The notes beneath the pieces were generated by a model that saw only the letters and a list, made by a program, of their open reading frames with translations, did not search any database and had not been told where the DNA came from. Shown piece after piece: positions 1 to 51,001 of a DNA stretch of 51,001 bases. Each line of letters starts with the position of its first letter. Position 1 is the first letter of the stretch. The stretch is taken from positions 1-51,001 of the forward strand of contig NZ_AMRM01000029.1 of the NCBI RefSeq assembly GCF_000300335.1, given 5' to 3'. The DNA is from Nitratireductor pacificus pht-3B (GTDB lineage Bacteria > Pseudomonadota > Alphaproteobacteria > Rhizobiales > Rhizobiaceae). The translations under genes and the position numbers were made by a program.

Positions 1-776
1 TGGCGGGCGGCCGGCGCTGTCGATTCGGCGTTATCCTCTTCCTCGTCGGCTCCACCGCCGAAGAGAGCGGCCAGAAGGCCGCCGCCGCTGCGGCGATTGC
101 CGCTGTCGCTGGCGATCTGGACCGTGCCGCCGCTGCGCTTGCGGGACTCGTAGGAGGCGAGCGCCTGCTTGTAGCCGGGCAGCGGCTTGCCGTCGGTCGG
201 CACGTGAATGGTCTTGCCGTCCGGGAACAGGGCCATCAGTTCCTTGCGGCTCATGCGCGGCCAGTGGCGCACGCCGCCGACGTCGATGTGGATGAAGGGC
301 GAGCCGGAGCGCGGATAGTAGCCGACGCCGCCCGCCTCGTACTTGAGCGCGGCGGCACGCAGCCTGGAGAGCTTCACGCCCGGAATGTAGAAGTCGATCG
401 CCTTGCCGAGCATGTGCTGGCTCTTCTTGGCGACGCCGCTCGAGCGGCTGCGCAGCATCGAGTTGGTCTGCGGCGAACGGTAGGCGGAGACGACATGGAT
501 GTAGTCGCGCCCGCCGGCGGAGCGGTAGACCTCCCAGAGCAGATCGAGCAGCTGCGGGCTCATCTTCGTCGGCTCGTTGCGCCGCCAGTCGCGCAGGAAA
601 CGGTTCACCTCGTTGAGGCCGCTCTGAAGGTAACGGCCATTGCGCTTGTAGGTGATCTCGGCGCGTTCCTTGGTGTGGATGAAGTAGAGCTTCAGCGTGC
701 GCGTCTCGGCCTGGGCGGCCGGGGTCGCAGCGGCCAGGAAGCCAACTGCTATCATCATACCGGCTAGAAGCTTCAC
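1..776 (-). CDS. DUF882/YcbK-like M15 peptidase family protein, partial at the window edge
   Basis: The reading frame is open from a GTG at 776 to the left edge, so the C-terminus is missing. The product starts with a signal peptide: a basic residue, a hydrophobic run and an AQA-E cleavage site. It then shows the DUF882 (peptidase M15A, YcbK/MepK-like) pattern: SAYRSPQTN, SQHMLGKAIDFYIPG and PFIHIDVGGVRHW. These supply the His, Asp and His expected to bind zinc. The family acts on peptidoglycan in the periplasm or as lipid-linked endopeptidases; the exact bond cut cannot be told from sequence. A low-complexity Gly/Asp/Glu tail follows the domain. The start is uncertain: TTG at 794 (after GGATGG) and TTG at 830 are in frame, and no strong ribosome site precedes the GTG at 776. 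The gene probably has its own promoter in the 374-base gap upstream. Confidence 0.85.
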   Translation of the reverse strand, partial: MKLLAGMMIAVGFLAAATPAAQAETRTLKLYFIHTKERAEITYKRNGRYLQSGLNEVNRFLRDWRRNEPTKMSPQLLDLLWEVYRSAGGRDYIHVVSAYRSPQTNSMLRSRSSGVAKKSQHMLGKAIDFYIPGVKLSRLRAAALKYEAGGVGYYPRSGSPFIHIDVGGVRHWPRMSRKELMALFPDGKTIHVPTDGKPLPGYKQALASYESRKRSGGTVQIASDSGNRRSGGGLLAALFGGGADEEEDNAESTAPAAR

Positions 777-1150
777 CCATGCGAATGAAGCCAAGCGCCA
801 TCCAGAAACGTCAACGTCGTTTTGTGTCAAGATCCGTGGCCTTGCAGGCTGGTGTTTGTCCCCCGAGCCTGAAGCCCGGTAATTTTTCCCACCGTCCGAA
901 TATCCAATCTAATGGTTAACCCGGTCTTATTAAAGCAGGAATGCGCGAAGAGCGTGGCGAGATCGTGGCAAAATTCAACGAACGGCGCGATGGTGAATGC
1001 CAGGTTAACGCGCCGGCGGCTCCGATGCCGGTCGGATACCCCGAAAAACCGGCATGTTCAACCACCTGATCGACCAGAAGACTTTCCGGGCGAGCCGATC
1101 CGGCGGTCGGGCATTCTTGGAGTGACGTGCTGGATCGAAGTCTTTCCCGC
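777..1150. other. Non-coding gap upstream of the DUF882 gene
   Basis: No credible gene is seen here. The short open frames have no family resemblance and no ribosome sites. The gap lies between the 3' end of the response-regulator gene and the 5' end of the DUF882 gene, both on the minus strand, so it should hold the DUF882 promoter. It is less GC-rich around 885-960, where a CtrA-like box is described separately. Confidence 0.6.
899..930 (-). promoter_or_regulatory. Possible CtrA-type promoter for the DUF882 gene
   Basis: Read on the minus strand, 930-916 is ATAA-N7-TTAA, one mismatch from the TTAA-N7-TTAA CtrA box. It continues as TTAACCAT, the half-site reported for alphaproteobacterial CtrA. 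Eleven bases further on is GATATT (904-899), a reasonable -10. The same 11-base spacing is seen at 13811-13842 and 42146-42178. The assignment is inference. Confidence 0.35.
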
Positions 1151-2620
<1,470 letters not shown>

Positions 2621-2778
2621 GTCGCATTTATGCAATGGCGCTACGATATCCGGTGCTGTTGCGGTGATCGGACTGGAACAAAATGGCATAGGCTTCTAAA
2701 CAAGGGTTCAAGAATCCCGGTGAACGAAACCTTTCCTCGCCGCGGAAACCGACGGACCCTGCACAGACGAGGACCTTT

Positions 2779-4638
2779 ATGGCCCATATTCCAGGCACAG
2801 GCGCGCATCATGCGGCAACGGAGGCGGCGCTTGCCTCGGCGCCCGCCGAAACGGGGCTCGGCGACCTGCCCGAGTGGGACCTTTCCGACTTGTATCCGGC
2901 GCTCGACGCGCCCGAACTGGTGCGCGACCTCGACCGGGCCGCGGCAGAGGCCGCCGGGTTCGAAACCGCCTGGAAGGGGAAGCTCGCTGACGAGGCGGGC
3001 AAGGGTCCCTCCGGCCGTCTCGGCGAGGCGGTCGCCGCCTATGAGGCGCTCGAGGAACTGATGGGGCGGATCGTCTCCTATGCCGGCCTGCTCTATGCCG
3101 GCGACACGTCCGATCCGAAGCGCGCCAAGCTTTACGGCGATGTGCAGGAGAAGCTGACGGACGCCAGCGCCCACCTGATCTTTTTCACGCTGGAACTGAA
3201 CAAGATCGACGACGCGCTGATCGACGCGGCGCTCGCGGCGGATGCGACCCTTGCGCGCTACCGGCCCTGGGTGCTCGACATCCGGCGCGACAAGCCCTTC
3301 CAGCTCGAGGACAGGATCGAGCAGCTCTTCCACGAGAAGTCGGTGACCGGCCGCGGCGCCTGGAACCGGCTTTTCGACGAGACCATGACCAGCCTGCGCT
3401 TCACCGTCGATGGCGAGGAGCTGGCGCTGGAGCAGACGCTGAACCTCCTGCAGGATGCCGATGGCGAGAAGCGGCGCCGGGCCGCCGAAGCACTATCGGA
3501 GACCTTCCGCAACAATCTTCGCGTCTTCACGCTGATCACCAACACGCTTGCCAAGGACAAGGAAATCTCCGACCGCTGGCGTGGCTTCGACGACATCGCC
3601 GCGTCGCGGCATCTGGCGAACCGCGTCGAGCAGAAGGTGGTGGATGCGCTGGCGGCGGCCGTGCGCGAGGCCTATCCGTGCCTGTCGCACCGCTATTACG
3701 CGATGAAGGCGCGCTGGCTCGGCATGGAGCGGCTCAGTCACTGGGACCGCAACGCCCCGCTGCCCGAGACGCCGCAGGCGGTGATTGGCTGGGCGGAAGC
3801 CAGGAAGACGGTGCTCGACGCCTATAGCGGCTTCGCGCCGGAAATGGCCGAGATCGCCGACCGGTTCTTTACGCAGAACTGGATCGATGCGCCGGTCCGG
3901 CCCGGCAAGTCGCCCGGCGCCTTCGCGCATCCGACCGTGCCTTCGGCGCATCCTTATCTGCTGCTCAACTATCAGGGCAAGCCACGCGACGTGATGACGC
4001 TGGCGCACGAGATGGGGCACGGCATCCATCAGGTGCTGGCGGCGCGGCAGGGCGCGCTGATGGCGCCGACGCCTCTGACGCTCGCCGAGACCGCGTCCGT
4101 GTTCGGCGAGATGCTGACCTTCCAGTCGCTGCTCGCGCAGACGACCGAGCCGCGCGAGCGCAAGGCGATGCTGGCGCAGAAGGTCGAGGACATGCTGAAC
4201 ACGGTTGTTCGGCAGATCGCGTTCTACGAGTTCGAGCGCCGGGTGCACACGAAGCGGCGCAGCGACGGCGAACTCACCTCCGACCAGATCGGCGCGCTGT
4301 GGCTCGAAGTGCAGGCCGAATGCCTCGGCCCGGCAGTGCATCTGCGGGAGGGTTACGAGACCTTCTGGGCCTATATCCCGCATTTCATCCATTCGCCGTT
4401 CTACGTCTACGCTTATGCGTTCGGCGATTGCCTGGTCAATTCGCTGTTCGCGGTCTACCGGCAGGCGCCGGACGGTTTTCAGGACAAGTATTTCGCCATG
4501 CTGGAGGCGGGCGGCACGAAGCATCATTCCGAGCTTCTGCAACCCTTCGGCCTCGACGCCGCCGATCCGGACTTCTGGAGCAAGGGGCTTTCGGTGATCG
4601 AAGGCCTGATCGACGAGCTCGAGGCGCTCGACGGCTGA
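2779..4638 (+). CDS. pepF: Oligoendopeptidase F (M3 family zinc metallopeptidase)
   Basis: The 619-residue product matches the M3B (PepF) family in length and pattern. The zinc motif HEMGH (His410, Glu411, His414) lies in LAHEMGHGIHQ, and the third ligand Glu is expected in the following helix (TLAETASVFGEM). The N-terminal half is the helical oligopeptidase domain. The YVYAYAFGDCLV segment near the C-terminus is typical of the family. There is no signal peptide, so it should be cytoplasmic and degrade short peptides. The ATG at 2779 gives a normal N-terminus. pabB starts 22 bases after the stop, so the two are probably co-transcribed. Confidence 0.95.
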   Translation: MAHIPGTGAHHAATEAALASAPAETGLGDLPEWDLSDLYPALDAPELVRDLDRAAAEAAGFETAWKGKLADEAGKGPSGRLGEAVAAYEALEELMGRIVSYAGLLYAGDTSDPKRAKLYGDVQEKLTDASAHLIFFTLELNKIDDALIDAALAADATLARYRPWVLDIRRDKPFQLEDRIEQLFHEKSVTGRGAWNRLFDETMTSLRFTVDGEELALEQTLNLLQDADGEKRRRAAEALSETFRNNLRVFTLITNTLAKDKEISDRWRGFDDIAASRHLANRVEQKVVDALAAAVREAYPCLSHRYYAMKARWLGMERLSHWDRNAPLPETPQAVIGWAEARKTVLDAYSGFAPEMAEIADRFFTQNWIDAPVRPGKSPGAFAHPTVPSAHPYLLLNYQGKPRDVMTLAHEMGHGIHQVLAARQGALMAPTPLTLAETASVFGEMLTFQSLLAQTTEPRERKAMLAQKVEDMLNTVVRQIAFYEFERRVHTKRRSDGELTSDQIGALWLEVQAECLGPAVHLREGYETFWAYIPHFIHSPFYVYAYAFGDCLVNSLFAVYRQAPDGFQDKYFAMLEAGGTKHHSELLQPFGLDAADPDFWSKGLSVIEGLIDELEALDG

Positions 4639-4660
4639 TCGGAATCCCGGCGGCAGTCCC

Positions 4661-5806
4661 GTGCAGACGGATACCGAACCTTTCGTTCTGTTCCGCAATG
4701 ACGCGGATGGCACGGAGATGCTGTTCTCCGGGCCGCGCGCGCTGCTGGAGGCCTGGGATGGCGCGGCGTTCTTCTCCATGCTCGAAGTGGCGGAAGCGGC
4801 GCGCCGCGAGGGTTTCTGGGTCGCCGGTTATCTCTCCTACGAGGCGGGCTATCTGCTGGAGCCGAAGCTGGCGCCGCTCCTGCCGGCGAAGCGGCGGGGG
4901 CCGCTGCTGCGGTTCGGCGTGTTCGATCCGCCAGCCGAACGGCCGGCCGCCGAACTGGACGGCGGCGGGCAGGCGGGGCTTTTCGATGTCCGGCCGCTCT
5001 GGCGGGCCGAGGATTACCGCCCGCGGTTCGAACGGCTCCACGCGCATCTCATGGTCGGCGACTGCTATCAGGCCAATCTGACCTTCCCGATCTCCGCGCG
5101 CTGGCGCGGCACGCCGGCGGCGCTCTTCGACGCGCTCGGCGGGCAACAGCCGGTGCGGCACGGCGCGCTGGTCGATCTCGGCTGGCCGGTCATCGTTTCG
5201 CGATCACCGGAACTGTTCTTCGAGGTCTCGGACGACGGGTGGATCGACACTTTGCCGATGAAGGGCACCGCGCCGCGCGGCGCGACGCCCGCCGAGGATG
5301 CGGCGCTGAAGGAATTTCTGCGCAACGACCCGAAGAACCAGGCGGAAAACCGCATGATCGTCGATCTGCTGCGCAACGACATTTCGCGCCTCTGCGTGGT
5401 CGGGACGCTCGACGTGCCGCAGCTCTTTCACGTTGAGACCTATCCGACGGTCCACCAGATGGTCAGCCGCGTGCGCGCCCGCCTCTCGGGCAGCCCCGGC
5501 CTGCGGGACATCTTCTCCGCGCTCTTCCCCTGCGGTTCGGTGACCGGAGCGCCCAAGATCCGGGCGATGGAGATCCTGCGCGACCTGGAGGATGCGCCGC
5601 GCGAGGCCTATTGCGGGGCGATCGGCTGGGCGGCGCCCGATGGTCGGATGCGCTTCAATGTGGCGATCCGCACGGTTTCGCTCTTTCCCGACGGGGAGGC
5701 CGTCTTCAATGTCGGGGGAGGTGTGGTCTACGATTCGACCGCCGAAAGCGAATATGAAGAAGCGCTTCTGAAGGCGCGCTTCGCCGGGATGCCGCAAGCG
5801 CGCTGA
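4661..5806 (+). CDS. pabB: Aminodeoxychorismate synthase component I
   Basis: The 381 residues form a chorismate-binding domain: SPELFFEV, PMKGTAPRG (the lysine loop that marks PabB rather than TrpE), NRMIVDLLRND and CGSVTGAPKIRAMEI. The enzyme converts chorismate and ammonia to 4-amino-4-deoxychorismate, the first step to p-aminobenzoate and folate. It is a stand-alone component I: no glutamine amidotransferase and no fused PabC lyase domain is present, and neither partner is encoded next to it. The start is GTG at 4661. It is shorter at the N-terminus than E. coli PabB (about 450 residues), as is common for alphaproteobacterial forms. Confidence 0.93.
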   Translation: MQTDTEPFVLFRNDADGTEMLFSGPRALLEAWDGAAFFSMLEVAEAARREGFWVAGYLSYEAGYLLEPKLAPLLPAKRRGPLLRFGVFDPPAERPAAELDGGGQAGLFDVRPLWRAEDYRPRFERLHAHLMVGDCYQANLTFPISARWRGTPAALFDALGGQQPVRHGALVDLGWPVIVSRSPELFFEVSDDGWIDTLPMKGTAPRGATPAEDAALKEFLRNDPKNQAENRMIVDLLRNDISRLCVVGTLDVPQLFHVETYPTVHQMVSRVRARLSGSPGLRDIFSALFPCGSVTGAPKIRAMEILRDLEDAPREAYCGAIGWAAPDGRMRFNVAIRTVSLFPDGEAVFNVGGGVVYDSTAESEYEEALLKARFAGMPQAR

Positions 5807-5836
5807 CCGCTCGTCCAACCAGAAAAGAGAACGCGG

Positions 5837-6121
5837 ATGTATGTCGTTTCACTGAGTTACATCGTTCCTCTCGAGGAGGTCGAACCGCATGTTCCGGCCC
5901 ATATGGCGTGGCTCGAACAAAGCTACGAGGCGGGCATCTTCCTCGCCTCGGGCCGCAAGGTTCCGCGCACGGGCGGCGTCATTCTGGCGCAGGGCGAGCG
6001 TGCCGCCCTCGAACGATGCCTTCGCGAAGATCCGTTCGCAGTCCACAATCTCGCCGCCTACGAGATCACTGAATTCGTCGCCTCGAAGACCGTTCCGGGG
6101 CTGGACGCGCTCAAGGAGTGA
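5837..6121 (+). CDS. YciI family protein
   Basis: The 94-residue protein matches the YCII-related fold (ferredoxin-like): a strand start MYVVSLSYIVP, a conserved His in the first helix (HMAWLEQSYEAG), then a glycine-rich turn (TGGVILA) and DPF before the last helix. Proteins of this family are small dimers of mostly unknown function, and a few have hydrolase or dehalogenase-like activity. A purine-rich ribosome site (AAAAGAGAA) precedes the ATG. It lies 30 bases after pabB and may be the last gene of the pepF-pabB unit. No specific substrate can be assigned. Confidence 0.85.
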   Translation: MYVVSLSYIVPLEEVEPHVPAHMAWLEQSYEAGIFLASGRKVPRTGGVILAQGERAALERCLREDPFAVHNLAAYEITEFVASKTVPGLDALKE

Positions 6122-6215
6122 CAAGCTCTGTCGTCCGGCGGCAGAGGTTTGCGCTTTATTGTGACATCGTTCTGTGTTTTGAGGCTCAGGACCGTTGTTA
6201 TAGGAAAGGCGCGTA

Positions 6216-7661
6216 ATGGCTGCGAAAGACTGGCCCATCCATGGCGAAATCACCGGTCCGATCGTCATGATCGGATTTGGCTCCATCGGCCGCGGCACGC
6301 TGCCGCTCATCGAGCGCCACCTGAAGTTCGACAAGGCGCGCATGGTCGTCATCGATCCGGTCGACACGGACCGCAAGCTGCTCGACGAGCGGGGCATCCG
6401 CTACGTCCAGGCGCATGTCACCAAGGACAATTACAAGGACCTCCTGAAGCCGCTCCTGACCGAGGGCAAGGGCCAGGGCTTCTGCGTCAACCTGTCGGTC
6501 GACACGTCGTCGCTCGATCTCATCAAGCTGTGCCGCAAGCTCGGCGTCCTTTATGTCGATACGGTGGTCGAGCCATGGCTCGGCTTCTATTTCGACGACA
6601 AGGCCGACAATGCGTCGCGCACCAATTACGCGCTGCGCGAGACGGTGCGGCAGGAGAAGGCGAAAAACCCCGGCGGCACGACCGCGGTCTCCACCTGCGG
6701 CGCCAATCCCGGTATGGTCTCCTGGTTCGTCAAACGCGGCCTGGTCAATCTGGCGAACGACCTGAAGCTCGACTTCGAGGAACCCGGCCCCGACGACCGC
6801 GAAGGCTGGGCCAGGCTGATGAAGAAATGCGGCGTGAAGGGCATTCACATCGCCGAGCGCGACACGCAGCGCACCAAGAAGCCGAAGCCGATGAACGTGT
6901 TCTGGAACACGTGGTCGGTCGAGGGCTTCATCGCCGAGGGTCTGCAGCCGGCCGAACTCGGCTGGGGTACCCACGAAAACTGGATGCCGAAGAACGCCCG
7001 CAAGCAGAAGAAGGGCCACAAGGCCGCGATCTATTTGGAGCAGCCCGGCGGCAACACGCGCGTGCGCAGCTGGTGCCCGACGCCCGGCCCGCAATACGGA
7101 CTGCTGGTCACCCACAACGAGGCGATTTCCATCGCCGACTACTTCACGGTGCGCGACAAGAAGGGCAAGCTCAGCTACCGGCCGACCTGCCACTACGCCT
7201 ATCATCCGTGCAATGACGCGGTGCTGTCGCTCAACGAGATGTTCGGCGCGGCCGGCAAGGCGCAGCCGGTGCAGCACGTGCTCGATGAGACCGAGCTGGT
7301 GGACGGCATCGACGAGCTGGGCGTTCTCCTCTATGGCCACGAGAAGAACGCCTACTGGTACGGTTCGCAGCTTTCGCTGGAGGAGGCGCGGACGCTGGCG
7401 CCCTACCAGAACGCGACGGGCCTGCAGGTGACCTCGGCCGTTCTGGCCGGCATGGTCTGGGCGCTGGAAAACCCGGAAGCGGGCATCGTCGAGGCCGACG
7501 AGGTCGATTACCGCCGCTGCCTGGAGGTTCAGATGCCCTATCTCGGACCCGTCAAGGGTTACTATACGGACTGGACGCCGCTCGACGGGCGCCCCGGTCT
7601 CTTCCCGGAGGATATCGACGAAAGCGACCCGTGGCAGTTCCGCAACATTCTCGTGCGTTAG
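6216..7661 (+). CDS. hss: Homospermidine synthase
   Basis: The 481-residue product is a bacterial homospermidine synthase of the saccharopine-dehydrogenase-like fold. The Rossmann loop GFGSIGRG is at 20-27, followed by IDPVDTD for the nicotinamide nucleotide, then the family-typical DTVVEPWLGFY and STCGANPGMVSWFVK. The enzyme uses NAD+ to join the aminobutyl group of one putrescine to a second putrescine, releasing ammonia and giving sym-homospermidine, the main triamine of many rhizobia. The length and the C-terminal block (YLGPVKGYYTDWTPL) are normal. A separate promoter in the 94 bases upstream is likely. The decarboxylase at 19766 would supply its substrate. Confidence 0.95.
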   Translation: MAAKDWPIHGEITGPIVMIGFGSIGRGTLPLIERHLKFDKARMVVIDPVDTDRKLLDERGIRYVQAHVTKDNYKDLLKPLLTEGKGQGFCVNLSVDTSSLDLIKLCRKLGVLYVDTVVEPWLGFYFDDKADNASRTNYALRETVRQEKAKNPGGTTAVSTCGANPGMVSWFVKRGLVNLANDLKLDFEEPGPDDREGWARLMKKCGVKGIHIAERDTQRTKKPKPMNVFWNTWSVEGFIAEGLQPAELGWGTHENWMPKNARKQKKGHKAAIYLEQPGGNTRVRSWCPTPGPQYGLLVTHNEAISIADYFTVRDKKGKLSYRPTCHYAYHPCNDAVLSLNEMFGAAGKAQPVQHVLDETELVDGIDELGVLLYGHEKNAYWYGSQLSLEEARTLAPYQNATGLQVTSAVLAGMVWALENPEAGIVEADEVDYRRCLEVQMPYLGPVKGYYTDWTPLDGRPGLFPEDIDESDPWQFRNILVR

Positions 7662-7707
7662 GGCCCGCGCGCTGTCGCGTTCTTGCATTGGCTCCAAAAT
7701 CGAGCGA

Positions 7708-7737
7708 TTGAAACAGTGTTCGATTGTATTGTTATGC
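7708..7737 (+). promoter_or_regulatory. Possible sigma-70 promoter upstream of the Omp10-like gene
   Basis: TTGAAA at 7708-7713 and TTATGC at 7732-7737 are 18 bases apart, with the gene starting 66 bases further on. The stretch is AT-rich for this genome. A match of this quality can occur by chance. Confidence 0.3.
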
Positions 7738-7802
7738 GCGCAGCATGACTTCGAAATGCGGTGCGCTGCCGGTCTTCCGGCGCGCGATTGGAGGTCGATA
7801 GG

Positions 7803-8183
7803 ATGAAGGCACGTAACCTTTTCACGCTGGGCGCCGTGGCCGCGGCTCTGGCCGTGGCAGGCTGTCAGACCGATTTTCCCGACGGCGGCCGGCAGGTCGT
7901 CCGGCAGACGGGCGTCGAGGGGCAGTGGATGGGCACGGACGGCGTTGCCGTTTCGACCCTGCAGAGCGGCCGTTTCAGTTCGCGCTCGCTGCAGACCGGC
8001 GAAACGCTGACGGAAGGCTCCTACACGCACCGCGACCAGCGGACGATCGACCTGTCCTTCTATTCGCTGAAGAGCCAGCAGAACACGTCGGCGACCTGCC
8101 TTCTGGCAAACACCAGCCAGATGAACTGCACGCTCGCCAACGGCACCAATTTCGTGCTCACGCGCAGCGCCGGCGTTTCCTGA
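7803..8183 (+). CDS. omp10: Omp10-like outer membrane lipoprotein
   Basis: The 126-residue product begins with a lipoprotein signal (basic MKARN, hydrophobic stretch, lipobox VAGC) and should be lipidated at the Cys in AGCQTDF. The mature part resembles Brucella Omp10: GVEGQW near its start, a LTEGSYTHRD-like strand, then a pair of cysteines (ATCLLANTSQMNC) and FVLTRSAG at the end. Brucella Omp10 is a surface-exposed lipoprotein of unknown mechanism that is linked to virulence. The ATG at 7803 has a strong ribosome site (GGAGG). Identification rests on pattern similarity recalled from the Brucella protein. Confidence 0.8.
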   Translation: MKARNLFTLGAVAAALAVAGCQTDFPDGGRQVVRQTGVEGQWMGTDGVAVSTLQSGRFSSRSLQTGETLTEGSYTHRDQRTIDLSFYSLKSQQNTSATCLLANTSQMNCTLANGTNFVLTRSAGVS

Positions 8184-8213
8184 CCGGGCATTCGTGAGGC
8201 CGGAGCGCCAGGG

Positions 8214-8894
8214 ATGCTGATCGCCCTTGCCGGCCTTGCGCTTCTTGCCGCCATCGTCCTGCCGCAGCTTCTCGTGCGGCTGACATTCTCACGCCACGCC
8301 GCTGACCGGCCGGACATACCCGGCACGGGCGGCGAGCTGGCGCGCCATCTCCTCGACAGTTTCGGCCTGGGTCATGTGCGTGTCGAGGTCACGGACCGCG
8401 GCGATCACTACGACCCCCGCGATAAGGCGGTGCGCCTCGGCGAGCGCAATCTCAACGGCCGCTCCCTGACGGCGGTGGCCGTTGCCGCGCACGAGGTCTC
8501 GCATGCCCTGCAGGACGACCGGGGCGAGCGTTCGTTCACGCTCTGGCAAAGGCTGGCGGCGCTCGCCGCCCAGACGGACCGCATCGCCGGACTGTTCTTC
8601 ATCGCCGCTCCGATCCTCGCCATCTTCGCCCGGACGCCGATGGCGCTGATCGCGCTCGTCCTGGTCGGCGTGGCGCTTCTGGCCGTTCGCGTCGTGGTGA
8701 CGCTTGTCACCCTGCCGATCGAATTCGACGCCAGCTTCGGCAAGGCGCTGCCCATTCTCGAAGAAGGGAACTATGTCGCCCGGGCGGACCTGCCGGCAGT
8801 GCGCTCGGTCCTACGCGCGGCGGCGCTGACCTATCTCGCTGCGGCCCTCATTTCGCTCGTCAACCTTGCCCGATGGGTGCGATTGCTGCGATAA
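8214..8894 (+). CDS. YugP-type membrane zinc metallopeptidase
   Basis: The 226-residue product has an N-terminal membrane segment, the zinc motif HEVSH in VAAHEVSHALQ, two central hydrophobic segments, LPIEFDAS as the usual downstream acidic motif, and a C-terminal hydrophobic helix. This is the pattern of the Zn_peptidase_2 (YugP) family. It should be an inner-membrane protease; substrates are unknown. The ATG at 8214 is preceded by a purine-rich AGGCCGGAG. The CoA-ligase-like gene follows after 26 bases, so the two may share a transcript. Confidence 0.88.
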   Translation: MLIALAGLALLAAIVLPQLLVRLTFSRHAADRPDIPGTGGELARHLLDSFGLGHVRVEVTDRGDHYDPRDKAVRLGERNLNGRSLTAVAVAAHEVSHALQDDRGERSFTLWQRLAALAAQTDRIAGLFFIAAPILAIFARTPMALIALVLVGVALLAVRVVVTLVTLPIEFDASFGKALPILEEGNYVARADLPAVRSVLRAAALTYLAAALISLVNLARWVRLLR

Positions 8895-8920
8895 ACCTGC
8901 AAAAAACTCTGGGAGGAGCA

Positions 8921-10174
8921 ATGGCACCGCATTTCGATGCGCTGGAAATCCGCGATCCGGCGGAGCGCGAGCGCGAACTCTTCGACCGGTTGCCAGGCTT
9001 TCTGGAGGAAGCCGTCGCCAGGGCCGACGGACTGGCCGAATGGCTCGCCGGCATTGATCTCCAGGCCGTTACCGGCCGTGAAAAGCTGGCCGCCCTGCCG
9101 GTGCTGCGCAAGCCCGACCTGCTGGAGCGCCAGGTGGCGCGCCCACCCTTCGGCGGTTTCGTCAATCCCGATGCGCTGGAGGGCGCGAGGGTGTTCATGT
9201 CGCCGGGACCGATCTGGGAGGTCCAGGGGGCGGGCGCCGATCCTTGGCAGGCGGCACGCGCCTTCTTCGCCGCCGGCGTGCGGCCCGGCGCAAGGGTGCA
9301 CAATGCGTTCTCCTATCACATGACGCCGGGCGGGTTCGTGCTCGATACGGGTGCAAGGGCGCTCGGCTGCACGGTCTTTCCTGCCGGCACGGGCAACACC
9401 GACATGCAGGTCGAGGCGGCAGCGGCGCTGCGGCCGGATGTCTATGCCGGCACGCCGGACTTCCTCAAGGTCATGCTCGACCGGGCAGAGCAGGCGGGCC
9501 GGGACCTGTCGTCCTTCCGGACGGGCCTTGTCTCCGGCGGCGCGCTGTTTCCCTCCCTGCGCGAGGAATACCGGGCGCGCGGCGTCAGGGTGCTCCAGTG
9601 CTATGCGACCGCCGAGTTCGGCGTCATCGCCTACGAGACGGCTGACCGCGACGGCGATCCATTGCCGGGTATGGTGGTCAACGAGAACCTGATCGTCGAG
9701 ATCGTGCGTCCGGGAACCGGGGATCCAGTGCCGGAGGGGGAGGTGGGCGAGCTGGTGGTCACCTGCCTCAACCCGGCCTATCCGCTGGTGCGGCTCGGCA
9801 CCGGGGATCTGTCGGCGGTCCTGCCGGGGCAGAGCCCCTGCGGCCGCACCAACATGCGCATCAAGGGCTGGATGGGACGGGCCGACCAGCGCACCAAGGT
9901 CAAAGGCATGTTCGTCGATCCGAAGCAGATCGCCGAACTGGCGAAGCGCCACGCCGCGATCGACCGGGCGCGGCTGGTGGTGACGCGCGAGGGCGCGGGC
10001 GACGCGATGGCCCTGCATGTGGAGCCGACCGAGGAGGGAACGCTCGATCTGGCCGCGGTGGAAGCCAGCCTGCGCGAGATCACCAAGGTCGGCGGGCGCG
10101 TGCATCTGGCAGCCCCGGGCTCCCTTCCCCGGGACGGCAAGGTGATCGCCGACGAGCGCGACTATTCCGACTAA
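8921..10174 (+). CDS. Phenylacetate-CoA ligase family protein (AMP-binding)
   Basis: The 417-residue protein belongs to the adenylate-forming superfamily, closest to the PaaK branch. It has YATAEFG (adenine/acyl motif A5), RLGTGDLSAV (A7), GRADQRTKVKGMFV (A8) and a C-terminal RDGKVI lysine (A10). The usual Ser/Thr/Gly-rich P-loop (A3) is not present; the corresponding place reads SPGPIWEVQG. The enzyme should activate a carboxylic acid with ATP and CoA, but the substrate cannot be read from sequence. The ATG at 8921 follows GGGAGGAGC. A clear terminator follows the gene, so the TRAP genes are a separate unit, though proximity suggests a shared organic-acid theme. Confidence 0.82.
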   Translation: MAPHFDALEIRDPAERERELFDRLPGFLEEAVARADGLAEWLAGIDLQAVTGREKLAALPVLRKPDLLERQVARPPFGGFVNPDALEGARVFMSPGPIWEVQGAGADPWQAARAFFAAGVRPGARVHNAFSYHMTPGGFVLDTGARALGCTVFPAGTGNTDMQVEAAAALRPDVYAGTPDFLKVMLDRAEQAGRDLSSFRTGLVSGGALFPSLREEYRARGVRVLQCYATAEFGVIAYETADRDGDPLPGMVVNENLIVEIVRPGTGDPVPEGEVGELVVTCLNPAYPLVRLGTGDLSAVLPGQSPCGRTNMRIKGWMGRADQRTKVKGMFVDPKQIAELAKRHAAIDRARLVVTREGAGDAMALHVEPTEEGTLDLAAVEASLREITKVGGRVHLAAPGSLPRDGKVIADERDYSD

Positions 10175-10185
10175 AGCATAAGATG

Positions 10186-10222
10186 CAAAAAGGCGGAGCG
10201 AATCCCGCTCCGCTTGATTTCG
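10186..10222 (+). terminator. Rho-independent terminator after the CoA-ligase-like gene
   Basis: A perfect 8-bp GC stem (10193-10200 with 10206-10213) has a 5-base loop, an A-run before it and TTGATTT after it. It begins 12 bases after the stop codon. Confidence 0.75.
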
Positions 10223-10351
10223 TCCGCCCCGTGGCACAGGATGGCGTCCAAAGCTGTGGAGGGCAGGGCCGGGACATGTCGCGCCGCCTGCCCCGACAAC
10301 GACAGCGGCGTCCATCGCGCGGTGGGCGCAACAACCAGAGTGGAGGAGAGC

Positions 10352-11347
10352 ATGAAGTTTCTGATCGGCACCTTATCGGCGCTCGCCCTGTCCGCAATCG
10401 CCACGCAGGCGCAGGCCCAGTGCGATTCCGGCGAAATGGTCATCAAGTTCAGCCACGTGGTGGCGGACAAGGGCCATCCCAAGGGCGATGCCGCGCAGCT
10501 TCTGGCGCAGCGCGTCAACGACGAGATGAACGGCACGGCCTGCATGGAGGTCTACCCGAACTCCACGCTCTATGACGACGACAAGGTCATGGAAGCGCTG
10601 GTGCTGGGCGACGTGCAGCTTGCCGCCCCCTCGCTCGCCAAGTTCGAGGCCTATACGCTGAAATACCGTCTGTTCGACCTGCCCTTCCTGTTCCCGACGC
10701 TGGACGCGGTGAACAATTTCATCACCTCGGACGATGGCAAGGAACTGCTCAAGGCCACCGAGAGCGAAGGCTATACCGGTCTCGGCTTCTGGTCGTCCGG
10801 ACTGAAGCAGTTCTCGGCAGGCAAGCCCCTGCTTGAGCCGCAGGACGCATCCGGCCTGAAATTCCGCGTGCAGACGTCCGACGTCGCCGTGGCGATGATC
10901 GAGGCCATGGGCGCCTCGGCACAGAAGCTGGCCTTCAAGGAAGTCTACGGCGCGCTCCAGACCGGCGTCGTCGACGGACAGGAAAACAGCTGGTGCAACA
11001 TCTACACCCAGAAGTTCTTCGAGGTGCAGGACGGCATCACAGAGACCAACCACCAGCTCCTCGCCTATCTTCTCGTCACCTCGACGGAGTGGCTCGAAGG
11101 GCTCGATCCGGCGGTGCGCGACCAGTTCGTCAAGATCGCCGACGAAGTGACGGCCGCCGCCAATGACGAGGTCGCCAATCAGGAAGCGGCCTGCCGGCAG
11201 AACATCCTTGACGCCAAGGGCACCATTCGCGAGCTGACACCCGAGCAGCGCGCCAAATGGGTCGAGACGATGAAGCCCGTCTGGGCCAAGTTCGAAGGCG
11301 ATATCGGCAAGGACCTGATCGATGCCGCTGTCGCGAGCGGTTCCTGA
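10352..11347 (+). CDS. dctP: TRAP transporter substrate-binding protein, DctP family
   Basis: The 331-residue product has a clear signal peptide ending AQAQ and the DctP fold: FSHVVADKGHPKG at the start, LPFLFPT, then the conserved ligand-carboxylate arginine in GLKFRVQTS, followed by GVVDGQENSW. It binds an organic acid in the periplasm and delivers it to the DctQM permease. Closest family members carry C4-dicarboxylates or similar acids; the ligand here is unknown. Cysteines in the mature N-terminus (QCDSG) and at TACME could form a disulfide. GGAGGAGAG directly before the ATG supports this start over the upstream in-frame codon at 10214. Confidence 0.94.
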   Translation: MKFLIGTLSALALSAIATQAQAQCDSGEMVIKFSHVVADKGHPKGDAAQLLAQRVNDEMNGTACMEVYPNSTLYDDDKVMEALVLGDVQLAAPSLAKFEAYTLKYRLFDLPFLFPTLDAVNNFITSDDGKELLKATESEGYTGLGFWSSGLKQFSAGKPLLEPQDASGLKFRVQTSDVAVAMIEAMGASAQKLAFKEVYGALQTGVVDGQENSWCNIYTQKFFEVQDGITETNHQLLAYLLVTSTEWLEGLDPAVRDQFVKIADEVTAAANDEVANQEAACRQNILDAKGTIRELTPEQRAKWVETMKPVWAKFEGDIGKDLIDAAVASGS

Positions 11348-11389
11348 TCCGACTGATCCGGTCGATCGCGGCTAGTCCGCAGGAATAGA

Positions 11390-11421
11390 CGCTCCCCGTT
11401 CTCGGCCGAGAACGGGGAGCG
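11390..11421 (+). repeat. Perfect 32-bp palindrome between dctP and dctQ
   Basis: Both halves are exactly complementary about the centre 11405/11406 (left arm starts CGCTCCCC, right arm ends GGGGAGCG). As RNA it would form a 14-bp stem with a GGCC tetraloop. No T-run follows, so it is not a standard terminator. Its place between a binding-protein gene and permease genes suits an mRNA-stabilising or attenuating hairpin that keeps DctP expression above DctQM. That role is inference. Confidence 0.85.
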
Positions 11422-11449
11422 CGGCTTGTCTTCCCGCGAGGAGAACTCC

Positions 11450-12145
11450 ATGGCTCTGCTTTGGCCGGTTCTGGGGCTGGTGGCCCTGGTGGCCGTACTG
11501 TTCGCTCTCGAACGCCGTTATCCGGAGGCCGTGGGGCGTTTCGAGGAAAACGTTCTGGCGCTGCTCCTGGCGGCCATCACATTCGTCTCCTTCACGCAGG
11601 TGGTCGCCCGCTACGGCTTCAACAGCGGTTGGGGCGGCGCGCTCGAACTGACGCGCATCCTGTTCGCATGGATGATCCTGTTCGGCATGAGCTACGGCGT
11701 GAAGCAGGGCATTCATCTGGGCGTCGATGCCCTGATCCGCATGGCGCCGCCGCGCGTGTTCCGCGCCATCGCCTTCTTCGGCGCCTTATGCGTGTTCCTT
11801 TACGCTTTCATTCTCCTCTATGCCGGCTGGCTGACCTTCTTCGGTGCGCCGGTCTCGACCAACTGGCGCCAGACGGGTGCCATCGGTTACTGGACCTTCA
11901 TGTTCGACCGGGGCACAGGCCTCGACGATCTGCGCTATCCCGAATGGATGCAGGAGACCTTCGGCCTGCAGGACCGGGTACAGCGCTGGGTCGCCTATCT
12001 GATGCTGCCGATCGGCCTGGCGCTGCTCGCCTTCCGCGCCGTGCAGGGCATGGCGGCCATCGCCAATGGCAGCCGCGACCTGATCATCGCCGGCCACGAG
12101 GCGGAAGATCTCGTCGCCGAGAACAAAGACGCGCTGAAGGAGTAG
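11450..12145 (+). CDS. dctQ: TRAP transporter small permease subunit, DctQ family
   Basis: The 231-residue membrane protein shows the DctQ pattern: four main hydrophobic helices, QVVARYGFN after the first pair, ELTRILFAWMIFG-like core and GVKQGIHLGVDAL. It is longer than the usual 160-190 residues because of an extra loop (about residues 130-175: TNWRQTG to LQDRVQR) before the last helix. It forms the membrane complex with DctM. The ATG at 11450 follows GCGAGGAGAACTCC. dctM begins 4 bases after its stop. Confidence 0.92.
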   Translation: MALLWPVLGLVALVAVLFALERRYPEAVGRFEENVLALLLAAITFVSFTQVVARYGFNSGWGGALELTRILFAWMILFGMSYGVKQGIHLGVDALIRMAPPRVFRAIAFFGALCVFLYAFILLYAGWLTFFGAPVSTNWRQTGAIGYWTFMFDRGTGLDDLRYPEWMQETFGLQDRVQRWVAYLMLPIGLALLAFRAVQGMAAIANGSRDLIIAGHEAEDLVAENKDALKE

Positions 12146-12149
12146 GGCG

Positions 12150-13769
12150 ATGGAACCCGCGATCCTGTTTGTCCTCGTCCTCGCGCTGCTGTTCCTCGGC
12201 GTTCCCGTGGCGGTGTCGCTGGGGCTTTCCTCGCTGCTGATCATCGCATTCTTCTCGCAGGACTCGGTGTCCTCCGTGGCGCTGCAGCTGTTCACTGCCT
12301 CGCAGAACTACACGCTGCTGGCCATTCCCTTCTTCGTGCTCGCTTCGGCGTTCATGTCGACGGGCGGCGTGGCGCGGCGCATCATCCGTTTCGCCATCGC
12401 CTCTGTCGGCCATTTCAAGGGCGGGCTGGCCATGGCCTCGGTGCTCGCCTGCATGATGTTCGCCGCCCTTTCCGGTTCGTCGCCCGCAACCGTCGTCGCC
12501 ATCGGCACCATCGCCATCGCCGGCATGCGCCAGGTGGGCTACACCAAGGAATTCGCCGCCGGCATCATTGCCAATGCGGGAACGCTGGGCATCCTTATCC
12601 CGCCTTCGATCGTCATGGTCGTCTACTCGGCCGCAACCGACGTCTCGGTCGGGCGCATGTTCCTTGCGGGCGTGGTGCCCGGCATCGTCGCCGGCCTGAT
12701 GCTGATGATCGCCATCTACGTGATGGCGCGCGTGCGCAACCTGCCTTCCGAGGAGTGGAAAGGCTTCCGCGAGATCATCGAGGGCGGCAAGCAGGCGGGC
12801 TGGGGCCTGTTCCTGATCATCATCATTCTCGGCGGCATCTATGGCGGCGTCTTCACGCCGACGGAGGCGGCCGCTGTCGCCGCGGTCTATGCCTTCGCGG
12901 TGGCGCTGTTCGTCTATCGCGATATGGGGCCGATGAAGGGCATCGGCTGGGTTCTGGAGAGCGACACCAGGCGCGCCCGCGTCGGCTTCTCGGCCAGCGT
13001 CTACGGGCTGGCGTTCTTCTTCATCTGGATGATCATGAGCTTCTTCCTGACCTCCGAGTGGGAAGGGGTGACGCTGCAGGGCAGGGCGCTGACCGGGCTT
13101 GCCGCCGCGCTCGCCGTGATGATCGCCTACGCCCTGTGGCGGGGCGGCGACACGGGCCTTTCAGGGCTGCCCGGACAGCTCGCGGCCAGTCTGCCGATCT
13201 GGCGACGCAATCTGGCGCTGATGGGACGCAATTTCCTGCGCGCCTTCTACAGCGAGGACACGCGCAAGGTGACCGTTGATGCGGCGCGCACCACGGTGAT
13301 GCTGATGTTCATCATCGTCAACGCGCTGCTGTTCGCTCATGTTCTGACGGCGGAGCGGATTCCCCAGGCCATCACCGGGGTGATGGTGGATGCCGGATTT
13401 ACCTGGTTTACCTTCCTGATCGCCGTCAATCTCCTGCTGCTGCTCGGCGGCCAGTTCATGGAACCCTCCGGCCTCCTGCTGATCGTGGCGCCGGTGGTAT
13501 TCCCGATCGCCATGGAACTCGGGGTCGACCCGGTCCATCTCGGCATCATCATGGTGGTGAACATGGAGATCGGCATGATAACGCCGCCGATCGGGCTGAA
13601 CCTGTTCGTGACCAGCGGGATAACGGGGATGAGCCTGCTCCAGGTGGTGCGCGCCGCGGCGCCGTTCGTCCTGGTCCTGTTCGTCTTCCTGATCATCATC
13701 ACCTATGTGCCGATCCTCTCCACCTGGCTTCCCTACAGCCTGATGGGACCGGAAATCGTGACGCGCTGA
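12150..13769 (+). CDS. dctM: TRAP transporter large permease subunit, DctM family, long form
   Basis: The N-terminal part (AIPFFVLASAFM, LSGSSPATVVAIG, GTLGILIPPSIVMVVYS, GGVFTPTEAAAVAAVYA) and C-terminal part (NLLLLLGGQFMEP, MEIGMITPPIGLNLFV) are classic DctM. The protein has 539 residues against about 425-430 for the family. The excess is an insert at about 264-373 with two more hydrophobic helices (near 283-299 and 314-330) and a basic linker. The insert falls between the two inverted halves of the transporter. Function is Na+- or H+-coupled uptake of the DctP ligand. Confidence 0.94.
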   Translation: MEPAILFVLVLALLFLGVPVAVSLGLSSLLIIAFFSQDSVSSVALQLFTASQNYTLLAIPFFVLASAFMSTGGVARRIIRFAIASVGHFKGGLAMASVLACMMFAALSGSSPATVVAIGTIAIAGMRQVGYTKEFAAGIIANAGTLGILIPPSIVMVVYSAATDVSVGRMFLAGVVPGIVAGLMLMIAIYVMARVRNLPSEEWKGFREIIEGGKQAGWGLFLIIIILGGIYGGVFTPTEAAAVAAVYAFAVALFVYRDMGPMKGIGWVLESDTRRARVGFSASVYGLAFFFIWMIMSFFLTSEWEGVTLQGRALTGLAAALAVMIAYALWRGGDTGLSGLPGQLAASLPIWRRNLALMGRNFLRAFYSEDTRKVTVDAARTTVMLMFIIVNALLFAHVLTAERIPQAITGVMVDAGFTWFTFLIAVNLLLLLGGQFMEPSGLLLIVAPVVFPIAMELGVDPVHLGIIMVVNMEIGMITPPIGLNLFVTSGITGMSLLQVVRAAAPFVLVLFVFLIIITYVPILSTWLPYSLMGPEIVTR

Positions 13770-13810
13770 GCCGGGAGGGCGGCGAAATCACGCCGATTTG
13801 AACGATCCCG

Positions 13811-13842
13811 TTAAGTAAACGTTAACGAACTGCCGATAGTAT
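13811..13842 (+). promoter_or_regulatory. CtrA-type box and -10 ahead of a small-RNA candidate
   Basis: 13811-13826 is TTAA-N7-TTAAC, an exact match to the CtrA full site. Eleven bases after the second TTAA lies TAGTAT (13837-13842), a plausible -10. The same spacing occurs upstream of the second flagellin. Start of transcription would be near 13849. Confidence 0.5.
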
Positions 13843-13848
13843 TCACGT

Positions 13849-13921
13849 ATCGAATCGGCTTTTCCTCCTCCCAAGCACGGTTCGTATCGGGGCGGTCCAG
13901 CCATGGCCGCCCCGGCCGTTT
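13849..13921 (+). ncRNA. Candidate small RNA with an anti-Shine-Dalgarno CCUCCUCCC loop
   Basis: In the 275-base gap between dctM and the acetyltransferase gene, 13851-13861 pairs with 13873-13884 (11 bp, one G-U pair, one bulged A). The loop it closes contains CCTCCTCCC at 13864-13872. A second GC-rich hairpin follows (13889-13913: GGGGCGG with CCGCCCC, plus two inner pairs) and then GGCCGTTT. Loop-displayed CCUCCUCCC is the signature of alphaproteobacterial sRNAs known as the alpha-r14 or cuckoo RNA group, which can pair with ribosome-binding sites. Only one such hairpin is seen here, and the U-tail is weak. The call rests on structure and context, not on a model search. Confidence 0.5.
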
Positions 13922-14044
13922 AAGGCCTCCTCAAAATTCACCGCAGGAAACCGACCGCTGGCGCAGGCCTGACGGGCGAGCTGGGCCTTTTGCGATCCTC
14001 CGTTTCATGCTCTCCAGAAGCGAGACACGATCGGAGATCGCCGC

Positions 14045-14722
14045 ATGCAAACCGACCTCAGCACCTGGACCGCACGCCCGCGCCCTGAGCGGAAGACGCT
14101 GGAGGGGCGAACCGTTCGCCTGGAGCCGCTCGATCCGGAAAGGCATGGCGACGACCTGTTCGCCGCTTCGAGCGTGTCTGACATCGAAACCCGGTTTCGC
14201 TGGCTCTACGACTACCCGCCACAGGACAGGGCCTCGTTCCAGCCCTGGCTCGAGGCCGCCGCGGCCAGCGCCGATCCGTTGCATTTCGCGGTGATCGATC
14301 AGGAAACCAACGTGGCCGGCGGTCGCCAGACCCTGATGCGCATCGATCCCGCGAACGGTGCGATCGAGATCGGCAACATCTACTGGGGGCCTGCCATATC
14401 CCGGTCCGTGCGGGCGACGGAGGCATTCTACCTGTTCGCGCGGCATGTCTTCGACGATCTCGGCTACCGCCGCTACGAGTGGAAATGCAACGATCGCAAC
14501 GAACCCTCGAAGCGCGCCGCAGAGCGGTTCGGCTTCACCTTCGAGGGGGTTTTCCGCCAGCAAGCGGTGGTCAAGGGCGAGAACCGCGACACGGCCTGGT
14601 TCTCGATCCTCGACGGTGAGTGGCCGGTGCTGAAAAGTGCATTTGACGCATGGCTTGATCCGGGCAATTTCGATAAGGAAGGCAGGCAGAAGGTGCGTCT
14701 TGAGACCCTGATCGGGCGATAG
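14045..14722 (+). CDS. GNAT family N-acetyltransferase, RimJ/RimL type
   Basis: The 225-residue product matches the RimJ/RimL branch: LEGRTVRLEPLDPERHGDDLFAA at the start, EIGNIYWGP, FDDLGYRRYEWKCNDRNEPSKRAAERFGF for acetyl-CoA binding, and FSILDGEWP at the end. Members acetylate N-termini or small molecules; the substrate is unknown. The ATG at 14045 has no strong ribosome site (GAGATCGCCGC precedes it). The small-RNA candidate lies about 120 bases upstream on the same strand. The stop codon TAG is the first part of intergenic repeat copy A. Confidence 0.88.
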   Translation: MQTDLSTWTARPRPERKTLEGRTVRLEPLDPERHGDDLFAASSVSDIETRFRWLYDYPPQDRASFQPWLEAAAASADPLHFAVIDQETNVAGGRQTLMRIDPANGAIEIGNIYWGPAISRSVRATEAFYLFARHVFDDLGYRRYEWKCNDRNEPSKRAAERFGFTFEGVFRQQAVVKGENRDTAWFSILDGEWPVLKSAFDAWLDPGNFDKEGRQKVRLETLIGR

Positions 14723-14823
14723 GGCATTTTGCAGTCAGGTGGAAACGCCTGACACCCGCATAAATGCGGAAGAACAAAGAGATGGTCCCGTTCAACGTTT
14801 CTGTGAAACGGTGAGGGGCCTAG
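14720..14823 (+). repeat. Intergenic three-hairpin repeat, copy A
   Basis: It shares the core GCATTTTGCAGTCAGGTGG, then a CCTGAC arm, a CCGCAT/ATGCGG hairpin, GAGATGG and GTTCAACGTTTC with copies at 17019-17088 and 21740-21843. It starts at the stop codon of the acetyltransferase gene and runs in the same direction. The third hairpin (CGTTTC with GAAACG) is complete. Confidence 0.8.
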
Positions 14824-14888
14824 CGCATCGAACATCGCATCCGCCTCATCCCGACCGGAGGCGGGTGCGCGCCAACGGGTGAGAGCCA

Positions 14889-15089
14889 TTGACGGAAAAT
14901 CGCAAGTCAGCCATCGCCGCCGCGCTGATCCTGATCGGGTTCGGGATCGTGGCCTATCTGATGCCGCGCATCATGCTCGCGGTCGGAGATTATTCGACCA
15001 CGGTTGCCGGCATCATCGCCGTCGGCTTCGTTGCCGCCTTCTTCCTGGTCTTCTGGCTGCGCGCACGGGTTCAGAGAAAACGCGACTGA
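14889..15089 (+). CDS. Small two-helix membrane protein, function unknown
   Basis: The 66-residue product has two hydrophobic helices (about 8-28 and 36-56), a short hydrophilic turn (VGDYSTT) and a basic C-terminus (RARVQRKRD), so both ends should be cytoplasmic. The start is TTG at 14889 with only a weak ribosome site (GTGAGAG). No family is recognised. The composition is that of a real membrane protein. It converges with the metal-exporter gene. Confidence 0.6.
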   Translation: MTENRKSAIAAALILIGFGIVAYLMPRIMLAVGDYSTTVAGIIAVGFVAAFFLVFWLRARVQRKRD

Positions 15090-15105
15090 TCCCCCTTGCA
15101 GCGCC

Positions 15106-15125
15106 GCGCGTCTTGTGAGACGCGC
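15106..15125. terminator. Hairpin between convergent genes
   Basis: GCGCGTCT (15106-15113) pairs perfectly with AGACGCGC (15118-15125) around a TGTG loop. It lies in the 64-base gap between two convergent genes. No good T-run follows on either strand, so it may be an imperfect two-way terminator. Confidence 0.45.
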
Positions 15126-15153
15126 AAAGGAGGCTGCAGCGCTATGACCTGCA

Positions 15154-16278
15154 TCAGGCGCTGAGGCTGGCGCCCAGAAGCGCCAGGCCGAGCAGCAGGA
15201 CCATCGCCGCGCCGCCGATCTCGATCGTGTTGTGGACGGCCGTGCCGAAGCGACCGCCGCCCGACAGGGCGACCGCCCAGTTCTTCGCCGTCACCGCCAG
15301 CGTCGCCAGGATCGACACGGTGATCGCCGTGCCGATGGACATGGCCAGCACCGACAGGGCGCCACCCAGCCACAACCCGTTGAGGAAGGCGAAGGTCAGG
15401 ACGATCAGCGCGCCGGAGCAGGGGCGGATGCCGACGGCGGCGATGGCCGAGGCGGCGGTCTTCCAGTCCAGACGGTCGCCCGCGAGGCGGGACGGGTCGG
15501 GTGCGTGGACATGCCCGCAGGTGGAGCAGACCTCGTCCGGTCCATGATCGTGCCCGTGATCATGCCCATGATGATGGTCGTGATGATGATGATGCCCGTG
15601 GTCATGACCGTGATGATGGTCGTGATGGTCATGATCATGGTCATGATGGTGCGCTGCACTCTGAGCGGACGCCGCCGAGAGGCTGTGCATCGCGGGCTCT
15701 GCGAGTGGCTCGCGACGCAGGAACCGACGCAGCTTGGTCCACAGAAGCCATGCGCCGAATGCCGCGATCAGCGCAAAGCTCACGGTCTCCAGGAACCAGG
15801 TCGCGTCGGTCGCCGAGACAGAGGTGCCCCGCAGGATCAGGAAGACGAGGCTCATCAGCAGGACCGCCGTCAGACCCTGTAACAGGGCCGAGGCGAAGGA
15901 CAGCAGGACGCCGCGCCGCAGCGCGACCTCATTGGCCAGCATGTAGGACGAGATCACCGCCTTGCCGTGCCCTGGACCGGCGGCGTGGAAGACGCCATAG
16001 GCGAAGGACAGGCCGATCAGCAGCCACGGCGCGCCATTCTCGTCGCGCATGCTTCTCAAGGCCCCCGTCAGCAAGCGGTAGAAGGCCTGCTGCTGCGTGT
16101 TGATCCACTGCAGCGTTCCGGCGAAGGGGCCGAAGGGCTTGATCGAGGGCTCCGCCGTGCCGATGCCAAGCGAGCTTTGCGCCAGCGCGCCGCCGGCGAG
16201 AAGCAGGACGATGCCGAGCGCTGCGGCGCCCAGAGCGAGGCGCCGGGCGTGACCGGTATTGCCGATGATGGTGCGCAT
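15154..16278 (-). CDS. NicO-family nickel/cobalt transporter with a histidine-rich loop
   Basis: The 374-residue membrane protein shows the NicO/RcnA family motifs HAAGPGHGK (about 98-106) and GIRPCSGALIVL (about 283-294). A long cytoplasmic-type loop at about 210-246 is almost only His, Asp and Gly, and CSTCGHVH follows at 251-258, giving many metal ligands. A signal-like hydrophobic start is followed by about six transmembrane helices. The family exports Ni or Co, or moves them with a partner protein. The gene starts 3 bases after the stop of the DUF1007 gene, so the two are coupled. Whether it is an importer or an exporter is not clear from sequence. Confidence 0.88.
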   Translation of the reverse strand: MRTIIGNTGHARRLALGAAALGIVLLLAGGALAQSSLGIGTAEPSIKPFGPFAGTLQWINTQQQAFYRLLTGALRSMRDENGAPWLLIGLSFAYGVFHAAGPGHGKAVISSYMLANEVALRRGVLLSFASALLQGLTAVLLMSLVFLILRGTSVSATDATWFLETVSFALIAAFGAWLLWTKLRRFLRREPLAEPAMHSLSAASAQSAAHHHDHDHDHHDHHHGHDHGHHHHHDHHHGHDHGHDHGPDEVCSTCGHVHAPDPSRLAGDRLDWKTAASAIAAVGIRPCSGALIVLTFAFLNGLWLGGALSVLAMSIGTAITVSILATLAVTAKNWAVALSGGGRFGTAVHNTIEIGGAAMVLLLGLALLGASLSA

Positions 16279-16281
16279 CGT

Positions 16282-16944
16282 TCAGCTGTCCCTGCCGCAG
16301 GTGATCTCCAGGCGGGTGGCGAAGATCTTGCTCAGATCGTTGCCGGTGGGATCGTTGAAGAACGCCTCGGTGAGGGTCTGCTGGTTCTGGGCGATGGCCT
16401 CTTCCGCATCGGGGCGGATGACGGCACGGCTGCAGCCGTCAGGCATGGCTTCGACCGCCATATAGGCATCCTCCAGGAAATCGATGGCCGTATAGAATGT
16501 CGGGTCGTAGACGGCGAAATCGACCTTGCCGTCCAGGGTTAGAGCCGCATCCGGTTTGGTCTCGAACAGGATGATCAGCTGGTTGTCGACGAAATCGGCG
16601 ATCAGCCGATCCGGCGCCCGCATGTCCACGTCCTTGCCGTCATGGGTGACGGTCTGAAAATAGTTGTAGTCCGCCAGGGATGCGTGGACCGTGTCGGCGA
16701 CGTCCTTCAGCTCATCCGCGTCGAGCGCCATGTCCTGGTTCTTGTCGAACTCGACCAGCACCGTGCTCGAAAACAGGTCGTCGAAACGCCAGACATGATG
16801 TAGCGCCTCGACGTTTCGGTCCTTGCCGATCGTGATATCGAGGCGGGCTTCGGCGAAGATGTGCGGATGGGAAAGCGCAGGAGCGGTGAGCGCCATCAGG
16901 GTTGCGGTCGCGGTTTTGACCAGGATGGATTTCCGGACCGGCAT
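16282..16944 (-). CDS. DUF1007 family periplasmic protein
   Basis: The 220-residue product has a signal peptide ending ALS-HPHIF and the DUF1007 pattern: HPHIFAEARLDI, HHVWRFDDLFSSTVLVEFD, and D-rich DKNQDMALDADEL, which resembles a calcium-binding loop. DUF1007 proteins are usually paired with NicO transporters and are thought to bind or hand over metal in the periplasm; that role is not proven. The ATG at 16944 follows GAGGGG. A longer open frame to 17091 would run into the intergenic repeat and is rejected. Confidence 0.85.
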   Translation of the reverse strand: MPVRKSILVKTATATLMALTAPALSHPHIFAEARLDITIGKDRNVEALHHVWRFDDLFSSTVLVEFDKNQDMALDADELKDVADTVHASLADYNYFQTVTHDGKDVDMRAPDRLIADFVDNQLIILFETKPDAALTLDGKVDFAVYDPTFYTAIDFLEDAYMAVEAMPDGCSRAVIRPDAEEAIAQNQQTLTEAFFNDPTGNDLSKIFATRLEITCGRDS

Positions 16945-17018
16945 GCGTACCCCTCGCTGCGAGACTGTCGTGTGCTTGTCAGGAGCGCCGTGCGCCCGTC
17001 CGGGCACACAAAGAGGAC

Positions 17019-17088
17019 GCTCCATCTCCTGGTTTTTCCGCATCTGTGCGGACGTGGGACGATTCCACCTGACTGCAAAATGCTTTAG
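17019..17088 (-). repeat. Intergenic repeat, copy B, shortened
   Basis: On the minus strand it begins CTAAAGCATTTTGCAGTCAG and matches copies A and C through the CCGCA...TGCGG hairpin and GAGATGGAGCG, then diverges. The third hairpin is lost. It lies 32 bases after the LysR-gene stop, in the same direction, and 75 bases before the DUF1007 start. Confidence 0.75.
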
Positions 17089-17120
17089 CACGAACCCGGC
17101 GAAATTTGGACGCAGGCGCG

Positions 17121-18023
17121 CTATGCCGCGGGATAATTTTCCTTCAGCCAGCGCGCCAGATAGTCCACCAGGACCCGGACCTTCGCCGGCAGATAGCGGC
17201 GGTGCGGGTAGATGGCGTAGATTCCGGCGCCCTCGGGGCTGTTCTTTTCGAGAAGCGGCACCAGGGTTCCGGCGGAAATTTCCGGGTCGGCGATGAAATC
17301 CGGCAGGATCGCAAAGCCCAGGCCGGAGAGGGCGGCCGCGCGCGCCGTCAGAGGGCTGTTGACCTCGATCCGGCCGGTCACCGGGACGTTGATCGTCTCT
17401 CCGTTTTCATCGAGGAACGGCCAGTTCTGCCGGTAGCGGCCATTGGTGTCGACGATGCAGGGCAGATGCGTCAGTTCCTGCGGTGTGGACGGTGTGCCGT
17501 GCAGGGCGATCAGTTCGGGCGAGGCGCACAGGACGACGCGAAACGGCGCGAGCCGCTTGGCGATCAGCGACGAATCGCTGAGCTTGGTGATGCGGATCGC
17601 CAGGTCGAAACCCTCCTCGACCAGATCGACGAAACGGTCGTCCAGATTGATGTCGAGCGTGATGTCCGGGTTGGCCTTAGCGAAATCAATCAGCGACTGG
17701 CCGATCGGTGCATCCGCATAGGTGCGCGGCGCGGACAGTTTGATCCGGCCCCTGACATCGCCGGAGGACTGGCGCACGGTGTCGGCCAGGTCTTCCATGT
17801 CACGCAGCAGTTCGATCGCGCGGGCAAAATAGGTATGGCCGGCCTCCGTCAGCGACAATTGGCGCGTCGTCCGGTTCAGCAGTAGCGCGCCGAGCTCGTC
17901 CTCCAGTTCGCGGACGTATTTCGACAGGAGGGCCTTCGATTTGCCGCCCTTCCGCGCTGCCGCGGAAAAGCCTTCCGCGTCCACCACATCGACAAAGGCG
18001 CGCATGCGACTGAGCGTATCCAA
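17121..18023 (-). CDS. LysR family transcriptional regulator
   Basis: The 300-residue product has the N-terminal winged helix (FVDVVDAEGFSAAARKGGKSKALLSKYVRELEDELG, then LLNRTTRQLSLTEAG) and a type-2 periplasmic-binding effector domain. It is of the CrgA/DmlR-like group in which the effector domain opens RIKLSAP. The start is TTG at 18023, chosen for the AAGGAA ribosome site 7 bases before it and for normal LysR length; ATG at 18005 would cut the first helix. It lies 11 bases after the amidase stop, so it is probably in an operon with it instead of divergent from a target. Confidence 0.9.
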   Translation of the reverse strand: MDTLSRMRAFVDVVDAEGFSAAARKGGKSKALLSKYVRELEDELGALLLNRTTRQLSLTEAGHTYFARAIELLRDMEDLADTVRQSSGDVRGRIKLSAPRTYADAPIGQSLIDFAKANPDITLDINLDDRFVDLVEEGFDLAIRITKLSDSSLIAKRLAPFRVVLCASPELIALHGTPSTPQELTHLPCIVDTNGRYRQNWPFLDENGETINVPVTGRIEVNSPLTARAAALSGLGFAILPDFIADPEISAGTLVPLLEKNSPEGAGIYAIYPHRRYLPAKVRVLVDYLARWLKENYPAA

Positions 18024-18034
18024 TGAGATTTCCT

Positions 18035-19228
18035 TCAGTTTCCAGAGAGGATTTCGGCCGCCAGCCGGATGAGCTGCCGGTCGCTGCCGGCCGGTCCCAG
18101 CAGCGAGATGCCGAATGGCGCGTCGTGTACCTGGCCGACAGGAATACTGATCTGCGGCCAGCCGAGCAATCCGGCGAAGGCGGTCAGCGTCAGCGCCCGG
18201 GCACGGTAGGAATCGAGTTCTTCGAGCGTGGCGCTTTTCAGGGGCGCGGCGGTCGGCTGCGTCGGCAGGACCAGCACCATGTCGTCGTCGAAAAGCGCGG
18301 AGAATTCCTGCTGGAGGCGCCGCCGGCCGTGCCGCGCGTTCTCCAGCGCCTCGTTTCCGATGCCGCGCGCATAGGCGAAGCGCTCGCGGACGCCGGGTCC
18401 CAGAACGGGTTTTGCCTGCGTGATGAAGGAGCCGTGCGCCTGCCATGCTTCAAACGCCTGGATCGCCCTGAAATGCCCGAACAGCACATCCGGGGGTTCG
18501 GGAAGCGCAAGGAAGGCGGGCTGCCGGTCGAAGTGGCGGACGACCTGGCGCAGCATTGCCGCATAGGCCTCGCGTTCCTGCTCGCCGAACAGGAGCGATT
18601 CGAGGGCTTCGAGGCGCACCGGCTTGGCAAGCGGCGTCTTGTGCGTGTCCTCGCCGAGCAGCACCTCGCCGACCTTGGCATAGACCGTCGAATCGGCGGC
18701 GAACCAGCCCAGCGTGTCGAAGGATGGTGCCAGCGGCATCGCGCCGGTCAACGGGATGCGGCCATGGGTGGTGCGCAGGCCGAGCAGGCCGCAGAAGGAG
18801 GCCGGGATGCGAATCGAGCCATTGGTGTCCGACCCGACGGCGATGTCGGCGAGGCCGCCTGCTACCGCGGCGGCCGACCCGGACGAGGAGCCGCCCGTCA
18901 CGCGCTGCGGTGCTGCTCGGTTGACCGGGGCCGGGAAGTGGGCGTTCATCCCGATCATGGAATAGGTGAGCTCGTCGGTCTGTGTCTTTCCGAGGAAGCG
19001 CGCCCCGGCGTCGAGCAGCGCCTGTATGGCGGGCGCGGTCTCTGCGGCGGGGCCGGACACCGTCTCGCGGTCCGGATTTCCGCCGCCAGTCGGATAGCCG
19101 GCGACATCGTACATGTCCTTGACGCCCATCGTCAGGCCGGCGAGGGGACCTCCCGTCGCCGACAGAACGGGTCTTTCGGGATAATCGAGGAATGCATTCA
19201 GCGTGTCGCGTGTCCCGGTCATCGTCAT
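18035..19228 (-). CDS. Amidase (amidase signature family)
   Basis: The product, about 397 residues from ATG 19228, has the Ser-cisSer-Lys signature: the Lys in MGVKDMYD, the glycine/serine block GGSSSGSAAAVAGG with the cis-Ser, and the nucleophile Ser in GSDTNGSIRIPAS. SDTNGS replaces the more common SDTGGS. It should hydrolyse a carboxamide; the substrate is unknown. No signal peptide is seen. A GACGGGA lies just upstream of ATG codons at 19228 and 19222. An in-frame ATG at 19297 has no ribosome site. The next gene is a LysR regulator on the same strand. Confidence 0.9.
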   Translation of the reverse strand: MTMTGTRDTLNAFLDYPERPVLSATGGPLAGLTMGVKDMYDVAGYPTGGGNPDRETVSGPAAETAPAIQALLDAGARFLGKTQTDELTYSMIGMNAHFPAPVNRAAPQRVTGGSSSGSAAAVAGGLADIAVGSDTNGSIRIPASFCGLLGLRTTHGRIPLTGAMPLAPSFDTLGWFAADSTVYAKVGEVLLGEDTHKTPLAKPVRLEALESLLFGEQEREAYAAMLRQVVRHFDRQPAFLALPEPPDVLFGHFRAIQAFEAWQAHGSFITQAKPVLGPGVRERFAYARGIGNEALENARHGRRRLQQEFSALFDDDMVLVLPTQPTAAPLKSATLEELDSYRARALTLTAFAGLLGWPQISIPVGQVHDAPFGISLLGPAGSDRQLIRLAAEILSGN

Positions 19229-19765
19229 TCCCGTCTCATCGTAGGGTTCAAAGTTGGCCTTCGGTCTCTTTTTTTCAAGCGGCACAGAAATTTTCATTGA
19301 TTGTGACAGAGGACGCGCCTATATCCGCGCTGCCCAAAGTCGCACGTGCCTGTGGGTGTCCGCCGGACCTCGAATATGGCGAGGAAACCGGTACGGTACC
19401 TGGACTTAACCGCTCCAGTCGGTCTGACGGCCAACCGCCAAACCGAGGACATCTTGAAGCAACGACGGTGCGGGCCTTTCTGGTGTCTCCCGATTGTCCA
19501 AAAATCGGGATTACTGAAGAGGCACACCTTCATTGCCGGCAGTGCGGTAGGGATCTCCCATACCAAAGCTGAGGCAGACAAAGCGCGTATTCGCCGCAAG
19601 GCGGGAACGCACAGCTGCGCGTCGCCGCATGTCCTGGTTCCGGTGCCTCCACCTGCCGGTCCATCGATGTGCGTCATCGCGCCCTTTGTCCACCGCGGTC
19701 GATCGATTTCCGACCGCAGATTTGAGCTTCAGTGATGCGGCGCGCAGCGCCGCCAATGGAGAGAC
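19229..19765 (+). promoter_or_regulatory. Long leader of the decarboxylase gene, candidate speF-type RNA
   Basis: The 537-base gap between the divergent amidase and decarboxylase genes holds no credible gene. Near the decarboxylase start it forms hairpins: GCGGTCG (19695-19701) with CGACCGC (19711-19717), and GCGGCGC (19737-19743) with GCGCCGC (19747-19753). The second ends 4 bases before the ribosome site. A structured leader (the speF motif) is known upstream of alphaproteobacterial ornithine decarboxylase genes. The match here is by position and gene family only; I could not fit the consensus by eye. The amidase promoter must also lie here. Confidence 0.4.
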
Positions 19766-20902
19766 ATGATGGCCACGCAGCGCATCCTCGACTTTCTCGC
19801 CACCCGACGTCCCGACGGCCCCTGCCTCGTCGTCGACCTCGATGTGGTCCGCGACAATTTCTGTGCCTTCGAGAAGGCGCTGCCGGATTCCAAGATCTAC
19901 TATGCCGTGAAGGCCAACCCGGCCCCGGAGATCCTGCGTCTTCTGGCGCAGCTCGGCTCGTCCTTCGATACCGCTTCCGTCGCCGAGATCGAGATGGCGC
20001 TAAATGCCGGCGCCACCGCCGACCGCATCTCCTACGGCAACACGATCAAGAAGGAGCGCGACATCGCGCGCGCCTTCGACCTCGGCATCCGCCTGTTCGC
20101 CGTGGACAGCGTCGAGGAAGTGGAGAAGATCGCCCGCGCGGCCCCTGGAGCGCGCGTGTTCTGCCGCGTCCTGACGGACGGCGCCGGCGCCGAATGGCCG
20201 CTGTCGCGCAAGTTCGGCTGCGTGCCGGCTATGGCCGTCGATGTGTTGCGCCATGCCCGCGCGCTCGGCCTCGACGCCTATGGCGTGTCCTTCCATGTGG
20301 GTTCGCAGCAGACCGACCTGGCCGCCTGGGACCGGGCGCTGGGCGATGCGCGCCAGGTCTTCGCGACGCTGGCCGACGAGGGCATCGTGCTGCGCATGGT
20401 GAACATGGGCGGCGGTTTCCCGACGCGTTACCTGCGTGACGTGCCGGCGGCGCAGGCCTATGGCCAGGCCATCTTCTCGGCGCTGCGCAAGCATTTCGGC
20501 AACCGCATTCCCGAGACCATCATCGAGCCGGGCCGCGGCATGGTCGGCAATGCCGGCGTCATCAAATCGGAGGTCGTCCTCATCTCGAAGAAGGCGGACA
20601 ACGACAATGTGCGCTGGGTCTATCTCGATATCGGCAAGTTCGGCGGTCTCGCCGAGACGATGGACGAGGCGATCCGCTATCCGCTGGTCACGCCGCGCGA
20701 CGGCGATACCACCGCGCCCTGCGTGCTGGCCGGCCCGACCTGCGATTCGGCTGACGTGATGTACGAGAAGACGCCCTATCCGCTGCCCCTGTCGCTGACG
20801 ATCGGCGACGAGGTGCTGATCGAGGGGACGGGCGCCTATACGACGACCTACGCTTCGGTCGCCTTCAACGGGTTCGAGCCGCTCCGATCCTACGTGATCT
20901 GA
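19766..20902 (+). CDS. Ornithine/lysine decarboxylase, PLP fold type III
   Basis: The 378-residue protein is an Orn/DAP/Arg decarboxylase family 2 enzyme of eukaryotic-like ODC type. The PLP lysine is Lys49 in YYAVKANP. FHVGSQ, GGGFP and EPGRGMVGNAG bind the cofactor phosphate. GPTCDSADVMYE holds the catalytic Cys326 and the substrate-contacting Asp. The product is putrescine from ornithine and possibly cadaverine from lysine. ATG codons at 19766 and 19769 both fit GGAGAGAC. Putrescine feeds the homospermidine synthase encoded at 6216. The long structured leader suggests control by polyamines or translation. An acetyltransferase follows after 76 bases. Confidence 0.94.
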   Translation: MMATQRILDFLATRRPDGPCLVVDLDVVRDNFCAFEKALPDSKIYYAVKANPAPEILRLLAQLGSSFDTASVAEIEMALNAGATADRISYGNTIKKERDIARAFDLGIRLFAVDSVEEVEKIARAAPGARVFCRVLTDGAGAEWPLSRKFGCVPAMAVDVLRHARALGLDAYGVSFHVGSQQTDLAAWDRALGDARQVFATLADEGIVLRMVNMGGGFPTRYLRDVPAAQAYGQAIFSALRKHFGNRIPETIIEPGRGMVGNAGVIKSEVVLISKKADNDNVRWVYLDIGKFGGLAETMDEAIRYPLVTPRDGDTTAPCVLAGPTCDSADVMYEKTPYPLPLSLTIGDEVLIEGTGAYTTTYASVAFNGFEPLRSYVI

Positions 20903-20978
20903 GCGGGAAGGCCCGCCGTTGATGCTGTGCCGCGCCTCGGGTGCGGCACCGGTTTTGCCGGTCTGAAGGAAGACGACA

Positions 20979-21554
20979 ATGCAGAATCCCGTTGGGAGCG
21001 GCGTGCCCGCCGCCGACTTTGTCATCGCGCAGGAAGGCGCGTTCGACGCTGCCGCGCGCGAGGCGCTGCTCGACCGTGTCATGGGACCCGGTCGCAAGCG
21101 CAAATCGTCCGAGAAGATCCGCCGGGGCAGGCTGCCCGCCGAAGGCCTGGCTTTCGTAGCGAGGGACGGCGAGCAGCGTCTCATCGGCACGGTGCGCCTG
21201 TGGAACGTGCGGATCGGCGCCGAGGGCGTTCCCGCGCTGCTGCTCGGTCCGCTTGCTGTGGAAGCGGCGTTTGCCGGGCAGGGCGTCGGCGCGGCGCTGA
21301 TGCGCGAGGCGATTGCCGAGGCGGCGCGGCTCGAGCACCGGGCGATCCTGCTCGTCGGCGATGCGCCCTATTATGCGCGCTTCGGCTTTTCGGCACTGAA
21401 GACCGGATGCCTGGCCATGCCGGGACCTTATGAACGGGAGCGGTTTCTGGCGCTGGAACTGGTCGAGGGCGCGCTGGACGGTGCGACGGGAACGCTGAAG
21501 GCATCAGGACGCCGGGCATTGCCCGCGCGATCCCTGCGCCGCATGGCGGCCTGA
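20979..21554 (+). CDS. GNAT family N-acetyltransferase (YhbS-like)
   Basis: The 191-residue product has the GNAT acetyl-CoA loop (AGQGVGAALM after LLLGPLAV) and the YhbS-like segment ILLVGDAPYYARFGF. The substrate is unknown. Its place downstream of the decarboxylase makes a role near polyamine or amine metabolism possible, but that is inference. The ATG at 20979 follows GAAGGAAGACGAC. The C-terminal 30 residues are rich in Arg and Ala and look disordered. Confidence 0.85.
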   Translation: MQNPVGSGVPAADFVIAQEGAFDAAAREALLDRVMGPGRKRKSSEKIRRGRLPAEGLAFVARDGEQRLIGTVRLWNVRIGAEGVPALLLGPLAVEAAFAGQGVGAALMREAIAEAARLEHRAILLVGDAPYYARFGFSALKTGCLAMPGPYERERFLALELVEGALDGATGTLKASGRRALPARSLRRMAA

Positions 21555-21739
21555 AATGGGCCGACCACGCCGTCGCGGAGCGGTTCGCCGTCTCACGGTG
21601 TCGACGAGCCGTCCTGTCTTTTCACATCTGCGCCATCCGTTGAGGTCCGGCGATCTCGGCAGGCTTCAGCCATCTGCTTGCCGCAAGGTGCGGCCGTTTG
21701 GGCGAGGACTGTCCCTGTCGCCCGGCAGGGATAGTCGCT

Positions 21740-21843
21740 AGACCCGTTCAACGTTTCACAGCAGCGCTGAACGGGTCTATCTCTTCATTCTTCCGCGTTC
21801 TTGCGGGCGTCAGGTGAATCCACCTGACTGCACAGCGCTTTAG
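21740..21843 (-). repeat. Intergenic three-hairpin repeat, copy C
   Basis: The complete copy, read on the minus strand from CTAAAGC at 21843. Hairpin 1 is GTCAGGTG with CACCTGAC, hairpin 2 a CCGC/GCGG arm, and hairpin 3 a perfect 11-bp stem (21768-21778 with 21740-21750). It supplies the TAA stop codon of the SCP2-domain gene and has the same direction. Confidence 0.85.
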
Positions 21844-22121
21844 AGTACCTGGCTGAGTTGCATGGCGACCGACATGTCGCCATCGACCTTCAGCTTGCCC
21901 TGCATGAAAGCGGCGGTGGGGGAGAGTTCCCCCGCGACCATCGCTTCCAGGTCGTCCCTGGAGAGGCTGATGACACAGTCGGCAGCCGCGTTCTGCGTCG
22001 ATACGCTCGTGCCGTCGAGCACCACGACGCCGTCGGCGCCGCAATCGAACTTGACCGAGCGACTGAAGTCCGAGCCGGCGATGCGCGCCTTGATCTTCTC
22101 GGCGATCGCTTCCATTCCCAT
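21840..22121 (-). CDS. SCP2 sterol-binding domain protein
   Basis: The 93-residue product is a stand-alone SCP2 domain: an amphipathic N-terminal helix (AIAEKIKARI), the strand VKFDCGADGVVVLDG, DCVISLSRDDLEAMVAGELSPTAAFMQGKLKVDGDM and a short C-terminal helix. SCP2 domains bind hydrophobic ligands such as fatty acyl chains; its role is unknown. The ATG at 22121 follows AGAGGAGACAGAC. The stop codon falls in repeat copy C. Confidence 0.88.
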   Translation of the reverse strand: MGMEAIAEKIKARIAGSDFSRSVKFDCGADGVVVLDGTSVSTQNAAADCVISLSRDDLEAMVAGELSPTAAFMQGKLKVDGDMSVAMQLSQVL

Positions 22122-22244
22122 TGTCTGTCTCCTCTTGGAACGATATGGCTGCAACGGGTCTTCAGTGCTGGAGAACGCCTCGAGGCGTGACCGCGGTATC
22201 TGCCCCCGAAGCCGGGGGGAGCTAGCCACGGAATTACGTTTACG

Positions 22245-22790
22245 TCAACGTTCAGCCAGGTATCGGGCTTGCGCTCCGGCGTCGCAGGTACCGAGCAGGC
22301 GATCGAGCAGCTGGATCAGCATGTCGCGGTTCTCCTCTCCCCCCAATTGCCTGACCACCTTCGTCTCGTGCCGTCGCCATAGCTCGGTCATCTGGCAGAC
22401 GAAGGCGGCGCCCTTCTCGGTCAGATGCAGCGAGTGCGAACGACGGTCGATATCGCCCTTGCGGCGTTCGGCCAGTCCCCTGTTCTCGAGGCCGTCCATC
22501 AGCGCGACGAAGTTCGCGCGCTTGATGCCGAGCTGGTGGGCGATCTCGGTCTGCTTCTGGCCGGGATGGGCGGCGATCAGGGCAAGAACAGCGAACTCGG
22601 TCGGGCGAAGCTTCAGCGGCGCGAATGTCTCGTGGAAATCCTGAAACACGAGCAGTTGGGCGCGGCGAAGCTTGTAGCCGATGGCCGTCGCCATTGGCGG
22701 TAAATCGCTTCCGGCGGTGAATACTTCCATGCATTCCTGCTCGATGTCGGTGGTGTTCTCACATTCGGCCGTTGGGTTCGTCATATTCAC
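22245..22790 (-). CDS. MarR family transcriptional regulator
   Basis: The 181-residue product has the MarR winged helix: LRPTEFAVLALIAAHPGQKQTEIAHQLGIKRANFVALMDGLENRGL and the wing RRKGDIDRRSHSLHLTEKG. The N-terminus is longer than usual (about 30 residues before the first helix). The start is GTG at 22790, 5 bases after GGAGAG; ATG at 22784 is the alternative. The ligand and targets are unknown. A 14-bp palindrome lies about 130 bases upstream and could be an operator. Confidence 0.9.
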   Translation of the reverse strand: MNMTNPTAECENTTDIEQECMEVFTAGSDLPPMATAIGYKLRRAQLLVFQDFHETFAPLKLRPTEFAVLALIAAHPGQKQTEIAHQLGIKRANFVALMDGLENRGLAERRKGDIDRRSHSLHLTEKGAAFVCQMTELWRRHETKVVRQLGGEENRDMLIQLLDRLLGTCDAGAQARYLAER

Positions 22791-23332
22791 TATTACTCTC
22801 CAGATAACTGTCTCGGCCCTTACACTTCACGCCGCTCGGGCGGTGTCGTCCGCGCCAACCGCCATCAGCGGCGGCATGGCGCGATAGACTGTTTGCACAC
22901 GTCTACCGTATAAGGCAACACCTATAGGTGTATTAAACGGATGGTATTTGGATGAGAATGAGGCGAAAGTTTGTAGATTTCTTCAATCAGCGCGTGTGAA
23001 CTCGCGGTGTATTGATATCGTTGATAAAAGTTCCATTTACATCAGTAAATATCTGTAATTATTATTTTAAATTGCGGAAATGGCTGTTCCCCGGCCGTGC
23101 CTCCAGTAGCGACATGCTCCGATGCGTCGCGATCTACGGCAATGGAAAGCTCGCTTTCCACCTCGCGTCAGGTGTTTTTGTTTATGTAAACGATCTGTCG
23201 TTTTCAAGCGCGACGCGGCCGCTCCGGCGGATGTTTACGCGCCGGTTGCTTCACCTTGCGTGAGGGAGCAGAAGCCGCCCGCCGGGCGGTGTCGGACTGT
23301 TGAACGGCCGCGGTGCGCGTCCGGCGCAGGGC
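22791..23332. other. Non-coding gap with an AT-rich core
   Basis: No credible gene is seen in these 542 bases. About 22880-23090 is much richer in A and T than the rest of the window. At 22918-22931 there is a perfect palindrome (ACACCTATAGGTGT). A shorter inverted repeat GTTTA-TG-TAAAC lies near 23181-23194. The gap should hold the MarR-gene promoter and the end of the flagellar operon. Confidence 0.6.
23275..23289 (-). terminator. Possible terminator of the flagellar operon
   Basis: CCGCCC and GGGCGG form a 6-bp stem with a 3-base loop, about 45 bases after the last flagellar gene; CTTCTGCTCC follows on the minus strand. The T-run is poor. Confidence 0.3.
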
Positions 23333-23854
23333 TCAGTGCGCGCCGCTCTTCGACGGGGCCTGTGCGGCGCCTTCGCCCGGGCCTATGCGGCGCCGTGCGG
23401 TGTTGGAGCGGATCTCGTCCTTGGTGAGATAGTCGGCCTGCTCGATGAAAATCTCGTGGATCAACTTGCTGTCAACGCGCTCGTTGATGCGGTCGCGCAG
23501 GCCGTCGCGAAACGCCCCGATATCGAACGCGCCTTCCTTCGAGTAGTCGATCTGCGGGTTGGCGTAGAGATAGGAATAGATCTCGTCGACCAGCACCGCG
23601 CTGACTGGCACGGTGAGCGCCTTGAGCTTCTCGGAATCGATCGCGTAGGAGAGGCGGGTCAGAAAATACCCTTCGACCGACCCGTCCCTGACCAGCGGGA
23701 CCGAAACCAGATCGGTGCTGATATGGTCCAGCCCGCCGAAGAATGCGGGCGGCGGCTCCGCCGTGTTCCTGGCTTGCGAGAACTGGAACGAATAGAGCAC
23801 CGCCCCGACCGAGACGGCGCAGATCCAGATTGCGGCCAGGATGAACTTGATCAT
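23333..23854 (-). CDS. Flagellar-cluster membrane protein, function unknown
   Basis: The 173-residue product has one N-terminal transmembrane helix (about 3-21) and a periplasmic domain with YFLTRLSYAIDSEKL and INERVDSKLIHEIFIEQADYL. This recalls the FliL layout (helix plus SPFH-like domain), but I cannot assign it to FliL, and a true fliL is at 44081. It overlaps the preceding gene by 4 bases and ends the flagellar operon. The C-terminal tail (RRRIGPGEGAAQAPSKSG) looks disordered. I do not recognise a named gene. Confidence 0.7.
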   Translation of the reverse strand: MIKFILAAIWICAVSVGAVLYSFQFSQARNTAEPPPAFFGGLDHISTDLVSVPLVRDGSVEGYFLTRLSYAIDSEKLKALTVPVSAVLVDEIYSYLYANPQIDYSKEGAFDIGAFRDGLRDRINERVDSKLIHEIFIEQADYLTKDEIRSNTARRRIGPGEGAAQAPSKSGAH

Positions 23855-24273
23855 GCCGGGGAAGCCTGTCCGAACTCGCGTTCCGAATAGGTGCCGTCGG
23901 TCTGCGTGCGCTCGATGGCGTCCTGCAGGAGCGCGGCCACTTCGCTGACGGCGCCGATATGCGCCTTGATGGTCGCCTCGTTGGCGGCGAGCTTCTCGCG
24001 CAGCCGCAGGAGCGCGTCACGGTGCTGCGCGGCGAGACCCGCCTCGTCGGTGCTCTTCAAGGCCCTGTTGAGCTCGTAAAGATGCCGGCTCTTGCGCGTG
24101 TTCGACGCTTTCAGGTCGAAGCCGGGATCGGTGCGGATCGCGACCGTTTCCGCATCGATGGTTTCCTCGATCCGGCGCATGATCGCCAGCGCGCTGGCGC
24201 CGCCGTGATGGCTCGCGGGTTCTGAACGGGCTGCGACGGTGTCGGACTTGGCGAGGGTGGTCAGGTCATACAT
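23851..24273 (-). CDS. FlgN-like flagellar export chaperone (tentative)
   Basis: The 140-residue product is mostly helical with no membrane segment. The central and C-terminal parts (LYELNRALKSTD, LRLREKLAANEATIKAHIGAVSEVAALLQDAI) fit the long paired helices of FlgN-type chaperones, which escort the hook-filament junction proteins FlgK and FlgL. The ATG at 24273 is preceded by GGAAC. It lies between the flgJ-type gene and an unknown membrane-protein gene in the flagellar operon. Sequence identity to known FlgN is low, so this is a fold and context call. Confidence 0.55.
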   Translation of the reverse strand: MYDLTTLAKSDTVAARSEPASHHGGASALAIMRRIEETIDAETVAIRTDPGFDLKASNTRKSRHLYELNRALKSTDEAGLAAQHRDALLRLREKLAANEATIKAHIGAVSEVAALLQDAIERTQTDGTYSEREFGQASPA

Positions 24274-24296
24274 GAAGATTGTTCCGTTTCGGGGCG

Positions 24297-24839
24297 TCAG
24301 CCGGCTTTGCCGTCTTCGGTGGAAGGGGCGCCGATGCCGAGGGTCTTGGCGGCGCGGCGTTCGATTTCGGTGATGAGGGCGGAGGACATAAGGGCGCGTT
24401 TGCCGGCCTCCTGCTGTTCGGGCGTCAGGGATACGGCGCCGATCGGCACCTTCTTCTCGTTCTCCAGCGTGTGGTCGCCGAGGACGCGGCCGGCGATACC
24501 CAGGCCGCCCTGTGCGGCCAGCGTGTCGCCGAGCTTCTCCGCCAGCATGGAGCGCCACATCTCGCCCGCCATTCCCTCGCCGTAGAGGGCTGTCGTATCC
24601 TCCGGCAGAAGGGTTTGCAGGAAGTTCTGCAGGATCATCGCCTCGAACTTCGTTTCCGCTTCGGGGCGCGCGCTGTCCGCCGAACGTGCGCTGCGCAGGG
24701 AGGCGCTCTCGAACGTGGCGGAGAAATTCGCCGCCGTACCCGCATGGGCCTCGAGCCGCGCCCGCGCGGCGGCCGCCTTTGCCGGGTCGGCGGCGCGCAC
24801 CACGTTCAACACGATGTCGCCGGGAGGCGAGATGGCCAA
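24297..24839 (-). CDS. flgJ: Rod-binding protein FlgJ, N-terminal domain only
   Basis: The 180-residue product opens MAISPPGDIVLNVVRAADP and carries the rod-binding domain (FEAMILQNFLQTLLPE, YGEGMAGEMWRSMLAEKLGDTLAAQGGLGIA). The muramidase domain found in enterobacterial FlgJ is absent, as in other alphaproteobacteria. It should cap and guide rod assembly in the periplasm. The start is TTG at 24839 because GGAGG lies 5 bases upstream. The missing wall-cutting activity may come from the transglycosylase encoded at 34458-35009. Confidence 0.87.
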   Translation of the reverse strand: MAISPPGDIVLNVVRAADPAKAAAARARLEAHAGTAANFSATFESASLRSARSADSARPEAETKFEAMILQNFLQTLLPEDTTALYGEGMAGEMWRSMLAEKLGDTLAAQGGLGIAGRVLGDHTLENEKKVPIGAVSLTPEQQEAGKRALMSSALITEIERRAAKTLGIGAPSTEDGKAG

Positions 24840-24898
24840 GGCGCCCTCCAAAATCCGTTGTCGTCATGCCATATTCACAAAACAAGCTTGTGGGAGGC

Positions 24899-25288
24899 TT
24901 AAGTCCCGGGTTCCGTACGACGCTCGATGAACTCGAGCCGCTCCTTGTCGGCCTGGCTTCTCTCCTCGAGATCGGCGACTTCGCGCCAGGCGCGCGCCAG
25001 CGCGTTGCTGCGGGCGTCGGCCGCCATCACATTGCGGGCTTCGGCTTCGGCACGCTTCGTGCTCTCGCGCCCGCGCTGCAGCGCATTGGCCGCCCTGCGG
25101 TGGTAGAGATCGGTGAAAAGTGCCGCCATGGCGTCGCCGGCGTCGAGCCGCGCCGCGATCTCGCCCGCCTCGCTGTTGGCCGCGGCGGCGCTCGCCAGAT
25201 GGCCGGCATGCTGCGCTTCGTGGAAATTCTTCAGGCGCTGCATGACCAGCACCAGTTTCTCGAGCCTTTGCCGCCGCTGCCTGTCCAT
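24899..25288 (-). CDS. FliJ-like coiled-coil flagellar protein (tentative)
   Basis: The 129-residue product is a highly charged, helical protein with heptad-like repeats (RLEKLVLVMQRLKNFHEAQH, then RAEAEARNVMAADA to LEERSQADKERLEFIERR). This is the build of FliJ, the ATPase stalk of the export apparatus, which is otherwise missing from the window. It lies 9 bases after fliR. The call rests on shape and context. Confidence 0.55.
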   Translation of the reverse strand: MDRQRRQRLEKLVLVMQRLKNFHEAQHAGHLASAAAANSEAGEIAARLDAGDAMAALFTDLYHRRAANALQRGRESTKRAEAEARNVMAADARSNALARAWREVADLEERSQADKERLEFIERRTEPGT

Positions 25289-25297
25289 GCGCTTCTC

Positions 25298-26044
25298 CTA
25301 AAGACCTGTCATGATGGGGAAGAAACCCTGCGCGAACAGGCCGAGCAGCGAGCCGATGGCGAAGTAGAGCAGGATCAGGCCGCCGGCGATCACGAAGGGC
25401 AGGGAGATGAAGTAGACGGGAATCTGCGGGGTCAGCTTGTTGATGAAGCCGATCGCCAGATTGACGAGGATGGCATAGGCGATGAACGGGCTGCCGAGAC
25501 GGATCATCACGTAGAACGCATCCGACAGCGTGTCGGTGATGTCTGTCAGCGCCGACTGGGGGTCGAACAGGCTCTCGATCGGCGCCAGCCTGTAGGAGAT
25601 CACGAGGGCGCGGATGATCTCGTGGTGGAAATCCAGGATGAACAGCAGCATCAGCGCGCCGAAGGAGATGATCGCCGCCATGGGCGGCTGCGGGTCGTTA
25701 TCCTCGATGGCCGTGCCGCCACCGGCCATGCCGAAGCCGGTCATCATCGCCATGGCCGATCCTATGAACTGCAGGGCGAGGACGTAGAAGCGCGCGACGA
25801 GGCCGATGAGCGCGCCGATGGCAAGTTCCGAGGCGATCAGCACCAGCAGCACGCCGGGTTCGGCGGAGGCATGCGGGGCGATGCTGTCCCACATGTGCGG
25901 CAGGAGCGCCAGCGTCGCCGCCACCGCGACGAAGAGCCGAACCTGCATCGGCACGCGCGCGCTCGCAAGTCCCGGCATGGTCAGGAAACAACCGCCGATG
26001 CGGCAGAAGGCAAGAAACGCGGCGAGGAGCGGTATCTCCAGCAT
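25298..26044 (-). CDS. fliR: Flagellar export gate protein FliR
   Basis: The 248-residue product is a polytopic membrane protein with the FliR pattern: FCRIGGCFLTMPGLASARVPMQVR near the start, a central IGLVARFYVLALQFIGSAMAMMTGFGMAG, and a C-terminal PFVIAGGLILLYFAIGSLLGLFAQGF. It forms the export gate with FliP and FliQ. flhA ends 13 bases upstream. Confidence 0.95.
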   Translation of the reverse strand: MLEIPLLAAFLAFCRIGGCFLTMPGLASARVPMQVRLFVAVAATLALLPHMWDSIAPHASAEPGVLLVLIASELAIGALIGLVARFYVLALQFIGSAMAMMTGFGMAGGGTAIEDNDPQPPMAAIISFGALMLLFILDFHHEIIRALVISYRLAPIESLFDPQSALTDITDTLSDAFYVMIRLGSPFIAYAILVNLAIGFINKLTPQIPVYFISLPFVIAGGLILLYFAIGSLLGLFAQGFFPIMTGL

Positions 26045-26057
26045 CGGCCGGCGCGGT

Positions 26058-28145
26058 TTACGAAATGGACCCGAGCACGCTCAGCTCGATCCCCTTGGCG
26101 ATCTCCACATGGCTCAGAACCGGCAGGGTCGGGAACAGCCGCTCGGTGATCATGCGGACATAGGGACGGGCCTCGGGCGCGGTGACGAGCACGAAGCGCT
26201 CGCCGGCGTCGAGATGGGCGCGGATCGCCTTGCTCGCCTCCTGGCCGAATTCCTCCAGCTGGCGCGGATCGATGTCGAACTCGCGGATCTCGCCCTTGGC
26301 GTCGCGCTTCAGGCTCTGGTGGAAGGCCAGGTCCCAGCGGCCGCCGAGCCGCAGCACCTTCAGCAGGCTTCCCTCGGTCAGGTCGCCGCAGATCTGCTGC
26401 GCCATGCGGATGCGCACGTGCTCGACGATCTGCTCCGTGCGGCGGATGTGCGGGGCGATCTCCGCGATGGCCTCGATGATCAGGTGCAGGTTGCGGATCG
26501 ACACCCGCTCGGCCAGCAGCAGTTTCAGCACGGCCTGCAGGCCCGGATAGGTGATGTGCGACGAGCAGATCTCGTCGGCCAGCTTGCGGTATTCGGGGTC
26601 GAGACGTTCGATCAGCGCCTTCATGTCCTTGTAGGACAGCAACTGCGGCAGGTTGTTGCGGATCACCTCGCTCAGATGGGTGAGGAGAACCGACATGTTG
26701 TCTGCGAAGGGGAACTGCTCACGCTTCAGGTCGTCGGCGAACATTTCGGGCACCGAGAAGGCGCGCATGCCGAAGGCTGGTTCCTTGACCTCCTCGCCGG
26801 GAATCTCGGGGATGCGGTTGCCTCCCACAAGCACCATCAGCTCGCCGACGCGCATCTGGTACTCGGCGACGACCGTGCCGTGGATCTTGATCTGATAGCT
26901 CTTCGGCGAGATCGCGTAGTCGTCCGTGAGGCGCACCTCCGGCACGACGAAGCCGTACTGGCCGGCGAACTTCTTGCGCATCTTGCCCATGCGGTAGGCG
27001 AGTTCCTGATGCGTCGCCAGCAGGCGGGTCGAGAGCTGCTTGCCGATCAGAAGCTCGATCTCGGCGGTCTTCAGCGAGGAGCGGACCGAGTTGCGCTCGT
27101 CTTCCTCGACATTGAGCTGTTCCTGGCGCACCGCCTCGTTGGCCTTCTCCTGCCGCTGGCGCGCGCGCAGGGGCAGGATGTATCCGACGCCCGCCATGGC
27201 ACCCGCCAGCGCCAGGAAGGGAAGGAGCGGCAGCCCGGGCATCAGGCCGAGGAGGACCAGCAGCATCGCGGCCACGAACAGCGCCCGCGGATAGGCGCTG
27301 AGCTGGCCGAAAACCGCCTGGTCGGCGGAGCCGCGCGTGCCGCCCTTGGAGACCAGCAGGCCGGCGGCGAGCGAGACGATCAGCGCGGGAATCTGTGAGA
27401 CCAGGCCGTCGCCGACGGAGAGCTTCGTGAAGACATCGGCCGCCTCGCCGACGCTCATGTCGTGGCGGGCATAGCCGATGGCGATGCCGCCGATGATGTT
27501 GATCGCGGTGATGATGAGGCCGGCAATAGCGTCGCCGCGCACGAATTTCGAGGCGCCGTCCATGGCGCCGAAGAAGGAGCTTTCCTCCTCCAGTTCCGCG
27601 CGGCGGCGCTGTGCTTCCTTGTCGTCAATCGTGCCGGCCGACAGGTCGGCATCGATCGACATCTGCTTGCCGGGAATGGCATCGAGGGTGAAGCGCGCGC
27701 CGACCTCGGCGATGCGGGTCGAGCCCTTGGTGATGACGACGAAGTTGACGACGACCAGGATCATGAAGACGATCAGGCCGATCACGAAGTCGCCGCTCAT
27801 GACCAGTCGCGAGAAGCCCCCGATGACATAGCCGGCGGCGTCCGGCCCGTGATGACCCTCCGACAGGATGACGCGCGTCGTCGCGATGTTGAGCGACAGG
27901 CGCAGCATGGTGGCGATCAGCAGGATCGTCGGGAATGACGAGAAGTCCAGCGGCCGCTGGATCCACAGGGCAACCATCAGGATCAGCACGGAGAGCGCGA
28001 TCGAGAAGGCCAGCCCGACGTCGATCAGGAATGGCGGAATGGGCAGGAACAGCACCGCCAGGATGACGACGACGCCCAGCGCGAAGCCGACATCGCGGCC
28101 GTGCTTGCGGGTTTCGTTGCCAGTGATTGCTTCGCTTAACGCCAT
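26058..28145 (-). CDS. flhA: Flagellar export protein FlhA
   Basis: The 695-residue product has eight N-terminal membrane helices with the FHIPEP signature region ([41 protein letters not shown]) and a cytoplasmic C-terminal domain that docks chaperone-substrate complexes. The length is normal for the family. FlhA is thought to couple proton flow to export. The ATG at 28145 is preceded by GTGGAAGGCAGGC. Confidence 0.97.
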
Positions 28146-28232
28146 GCCTGCCTTCCACCTGATCGCGGGCGGTGTACGCCCGGCGCAGAGGCTAGCGCTT
28201 CAAGCTTGCGCGAAGACGGATCGGCCGCCCCG

Positions 28233-28499
28233 TCAGAAGCCGCCTTCGATGCGCTGGAAGATGACGGTCGTGAAGGCCGAGATCTGCGAGGCGACGAAGG
28301 GGCCGGAGAAGGCGACGGCGACCAGGATGGCGATGATCTTGGGGACGAAGGTCAGGGTGATTTCCTGAACCTGTGTCAGCGCCTGGACCAGTGCGATGCC
28401 GACGCCGACGAGCATCGCCACGGCGACGGCCGGGCTGGAGGCGACCAGCACGGTCCAGATCGCGTACTGGACGATGTCTAGGGCGTCTGCTTCGTTCAT
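28233..28499 (-). CDS. fliQ: Flagellar export gate protein FliQ
   Basis: The 88-residue product has two membrane helices and the FliQ motif ALVQALTQVQEITLTFVPKI. It joins FliP and FliR in the export gate. It begins 6 bases after flgD and is followed by an 87-base gap before flhA. Confidence 0.96.
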   Translation of the reverse strand: MNEADALDIVQYAIWTVLVASSPAVAVAMLVGVGIALVQALTQVQEITLTFVPKIIAILVAVAFSGPFVASQISAFTTVIFQRIEGGF

Positions 28500-28505
28500 C
28501 GGAGA

Positions 28506-28904
28506 TCAGCGGATGACGACGCCCGGACCGACCGGAATCTTGTCGCCGCTTTCCAGGATCGCCATGACGCCGTCGCTGTAGAGGCGGACCTCGGCGACCT
28601 TGCCCGTGATCTTGCCATCGGCCGAGGTGACCTCGCGGCCGACCAGGCTGCTTGCCTGGGCCAGCGCCGATGCCTGCAGGATCTGGTCCAGCTTGGTGTT
28701 GGTCTGCACCGTCTGCTCGACCTGCGAGAACGTCGCGAGCTGCGCCACGTAATCGGTCGATTCCATCGGGCTGGTCGGGTCCTGGTTCTTCATCTGGGCA
28801 ACCAGCAGCCGCAGGAAGGACTTGTAGTCGACGGTCTGCGGCGCCTCGGTGCTCCCGTTCTGCGTCTGCGTCTGCGGCGTGGATGTGGCGGACGTAACGT
28901 TCAT
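28506..28904 (-). CDS. flgD: Hook assembly scaffold FlgD, short form
   Basis: The 132-residue product keeps the conserved N-terminal FlgD block: YKSFLRLLVAQMKNQDPTSPMESTDYVAQLATFSQVEQ, then SLVGREVTSADG. The C-terminal Ig-like and Tudor-like region of enteric FlgD (over 220 residues) is mostly absent; a single short strand region (VRLYSDGVMAILESG) remains. It caps the growing hook. flbT ends 4 bases upstream. Confidence 0.93.
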   Translation of the reverse strand: MNVTSATSTPQTQTQNGSTEAPQTVDYKSFLRLLVAQMKNQDPTSPMESTDYVAQLATFSQVEQTVQTNTKLDQILQASALAQASSLVGREVTSADGKITGKVAEVRLYSDGVMAILESGDKIPVGPGVVIR

Positions 28905-28908
28905 CGGC

Positions 28909-29346
28909 TTACTCCCCGGCCGCCATGGCGAGCGCGCGCGTCGCGTCGGTGTCGGCCTGCTGCATGATTTCTGTTTCGAGCGGATAGAGCGCGCGGATTT
29001 CCTTCAGCGCCTCGTAGACCTGCCCGTCGGCGACGAGCTGATCGATGTGTTTCAGTCCGGCGCGGATGCGTTCGTTGCTGAAGCTCTCCAGGAGCCGGGG
29101 CAGGAGTCCGGCGAAGATCCGGCGCGCGTCGTCGGCGCTGTCGGGCGTCATCAGCATGATCTGCACGGCGAAATAGAGCTGGCGCAGCGGCGTGCGCGCG
29201 TCCTCCGCCTGCAGGACGTGGTTTTCCATCAGGAACTGCACGTTGTTGAGGAACTCCAGCGTCACCTTGCGGTCGGTCCTTATGACCGCGCCGTTGACGT
29301 AGATCTTCTCGTTCGCCTTCAGCGAAATTTTCAGCGTGCTTTTCAT
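28909..29346 (-). CDS. flbT: Flagellin regulator FlbT
   Basis: The 145-residue product matches FlbT: LKISLKANEKIYVNGAVIRTDRKVTLEFLNNVQFLMENHVLQ and IYLAVQIMLMTPDSAD-like core. In Caulobacter FlbT binds the 5' leader of flagellin mRNA and lowers its stability or translation until the hook is complete. It overlaps flaF by 4 bases. A palindrome in the leader of the first flagellin gene (43192-43212) could be a target. Confidence 0.94.
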   Translation of the reverse strand: MKSTLKISLKANEKIYVNGAVIRTDRKVTLEFLNNVQFLMENHVLQAEDARTPLRQLYFAVQIMLMTPDSADDARRIFAGLLPRLLESFSNERIRAGLKHIDQLVADGQVYEALKEIRALYPLETEIMQQADTDATRALAMAAGE

Positions 29347-29690
29347 TGGATGCCGTCGCGGATGATCTGCGACACCTCGATCAGGCCGTCGAAGTTCTCC
29401 GAACGTCCCTGGCGCACTTCTTCGGCCTCGCGCAACAGCCAGATGCCGATGGAGATCAGATTTGCGCGCAGTTCCTGCGGGAGTTCGTTCTCCGGATTGC
29501 CGAGATCGTCGATGAAGGTGGTCCAGACGCGCACCATGAAGTGGATCGCCTCGACAGCCTCGCGTGATTGCGCGCCCTTGTCGCGCGCGGCGATCAGGAG
29601 ATCGATCGAGCGGCTCAGCACCTGCTGTTCGCGGTCCTTGGCGTCGGCCAGCGAATCGGTCTGAACTTCGCTGTAGGAAAACTGATACAT
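29343..29690 (-). CDS. flaF: Flagellar biosynthesis regulator FlaF
   Basis: The 115-residue product matches FlaF: LADAKDREQQVLSRSIDLLIAARDKG, HFMVRVWTTFIDDLGNPENELPQELRANLISIGIWLLREAE. FlaF is needed for flagellin production or secretion in Caulobacter, acting with FlbT. It lies 32 bases after flgL and overlaps flbT. Confidence 0.95.
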   Translation of the reverse strand: MYQFSYSEVQTDSLADAKDREQQVLSRSIDLLIAARDKGAQSREAVEAIHFMVRVWTTFIDDLGNPENELPQELRANLISIGIWLLREAEEVRQGRSENFDGLIEVSQIIRDGIQ

Positions 29691-29722
29691 GGGCTTCCCG
29701 TCTCGTGGTTTCCTGGCGCTCG

Positions 29723-30772
29723 CTACCGCAGGTAATTGAGCAGGCTGAGTTGTTGCAGGCGCGCCGTCAGCGCGTATGAAGCATCGAGCTGGGCGACCAA
29801 CTCGTTGACCCGTGTCACCGCTTCATAAGGATCGACGCCCTCCGTGTCCTTGATCAGGCTCTTGAACAGATCGATCTGCGAAGAGGTGCGCGTGCTGGCG
29901 TCCTCGATGCGGTTCTCGGCGATGCCGGCCTTCGCCTGCGCATTGGCGATGTCGGCCACCGCCTCGCCGACCAGCGTCAGGGCGCGCTCGTAGAGAACGC
30001 CGCGCGCGGCGTCGCCGAGCTGACCGTTCAGCAGATCGGACAGGCTGGCCGCTGCCATCGCCAGCTTGCGCAGGCCAGGCTCGTTGGCGGTGACGGAGGT
30101 CTCCGCCGTTTCGTTCAGCGCGATGCGGGTGGTGATCTTCTGGTCGGATGCGCTCGACCAGTTGGTCTGCCAGCCGGCACCCAGAAACTGCGGCTCGGCG
30201 TAGTTGGTCAGGAAATCGTCCATGTCGGCGGCGCTGATGCCGGCCGCGGCGGGGTCGGTTTGCGCAAAACCGAATTTTGCGAAGAATGCGGCATCGAACG
30301 CGGTCTTCGCCGGTGAGGCGGGATCGAAGAAATCGCCGACCGGCTTCACATCGGTGTTGATGCCGGAGAAGAGATACTCGCCGTTCAGGTTGGTGTTCAA
30401 GAGACCGGTCATGGTCTTCAGAACGCGTTCGGCCTCGGCGCGGGCGATGGCGATCTGGTCGACGCCGGAATTGGAGGCCGTCAGCGAGGCGAGCAGGCTC
30501 TGTCCGAGATCGCCGATCTTCGTCATGGTGTCCTGCGTCGCCTTCAGCCGGTTGGCTGCAAGCGCGTTGGAATCGATCAGTCCACCGAGGCGCTCGATGT
30601 CGCGGTGCATCGAAAGGTTGCGGCCGGCATGGCCGCCGAGCGCGATGCCGACATCAGCCACGGTCGCCGTGTTGGATTCCTTCGTCCTCTGCGCAAGCTC
30701 GGCCTGCATGCGCATCACCTGGTAGCGCAGGGTCTGCGACATTGCCAGCGATGAGATGAAGGAGGTTTTCAT
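29723..30772 (-). CDS. flgL: Hook-filament junction protein FlgL (HAP3)
   Basis: The 349-residue product has flagellin-like ends: an N-terminal helix (SSLAMSQTLRYQVMRMQAELAQRTKES), GLLNTNLNGEYLFSGINTDVKP, typical of FlgL, and a C-terminal helical part ending SLLNYLR. It forms the layer between FlgK and the filament. It lies 12 bases after flgK. Confidence 0.93.
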   Translation of the reverse strand: MKTSFISSLAMSQTLRYQVMRMQAELAQRTKESNTATVADVGIALGGHAGRNLSMHRDIERLGGLIDSNALAANRLKATQDTMTKIGDLGQSLLASLTASNSGVDQIAIARAEAERVLKTMTGLLNTNLNGEYLFSGINTDVKPVGDFFDPASPAKTAFDAAFFAKFGFAQTDPAAAGISAADMDDFLTNYAEPQFLGAGWQTNWSSASDQKITTRIALNETAETSVTANEPGLRKLAMAAASLSDLLNGQLGDAARGVLYERALTLVGEAVADIANAQAKAGIAENRIEDASTRTSSQIDLFKSLIKDTEGVDPYEAVTRVNELVAQLDASYALTARLQQLSLLNYLR

Positions 30773-30784
30773 GTCATGGTCTTT

Positions 30785-32233
30785 CTATCGCGTCGCCTGC
30801 ATCAGGGTAGACAGCATCTCATCGATCACCGACAGAAGCCGCGCCGAGGCCTGATAGGCATGCTCGAGGTCGAGCAGCAGTGCCATCTCCTCGTCGACGT
30901 TCACGCTGGTCAGGTTTGAAAGCGCCGTCGCCGTGCGGACGGCCAGGGCTTCCTTGCCCTCGGCGCCGCTGTCGGCCTGCTGGCGGTTGCTCTCCAGCCA
31001 GCCAACCGCGTCGAAGGAGAAGGCGGTGACGCTGCGCGTCGTGTCGAGGCCGGCCGCTGCGTCGAACGCCATCGGCTCGTCGAGGCGCTCGGAATAGGTC
31101 CTGAGCAGGTCCGAATAGGAGGCCGCGCCGCTGGCGTTGTGCAGATAGGTGGCGCCGTCGCGCAGGCGCGCTGCGCTGCCGCCGGCCGCCGGATCCATCA
31201 GCGCATTGACGCGGATGCTGCCGGCAAGGCCCGGCTGGAGCGTGCCCGCCGCCGGGACGGCGGGACCGCCCGGCCAGGTGAAGAGGCCCGCCGCATCGGC
31301 AAGAACGCCGTTCGGATCGGATTCGGCGAAGGTCGCGATGAGGCCGCGCGCCACTTCGTCCAGCTGGTTCTGCATCATCAGCGCCGTGTCGTCGCGCAAT
31401 TGCAAATTGGCGGCGATGGAGCCCCTGGCGCTGGTGTTGCCGCCGACACCCGGGACCATCGGAACGCCGTCGATATAAACGGCATTGCCGGTCGTGCCCG
31501 GGCCGTAGGTGTGATGGGGGTTGAAGGTGACCGGGCGCGGCACCGTTTCGAACAGCATCGCGCCATCGCCGGTGACGATGACGAGATCGTTGTCGGACCG
31601 CGTGTTGGTGGAGATCGCCACATATTCGGAGATCTGCTTCAGAAGCGCGTCGCGGCGGTCGAGGGCGTCGGAGACGTCGCGGCCGCTGCGCGTTCCGTTG
31701 ACCACTTCGTTGTTGACCAGCTCGAACTCGCCCAGCAGCCGGTTCAGGTCCTTCACGGCGGCGGATATCTCCGCGTCGGCTTCGGCGCGGAAGGTCTGGA
31801 TCGCCTCGGCACCGCCGTTCAGCGAACGGACGACCTGATGGGCCGCCTGCACGGCGCTTTCGGCCAGCGTCGTGTTCGACGGCGTCGATGCGTAGAGCTG
31901 GAGCGCCGTCTGGAGCTTGCTGATCGCGGTGGCCGGCGCGGTCGCGTTCTCGGCGCCGTTGACCTTCAATTGCAGCGTGTTGAGGCCGCCCGACATGGTC
32001 TGCTGACCCTGCCAGGACGAGATGGCGAACAGGTTCTGGCGGAACAGCACCTCGTTGGCGGCGCGCTTGATCTTGGCGATCCGCGCGCCGGGCAGGGTGC
32101 TTGACAGTTCCGCGCTGCGGCGCGCGTAGTCGGGGTTGGAAGCTTCGGCAACGTTGCGCGATACGACACTGGTCTGGCGCGAGGTGTTGAACAGCGCGGT
32201 CTGCGCGATACTTAGTGCAGATGTCAGTGACAT
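30785..32233 (-). CDS. flgK: Hook-filament junction protein FlgK (HAP1)
   Basis: The 482-residue product has the rod/hook family start (LSIAQTALFNTSRQTSVVSRNVAEASNPDYARR) and the C-terminal SVNVDEEMALLLDLEHAYQASARLLSVIDEML that marks FlgK. SNPDYARR replaces the commoner N-T-x-GY. The central part has the FlgK DRRDALLKQISEYV element. flgE ends 37 bases upstream. Confidence 0.94.
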   Translation of the reverse strand: MSLTSALSIAQTALFNTSRQTSVVSRNVAEASNPDYARRSAELSSTLPGARIAKIKRAANEVLFRQNLFAISSWQGQQTMSGGLNTLQLKVNGAENATAPATAISKLQTALQLYASTPSNTTLAESAVQAAHQVVRSLNGGAEAIQTFRAEADAEISAAVKDLNRLLGEFELVNNEVVNGTRSGRDVSDALDRRDALLKQISEYVAISTNTRSDNDLVIVTGDGAMLFETVPRPVTFNPHHTYGPGTTGNAVYIDGVPMVPGVGGNTSARGSIAANLQLRDDTALMMQNQLDEVARGLIATFAESDPNGVLADAAGLFTWPGGPAVPAAGTLQPGLAGSIRVNALMDPAAGGSAARLRDGATYLHNASGAASYSDLLRTYSERLDEPMAFDAAAGLDTTRSVTAFSFDAVGWLESNRQQADSGAEGKEALAVRTATALSNLTSVNVDEEMALLLDLEHAYQASARLLSVIDEMLSTLMQATR

Positions 32234-32270
32234 TTACTCTCTTCCACTCCCCCGTTCCGCGGAATCAGGC

Positions 32271-33527
32271 CTATCGCTTCAGGTTGACCAGGAGTTCCAT
32301 CAGGTCGGAGCCGGTCTGGAACACTTTCGAATTGGCGGTGTAGTTGCGCTGCGATTCGATCATGTCGGTCAGCTCCTGGGCGATATCGACATTGGAGCTT
32401 TCCAGCGCGCCGGAAACCACCTTGCCCGCACCCTTGTCGCCCGAGAACCCGTAGAGAATGTCTCCGGAATCGGCGCTTTGGGTGTAGCTGTTACCGTTGA
32501 GGACCTGAAGCTGGTCGGGGCTCTGCACCGTCGCGATGGGAATGCGGTAGATGGCGCGCATGGAGCCATCGGCATATTTCGCGAAGACGTTGCCGTCCGA
32601 AGCGATCTCGACGCTGTCGATGGAGTAGGGGGCGGCTCCGTCCGCTTCGCCGGAGACCGAGAAGCCGGCGGCAAGCTGCGTCATGCCGGACATGTCCAGG
32701 TCGAGCGTGTCGCCGCCGGGCACCGGGATGGCGATGTCGGTGGCGCTGGCGCCGGCCAGTTGCCCGTTGGACGGGTCGAAGGTGAGCGTCTGGGTGGCGA
32801 GCGCGGGGTTCGCATAGGGGAACGAGGTGTTCGGCGCCGCGTCCGCGCGGTCGTAGACGGCCACTTCCCAGGTGTCGGGGCCGGTCTTCGTCATGTAGAT
32901 GTCGAGCAGTTTCTTCTCGCCGAGATTGTCGTAGACGGCGAGCGAAGTCTTGTGCGTGTAGCTGGCCGTCGGGCTGTTCGTCGACGGCAGGTCGCCGGCC
33001 GCGACCGGCGTCGAGGCGGATGCCAGATTCGCCGTAAGCTTGCCGTTGCGCGACGGGGTCGCCACGAGTTCGTCGCCGGCGATGGAGATGACCTTCAGGC
33101 CCGCGTCGCTGTTCACGGTAGGCGTCGGGACGCCGTCCTTGTAGTCATAACCCATCAGCTTGTGGCCGGCGGCGTTGACGAGCTCGCCCTTGGCGTTCGG
33201 TATGAACGAACCGGCACGCGTCAGCACGCTCTTGCCGTTGGTATCCTGGACGACGAAGAAACCATTGCCGTCGACGGCAAGGTCGGTCCCCGATGTCGTG
33301 TATTGCAGCGGCCCGGACTGGGAGATCGCGTAGCGGATCGAGGTGGTCACGCCACCCGAATTGTAAGAGCCTCCCGACGAGGGCAGCACGAGGGAGGAAA
33401 ACTCCGCCTGCGCCCGCTTGTAGCCGTTCGTGCTCGAATTGGCGATGTTGTCGGCGACCGTCGACAACCGGTTGGATTGCGCCGCCATGCCGGATACGCC
33501 GGTTCGCATCATGCCGTAAAGGCCCAT
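32271..33527 (-). CDS. flgE: Flagellar hook protein FlgE
   Basis: The 418-residue product starts MGLYGMMRTGVSGMAAQSNRLSTVADNIANSSTNGYKR, the rod/hook signature. It has the middle PLQYTTSGTDLAVDGNGFFVV and the C-terminal ELTDMIESQRNYTANSKVFQTGSDL. It forms the hook; length is set by FliK. The ATG at 33527 follows GAGGAGACATCC. It is the first gene of the late block flgE-flgK-flgL and onward, and lies about 107 bases after the rem stop. Confidence 0.97.
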   Translation of the reverse strand: MGLYGMMRTGVSGMAAQSNRLSTVADNIANSSTNGYKRAQAEFSSLVLPSSGGSYNSGGVTTSIRYAISQSGPLQYTTSGTDLAVDGNGFFVVQDTNGKSVLTRAGSFIPNAKGELVNAAGHKLMGYDYKDGVPTPTVNSDAGLKVISIAGDELVATPSRNGKLTANLASASTPVAAGDLPSTNSPTASYTHKTSLAVYDNLGEKKLLDIYMTKTGPDTWEVAVYDRADAAPNTSFPYANPALATQTLTFDPSNGQLAGASATDIAIPVPGGDTLDLDMSGMTQLAAGFSVSGEADGAAPYSIDSVEIASDGNVFAKYADGSMRAIYRIPIATVQSPDQLQVLNGNSYTQSADSGDILYGFSGDKGAGKVVSGALESSNVDIAQELTDMIESQRNYTANSKVFQTGSDLMELLVNLKR

Positions 33528-33634
33528 CGGATGTCTCCTCGTAGTCTACGCCGATCACGTTGAGATTACGGATTGTGACTTGCGCGAAGCTGGCCAGGCG
33601 ACGGAAAGGCGAAGCCGGGTGTGAAAAGCCGCGG

Positions 33635-34309
33635 CTAGACGTCGATCAGCCGGTAGCCGAGATAACGCTTCGAATCGATGGGATCGAAACCGAGCTTCTC
33701 ACGCAGTTTCTTGCGCAGCTTGCTGATGTGGCTCTCGACCACATTCTCTTCGACGTCCTCGTCGAAGATGCCGTAGATGGCATTGAAGATCTGAGTTTTC
33801 GTCACGCGGCGCGTCGGGTTGCCCGCCAGATACTCCAGGATGCGGCGCTCGCGGCGCGGTAGCGGCAGGGGCTGGCCGTCGATCTCGGGGTCGCGGCCGT
33901 CGAAATAGATGCGCATCACGCCGAGCTGCGTGAAGTTGGCCGTGTCCTGCAGGGCGCGGCGGCGGATCGCTGTGATGCGCGCCAGGATCTCGCGGATATG
34001 GACCGGTTTGCGGACGACGTCGTCGGCGCCCCATTCGAACAGGCGCAGCGTGTCGTCGAGCGAGTTGCGCTCGCTGAGCGCGATCAGCGGCGCCGGCGAA
34101 CGGTCGCGGATGCTCTGTGCTGAAAGGCTGCCGGCCTCGCACTGGCCGAGAAGAAAGGCGCTGACGGCCTTCAGTTCGTCTTCGGCGACGGTCTGCACCC
34201 ATTCGCCGAATTCGTTGGGGGCGAAGCCGGCACTGGCCACGCCTTCCCTGTTGAACAGTGAGTGATAACCTTCCGTTACCAGCTCACGCTCGTCAATCAC
34301 CACAATCAC
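33635..34309 (-). CDS. rem: Rem/FtcR-type flagellar transcriptional regulator, atypical receiver
   Basis: The 224-residue product is of the OmpR/PhoB layout. The receiver-like domain (about 1-115) keeps the lysine ([11 protein letters not shown]) but has no aspartate where the phosphoacceptor should be ([14 protein letters not shown]). The C-terminal winged helix is complete ([46 protein letters not shown]). Sinorhizobium Rem and Brucella FtcR share this build and place in the cluster and activate flagellar genes. The start is GTG at 34309 with GGAGGG upstream. The 148 bases before it should hold its promoter. Confidence 0.92.
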
Positions 34310-34457
34310 CGGCCCGCCCTCCGAATCACTTTATGTGTCAAGTGGTAACTGCTGGGGCGAATCAGGCACAACCATCAAATTTAAGGAATCAATAATAGGG
34401 AATCGGGCGGCGCGATTTGTCCCCGCGATTCTCGCGGTGGAGATGCCGCTCTTTCAA

Positions 34458-35009
34458 TCAGGGGGTGCAGAAACTTCGCGCCTCCGGCGTCCATTCGCCG
34501 AAGCCGGTGGCGACCATGTTGGTGATGACGCGGCAGACATAGCGCTTCTGCGCCGGGTCGTTGTCCGGGCCTGCATGGTAGCGCGCGACCGCCATCGACC
34601 AGGAGCCGTGCCGCTCCTTGAGCTGGACCAGAAAGCGCGCGGCGTAATCGACGTTGCGGCGCGGGTCGAGCATGGCGCGCAGACCGGGAAAGGCGCTGGC
34701 GTGGTAGTGGTGGTTGATCTGCATGCAGCCCAGGTCGATCAGCTTCACGCCCCTGTCCCGCGCCTGCTCGAAGGTCCGCATGGCCTCGCCGGCGCTGCGG
34801 GCGAAGACCGCCTTGCCCTCGATGTTCAGCGCATAGGGCTGGAGACTGCCCTTGACGCCGGTCTCCGTAAGCCCCACGGCGTAAAGGATTCCGGGCGGCA
34901 CCTGGTATTTTTCCGCGGCGCGCAGGATCTCCCCCTCGCAGGGGTTAGCGGCGGCGTGCGCCGCGCCCATCAGGCCGAGGCTAAATGTAAAGACCGCCGC
35001 CAGACGCAT
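34458..35009 (-). CDS. Flagellar-cluster lytic transglycosylase (SLT domain)
   Basis: The 183-residue product has a signal peptide (MRLAAVFTFSLGLMGAAHA) and an SLT lysozyme-like fold: the catalytic Glu in AVGLTETGVKG, DLGCMQINHHYH in place of the usual GLMQI, and VARYHAGPDN. It should cleave peptidoglycan so that the rod can pass. Rhodobacter SltF does this together with a FlgJ lacking muramidase, the same situation as here. Its ATG lies inside the end of fliK (29-base overlap), so translation is coupled. Cysteine pairs (NPCEGE, LGCMQ, RYVCR, SFCTP) could form disulfides. Confidence 0.88.
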   Translation of the reverse strand: MRLAAVFTFSLGLMGAAHAAANPCEGEILRAAEKYQVPPGILYAVGLTETGVKGSLQPYALNIEGKAVFARSAGEAMRTFEQARDRGVKLIDLGCMQINHHYHASAFPGLRAMLDPRRNVDYAARFLVQLKERHGSWSMAVARYHAGPDNDPAQKRYVCRVITNMVATGFGEWTPEARSFCTP

Positions 35010-36267
35010 CGCCGCCGTCCTGTGCCGGGCTGGTGTTTCGGGCCGCGCCCTCCCGGCCGTTCTGCTGGCCGGCGCCGTGCGATTGTTCGTCCCCGCCCTG
35101 GCCGCCTGCCGCCGACTGGAATGCACCGTCGCCGCCCTTGCCGGCAGGCGCGCCATTCGACGGCGAACCGGGGGTGGCCTGCTGTATGGTGACGCGGTCG
35201 ATGTCGTAGCCCAGTCCGCGCAGCGCCTTCACGATGGCGTCGCTGTCGCTGCCGAGGCGGTGACGGGCTTCTGCCGTCTCCACTTGAATATCAACCATGA
35301 GTTGTTCAGCGACGATGCGCAGACGGGCGGTGACAGGGCCAAGTTCCGCCGGATGAAGCTGGATCTTGAGCGTCTGGAGGACGCGGCCGGCTTCCGAATG
35401 TGTCGTTGATTGCGTCCGCGCGGCTTCCGCGGGTGCGGATTGCTGGCCGGCGGTGCCGGTCTGGTCGCTGGACGCGGCGGGTGCCGGTGCGCGCTGGATG
35501 GACAGGACGCGGATCTCGGCCTGTCCGTCGCGCGGCAGGGCTTCCGGGGCAGCATTCACCGGACGTATCTCCGGTCTTGGCGCATTGGCCTGCATGTCCG
35601 GTCTGCCGGAGTTGTCCACGGTGCGCTCCCGCATTGTCTCGGCGCGGCCGGCGGCGCCTGCTTCGGCTTCGCCGCCGGACCGGTTCAGCACCGCGGCGGG
35701 CGCGGGTTTCTGGGGCGCACGCTCGTGGGCAGGGGGCGGCGCCGGCGGCATCGCTGGAGCCGCCGGCTGGCTGGCGGCCCGCGCTCCCGGCTCAGCGGCC
35801 GGCGCTGATCTTCCAGACGCCGCGTCGGCATCGGCGGCACCCATTTCGGGATTGTCTGCCTCCGGCCTCGCAGGCTGCAGGTCAGCGCGAGCGGCTTCCT
35901 CCGGCATGGCCTGCACCGGCTTTTGTGCATCATGGCGTTCTTCGCCGGCCGGCAGGGCGACCACCGGCGTTTCCGTGCCGACATCCTCTGTCGCGCCGTC
36001 CCCGCCATCCGGAGCGTCCTGGCGTGCCGGCATCCGGCCGGACGCCTGGTTCACCGCATGCGGCAATGTCCAGCGAACGGGCATCAGGCCCGGCCTCTTC
36101 TCCTGCGCGGCATCGTTCTTCGCCCGGACATCCGACCCGGCCTTGCGCTCGCCGTCGAGCGCTTCCCGGAAGTTCGCGTCGTCCTGCGCCGCGTTGCCCC
36201 GGCTTCGGGGATTGGCGTCGTGCGCCTGAGCGACAGCGGGGATGGTGTTGCCGAGCGCCGCGTTCAT
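34981..36267 (-). CDS. fliK: Flagellar hook-length control protein FliK (formerly MotD)
   Basis: The 428-residue product has a long disordered part rich in Ala, Pro, Glu and Gln (about 20-290). The Flg_hook domain follows (LQTLKIQLHPAELGPVTARLRIVAEQLMVDIQVETAEARHRL) with a Gly-rich tail. In Sinorhizobium the gene at this place was first called motD and then shown to be fliK. It controls hook length and the switch in export specificity. The start overlaps the motC stop (ATGA). Confidence 0.9.
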   Translation of the reverse strand: MNAALGNTIPAVAQAHDANPRSRGNAAQDDANFREALDGERKAGSDVRAKNDAAQEKRPGLMPVRWTLPHAVNQASGRMPARQDAPDGGDGATEDVGTETPVVALPAGEERHDAQKPVQAMPEEAARADLQPARPEADNPEMGAADADAASGRSAPAAEPGARAASQPAAPAMPPAPPPAHERAPQKPAPAAVLNRSGGEAEAGAAGRAETMRERTVDNSGRPDMQANAPRPEIRPVNAAPEALPRDGQAEIRVLSIQRAPAPAASSDQTGTAGQQSAPAEAARTQSTTHSEAGRVLQTLKIQLHPAELGPVTARLRIVAEQLMVDIQVETAEARHRLGSDSDAIVKALRGLGYDIDRVTIQQATPGSPSNGAPAGKGGDGAFQSAAGGQGGDEQSHGAGQQNGREGAARNTSPAQDGGDASGGGLYI

Positions 36268-37478
36268 TCTTCCGTCTCCTTCACCAGCAGCGCGTCGATG
36301 GCCTGCAATTTGTCGCGCATGTCGCGCAGATAGGCTTCTTCCGCGTCGGGCTCGCTCTCGACGGCAGCCTCAACCGCCGCCGGCGCCGCTTCTTCCCGGG
36401 TCTCCTCCGCGACATTGCGCGGCGCGGGGTCGGTGCCGGCCGAGCCGGGCGGCCGGTTCAAGACCGCATGGGCGATCGCCTTGGCCGCATCGAGCAGTTC
36501 GCGGTCCTTCTCGGAAAGCCGTGCGCGGTCGATGCCGCCCAGGGTCGCGAGAACCTGCTCGACATTGTCCGAGGTGACGGAGGCCATGTTGGCATAGAGC
36601 GTCGCGCGCGGGTCTTCGCCCGTGCTGGTCTGCTCCGCATAGCCCGTCGCCTTCTCCGAGGCGAAGGCCTGCAGGCGGTCGTATCCCTCGATGGCGCTCT
36701 TGCGCGCCAGCCGCAGGTAGACGATGCGCGCCTGCTCGTCGCTCATCAGCGCGGCCACGTCGTCGACCACGGCGAGATCGACCGTCTCGTGCATGGCGAC
36801 AATCGCCGCGACGAAGGAATCGGCGAACTGGCTGGCATAGGGAGAGCGGAGAAACCGGCGTGCATACTGTTCCGCCGCGCTGGCGAAGCGCTGGGTGTCC
36901 TTCAGCGCGGCGGCCACCGGAATGCTGCGCCGCAGGGCTGCTTCCTCGATCAGCGTGCCCGGACTGAGCAGCCGCGCGTCGTCGAGCAGCCGGGCGGCGA
37001 TGGCCGGCTCCTCTGCGGCCAGAACCGCAGCCGTCACCAGCGCGACCGGCGGGCCGACCTCCGGATCGAGCGTCATCGGATCGATGTCACGCAGGCCGTC
37101 GCGGGCGTTCTGGAAGTCGCCGCGCGCGTAGTGGACGATGGCGCTGCCCAGTTTCGCCTGCTCGCCCTCGAGACGGAGCCTCGGGAAGATGGTTTCTAGC
37201 GTCCGCGGATTGCCGCCGCTCAATCCGTAGATCAGGAGGGCGCGCAGATTGCGCTGGTCGGCGAAATCCTCAGGCGCGGCCTGGCGCAGGCGGTCGTCGA
37301 TGATGCCGAGCAGTTTCTGCTGCATCGGCAGGGCGGCGTGATCGCCATTGGCAATGCGATCCTGCAGCACCTGCAGGGAGCGCACCATCTGGAACGGTTG
37401 CAGCGATGCCGCCGCGGCGCCGCCACACAGGACAGCGCCGCTCATCAGGAAGGCGGCAACCGTCACGCGCCATCTCAT
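36264..37478 (-). CDS. motC: Periplasmic motility protein MotC
   Basis: The 404-residue product has a signal peptide (VAAFLMSGAVLCGGAAA) and the helical MotC body: LQPFQMVRSLQVLQDRIANGDHAALPMQQKLLGIIDDRL, then ALLIYGLSGGNPRTLETIF. MotC is specific to rhizobia and relatives; it binds the periplasmic part of MotB and is needed for rotation. MotE, encoded at 45308, is its chaperone. The Ala/Glu-rich stretch near 345-380 looks like a linker. Both ends overlap neighbours by ATGA. Confidence 0.92.
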   Translation of the reverse strand: MRWRVTVAAFLMSGAVLCGGAAAASLQPFQMVRSLQVLQDRIANGDHAALPMQQKLLGIIDDRLRQAAPEDFADQRNLRALLIYGLSGGNPRTLETIFPRLRLEGEQAKLGSAIVHYARGDFQNARDGLRDIDPMTLDPEVGPPVALVTAAVLAAEEPAIAARLLDDARLLSPGTLIEEAALRRSIPVAAALKDTQRFASAAEQYARRFLRSPYASQFADSFVAAIVAMHETVDLAVVDDVAALMSDEQARIVYLRLARKSAIEGYDRLQAFASEKATGYAEQTSTGEDPRATLYANMASVTSDNVEQVLATLGGIDRARLSEKDRELLDAAKAIAHAVLNRPPGSAGTDPAPRNVAEETREEAAPAAVEAAVESEPDAEEAYLRDMRDKLQAIDALLVKETEE

Positions 37479-38824
37479 TGCGGCAGTTCCAGCAGGATCT
37501 CGATGCGCCGGTTGGCATCGGCATAGGGATCGTCGGGAACCTTCAGCTTGCGGTCGGCGAAGCCCGCCACCTGCTCGATGCGCTGCTCGTCCAGGCCGCC
37601 GCGAACCAGCATGTAGTAGGCGGCCTGCGCGCGCGCCGTGGACAGTCGCCAGTTGTCATAGGTTTCGCTGCGGAAGGGACGACCGTCCGTATGGCCCCGA
37701 ATCTTGATCAGCCCGGTCTGGGCCGTGAGCACGCCGCCGATTTTGTCCATCGCGAGGACCAGTTCGCGTTCCGGCACGGCCGAGCCGACCGGGAACATGC
37801 CCTGCTTGTTGTCGTCCGTGATGGAGACGATCACACCGTCCTCGGTGGCCACGACGGTCACGGAACCGGCAAGCGGACTGTTTGCGAATTCGCGTGCCAG
37901 CTCGGACCTGATGTTGGCGGCGATCGCCTCGCTCTGCGCCGAGGGGACGCGGGGTTGCGGGGCGGCCTGCGCGGTTTCCTCAGTGGTCTCTGCGGCCTGC
38001 GCCTCTCGCGCTTTTGCGGCTTCCGCCTCGGCCTTCGCGGCCTCGATTTCCTCCTGCGAGGGTTTCAGGGGCTGGACTTCGGCGACGGGCGCCATGGCGA
38101 CGCCGGGCGCGACCTCAGTCGTGACCTCCGCATTGCCGGCGGCGGGTCGATTCGCGCCTTCGGTCGCGGTCTCGGTTTCGGCGCCCGCGGGCTTGTCTCG
38201 GGCCTGGTCGGGATCGCCCTGGACGCCGATGTCGGGGGTCGCGACCTGCTGGGACCAGAAGTCCGGAGCGAAGGGATCGCGGTAGGATTCGCCGCCGGTG
38301 GCGCCGGAGGAGGGGCCGGCCGTCTGCGCGCCGCCTTCGCCCTTTTCCGATATGTTGGCCTGCGTGCCGGTTTCGGCGGCGATCTCGGCCAGGACGGAAT
38401 AGGGATCGGAGAACAGGCTTTCATCGGAGAGCTTCTGGATGGCGGCCTCGCCGATGGACTTCTCGAAGTCCATCGGTCCTGAGTTGTGCTCCTGCTCTCC
38501 CGACGACGAGGCTGCATTCTTGTCGTCGGTCTCGATCTGCGGCGTCGCCTCGTCGGGATCCTCGCCGAGGTCCTCCAGCCCCTTGGTGCTGGTGGTGCGG
38601 TCGATCAGCTTGACCGGGTTGAAATAGCTGGCGAGCGCCGAGCGCGTCTGCTCGTTCGTGGCGTTGATCAACCACATCACGAGGAAGAAGCACATCATCG
38701 CGGTCATGAAGTCGGCGAAGGCGATCTTCCAGGCGCCGCCGTGGTGGCCTTCCTCCTCGTCGCCGCCGCCGCGCCGCACGATGATGATCTCGGGTGGACG
38801 GGCCTCGCTTTCGGCCACGCTCAT
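37475..38824 (-). CDS. motB: Flagellar motor stator protein MotB
   Basis: The 449-residue product has a short basic N-terminus, one membrane helix with the proton-path Asp38 (AFADFMTAMMCFFLVMWLINA), a plug region (SALASYFNPVKL), a long acidic and Ala-rich linker (about 75-310), and an OmpA-like peptidoglycan-binding domain (IRGHTDGRPFRSETYDNWRLSTARAQAAYY). It is longer than enteric MotB (about 308) because of the linker, as in other rhizobia. The ATG at 38824 overlaps the fliH-like stop (ATGA). motA is not in the window. Confidence 0.95.
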   Translation of the reverse strand: MSVAESEARPPEIIIVRRGGGDEEEGHHGGAWKIAFADFMTAMMCFFLVMWLINATNEQTRSALASYFNPVKLIDRTTSTKGLEDLGEDPDEATPQIETDDKNAASSSGEQEHNSGPMDFEKSIGEAAIQKLSDESLFSDPYSVLAEIAAETGTQANISEKGEGGAQTAGPSSGATGGESYRDPFAPDFWSQQVATPDIGVQGDPDQARDKPAGAETETATEGANRPAAGNAEVTTEVAPGVAMAPVAEVQPLKPSQEEIEAAKAEAEAAKAREAQAAETTEETAQAAPQPRVPSAQSEAIAANIRSELAREFANSPLAGSVTVVATEDGVIVSITDDNKQGMFPVGSAVPERELVLAMDKIGGVLTAQTGLIKIRGHTDGRPFRSETYDNWRLSTARAQAAYYMLVRGGLDEQRIEQVAGFADRKLKVPDDPYADANRRIEILLELPQ

Positions 38825-39459
38825 GGGATCAGCTCCGCCAGCGTGTCCGACCACTCGGCAAGCCGCGTTTCAAACAGTTTCTCGTCGAGCGACAGGCTGA
38901 TGTCGAGACCCGGCGCCTCGGCGAAATCGACATGGCTGGCCGTGTCGCCGAGACCGGCCTTGAGCGCGTCCCACAGTACCGGGGCGCCGCTGACGCGGAT
39001 GCGCACCGTCTCGCGGTCCTGCAGAGCCTGGCGGATGATCCGTTCCAGCTCGCCGACCGAACGCTGCTGCAGCTCTCTGGTCAGGACGACGCTGAGGATG
39101 CGCGCCGTAGCTTCGCTGGCGAGCGACGTCACCGTCCGCTCCATCTCGGCGAACCGATCATGGATGATCCGGCCGGCCTGTTCGGCAAGCGCCGTCTGGG
39201 TCGCCTGCAGCGCTTCCGCGTGGCGGGCCTGCTCCTCCGCGAGGTTGGCGGCGTGCTCCTGCGCAAGCCGCTCCGCCAGCGCGGCCTCGGCCGCCGCCAC
39301 CTCGGCGCTGACGATCGTGGTCACGTCGCGGTCGGGCGCCGGCGCGCGGCGTTCGGGCATGGGTTCCTCCAGATCGACCCAGGGGCCGGACGACGCCTTC
39401 AGCGGCGCGACGCCGCCGAAATCGGGCAGAACGTCGATCAGGGCAAGGGCGGGGGGCAT
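38821..39459 (-). CDS. FliH-like flagellar assembly protein
   Basis: The 212-residue product has a long Ala/Glu-rich coiled coil (SAEVAAAEAALAERLAQEHAANLAEEQARHAEALQATQ) and a C-terminal domain with LERIIRQALQDRETVRIRVSG and the LDISLSLDEKLFETRLAEW end. This is the layout of FliH, the regulator of the export ATPase FliI. Identity to enteric FliH is low. The ATG at 39459 overlaps the fliF stop, and its own stop overlaps the motB start. Confidence 0.75.
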   Translation of the reverse strand: MPPALALIDVLPDFGGVAPLKASSGPWVDLEEPMPERRAPAPDRDVTTIVSAEVAAAEAALAERLAQEHAANLAEEQARHAEALQATQTALAEQAGRIIHDRFAEMERTVTSLASEATARILSVVLTRELQQRSVGELERIIRQALQDRETVRIRVSGAPVLWDALKAGLGDTASHVDFAEAPGLDISLSLDEKLFETRLAEWSDTLAELIP

Positions 39460-41096
39460 CAGACCGCCTCCGCTTCGGCGCGGGCCCATTTGCGCAGGAT
39501 GTGCGCGGTGCGCTCCTCATTGAGATCGACCATGCGCGCCAGCCGTTCCTGCGGGGCGGGACGGATCTTCAGGCGATGGGTGCCGTAGGTGTCGTCCTCC
39601 TCGAGGATCGGGTCGGAATAGCCGCCATCCGTCAGTTGCGCCTGTTCCTCGGGGGTCGGCAGCGAGCGCTGCATGTCCTCGCCGGCCGGGCCCTGGACCA
39701 GCGCCGGGCGCATCAGCGTCGTGCCGAGCGGCCGCAGGCCGAACCAGGTGACGAGGAAGGCGACCAGGATGAAGGCGGCGGCATTGATCATCGTGCCGGT
39801 GTGCTGGCCGATCGCGTCGAGAATGCCGGGCTCCGGAAGGGCCGTGCCGTCCAGCCCGTCGATGAACTCCACCGCCGAGACGTTGATGATGTCGCCGCGC
39901 GTCTGGTTGAAACCGGTGGCGGAGGCCACGACCTTCTCGATCTCGGCGATCCGCTCGGCCACCTGGTCGGGCGTCGCGTTGGCTTCGAGAATCTGCATCA
40001 GCCGGGCGCGGTTGACGACCACGGCGATCGACATCTTCTCGACGCTGTAGCCGTTGCTCGTGGTGGCGATGCGCTTGGTGTTCAACTCGTAATTGGTGGT
40101 TTCCTCGCGGCGCTCGCTTTCCTCGGAGGATTTGGGCCCCTCGGTCGCCGCCGTCTCGTCCTGCGGCAGGTTCTGCGCCACCGACGTCGGCTGGAGCGCG
40201 GTTTCACGGTTGGCGCTGTCGCTCGCCCGGACCACCTGCACCGAGCGCTCCACGCGCGATTCCGGATCGAAGATCACTTCCTCGATCTGCCTTGTATCCG
40301 TGTTGATGTCGGCCTTCACGCTGGCGCGGAAGTTGTCGGGACCGAGATAGGGCGCGAGCGTGCGGCGGATGTTCTCCTCGATCTGGCTTTCCACGTTGCG
40401 CTCGACGCCGATGGAGCGCTGCGCGGTGTTGTTGGACGGGTCGTCGCCGGCGGCCAGGAGCGTGCCGGCGGAATCGAGCACCGTCACCTTTTCGGCGTCG
40501 AGGCCGGGCACAGCGGCCGCGACCAGATAGCGGATCGACGCGGCGGTCGCCGCGGAATTGACGTTGGAGGCGCGGATGACGACCGAAGCCGAGGGCTGGC
40601 GTTCCTCTGTGCGGAAGGTGCCGCGCTCCTGCATGACGATATGGACGCGCGCCGCCTTGATGCCGGCGATGGACTGGATCGTCCGGGCGATCTCGCCTTC
40701 CAGCGCGCGGACGCGGGTGACCTGCTGCATGAAGGTGGTGAGGCCCAGCGAGCCGACATTGTCGAACAGCTCGTAGCCGGCATTGGTGCTGCTCGGCAGC
40801 CCTTTCTCGGCCAGCAGCATGCGTGCCTGGGCGGTCTTGCCGGCAGGCACCAGAACGGAGGTGCCGTCGGAAACCACGTCGAAGCCGATGCCGGCCTCGC
40901 CGAGGACGAGGCCGATCTGGTTGACGTCGGAACGGTCGAGGCCGACATACAGCGTTTCGTATGCGGGCCTGTTCAGATAGGCGGCGCCGGCCACGATTAC
41001 GGCCATCATCAGGGCGAAGATGCCGCCCATGATGGCGAGCCTGCGGGCTCCCAGGCTTTTCAGGTTCTCGACAACGTTCTGAAACTGCTCAGGCAA
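39459..41096 (-). CDS. fliF: Flagellar MS-ring protein FliF
   Basis: The 545-residue product has two membrane helices (about 22-42 and 440-460), the ring-building motifs (YETLYVGLDRSDVNQIGLVLGEAGI, QQVTRVRALEGEIARTIQSIAGIKAARVHIVMQE) and a C-terminal FliG-binding helix (AHILRKWARAEAEAV). The start is TTG at 41096, 8-10 bases after GGGAG. It follows a flagellin terminator, so it has its own promoter in the short gap 41097-41154. It heads the unit fliF-fliH-motB-motC-fliK-transglycosylase. Confidence 0.96.
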   Translation of the reverse strand: MPEQFQNVVENLKSLGARRLAIMGGIFALMMAVIVAGAAYLNRPAYETLYVGLDRSDVNQIGLVLGEAGIGFDVVSDGTSVLVPAGKTAQARMLLAEKGLPSSTNAGYELFDNVGSLGLTTFMQQVTRVRALEGEIARTIQSIAGIKAARVHIVMQERGTFRTEERQPSASVVIRASNVNSAATAASIRYLVAAAVPGLDAEKVTVLDSAGTLLAAGDDPSNNTAQRSIGVERNVESQIEENIRRTLAPYLGPDNFRASVKADINTDTRQIEEVIFDPESRVERSVQVVRASDSANRETALQPTSVAQNLPQDETAATEGPKSSEESERREETTNYELNTKRIATTSNGYSVEKMSIAVVVNRARLMQILEANATPDQVAERIAEIEKVVASATGFNQTRGDIINVSAVEFIDGLDGTALPEPGILDAIGQHTGTMINAAAFILVAFLVTWFGLRPLGTTLMRPALVQGPAGEDMQRSLPTPEEQAQLTDGGYSDPILEEDDTYGTHRLKIRPAPQERLARMVDLNEERTAHILRKWARAEAEAV

Positions 41097-41148
41097 CGCC
41101 CAATGCTCCCATGGAAATAGTCACGGGGAGCCTAGCTTCCGAAGCTTG

Positions 41149-41183
41149 TGCGAAAATGAAATGGGGCCGCGCCGCGACCCCAT
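41149..41183 (-). terminator. Terminator of the second flagellin gene
   Basis: On the minus strand a 10-bp stem (41183-41174 with 41170-41161, one G-U pair) with a 3-base loop is followed by TTCATTTTCG. It begins 27 bases after the stop. Confidence 0.75.
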
Positions 41184-41210
41184 CCGGAAATCTGTATCGG
41201 ACCGCTGTTC

Positions 41211-42080
41211 TTACTTGAACAGCGCCAGGATGCTCTGGGCGTTCTGGTTGGCGATCGACAGCGACTGGATGCCGAGCTGCTGTTGCACCTGAAGGGCCTG
41301 AAGGCGGGTCGATTCCTCGTTCATGTCGGCATCGACAAGCTGACCGACGCCGCGCTCGATGGAATCGGTCAGGTTGGAGACGAAATCCTTCTGCAGGTCG
41401 AGCCGGGTCTTCGCGGCGCCGAGATTGGCAGCGGCGGTCGACATCTCGGAAAGGGCCGTCTCGATGTCCACCAGATAGGCGTCGATATTGGCATCGGTGC
41501 CGTTGGTGACGATGTCGATCAGCATGATGTCGTCGGCAAGGCCGCCCGGCGCGCCGCCGGCCGCGAACAGCTTCAGGTCGGTCAGGTCGATGTCGATCGT
41601 TCCGACACTGACGGCGCCGGCCGAGGAGCGATTGTAGGAGGCGACGATCTGGATCGGGCCGACATCGTTGGTGGCCAGGATGTTGGTGCCGGCATAGCTG
41701 GCGCCGGTGGCCGAGCTCTTGACCTGATCGAGCAGGATCTTGATCTCGGCCTGGATCTTGGTCTGGTTCTCCGCGCTCGCGCCGCGCGCGGTGACGAGCT
41801 TCGCCTTGATCTCGTCGACGGCCTTCAGCACGTCGTTCATGGCGGTGTAGGCGGTGTCGATCTTGCCGGCGCCGAGGCCCAGCGCATCCTGCACGGCCGA
41901 AAGCGCCTTGTTGTCGGAGCGCATGGTCGTGGCGATCGACCAGTAGGCGGCATTGTCGCTGGCCTCGGCCACCCGGTAGCCGGTCGAGATGCGGCCCTGC
42001 ACCACGTCCAGCGATTTGTTGGTCATCTTCAAGCTTTGCAACGCCACCATTGCGGAAGCGTTCGTCATGATACTGGCCAC
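41211..42080 (-). CDS. Flagellin (second tandem copy)
   Basis: The 289-residue product has flagellin D0/D1 ends: NASAMVALQSLKMTNKSLDVVQGRISTGYRVAEASDNAAYWSIA and DMNEESTRLQALQVQQQLGIQSLSIANQNAQSILALFK. The surface part is short, as in many alphaproteobacterial flagellins. It is clearly paralogous to the copy at 42282. The start is GTG at 42080 (AAGGGGTGAGCAC precedes it); ATG at 42068 is possible, and the paralogue begins MASIMTN, matching the GTG choice. It has its own promoter region, with a CtrA-type box, and its own terminator. Confidence 0.95.
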   Translation of the reverse strand: MASIMTNASAMVALQSLKMTNKSLDVVQGRISTGYRVAEASDNAAYWSIATTMRSDNKALSAVQDALGLGAGKIDTAYTAMNDVLKAVDEIKAKLVTARGASAENQTKIQAEIKILLDQVKSSATGASYAGTNILATNDVGPIQIVASYNRSSAGAVSVGTIDIDLTDLKLFAAGGAPGGLADDIMLIDIVTNGTDANIDAYLVDIETALSEMSTAAANLGAAKTRLDLQKDFVSNLTDSIERGVGQLVDADMNEESTRLQALQVQQQLGIQSLSIANQNAQSILALFK

Positions 42081-42134
42081 GTGCTCACCCCTTCGTTGAT
42101 CGCCCCCCAGCGCCATGGCGAATGACGCAAAGGA

Positions 42135-42178
42135 ATGGTTAACCATAAGTAGGCGTTCATGGTTAACAATGGTTTAAC
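42135..42178 (-). promoter_or_regulatory. CtrA-type box and promoter of the second flagellin gene
   Basis: 42163-42177 is an exact TTAA-N7-TTAA. On the minus strand, 11 bases later, lies TACTTA (42151-42146), a plausible -10. A perfect palindrome ATGGTTAACCAT (42135-42146), holding TTAACCAT on both strands, overlaps this -10. Another copy, ATGGTTAACAAT, is at 42159-42170. Transcription would start near 42139, about 60 bases before the start codon. Confidence 0.6.
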
Positions 42179-42202
42179 GAACAGCGACAGGGCCCATGCC
42201 GG

Positions 42203-42240
42203 GACGAACGAAAACGGGCCGCCCTGTCGGGCGGCCCGTT
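42203..42240 (-). terminator. Terminator of the first flagellin gene
   Basis: A perfect 12-bp stem (42240-42229 with 42224-42213) with a 4-base loop is followed on the minus strand by TTTTCGTTCG. It begins about 42 bases after the stop. Confidence 0.85.
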
Positions 42241-42281
42241 CTCTTTCGGATTGAGCCGGCTCCTGCGAGCCGGTCAATGTC

Positions 42282-43154
42282 TTAGCGGAACAGCGAAAGG
42301 ATGTTCTGCGAGTTCGAGTTGGCGATCGACAGCGCCTGGATGCCGAGCTGGCTCTGGACCTGCAGGGCCGAAAGACGAGCCGACTCTTCGTTCATGTCGG
42401 CATCGACCATCTGGCCAACGCCGCGCTCGATGGCGTCGGAAAGCTTCGAGACGAAGTCCTTCTGCAGATCGACGCGCGACTTGGCGGAACCGAGCGTCGC
42501 GGCCTGGTCGGCGAGCGAGGCGAGAGCGGTTTCGACCGTCACGAGAGCCGCGTCAACCGCGGTGTCGTTGGCAGCGCCGGGAGCGGCGGCAACGAACAGG
42601 GCCGCAGCAACGACGTCGCCGGCAATGCCGTTGGCGCCGGTGTTGTCCAGAACCTGGACGGTGGAGCCGGTGATCGTGATCTTGTCGACCGTCACGGCCG
42701 TGCCGACGCGGTTGTAGGAAGCCGCGATGTTCACGTCCGTGCCGTCCTGGAGAATGTTCGAGCCGGCATAGTTCGAGTTGGCGACAACCGACTTGATGTG
42801 GTTCTGCAGAGCGGTGATTTCGGTCTTGATCTTGTTCTGGTCTTCCTGCGAAGCGCCGCGGGCGGTGACCAGCTTCTGCTTGATCTTGTCGACCGTGTCG
42901 ATCACTTCGTTCATGCCCGTGTAGGCCGTGTCGAGCTTGCCCGCGCCGAGACCCAGGGCGTCCTGGATGCTCGAGAGAGCCTTGTTGTCCGAACGCATCG
43001 AGGTCGCGATGGACCAGTAAGCCGCGTTGTCGGAAGCCTCAGCCACGCGAAGGCCCGTCGAAATACGCGACTGGGTGGTGGCCATGTTCTTGGAGATGTT
43101 GTTGAGGGTCTGCAGCGCCGTCATTGCCGACGCATTGGTCATGATGCTTGCCAT
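42282..43154 (-). CDS. Flagellin (first tandem copy)
   Basis: The 290-residue product has flagellin ends: MASIMTNASAMTALQTLNNI, TQSRISTGLRVAEASDNAAYWSIATSMRSDNKALSSIQDALGLGAGKLDTAY, and RLSALQVQSQLGIQALSIANSNSQNILSLFR. The central domain is short (about residues 125-200). The core is more consensus-like than in the second copy, so this may be the major filament subunit. Its 5' leader holds an inverted repeat at 43192-43212, and a strong terminator follows the gene. Confidence 0.96.
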   Translation of the reverse strand: MASIMTNASAMTALQTLNNISKNMATTQSRISTGLRVAEASDNAAYWSIATSMRSDNKALSSIQDALGLGAGKLDTAYTGMNEVIDTVDKIKQKLVTARGASQEDQNKIKTEITALQNHIKSVVANSNYAGSNILQDGTDVNIAASYNRVGTAVTVDKITITGSTVQVLDNTGANGIAGDVVAAALFVAAAPGAANDTAVDAALVTVETALASLADQAATLGSAKSRVDLQKDFVSKLSDAIERGVGQMVDADMNEESARLSALQVQSQLGIQALSIANSNSQNILSLFR

Positions 43155-43191
43155 GGGATAAACGCCCCTGAAATACGATACAAACGAGGGA

Positions 43192-43212
43192 CATACCGGG
43201 CCAACCGGTATG
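43192..43212 (-). promoter_or_regulatory. Inverted repeat in the leader of the first flagellin gene
   Basis: CATACCGG (43192-43199) pairs perfectly with CCGGTATG (43205-43212) across a 5-base loop, 38 bases before the start codon. It could be an mRNA hairpin bound by FlbT or an operator. The second flagellin gene lacks it. Confidence 0.5.
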
Positions 43213-43349
43213 ACGGAGCGGCATCATGCCCGTGACCTCGAACAGAGATCAGTCCGCCATGCAATGAGCGCATTTATGGAGGGCATTTCCTACCAAAAGG
43301 ATAACCGGATCGCGGGTTCGGAAAAAAAGCGGAGGAACAGGCGCGCCGG

Positions 43350-44084
43350 TTATGCAAACGAGCGCACAAGGCTCCCGACAAGCAGGTTCCAACCGTCGAT
43401 CAGCACGAAGAACAGGATCTTGAACGGCAGCGAGACGACTGTCGGCGGCAGCATCATCATGCCCATCGACATGGTGATGGTGGCGACGATCAGGTCGATC
43501 ACCAGGAACGGCAGGACGATCAGGAAACCGATCTCGAAGCCGCGGCGGATTTCCGAGATCATGAAGGCGGGGATCAGCACGCGCAGATCGGCCGTCTCGA
43601 TATTGGCGTCGATGTTGCCGCGCTCCGTCGCAAGGTCGGAGAAGAGGGCAAAATCCTTCTCGCGCACATTGTTGGTCATGAAGCTGCGGAAGGGCTGGGA
43701 GATGCGTTCGAGCGCGACTTCCTCGCTGATCTCGTTGTTCATCAGCGGCTTGACGCCGTCCGCCCAGGCCCGGTCGAAGGTCGGCGCCATGACGTAGAAG
43801 GTCATGAACAGCGACAGGCTGATCAGGATCAGGTTGGCCGGCGTCGAGGGCAGGCCGATGCCGGCGCGCAGGATCGAGAACGCGATGATGAAGCGGGTGA
43901 AGCTCGTCACCATGATCAGGATGCCCGGCGCGATCGACAGGATCGTCAGCAGGCCGAACATCTGGATGATGGTGCCGACCGTCGAACCGTCGCCGCCGCC
44001 GGTCAGCGCGCCGAGATCGATGGTCTGTGCCGCCGCCGCCGTGGGAACGACCGCCGCGATGATGGCCAGGAGGATGAGTCTCAT
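43350..44084 (-). CDS. fliP: Flagellar export gate protein FliP
   Basis: The 244-residue product has a signal peptide, then the FliP pattern: LTILSIAPGILIMVTSFTRFIIAFSILRAGIGLPSTPANLILISLSLFMTFYVM and RRGFEIGFLIVLPFLVIDLIVATITMSMGMMMLPP. It overlaps fliL by ATGA and is the last gene of the fliI-fliP run. Confidence 0.97.
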   Translation of the reverse strand: MRLILLAIIAAVVPTAAAAQTIDLGALTGGGDGSTVGTIIQMFGLLTILSIAPGILIMVTSFTRFIIAFSILRAGIGLPSTPANLILISLSLFMTFYVMAPTFDRAWADGVKPLMNNEISEEVALERISQPFRSFMTNNVREKDFALFSDLATERGNIDANIETADLRVLIPAFMISEIRRGFEIGFLIVLPFLVIDLIVATITMSMGMMMLPPTVVSLPFKILFFVLIDGWNLLVGSLVRSFA

Positions 44085-44578
44085 TCGAACAACAGGGCCC
44101 GGAACAGGATCCGGCTGACCGCGCCGTCGCTGCGGATGCGGGCGCGCTCCTCGAGATCGGAACGGAAATGCTGGAAGCCGCTCGCCGTCTCCACCTGGCG
44201 CAGGCGCACCGTGCGGATATAGGCGAACAGGTCCTGGTGAACCGCCTCGGCGACCGCCGGGTCGGGAAGACCGTCGAAGACCAGGGAGAATTCGGCCCGC
44301 ACCCAGACGTCGCTCGGTTCGGCGAGATTGGTCGTGATCGGCTGGATGTCGAGCACGCCCGGCAGGCCGTGCGGCTTGCCGTCTTCCTTCTCGCCGCCGT
44401 GCGCGCCACTCTCCGCGACGGCAGGCTCATCCTTTTCGCCGCCCGTGCGGTTCTGCAGATAGCCGCCCGCGAACCAGCCGGCGCCGGCCGTCAGCGCCGT
44501 CAGGCCGACCAGCAGCAGCAACTGGACCACCATCGAGGGTCCCGTGCGTTCCGAGGTTTGTTTTTCGAGCAGCGCCAC
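44081..44578 (-). CDS. fliL: Flagellar basal body protein FliL
   Basis: The 165-residue product has a single N-terminal membrane helix (about 18-38), an acidic Gly-rich linker and a periplasmic domain (VWVRAEFSLVFDGLPDPAVAEAVHQDLFAYIRTVRLRQVETASGF). FliL sits around the stator and supports torque. It lies 28 bases after flgH. Confidence 0.92.
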   Translation of the reverse strand: MALLEKQTSERTGPSMVVQLLLLVGLTALTAGAGWFAGGYLQNRTGGEKDEPAVAESGAHGGEKEDGKPHGLPGVLDIQPITTNLAEPSDVWVRAEFSLVFDGLPDPAVAEAVHQDLFAYIRTVRLRQVETASGFQHFRSDLEERARIRSDGAVSRILFRALLFE

Positions 44579-44606
44579 GCTTTGTCAGGCTCCAGGGGGA
44601 TTGCGG

Positions 44607-45311
44607 TCAGAACGGCAGGACGGTGTCGAGGAACTGCTGCCCGTAGGGCGGCTGCTGCACCTCCGTCAGGCGGCCGCGGCCGCCATAGGAGATGCGCGCC
44701 TCGGCGATGCGCTCGTAGGACACCATGTTCTGCGGGTCGATGTCGCTCGGCCGCACGATGCCGTCGATGGTCAGGATGCGCAGCTCCGCGTTGACGCGCA
44801 CTTCCTGCGTGCCGCGAATGCGCAGGTTTCCGTTGCTCAGCACCTGGGTCACCACCGCGGCGACCAGCAGGCGGATGTTTTCCGAACGCTCGGTTGCGCC
44901 GCCGCCGGAGGTGGAGGTTCCCGATCCGATCTGGCCTTCGGCGGCCGCCGACGAACCGGCCCCGCCGACCGAGTAGGAGCCGGACAGGCCGAGGCTGCGG
45001 CTGGCATCGCGCGAGCGCTCGGACTCGTTCTTGAAGCGGGCCTTGTCGTTGATGGAAATCTCGACCGTCAGGATGTCGCCGGCATTCAGCGCGCGCGCAT
45101 CGGTGAACAGCCGGCTCTGCCGGTCGTCCCACAGGGAGTAGCGCGTCAGCGCCGGCGCGGGGCGCTTCGGATAATTGTAGGCCGCCATCATCTCGGGATC
45201 GATGCTCGCACCGACCTGCGACATGGCCGGCTCCTTGCCGATCTCGTTCATGGTCTGCGAGCAGCCGGCAACCAGCAGCAGGGGCAGGACAAGGGCGGGC
45301 CGGAACGTCAT
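44607..45311 (-). CDS. flgH: Flagellar L-ring protein FlgH
   Basis: The 234-residue product has a lipoprotein signal with lipobox VAGC and the L-ring pattern: SLWDDRQSRLFTDARALNAGDILTVEISINDKA, GSGTSTSGGGATERSENIRLLVAAVVTQVLSNGNLRIRGTQEV, and VSYERIAEARISYGGRGRLTEVQQPP. It forms the outer-membrane bushing. It overlaps motE by ATGA. Confidence 0.97.
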   Translation of the reverse strand: MTFRPALVLPLLLVAGCSQTMNEIGKEPAMSQVGASIDPEMMAAYNYPKRPAPALTRYSLWDDRQSRLFTDARALNAGDILTVEISINDKARFKNESERSRDASRSLGLSGSYSVGGAGSSAAAEGQIGSGTSTSGGGATERSENIRLLVAAVVTQVLSNGNLRIRGTQEVRVNAELRILTIDGIVRPSDIDPQNMVSYERIAEARISYGGRGRLTEVQQPPYGQQFLDTVLPF

Positions 45312-45820
45312 GTGGGGTCCTCCGGACGCGCCGCGCTGGCGATGATGCTGGTCAGCATGGCGGCCGATTTGCTGTTCATTTCGTTGAGGATGACGCCGGC
45401 CACGCGTGGCTCCAGCTTCATCAGGATGGCAGCCGCCAGCTCGATCGGCACTTCGGCCAGACGCTCGGCGGCGGCGTCGGGGCGCATGGCGCCGTAGATC
45501 GACACGATGCCGCTCTCGGCCTTGGCGAGAAAGACGTTCCGCCGCTCCAGCCAGGCCTCGTAGTCGGCCCGCTTTTGCTCGAGCGCCGCGATGCGTTCGT
45601 CGACCTCGCCCCTCAGCTTCTTCAGTTCCATCGCCTGCAGCGAATAGCGGCGGTCGCGCGCCGCATCGGCGATGTTGGCGCAGAAGCGCTGCACCTCGTC
45701 GGCAGGCATGTCGGCCGGCTCGCCTGCCGCCAGCGCATGCAACGGGGCGGCCTGCGTGAGGATCACGAGAGCCGCGAGCGTGCCGGAGGCGAGTTTTCTG
45801 AGGGTGGTTGCGTGTCGCAT
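45308..45820 (-). CDS. motE: MotE, periplasmic chaperone of MotC
   Basis: The 170-residue product has a signal peptide, a coiled-coil stretch (LKKLRGEVDERIAALEQKRADYEAWLERR) and an MgtE-N-like C-terminal part (GAMRPDAAAERLAEVPIELAAAILMKLEPRVAGVILNEM). This is the MotE build known from Sinorhizobium, where it folds and stabilises MotC. It lies between flgI and flgH, the same place as in that species. Confidence 0.9.
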   Translation of the reverse strand: MRHATTLRKLASGTLAALVILTQAAPLHALAAGEPADMPADEVQRFCANIADAARDRRYSLQAMELKKLRGEVDERIAALEQKRADYEAWLERRNVFLAKAESGIVSIYGAMRPDAAAERLAEVPIELAAAILMKLEPRVAGVILNEMNSKSAAMLTSIIASAARPEDPT

Positions 45821-45828
45821 GGCCTGGC

Positions 45829-46932
45829 CTATTGCAGCACGAGTTCGGCCTGCAGGGCGCCGGCGGACTTGATGCCCTGGAGGATGGCGATGATGCCGTC
45901 GGGCTTCACGCCGAGCCGGTTGAGGCCGGACACGAGGGTTTGCAGATCGGGTCCATCAAGCACCGCCACCTTGGCGTCGGGCTGATCGGCCTCGATCTGG
46001 GTAAAGGGCTCCACGGCGGTCTCGCCGCGCGAGAAGGGTTCCGGCTGGACGACCTGCGGCATCTCGGTGATGCGCACGGTCAGTGCGCCATGGCTGATGG
46101 CGACGCGCGAGATGCGCACGTCGTTGCCGATCACCACCGTGCCGGTGCGCTCGTCGACGACGACGCGGGCGGGTCCGTCGGATTCGACCATCAGGTTCTC
46201 GATCTCGGCGTAGAAGCGGGCGAAGGAGATGCCCTTCGGACGGCGGATGCGGATCGTGCGGGCGTCTTCCTCGGCGGCGAGGCGCTGGCCGAAACGCGAG
46301 CCGGTGTAGTCGTTGATGGCGTCGGCGACGCGCACCGCCGTCGAAAAGTCCGCATTGCGCAGTTGCAGGACGAGCGACGCGGTGTCGGAGAGGGAGGCCT
46401 CGACTTTGCGCTCGATGATGGCGCCGTTCGGTACGCGGCCGGCGGTGGGCACGCCCTGCGTGAGTTGCTCGGCCTGGCCTTGCGCGCTGAACCCCGAAAC
46501 GATGACCGAGCCTTGCGCGACGGCATAGATTTCGCCGTCGGCGGCGCGCAGCGGCGTCATCACCAACGTGCCGCCGGCGAGCGAGGTGGCATCGCCGAGC
46601 GAGGAGACGTTGACGTCGATGCGCGCGCCCGACTGGACGAAGGGCGGCAGGTTGGCGGTGACGATCACCGCAGCCACGTTCTTCGCGCGGGCGCGGCCGC
46701 CTTCGGAGGCGATGCCGAGATTCTCCAGCATGGCGCGCATGGACTGTTCGGTGAAAGGCGCGTTGCGCAGGCTGTCGCCGCTGCCCTGAAGGCCGATGAC
46801 GAGGCCATAGCCGACGAGCTGGTTGTCGCGCGCGGCCTGCAGCGTCGCAACGTCCTTGATGCGTGACGCGGCGCTGGCCGGCGCCGCCAGGGCAATCGCG
46901 AGAAGGGCGGCGGTGAGGAGACGGGCGATCAT
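45829..46932 (-). CDS. flgI: Flagellar P-ring protein FlgI
   Basis: The 367-residue product has a signal peptide ending ASA-ASRIKD and the P-ring pattern: LVGYGLVIGLQGSGDSLRNAPFTEQSMRAMLENLGI, KNVAAVIVTANLPPFVQSGARIDVNVSSLGDATSLAGGTLVMTPL. It surrounds the rod in the peptidoglycan layer. It overlaps flgA by ATGA. Confidence 0.97.
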   Translation of the reverse strand: MIARLLTAALLAIALAAPASAASRIKDVATLQAARDNQLVGYGLVIGLQGSGDSLRNAPFTEQSMRAMLENLGIASEGGRARAKNVAAVIVTANLPPFVQSGARIDVNVSSLGDATSLAGGTLVMTPLRAADGEIYAVAQGSVIVSGFSAQGQAEQLTQGVPTAGRVPNGAIIERKVEASLSDTASLVLQLRNADFSTAVRVADAINDYTGSRFGQRLAAEEDARTIRIRRPKGISFARFYAEIENLMVESDGPARVVVDERTGTVVIGNDVRISRVAISHGALTVRITEMPQVVQPEPFSRGETAVEPFTQIEADQPDAKVAVLDGPDLQTLVSGLNRLGVKPDGIIAILQGIKSAGALQAELVLQ

Positions 46933-47396
46933 ATCGTGCCGACCTTCACCGTGCCGTCGGCCATCACCATTCCCGTGAAGGTACGGCCGCTGTCGGCGTT
47001 CCTCAACCGGATCATGTCGCCGGCCGCACCGGCCTGGAGCGGCACGGCACGGATCGAGATGGTCAGTGCGCCTTCGGTGAACAGGACGGTCACCGGACTG
47101 CCGTTCTCCACCAGATAGGGTTCGCGCACATAGCTCACCGGAATGAGCCTTCCGGGAAGAAGCGTGCGGCGCGCCACCTTGCCGTCGATGTCCTCCAGCA
47201 TGCGCGCGATCGCCGTGTTGCCGCGCGGCGGGCGGCGCAGGACGATTTCATCCAGCGCGTCCATGGTGATGGTCTCGCCGGGATAGATGACGCGGGTGGA
47301 CACAACCGCCTGTTCCTGCGCCGGGGCGGGAGCCGCCATGGCGATCATGGCCAGGAGCGCCATGGCGAGCGCTGAAAATGAGCTGTGCCGGTTCAC
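46929..47396 (-). CDS. flgA: P-ring assembly chaperone FlgA
   Basis: The 155-residue product has a signal peptide (ending APAPAQ) and a SAF-type domain with the FlgA end (RNADSGRTFTGMVMADGTVKVG). It helps P-ring assembly in the periplasm. It is shorter than enteric FlgA (about 219), as in other rhizobia. It starts 6 bases after flgG. Confidence 0.94.
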   Translation of the reverse strand: MNRHSSFSALAMALLAMIAMAAPAPAQEQAVVSTRVIYPGETITMDALDEIVLRRPPRGNTAIARMLEDIDGKVARRTLLPGRLIPVSYVREPYLVENGSPVTVLFTEGALTISIRAVPLQAGAAGDMIRLRNADSGRTFTGMVMADGTVKVGTI

Positions 47397-47402
47397 GTTA
47401 TC

Positions 47403-48191
47403 CTACCGTATCGACTGGGTGACGGTTGCCGCCATCTCATCGGCGGCGCGGATCACCTTGGAGTTCATTTCATAGGCGCGCTGTGCCGAGATCAGCTCGG
47501 TGATCTCCTTCACCGGATCGACGTTCGAGCCTTCCAGATAGCTCTGGCGGATCGTCGCGAAGCCCGGATCGCCCGGCACGCCCGGCGTCGCCGCGCCGGA
47601 GGCGGGCGTCTCGCGGAAGAGATTGTCGCCGATCGGCGCCAGGCCGGCCTCGTTGGCGAAGTTCGACAGCGTGAGCTGGCCGAGATTCTCCATCTCGAGC
47701 TGCCCGTCGATGCGGGCGAACACCTGGCCGGTGTTGTTGATCACCACGTCGATCGCGCCTTCCGGCACGGTGATGCCGGGCGCGACCGTATAGCCCTCGG
47801 TCGTCACCAGCTGGCCCGTTGCATTGGTGTTGAAGGCGCCGGCGCGGGTGTAGAGCGGCTGCCCGTCGGCGCCTTCGATCTCGAACCAGCCGCGCCCGAT
47901 CAGGGCCACGTCCAGCTTGTTGCCGGTGTGGTTCAGCGGGCCCTGGATGTGCAGGTTGCGCACGGCGGCGGCCTGCACGCCGAGGCCGACATTGGCGCCT
48001 TCGGGAATGACCGCCTGGTTGGCGCGGCTCGGCACGCCCTGCAGGCGCTCCGTCTGGTAGAGCAGGTCGGAGAACTCCGCCCGTGCCCGCTTGAAGCCGG
48101 TGGTGTTGATGTTGGCGATGTTGTTGGCGATGACTTCCAGGTTGAGTTGCTGGGCGCTCATGCCGGTGGCCGCGATGGAAAGGGCTTTCAT
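47403..48191 (-). CDS. flgG: Distal rod protein FlgG
   Basis: The 262-residue product has the rod start [40 protein letters not shown], the [12 protein letters not shown] block and the C-terminal [34 protein letters not shown]. The length is the family norm. It lies 12 bases after fliE. Confidence 0.97.
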
Positions 48192-48203
48192 GGATCAGGC
48201 TCC

Positions 48204-48512
48204 TCAGATGGCCATGCGGCTGATGTCGAGATAGGCGGTGACCAGCTTGTCGCGGACGGCGATGGCCGCCTGCAGCGCCTGTTCGGCGCTCATCACGGCA
48301 TCGACGACGTCGCGTGCATCGGCTTCGCCTTGCAGCGCCTTCAGCGATACCGTTTCTGCATGGCCGAGCTTCGCCACCGTGTTGGCCGCGGCCTCGCCGA
48401 GCATGGCGCTGAAGGCCTCGCCGGTTTCCGAAGTGGCGGCCTGCCGCGCCGGCTGAAGCGCGCTGGCATCGGAAGGCGAGAGGGGGGCTATCGTGCCGAC
48501 GGGGGGGATCAT
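48204..48512 (-). CDS. fliE: Hook-basal body protein FliE
   Basis: The 102-residue product has the FliE C-terminal helices: [47 protein letters not shown]. It links the MS-ring to the rod. It overlaps the flgC stop by ATGA. Confidence 0.95.
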
Positions 48513-48928
48513 GACTGGCTCCGCATCAAATCTATGGTCATTGAAATCAGTTCGCGCGCCTGCTTGATGACCTGGAGATTGGCCGCATAGCCGCGATTGG
48601 CCTCGCGCATGTCAGCCATTTCGACAAGCATGTTCACATTCGGCAGCTTCACGTAGCCGCGCTCGTCGGCGGCCTCGTGGCCCGGGTCGTATTCGAGCGT
48701 GAAGTCGGACGGGTCGGTGGCCACCGCACCGATCTCGACCATGCTGCCGCCGATATCGCGGTCAAGTTCGGCCACGAAGCTGATGGTCTTGCGGCGATAG
48801 GGATCGCCGCCGGGCACGTCGCTGGTCGACTTGGCGTTCGCCAGGTTTTCCGAAACGACCTGCAGGCGCTCGGATTGTGCCTGCAGACCGGACGCGGCAA
48901 CCTTCAGTGCGGCGGAAAGCGGATCCAC
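48509..48928 (-). CDS. flgC: Proximal rod protein FlgC
   Basis: The 139-residue product has the rod-family start ([28 protein letters not shown]) and the C-terminal [37 protein letters not shown]. The length is normal. It follows flgB with 3 bases between. Confidence 0.96.
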
Positions 48929-48931
48929 GAA

Positions 48932-49309
48932 CTACCCCCTCGACGTGTTCATCAGCATGCGGTGAAAGGCCTTGACGATGGCGGTGTTCAGTTCGAACGA
49001 ACGGCGCACCTCGCCGGCGTTGACCAGCTCCTTCTCGATGCTGACGGTGTTCTGCGAGGGCAGGATGGCCGGGTCCGGCGTGCTGTCGACGGCGAAGGAG
49101 GCGTTGGTCGCGCCGGTCTTCAGATGGTTGGCGCTGGTCCCCTGCATGGCGACGCGCGTGCCGTTCAGCACGTTCTCGAAGGATTCGACCTCCAGCGCCC
49201 TGTAGCCCGGCGTGTTGACGTTGGCGATGTTGCTCGCCACCGTCGTCTGCCGGACGGAAAGCCATCTGGCCTGCTGGGTGGCGAGATCGAACAGATTGAC
49301 GGGCTGCAT
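48932..49309 (-). CDS. flgB: Proximal rod protein FlgB
   Basis: The 125-residue product has the rod-family start (LATQQARWLSVRQTTVASNIANVNTPGYRALEVESFE) and the C-terminal VSIEKELVNAGEVRRSFELNTAIVKAFHRML. It has a small gap (36 bases) from the upstream gene of unknown function. Confidence 0.95.
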   Translation of the reverse strand: MQPVNLFDLATQQARWLSVRQTTVASNIANVNTPGYRALEVESFENVLNGTRVAMQGTSANHLKTGATNASFAVDSTPDPAILPSQNTVSIEKELVNAGEVRRSFELNTAIVKAFHRMLMNTSRG

Positions 49310-49345
49310 CGCTGGGTCTCTCGGTCTATGCGGACATGGTCGGCG

Positions 49346-50014
49346 CTACCTTAGGAGGCCAGTCTTGCGTGGGCCTTGCGTGTCGGCAGGTTCGTCGCCG
49401 GTGGCGGCGATCACCGCGTCGCGCGTGGTGACGATCTCCCACTGTCCCTTGTTGTTCTGGATCCGCGAGACGCGGCTTCCATCGGGCAGGGACGAGCCGC
49501 GCTGGACGATCCAGTAGCCGTCCTTGTCCTCGATCATCGCCCGGCCGTTGGCGGCGTAGACCAGCCGGAACCCGTGCGCGTCGCCGGGGAAGGGCTGTTC
49601 CGGCACCGGCTCCAGCGGCTCGGCGCTGACGGTTCCGGTGGCGCTGTAGTCGAGCTGCGGCAGGTCGATCATGCTCTGCGGAATGCGCATGCCGACCAGT
49701 TCCGGCAGGAAGGCGGGCGGCGGTCCCTCGTCCGGCGGGCGGCCCTCGAAGGCGAGGGGGCGGATGCCGAACTCGTCCTGGTTCAGGAAGATGTACCAGG
49801 GAAACAGGGCGCAGACGGTCGCGAGCCCGATGCCGCCGAGCATGATCGCCCAGTCCGAGCCTCCGCCACTCGGCTTCGCGATCGGCTTCTTCTCGATGCG
49901 CCGGGTGAGGAACTTTCTCCTGTGCGGACGCACATCCGCGCCGGGCAGGGGCGCGTCGGTCGTTTCCGTGAAGCTGCCGTCGGGCAGCGCGAGACTTGCG
50001 AGCTTATCCGGCAT
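49346..50014 (-). CDS. Flagellar-cluster bitopic membrane protein, function unknown
   Basis: The 222-residue product has a basic cytoplasmic N-terminus (RPHRRKFLTRRIEKK), one membrane helix (about 54-77), a proline-rich linker and a compact C-terminal part (GFRLVYAANGRAMIEDKDGYWIVQRGSSLPDGSRVSRI) with beta-strand alternation. This end resembles the inner-membrane bridge domains of secretion systems (PilP-like SH3 fold) by eye only. It overlaps the fliI stop by 11 bases and precedes flgB, so a flagellar role is likely. No named gene is recognised. Confidence 0.75.
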   Translation of the reverse strand: MPDKLASLALPDGSFTETTDAPLPGADVRPHRRKFLTRRIEKKPIAKPSGGGSDWAIMLGGIGLATVCALFPWYIFLNQDEFGIRPLAFEGRPPDEGPPPAFLPELVGMRIPQSMIDLPQLDYSATGTVSAEPLEPVPEQPFPGDAHGFRLVYAANGRAMIEDKDGYWIVQRGSSLPDGSRVSRIQNNKGQWEIVTTRDAVIAATGDEPADTQGPRKTGLLR

Positions 50015-51001
50015 GGACGGGTTCTCCGGCTCTCAGCTTGACCGCCAGATCGGCGAAGGGGTCGGCCGACGCCGGGTCGCTCGGCGATTGCGTCAGCGCG
50101 TCGTAGATGATCGGCACCTGGCGCACCGCCTGGTCGAGCTCCGGATCGAGGCCGGCCTGATAGGCGCCGAGCAGGCGGATGTCGCGCGTGTCCTCGAAGC
50201 GCGCCAGCATGGTGCGCAGCCTAAGCACGAGGCGCTTCTGGTCGGCCGACCAGGCGCGGTCGGCCAGGCGCGAGATCGAGGCGAGGGGATTGACCGGCGG
50301 ATAGCGGCCCTGCTCGGCGATGGACCGGTCGAGCACCACATGGCCGTCGAGAATGCCGCGCACGGCATCGGCGACCGGATCGTTGTGGTCGTCGCCGTCG
50401 ACGAGGACCGACAGGATGGCGGTGATCGAGCCGCGCCCCGTCTCGCCGGGGCCGGCGCGTTCGAGCAGGCGGGGCAGTTCGGTGAAAACCGATGCCGGGT
50501 AGCCGCGCGCCACGGGCGGCTCGCCGGCGCCGATGGCCACCTCGCGCAGCGCGTGGGCGAACCGGGTGATGGAATCGAGGATCAGCAGGACCTTGTCGCC
50601 GCGGTCGCGGAAATACTCCGCGACGCGCATCGCCGTGTCCGGCGCGCGGCGGCGCATCATCGCGCTCTCGTCGCTGGTCGCCACCACCGCGACCGATTTC
50701 TTCATGCCCTCGGGGCCGATCGTGTCTTCCAGGAACTCGCGGACCTCGCGGCCGCGCTCGCCGATCAGCGCGATCACGACCGTATCGAAGGCGTCGGCGT
50801 TGGCGAGCATCGACAGGAGCGTCGACTTGCCGACGCCCGAGCCGGCGAAAACGCCGAGCCGCTGCCCGTGGCAGAGCGGCGTGAAGATGTCGATGACGCG
50901 AACGCCCGTCGAGAAGGGTTCGTTGACGCGCTGCCGCTGCATGGCCGGCGGCGTCTCCGGCGGCGCGTCCGAGGCGGCGGGGCCGCAGGCCGGGGGCGGC
51001 C
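50004..51001 (-). CDS. fliI: Flagellar export ATPase FliI, partial at the window edge
   Basis: The visible part (331 residues from the edge) lacks the N-terminal beta-barrel domain, which lies beyond the window. It has PPAM...RVNEPFSTGVRVIDIFTPLCHGQRLGVFAGSGVGKST with Walker A, ALIGERGREVREFLED, the Walker B strand KVLLILDSITRFAHALREVAI, and the C-terminal PASVFTELPRLLERAGPGETGRGSITAILSVLVDGDDHNDPVAD. It powers or regulates substrate entry to the export gate together with FliH. A separate frame start at 50942 is internal, since the frame is open to the edge. Confidence 0.96.
   Translation of the reverse strand, partial: PPPACGPAASDAPPETPPAMQRQRVNEPFSTGVRVIDIFTPLCHGQRLGVFAGSGVGKSTLLSMLANADAFDTVVIALIGERGREVREFLEDTIGPEGMKKSVAVVATSDESAMMRRRAPDTAMRVAEYFRDRGDKVLLILDSITRFAHALREVAIGAGEPPVARGYPASVFTELPRLLERAGPGETGRGSITAILSVLVDGDDHNDPVADAVRGILDGHVVLDRSIAEQGRYPPVNPLASISRLADRAWSADQKRLVLRLRTMLARFEDTRDIRLLGAYQAGLDPELDQAVRQVPIIYDALTQSPSDPASADPFADLAVKLRAGEPVHAG

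Follow-up and report, generated by a model that had tools for sequence, protein, structure and literature searches.

The gap that follows dctM in Nitratireductor pacificus raises the question of whether a small RNA with an exposed anti-Shine-Dalgarno (aSD) motif can stand directly under the control of CtrA. RNAs of the aSD type such as NfeR1 are known to respond to stress and nitrogen, and the cell cycle of alphaproteobacteria has CtrA as its central regulator. The gap lies in a window of 51,001 nucleotides, which is the whole stretch of DNA that was analysed, and is bounded by dctM (ending at 13769; TIGR00786) and the ORF of a GNAT acetyltransferase (starting at 14045; PF13302). The original prediction placed there, immediately after a CtrA-type box, a candidate gene for a small RNA whose hairpin loop displays CCUCCUCCC. 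We found this arrangement in the window, with both features kept across genera. The elements of the locus are as follows.

13811-13826, plus strand: CtrA-type full box TTAA-N7-TTAAC, TTAAGTAAACGTTAAC, exact and read directly
13837-13842, plus strand: putative -10 element TAGTAT, in which A 13838 and T 13842 are the two near-invariant bases of the family
about 13849-13918, plus strand: predicted small RNA of about 70 nt, with its start placed from the -10 element and its end from the terminator-like hairpin
13851-13861 with 13873-13884, plus strand: hairpin 1, 11 bp with one bulged A; the loop at 13862-13872 contains CCUCCUCCC
13864-13872, plus strand: aSD motif CCUCCUCCC, in the loop of hairpin 1
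13887-13915, plus strand: hairpin 2, GC-rich and terminator-like, without an aSD motif

Reading of the sequence confirmed the exact TTAA-N7-TTAAC at the coordinates given previously, and CCTCCTCCC was read at 13864-13872 within the loop of hairpin 1. The TAGTAT element announced behind the box was also present, at a distance of 10 bases and not 11. With a predicted start near 13849, the first base of the box would lie at about -38. Folding from this start bore out the 11-bp hairpin with a CCUCCUCCC loop followed by a GC-rich terminator-like hairpin: the fold of 13849-13918 contained these two hairpins with a minimum free energy of -34.7 kcal/mol and a z-score of -3.97 against shuffled sequences, only 1 of 200 of which folded as well. 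The U tract after hairpin 2 was weak in Nitratireductor (GTTT in the window), and TTTTT was found in many relatives.

The gap probably encodes one copy of a separate, so far unnamed family of small RNAs of about 70 nt. A DNA search with 311 bases including the box matched 14 of 60 genomes, namely the own genome, the nine others belonging to the genus and 4 of the remaining 50, and all 13 non-self matches were located at the small RNA. When the 14 loci were aligned, box, loop and stems stood out against flanks that aligned poorly. A scan of GTDB with a pattern that required both box and loop revealed at least 117 loci; 14 of them, in unrelated organisms and with no such RNA on reading, were rejected as chance matches, and 103 were kept (37 on sequence). 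The organisms among the matches listed included Mesorhizobium, Nitratireductor, Chelativorans, Aquamicrobium, Aminobacter, Aquibium, Hoeflea and others. Among the matches listed, the 103 kept loci showed TTAA-N7-TTAAC in 98 cases, CCTCCTCCC in 92 and a box-to-loop distance of 54-56 in 89, out of 31 distances that the pattern would have accepted. In alignment A1, CTCCTCCCAAG is invariant as a consequence of the search pattern, and this carries no weight as evidence.

A first covariance model, R1, was built from 39 sequences aligned with MAFFT; it contained just 3 pairs because the stems were misaligned, and it was replaced without having been used in searching. Its successor, R2, is a covariance model of the RNA alone, with 16 training sequences and a structure written from their folds, and the box was left out of it to avoid searching for the box itself. 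The window RNA, which is one of these 16 sequences, scored 74.7 bits. Over 151 genomes of the family (GTDB Rhizobiaceae), R2 gave 70 matches in 63 genomes at E 0.001 and none in the other 88. At 45 bits or more, 43 matches were found in 43 of the 151 genomes, one copy each, and these represented 33 of the 109 genera sampled. The loop was CCUCCUCCC in 38 of the 43, CTCCTCCC in three and another sequence in two. The original prediction had named the lack of a covariance-model match and of loop conservation as grounds for giving it up; as evident from these results, the loop is conserved and the purpose-built model finds the family. A variant with other stem letters (for example GACATGCC...GGCATG), a CTCCTCCC loop and a retained box was observed in L047, L095, L097, L100 (Hoeflea), L129, L134 and L214.

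Across 199 genomes of the order, the strong matches were four in Rhizobiaceae, the own genome included. R2 also had matches in 15 genomes from other families within the order; these reached at most 38 bits, and the 75 bases read upstream of them held an exact box in none. One of these matches outside the family (L254) was a multi-loop aSD RNA, and most others looked like mere terminators. Two of them, L246 and L249 (38.0 and 31.8 bits, in another family of the order), are candidate one-loop aSD RNAs without a CtrA box.

To place the window RNA among known families, it has to be compared above all with alpha-r14 (RF02344), the cuckoo RNAs, of which the original prediction took it to be a member. 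According to the available text of one report, alpha-r14 members carry three aSD hairpins and a sigma70 -35/-10 promoter, CTTAGAC-N17-CTATAT, and NfeR1, which shares the loop motif, silences ntrB via pairing at the translation start (PMC10746234). The window RNA is like these RNAs in that CCUCCUCCC lies in a hairpin loop and pairing at translation starts is expected, and it is a cuckoo RNA in the loose sense, with an aSD motif unpaired in a hairpin loop. The differences are in size, architecture and control: NfeR1 is described as an RNA of 123 nt with three aSD hairpins, LsrB and NtrC control and several copies, whereas the window RNA has about 70 nt, one aSD hairpin plus a terminator, and a CtrA box replacing the -35 element. 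The suggested check with the Rfam alpha-r14 model returned 32.4 bits, below the gathering score of 58.8, and did not sustain membership; hairpin 2 lacks an aSD motif, and the -35 hexamer of the alpha-r14 promoter is absent from the profile of 43 family promoters, which have the CtrA box instead. At gathering thresholds, Rfam gave two matches in the whole window, neither at the small RNA, and Rfam 15 had no model at cut-off on the small RNA in the window and 14 further loci. The loci of the 14 relatives, searched whole, gave a single gathering-level match, to ar45, elsewhere than the small RNA. In the window, an ar45 small RNA (19332-19479, 167.4 bits) is immediately followed on the plus strand by a speF leader (19488-19640, 83.7 bits).

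It could be argued that the RNA is an alpha-r14 member that has lost two hairpins, so that the two share descent and not only a motif. The common loop motif is in keeping with this, as is the weak match to the alpha-r14 model, which reached 32.4 bits (E 0.00017) when 351 bases were searched, although we infer that much of that score stems from the shared loop letters. The score below the gathering level, the single aSD hairpin and the different promoter argue against it, as does the coexistence of alpha-r14 and the box-type RNA in the own genome and in two others (G068 and G102), whose multi-loop matches L228 and L229 have no box. No intermediate with two or three aSD loops and a CtrA box was found among the 52 R2 matches of at least 34 bits. 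Only three of these 52 had more than one TCCTCCC nearby, L173 and L192 with the second copy beyond the terminator and L211 without a box. We therefore consider descent from alpha-r14 quite unlikely and treat the RNA as a family of its own. The N. pacificus genome contains four alpha-r14 copies above the cut-off elsewhere, with scores from 65.5 to 90 bits. Three of these (L001-L003, contig 32, 2195-2646) are arranged in tandem and follow the end of an ORF that reads like a DUF1127-type protein.

The two hairpins are kept by covariation, as expected for a trans-acting small RNA. In an alignment of 51 R2 matches, 92.7% of the cells pair, and 16 of the 20 pairs show two-sided changes, compared with 4.3 in shuffled alignments; none of 500 shuffles reached as high a value, and versions with the structure slid along the alignment gave 2-7 pairs. 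Two-sided changes were found in 10 of the 11 modelled pairs of hairpin 1, the outermost of which is formed in just 25 of 50 sequences, and in 6 of the 9 pairs of hairpin 2. This alignment was fitted to R2 and so favours the structure, and one of its rows, a second match of 20.8 bits in L201, is probably spurious. The MAFFT alignment of the 16 sequences revealed the same tendency, with 95.3% of cells pairing and 7 covarying pairs against 1.7 in shuffles.

In the window, both dctM and the GNAT ORF are on the strand of the RNA, an arrangement that would also suit a leader or attenuator acting on the downstream gene, or a mere terminator of the upstream one. The neighbours, however, change between genera: they are a DUF533 gene and a short-chain dehydrogenase gene in L115, and a gene for an ABC ATPase with a TOBE domain and an aminotransferase gene in L064. 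In L059, L064, L097 and L129, the downstream ORF of the aminotransferase cluster is on the other strand. Because the greedy ORF caller picked antisense ORFs too, this comparison covers just the named loci. Since the neighbours differ and the downstream ORF is opposed in four loci, the RNA is not a leader, and the change of neighbours marks it as a free-standing gene. A terminator of the upstream gene is also at odds with the putative promoter that sits between that gene and the RNA. Taken together, a leader, attenuator or terminator is very improbable here.

The box was then examined upstream of the RNAs that R2 had found. All 43 matches of at least 45 bits had TTAA-N7-TTAA upstream, exact in 36 and with one mismatch in 7, and it lay at -37 to -33 from the start of the R2 model. 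Among the same 43, spacings of N4-N6 and N8-N12 never occurred and N3 occurred once. The nine matches between 34 and 45 bits included six with an exact box, one with one mismatch and two without a box, and none of the 18 matches below 34 bits had a box within one mismatch. Nine of these 18 contained at least two TCCTCCC motifs and are multi-loop aSD RNAs, three contained one and six none; the multi-loop RNAs serve as an inner control for the test. A box within one mismatch was also absent from all 5,932 windows drawn at random from the same loci. The value of 43/43 is not fully independent because the R2 training sequences were first picked by a search that included the box. Among the matches of at least 45 bits that were less than 85% identical to every training sequence, the box was found within one mismatch in 18/18, exactly in 12; below 80% identity it was found in 11/11, exactly in 6.

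The profile of the 43 upstream regions reads (C)GTTAA-N7-TTAAC(C), with no -35 hexamer and with one further conserved element. This element consists of an A (41/43) at offset 27 from the start of the box and a T (41/43) at offset 31, a spacing of four that matches the -11 A and -7 T expected in a putative -10 element. At L186, two overlapping full CtrA-type boxes with starts 11 bases apart lie upstream of the RNA on the minus strand. L207 (42.1 bits) and L222, L227 and L230 (27-30 bits) resemble one-loop aSD RNAs ending in a terminator but lack the box, so the one-loop aSD architecture alone is not tied to CtrA; within the same bacterial family, they possibly form a further class of RNA.

A CtrA site requires a CtrA, and the genome encodes one: a single protein among 12 Trans_reg_C matches scored 422.1 bits against the CtrA model NF045991 (cut-off 350), and its best PDB match was CtrA (4qpj). 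The full site TTAA-N7-TTAA(C) is positioned at the putative -35 region. In the 4.47-Mb genome, TTAAN7TTAAC has 25 matches, compared with 11 for a reversed-pattern control, and these correspond to 17 distinct sites because the palindromic site is counted on both strands. The box alone is thus only about twice as frequent as the control in one genome; across the relatives its presence is far beyond chance. Several of the 17 sites have no ORF start close by. Other boxes lie upstream of ORFs for flagellin, an FtsK-type protein (PF17854, PF13491), a sigma-70 factor (PF03979, PF04546) and a GGDEF/EAL protein; the flagellin ORF, with a long start, scored 287 bits, below the model cut-off of 311. In the available part of the S. 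meliloti report, flaA, ftsK and rpoD carry CtrA motifs (PMC3616915), and in that of the Caulobacter report, the start of the full motif falls most often at the -35 region, in association with activation (PMC4287350).

The window contains a second exact box (42163-42178), within about 100 bases upstream of a minus-strand flagellin ORF and 15 bases from its longest start, which is likely a CtrA site of the flagellar cluster. A 93-residue winged-helix ORF (33647-33877, minus strand) lacks a receiver domain and matches only DNA-binding regions of response regulators, all below cut-off; it resembles a flagellar regulator of the FtcR or Rem type.

A genuine aSD-loop RNA could still have its box read by another factor, or be repressed by CtrA, since the box covers the -35 place, where a repressor could act too, and the 12 Trans_reg_C matches include other winged-helix regulators. 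The motif is nevertheless the known full CtrA site with N7 spacing (available text of PMC4287350 and PMC3616915), and in the same genome it precedes genes expected of CtrA. As to the sign of control, the association of a full motif at the -35 place with activation in Caulobacter (PMC4287350, as far as its text was available) and the profile devoid of a -35 hexamer both point to activation. We judge another reader of the box, or repression by CtrA, to be unlikely, and activation by CtrA is the reading that we follow below.

In the parts of the open-licence literature covered, no description of a CtrA-controlled aSD RNA was found, and the texts that contain both 'cuckoo RNA' and 'CtrA' mention them in unrelated passages. 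CtrA-dependent non-coding RNAs, CcnA among them, are known in Caulobacter. CcnA of Caulobacter crescentus resembles the window RNA in having a C-rich loop that pairs with G-rich 5' regions (PMC8959179), but it has 182 nt, lies at the replication origin, displays a CCCC loop and targets ctrA and gcrA. EcpR1 and GspR of Sinorhizobium meliloti are likewise trans-acting RNAs of related bacteria that are tied to the cell cycle. They differ in acting on dnaA, gcrA or ctrA via other loops (that of EcpR1 is UCCGCCGCAUCU), and the available parts of their descriptions contain no CtrA-driven promoter; identity with either is excluded by loop sequence and locus. MmgR/AbcR (alpha-r8, alpha-r15) are alphaproteobacterial RNAs with aSD-type motifs (PMC7143759) that differ, in the portion of the source available, by three stem loops and by being Hfq-dependent or Hfq-binding. 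The suhB-type Rfam families gave no match to the window RNA up to E 10.

None of the 40 candidates of a study of M. huakuii 7653R could be identified with the window RNA from the available text (PMC5596092). The nearest by size, MH_s36, was rejected as a published transcript of this family because its map position does not fit, as far as a single other genome can tell. In G291, a complete genome with an RNA gene and box resembling those found in Mesorhizobium, the small RNA and the guanidine-II RNA are 1.33 Mb apart, compared with 55 kb between MH_s36 and the guanidine-II RNA in M. huakuii (PMC5596092).

If the loop is exposed as predicted, its partners would be sought at ribosome-binding sites. 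The original prediction named those of dctP and of a CoA-ligase gene as possible targets, and predicted pairing agrees with this as a possibility. The two sites in the window are as follows.

8911-8918, plus strand: candidate site GGGAGGAG before the AMP-binding (CoA-ligase-like, PF00501) ORF at 8921; predicted duplex of -18.1 kcal/mol
10342-10349, plus strand: candidate site GGAGGAGA before the dctP ORF (PF03480, DctP) at 10352; predicted duplex of -14.0 kcal/mol

In a ranking of loop pairing over 515 ATG positions in the window (at least 90 open codons, nested starts counted separately), the AMP-binding ORF was second and dctP fourth, and the best pairing was that of a site at 32233 on the minus strand (-19.1 kcal/mol). 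In the whole genome, the fully loop-complementary pattern GGGAGGAGG-N4-10-ATG had 11 matches, compared with 2 for the reversed pattern. The ten genomes of the genus gave 3-15 matches per genome against 0-3 for the reversed pattern, with equal numbers, 3 and 3, in one genome; some of the matches are not gene starts, and several of the ORFs are shorter than 65 codons. GGGAGGAGGCGGGATG was found before a propionate--CoA ligase-like gene in 7 of the 10 genus genomes, with a close form in 2 more. The protein behind the recurring sites was read as propionate--CoA ligase-like in five loci, and recurring sites also precede genes for the small subunit of a sodium/substrate symporter (three loci) and for an aldehyde dehydrogenase (three loci); the two longer of these proteins, cut at 300 residues for the family search, stayed below the cut-offs. 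Five such strong sites gave predicted duplexes of -20 to -26 kcal/mol. Any RNA with a CCUCCUCCC loop, the four alpha-r14 copies included, would be suited to these predicted target sites. Predicted pairing of the RNA with the ctrA leader reached at best -15.1 kcal/mol in 330 nt, which is weaker than at the best ribosome sites.

The reading that we favour, and regard as probable, is that of a one-loop aSD RNA that is activated by CtrA and blocks the translation of a set of mRNAs. Its promoter would consist of a -10 element without a recognisable -35 element and with a full CtrA site in its place, where phosphorylated CtrA would most likely switch transcription on late in the cell cycle, just as it activates flagellin and further genes. 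In the resulting transcript, hairpin 1 would expose the CCUCCUCCC loop and hairpin 2 would end transcription. The exposed loop may then pair with strong ribosome sites of the GGGAGGAGG type, and translation would be lowered for a set of mRNAs, many of them metabolic or transport-related.

The box conserved upstream of the RNA in dozens of genera suggests that the cell cycle may switch this RNA on. A stronger claim, that CtrA itself transcribes the RNA in a good part of the Rhizobiaceae and that each pass of CtrA lowers the translation of the class of mRNAs with a strong GGGAGGAGG site, can be put forward only tentatively, as a possibility that we hold to be somewhat doubtful. If it is true, the cell cycle and nutrient use would be joined at the level of translation, for example through propionate--CoA ligase and the symporter small subunit. 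In S. meliloti, the targets of the two cell-cycle RNAs are themselves cell-cycle genes; for the window RNA, control would run from CtrA outwards. If the RNA does join the aSD motif to CtrA, it would give the CtrA regulon a translational arm in many rhizobia and related bacteria.
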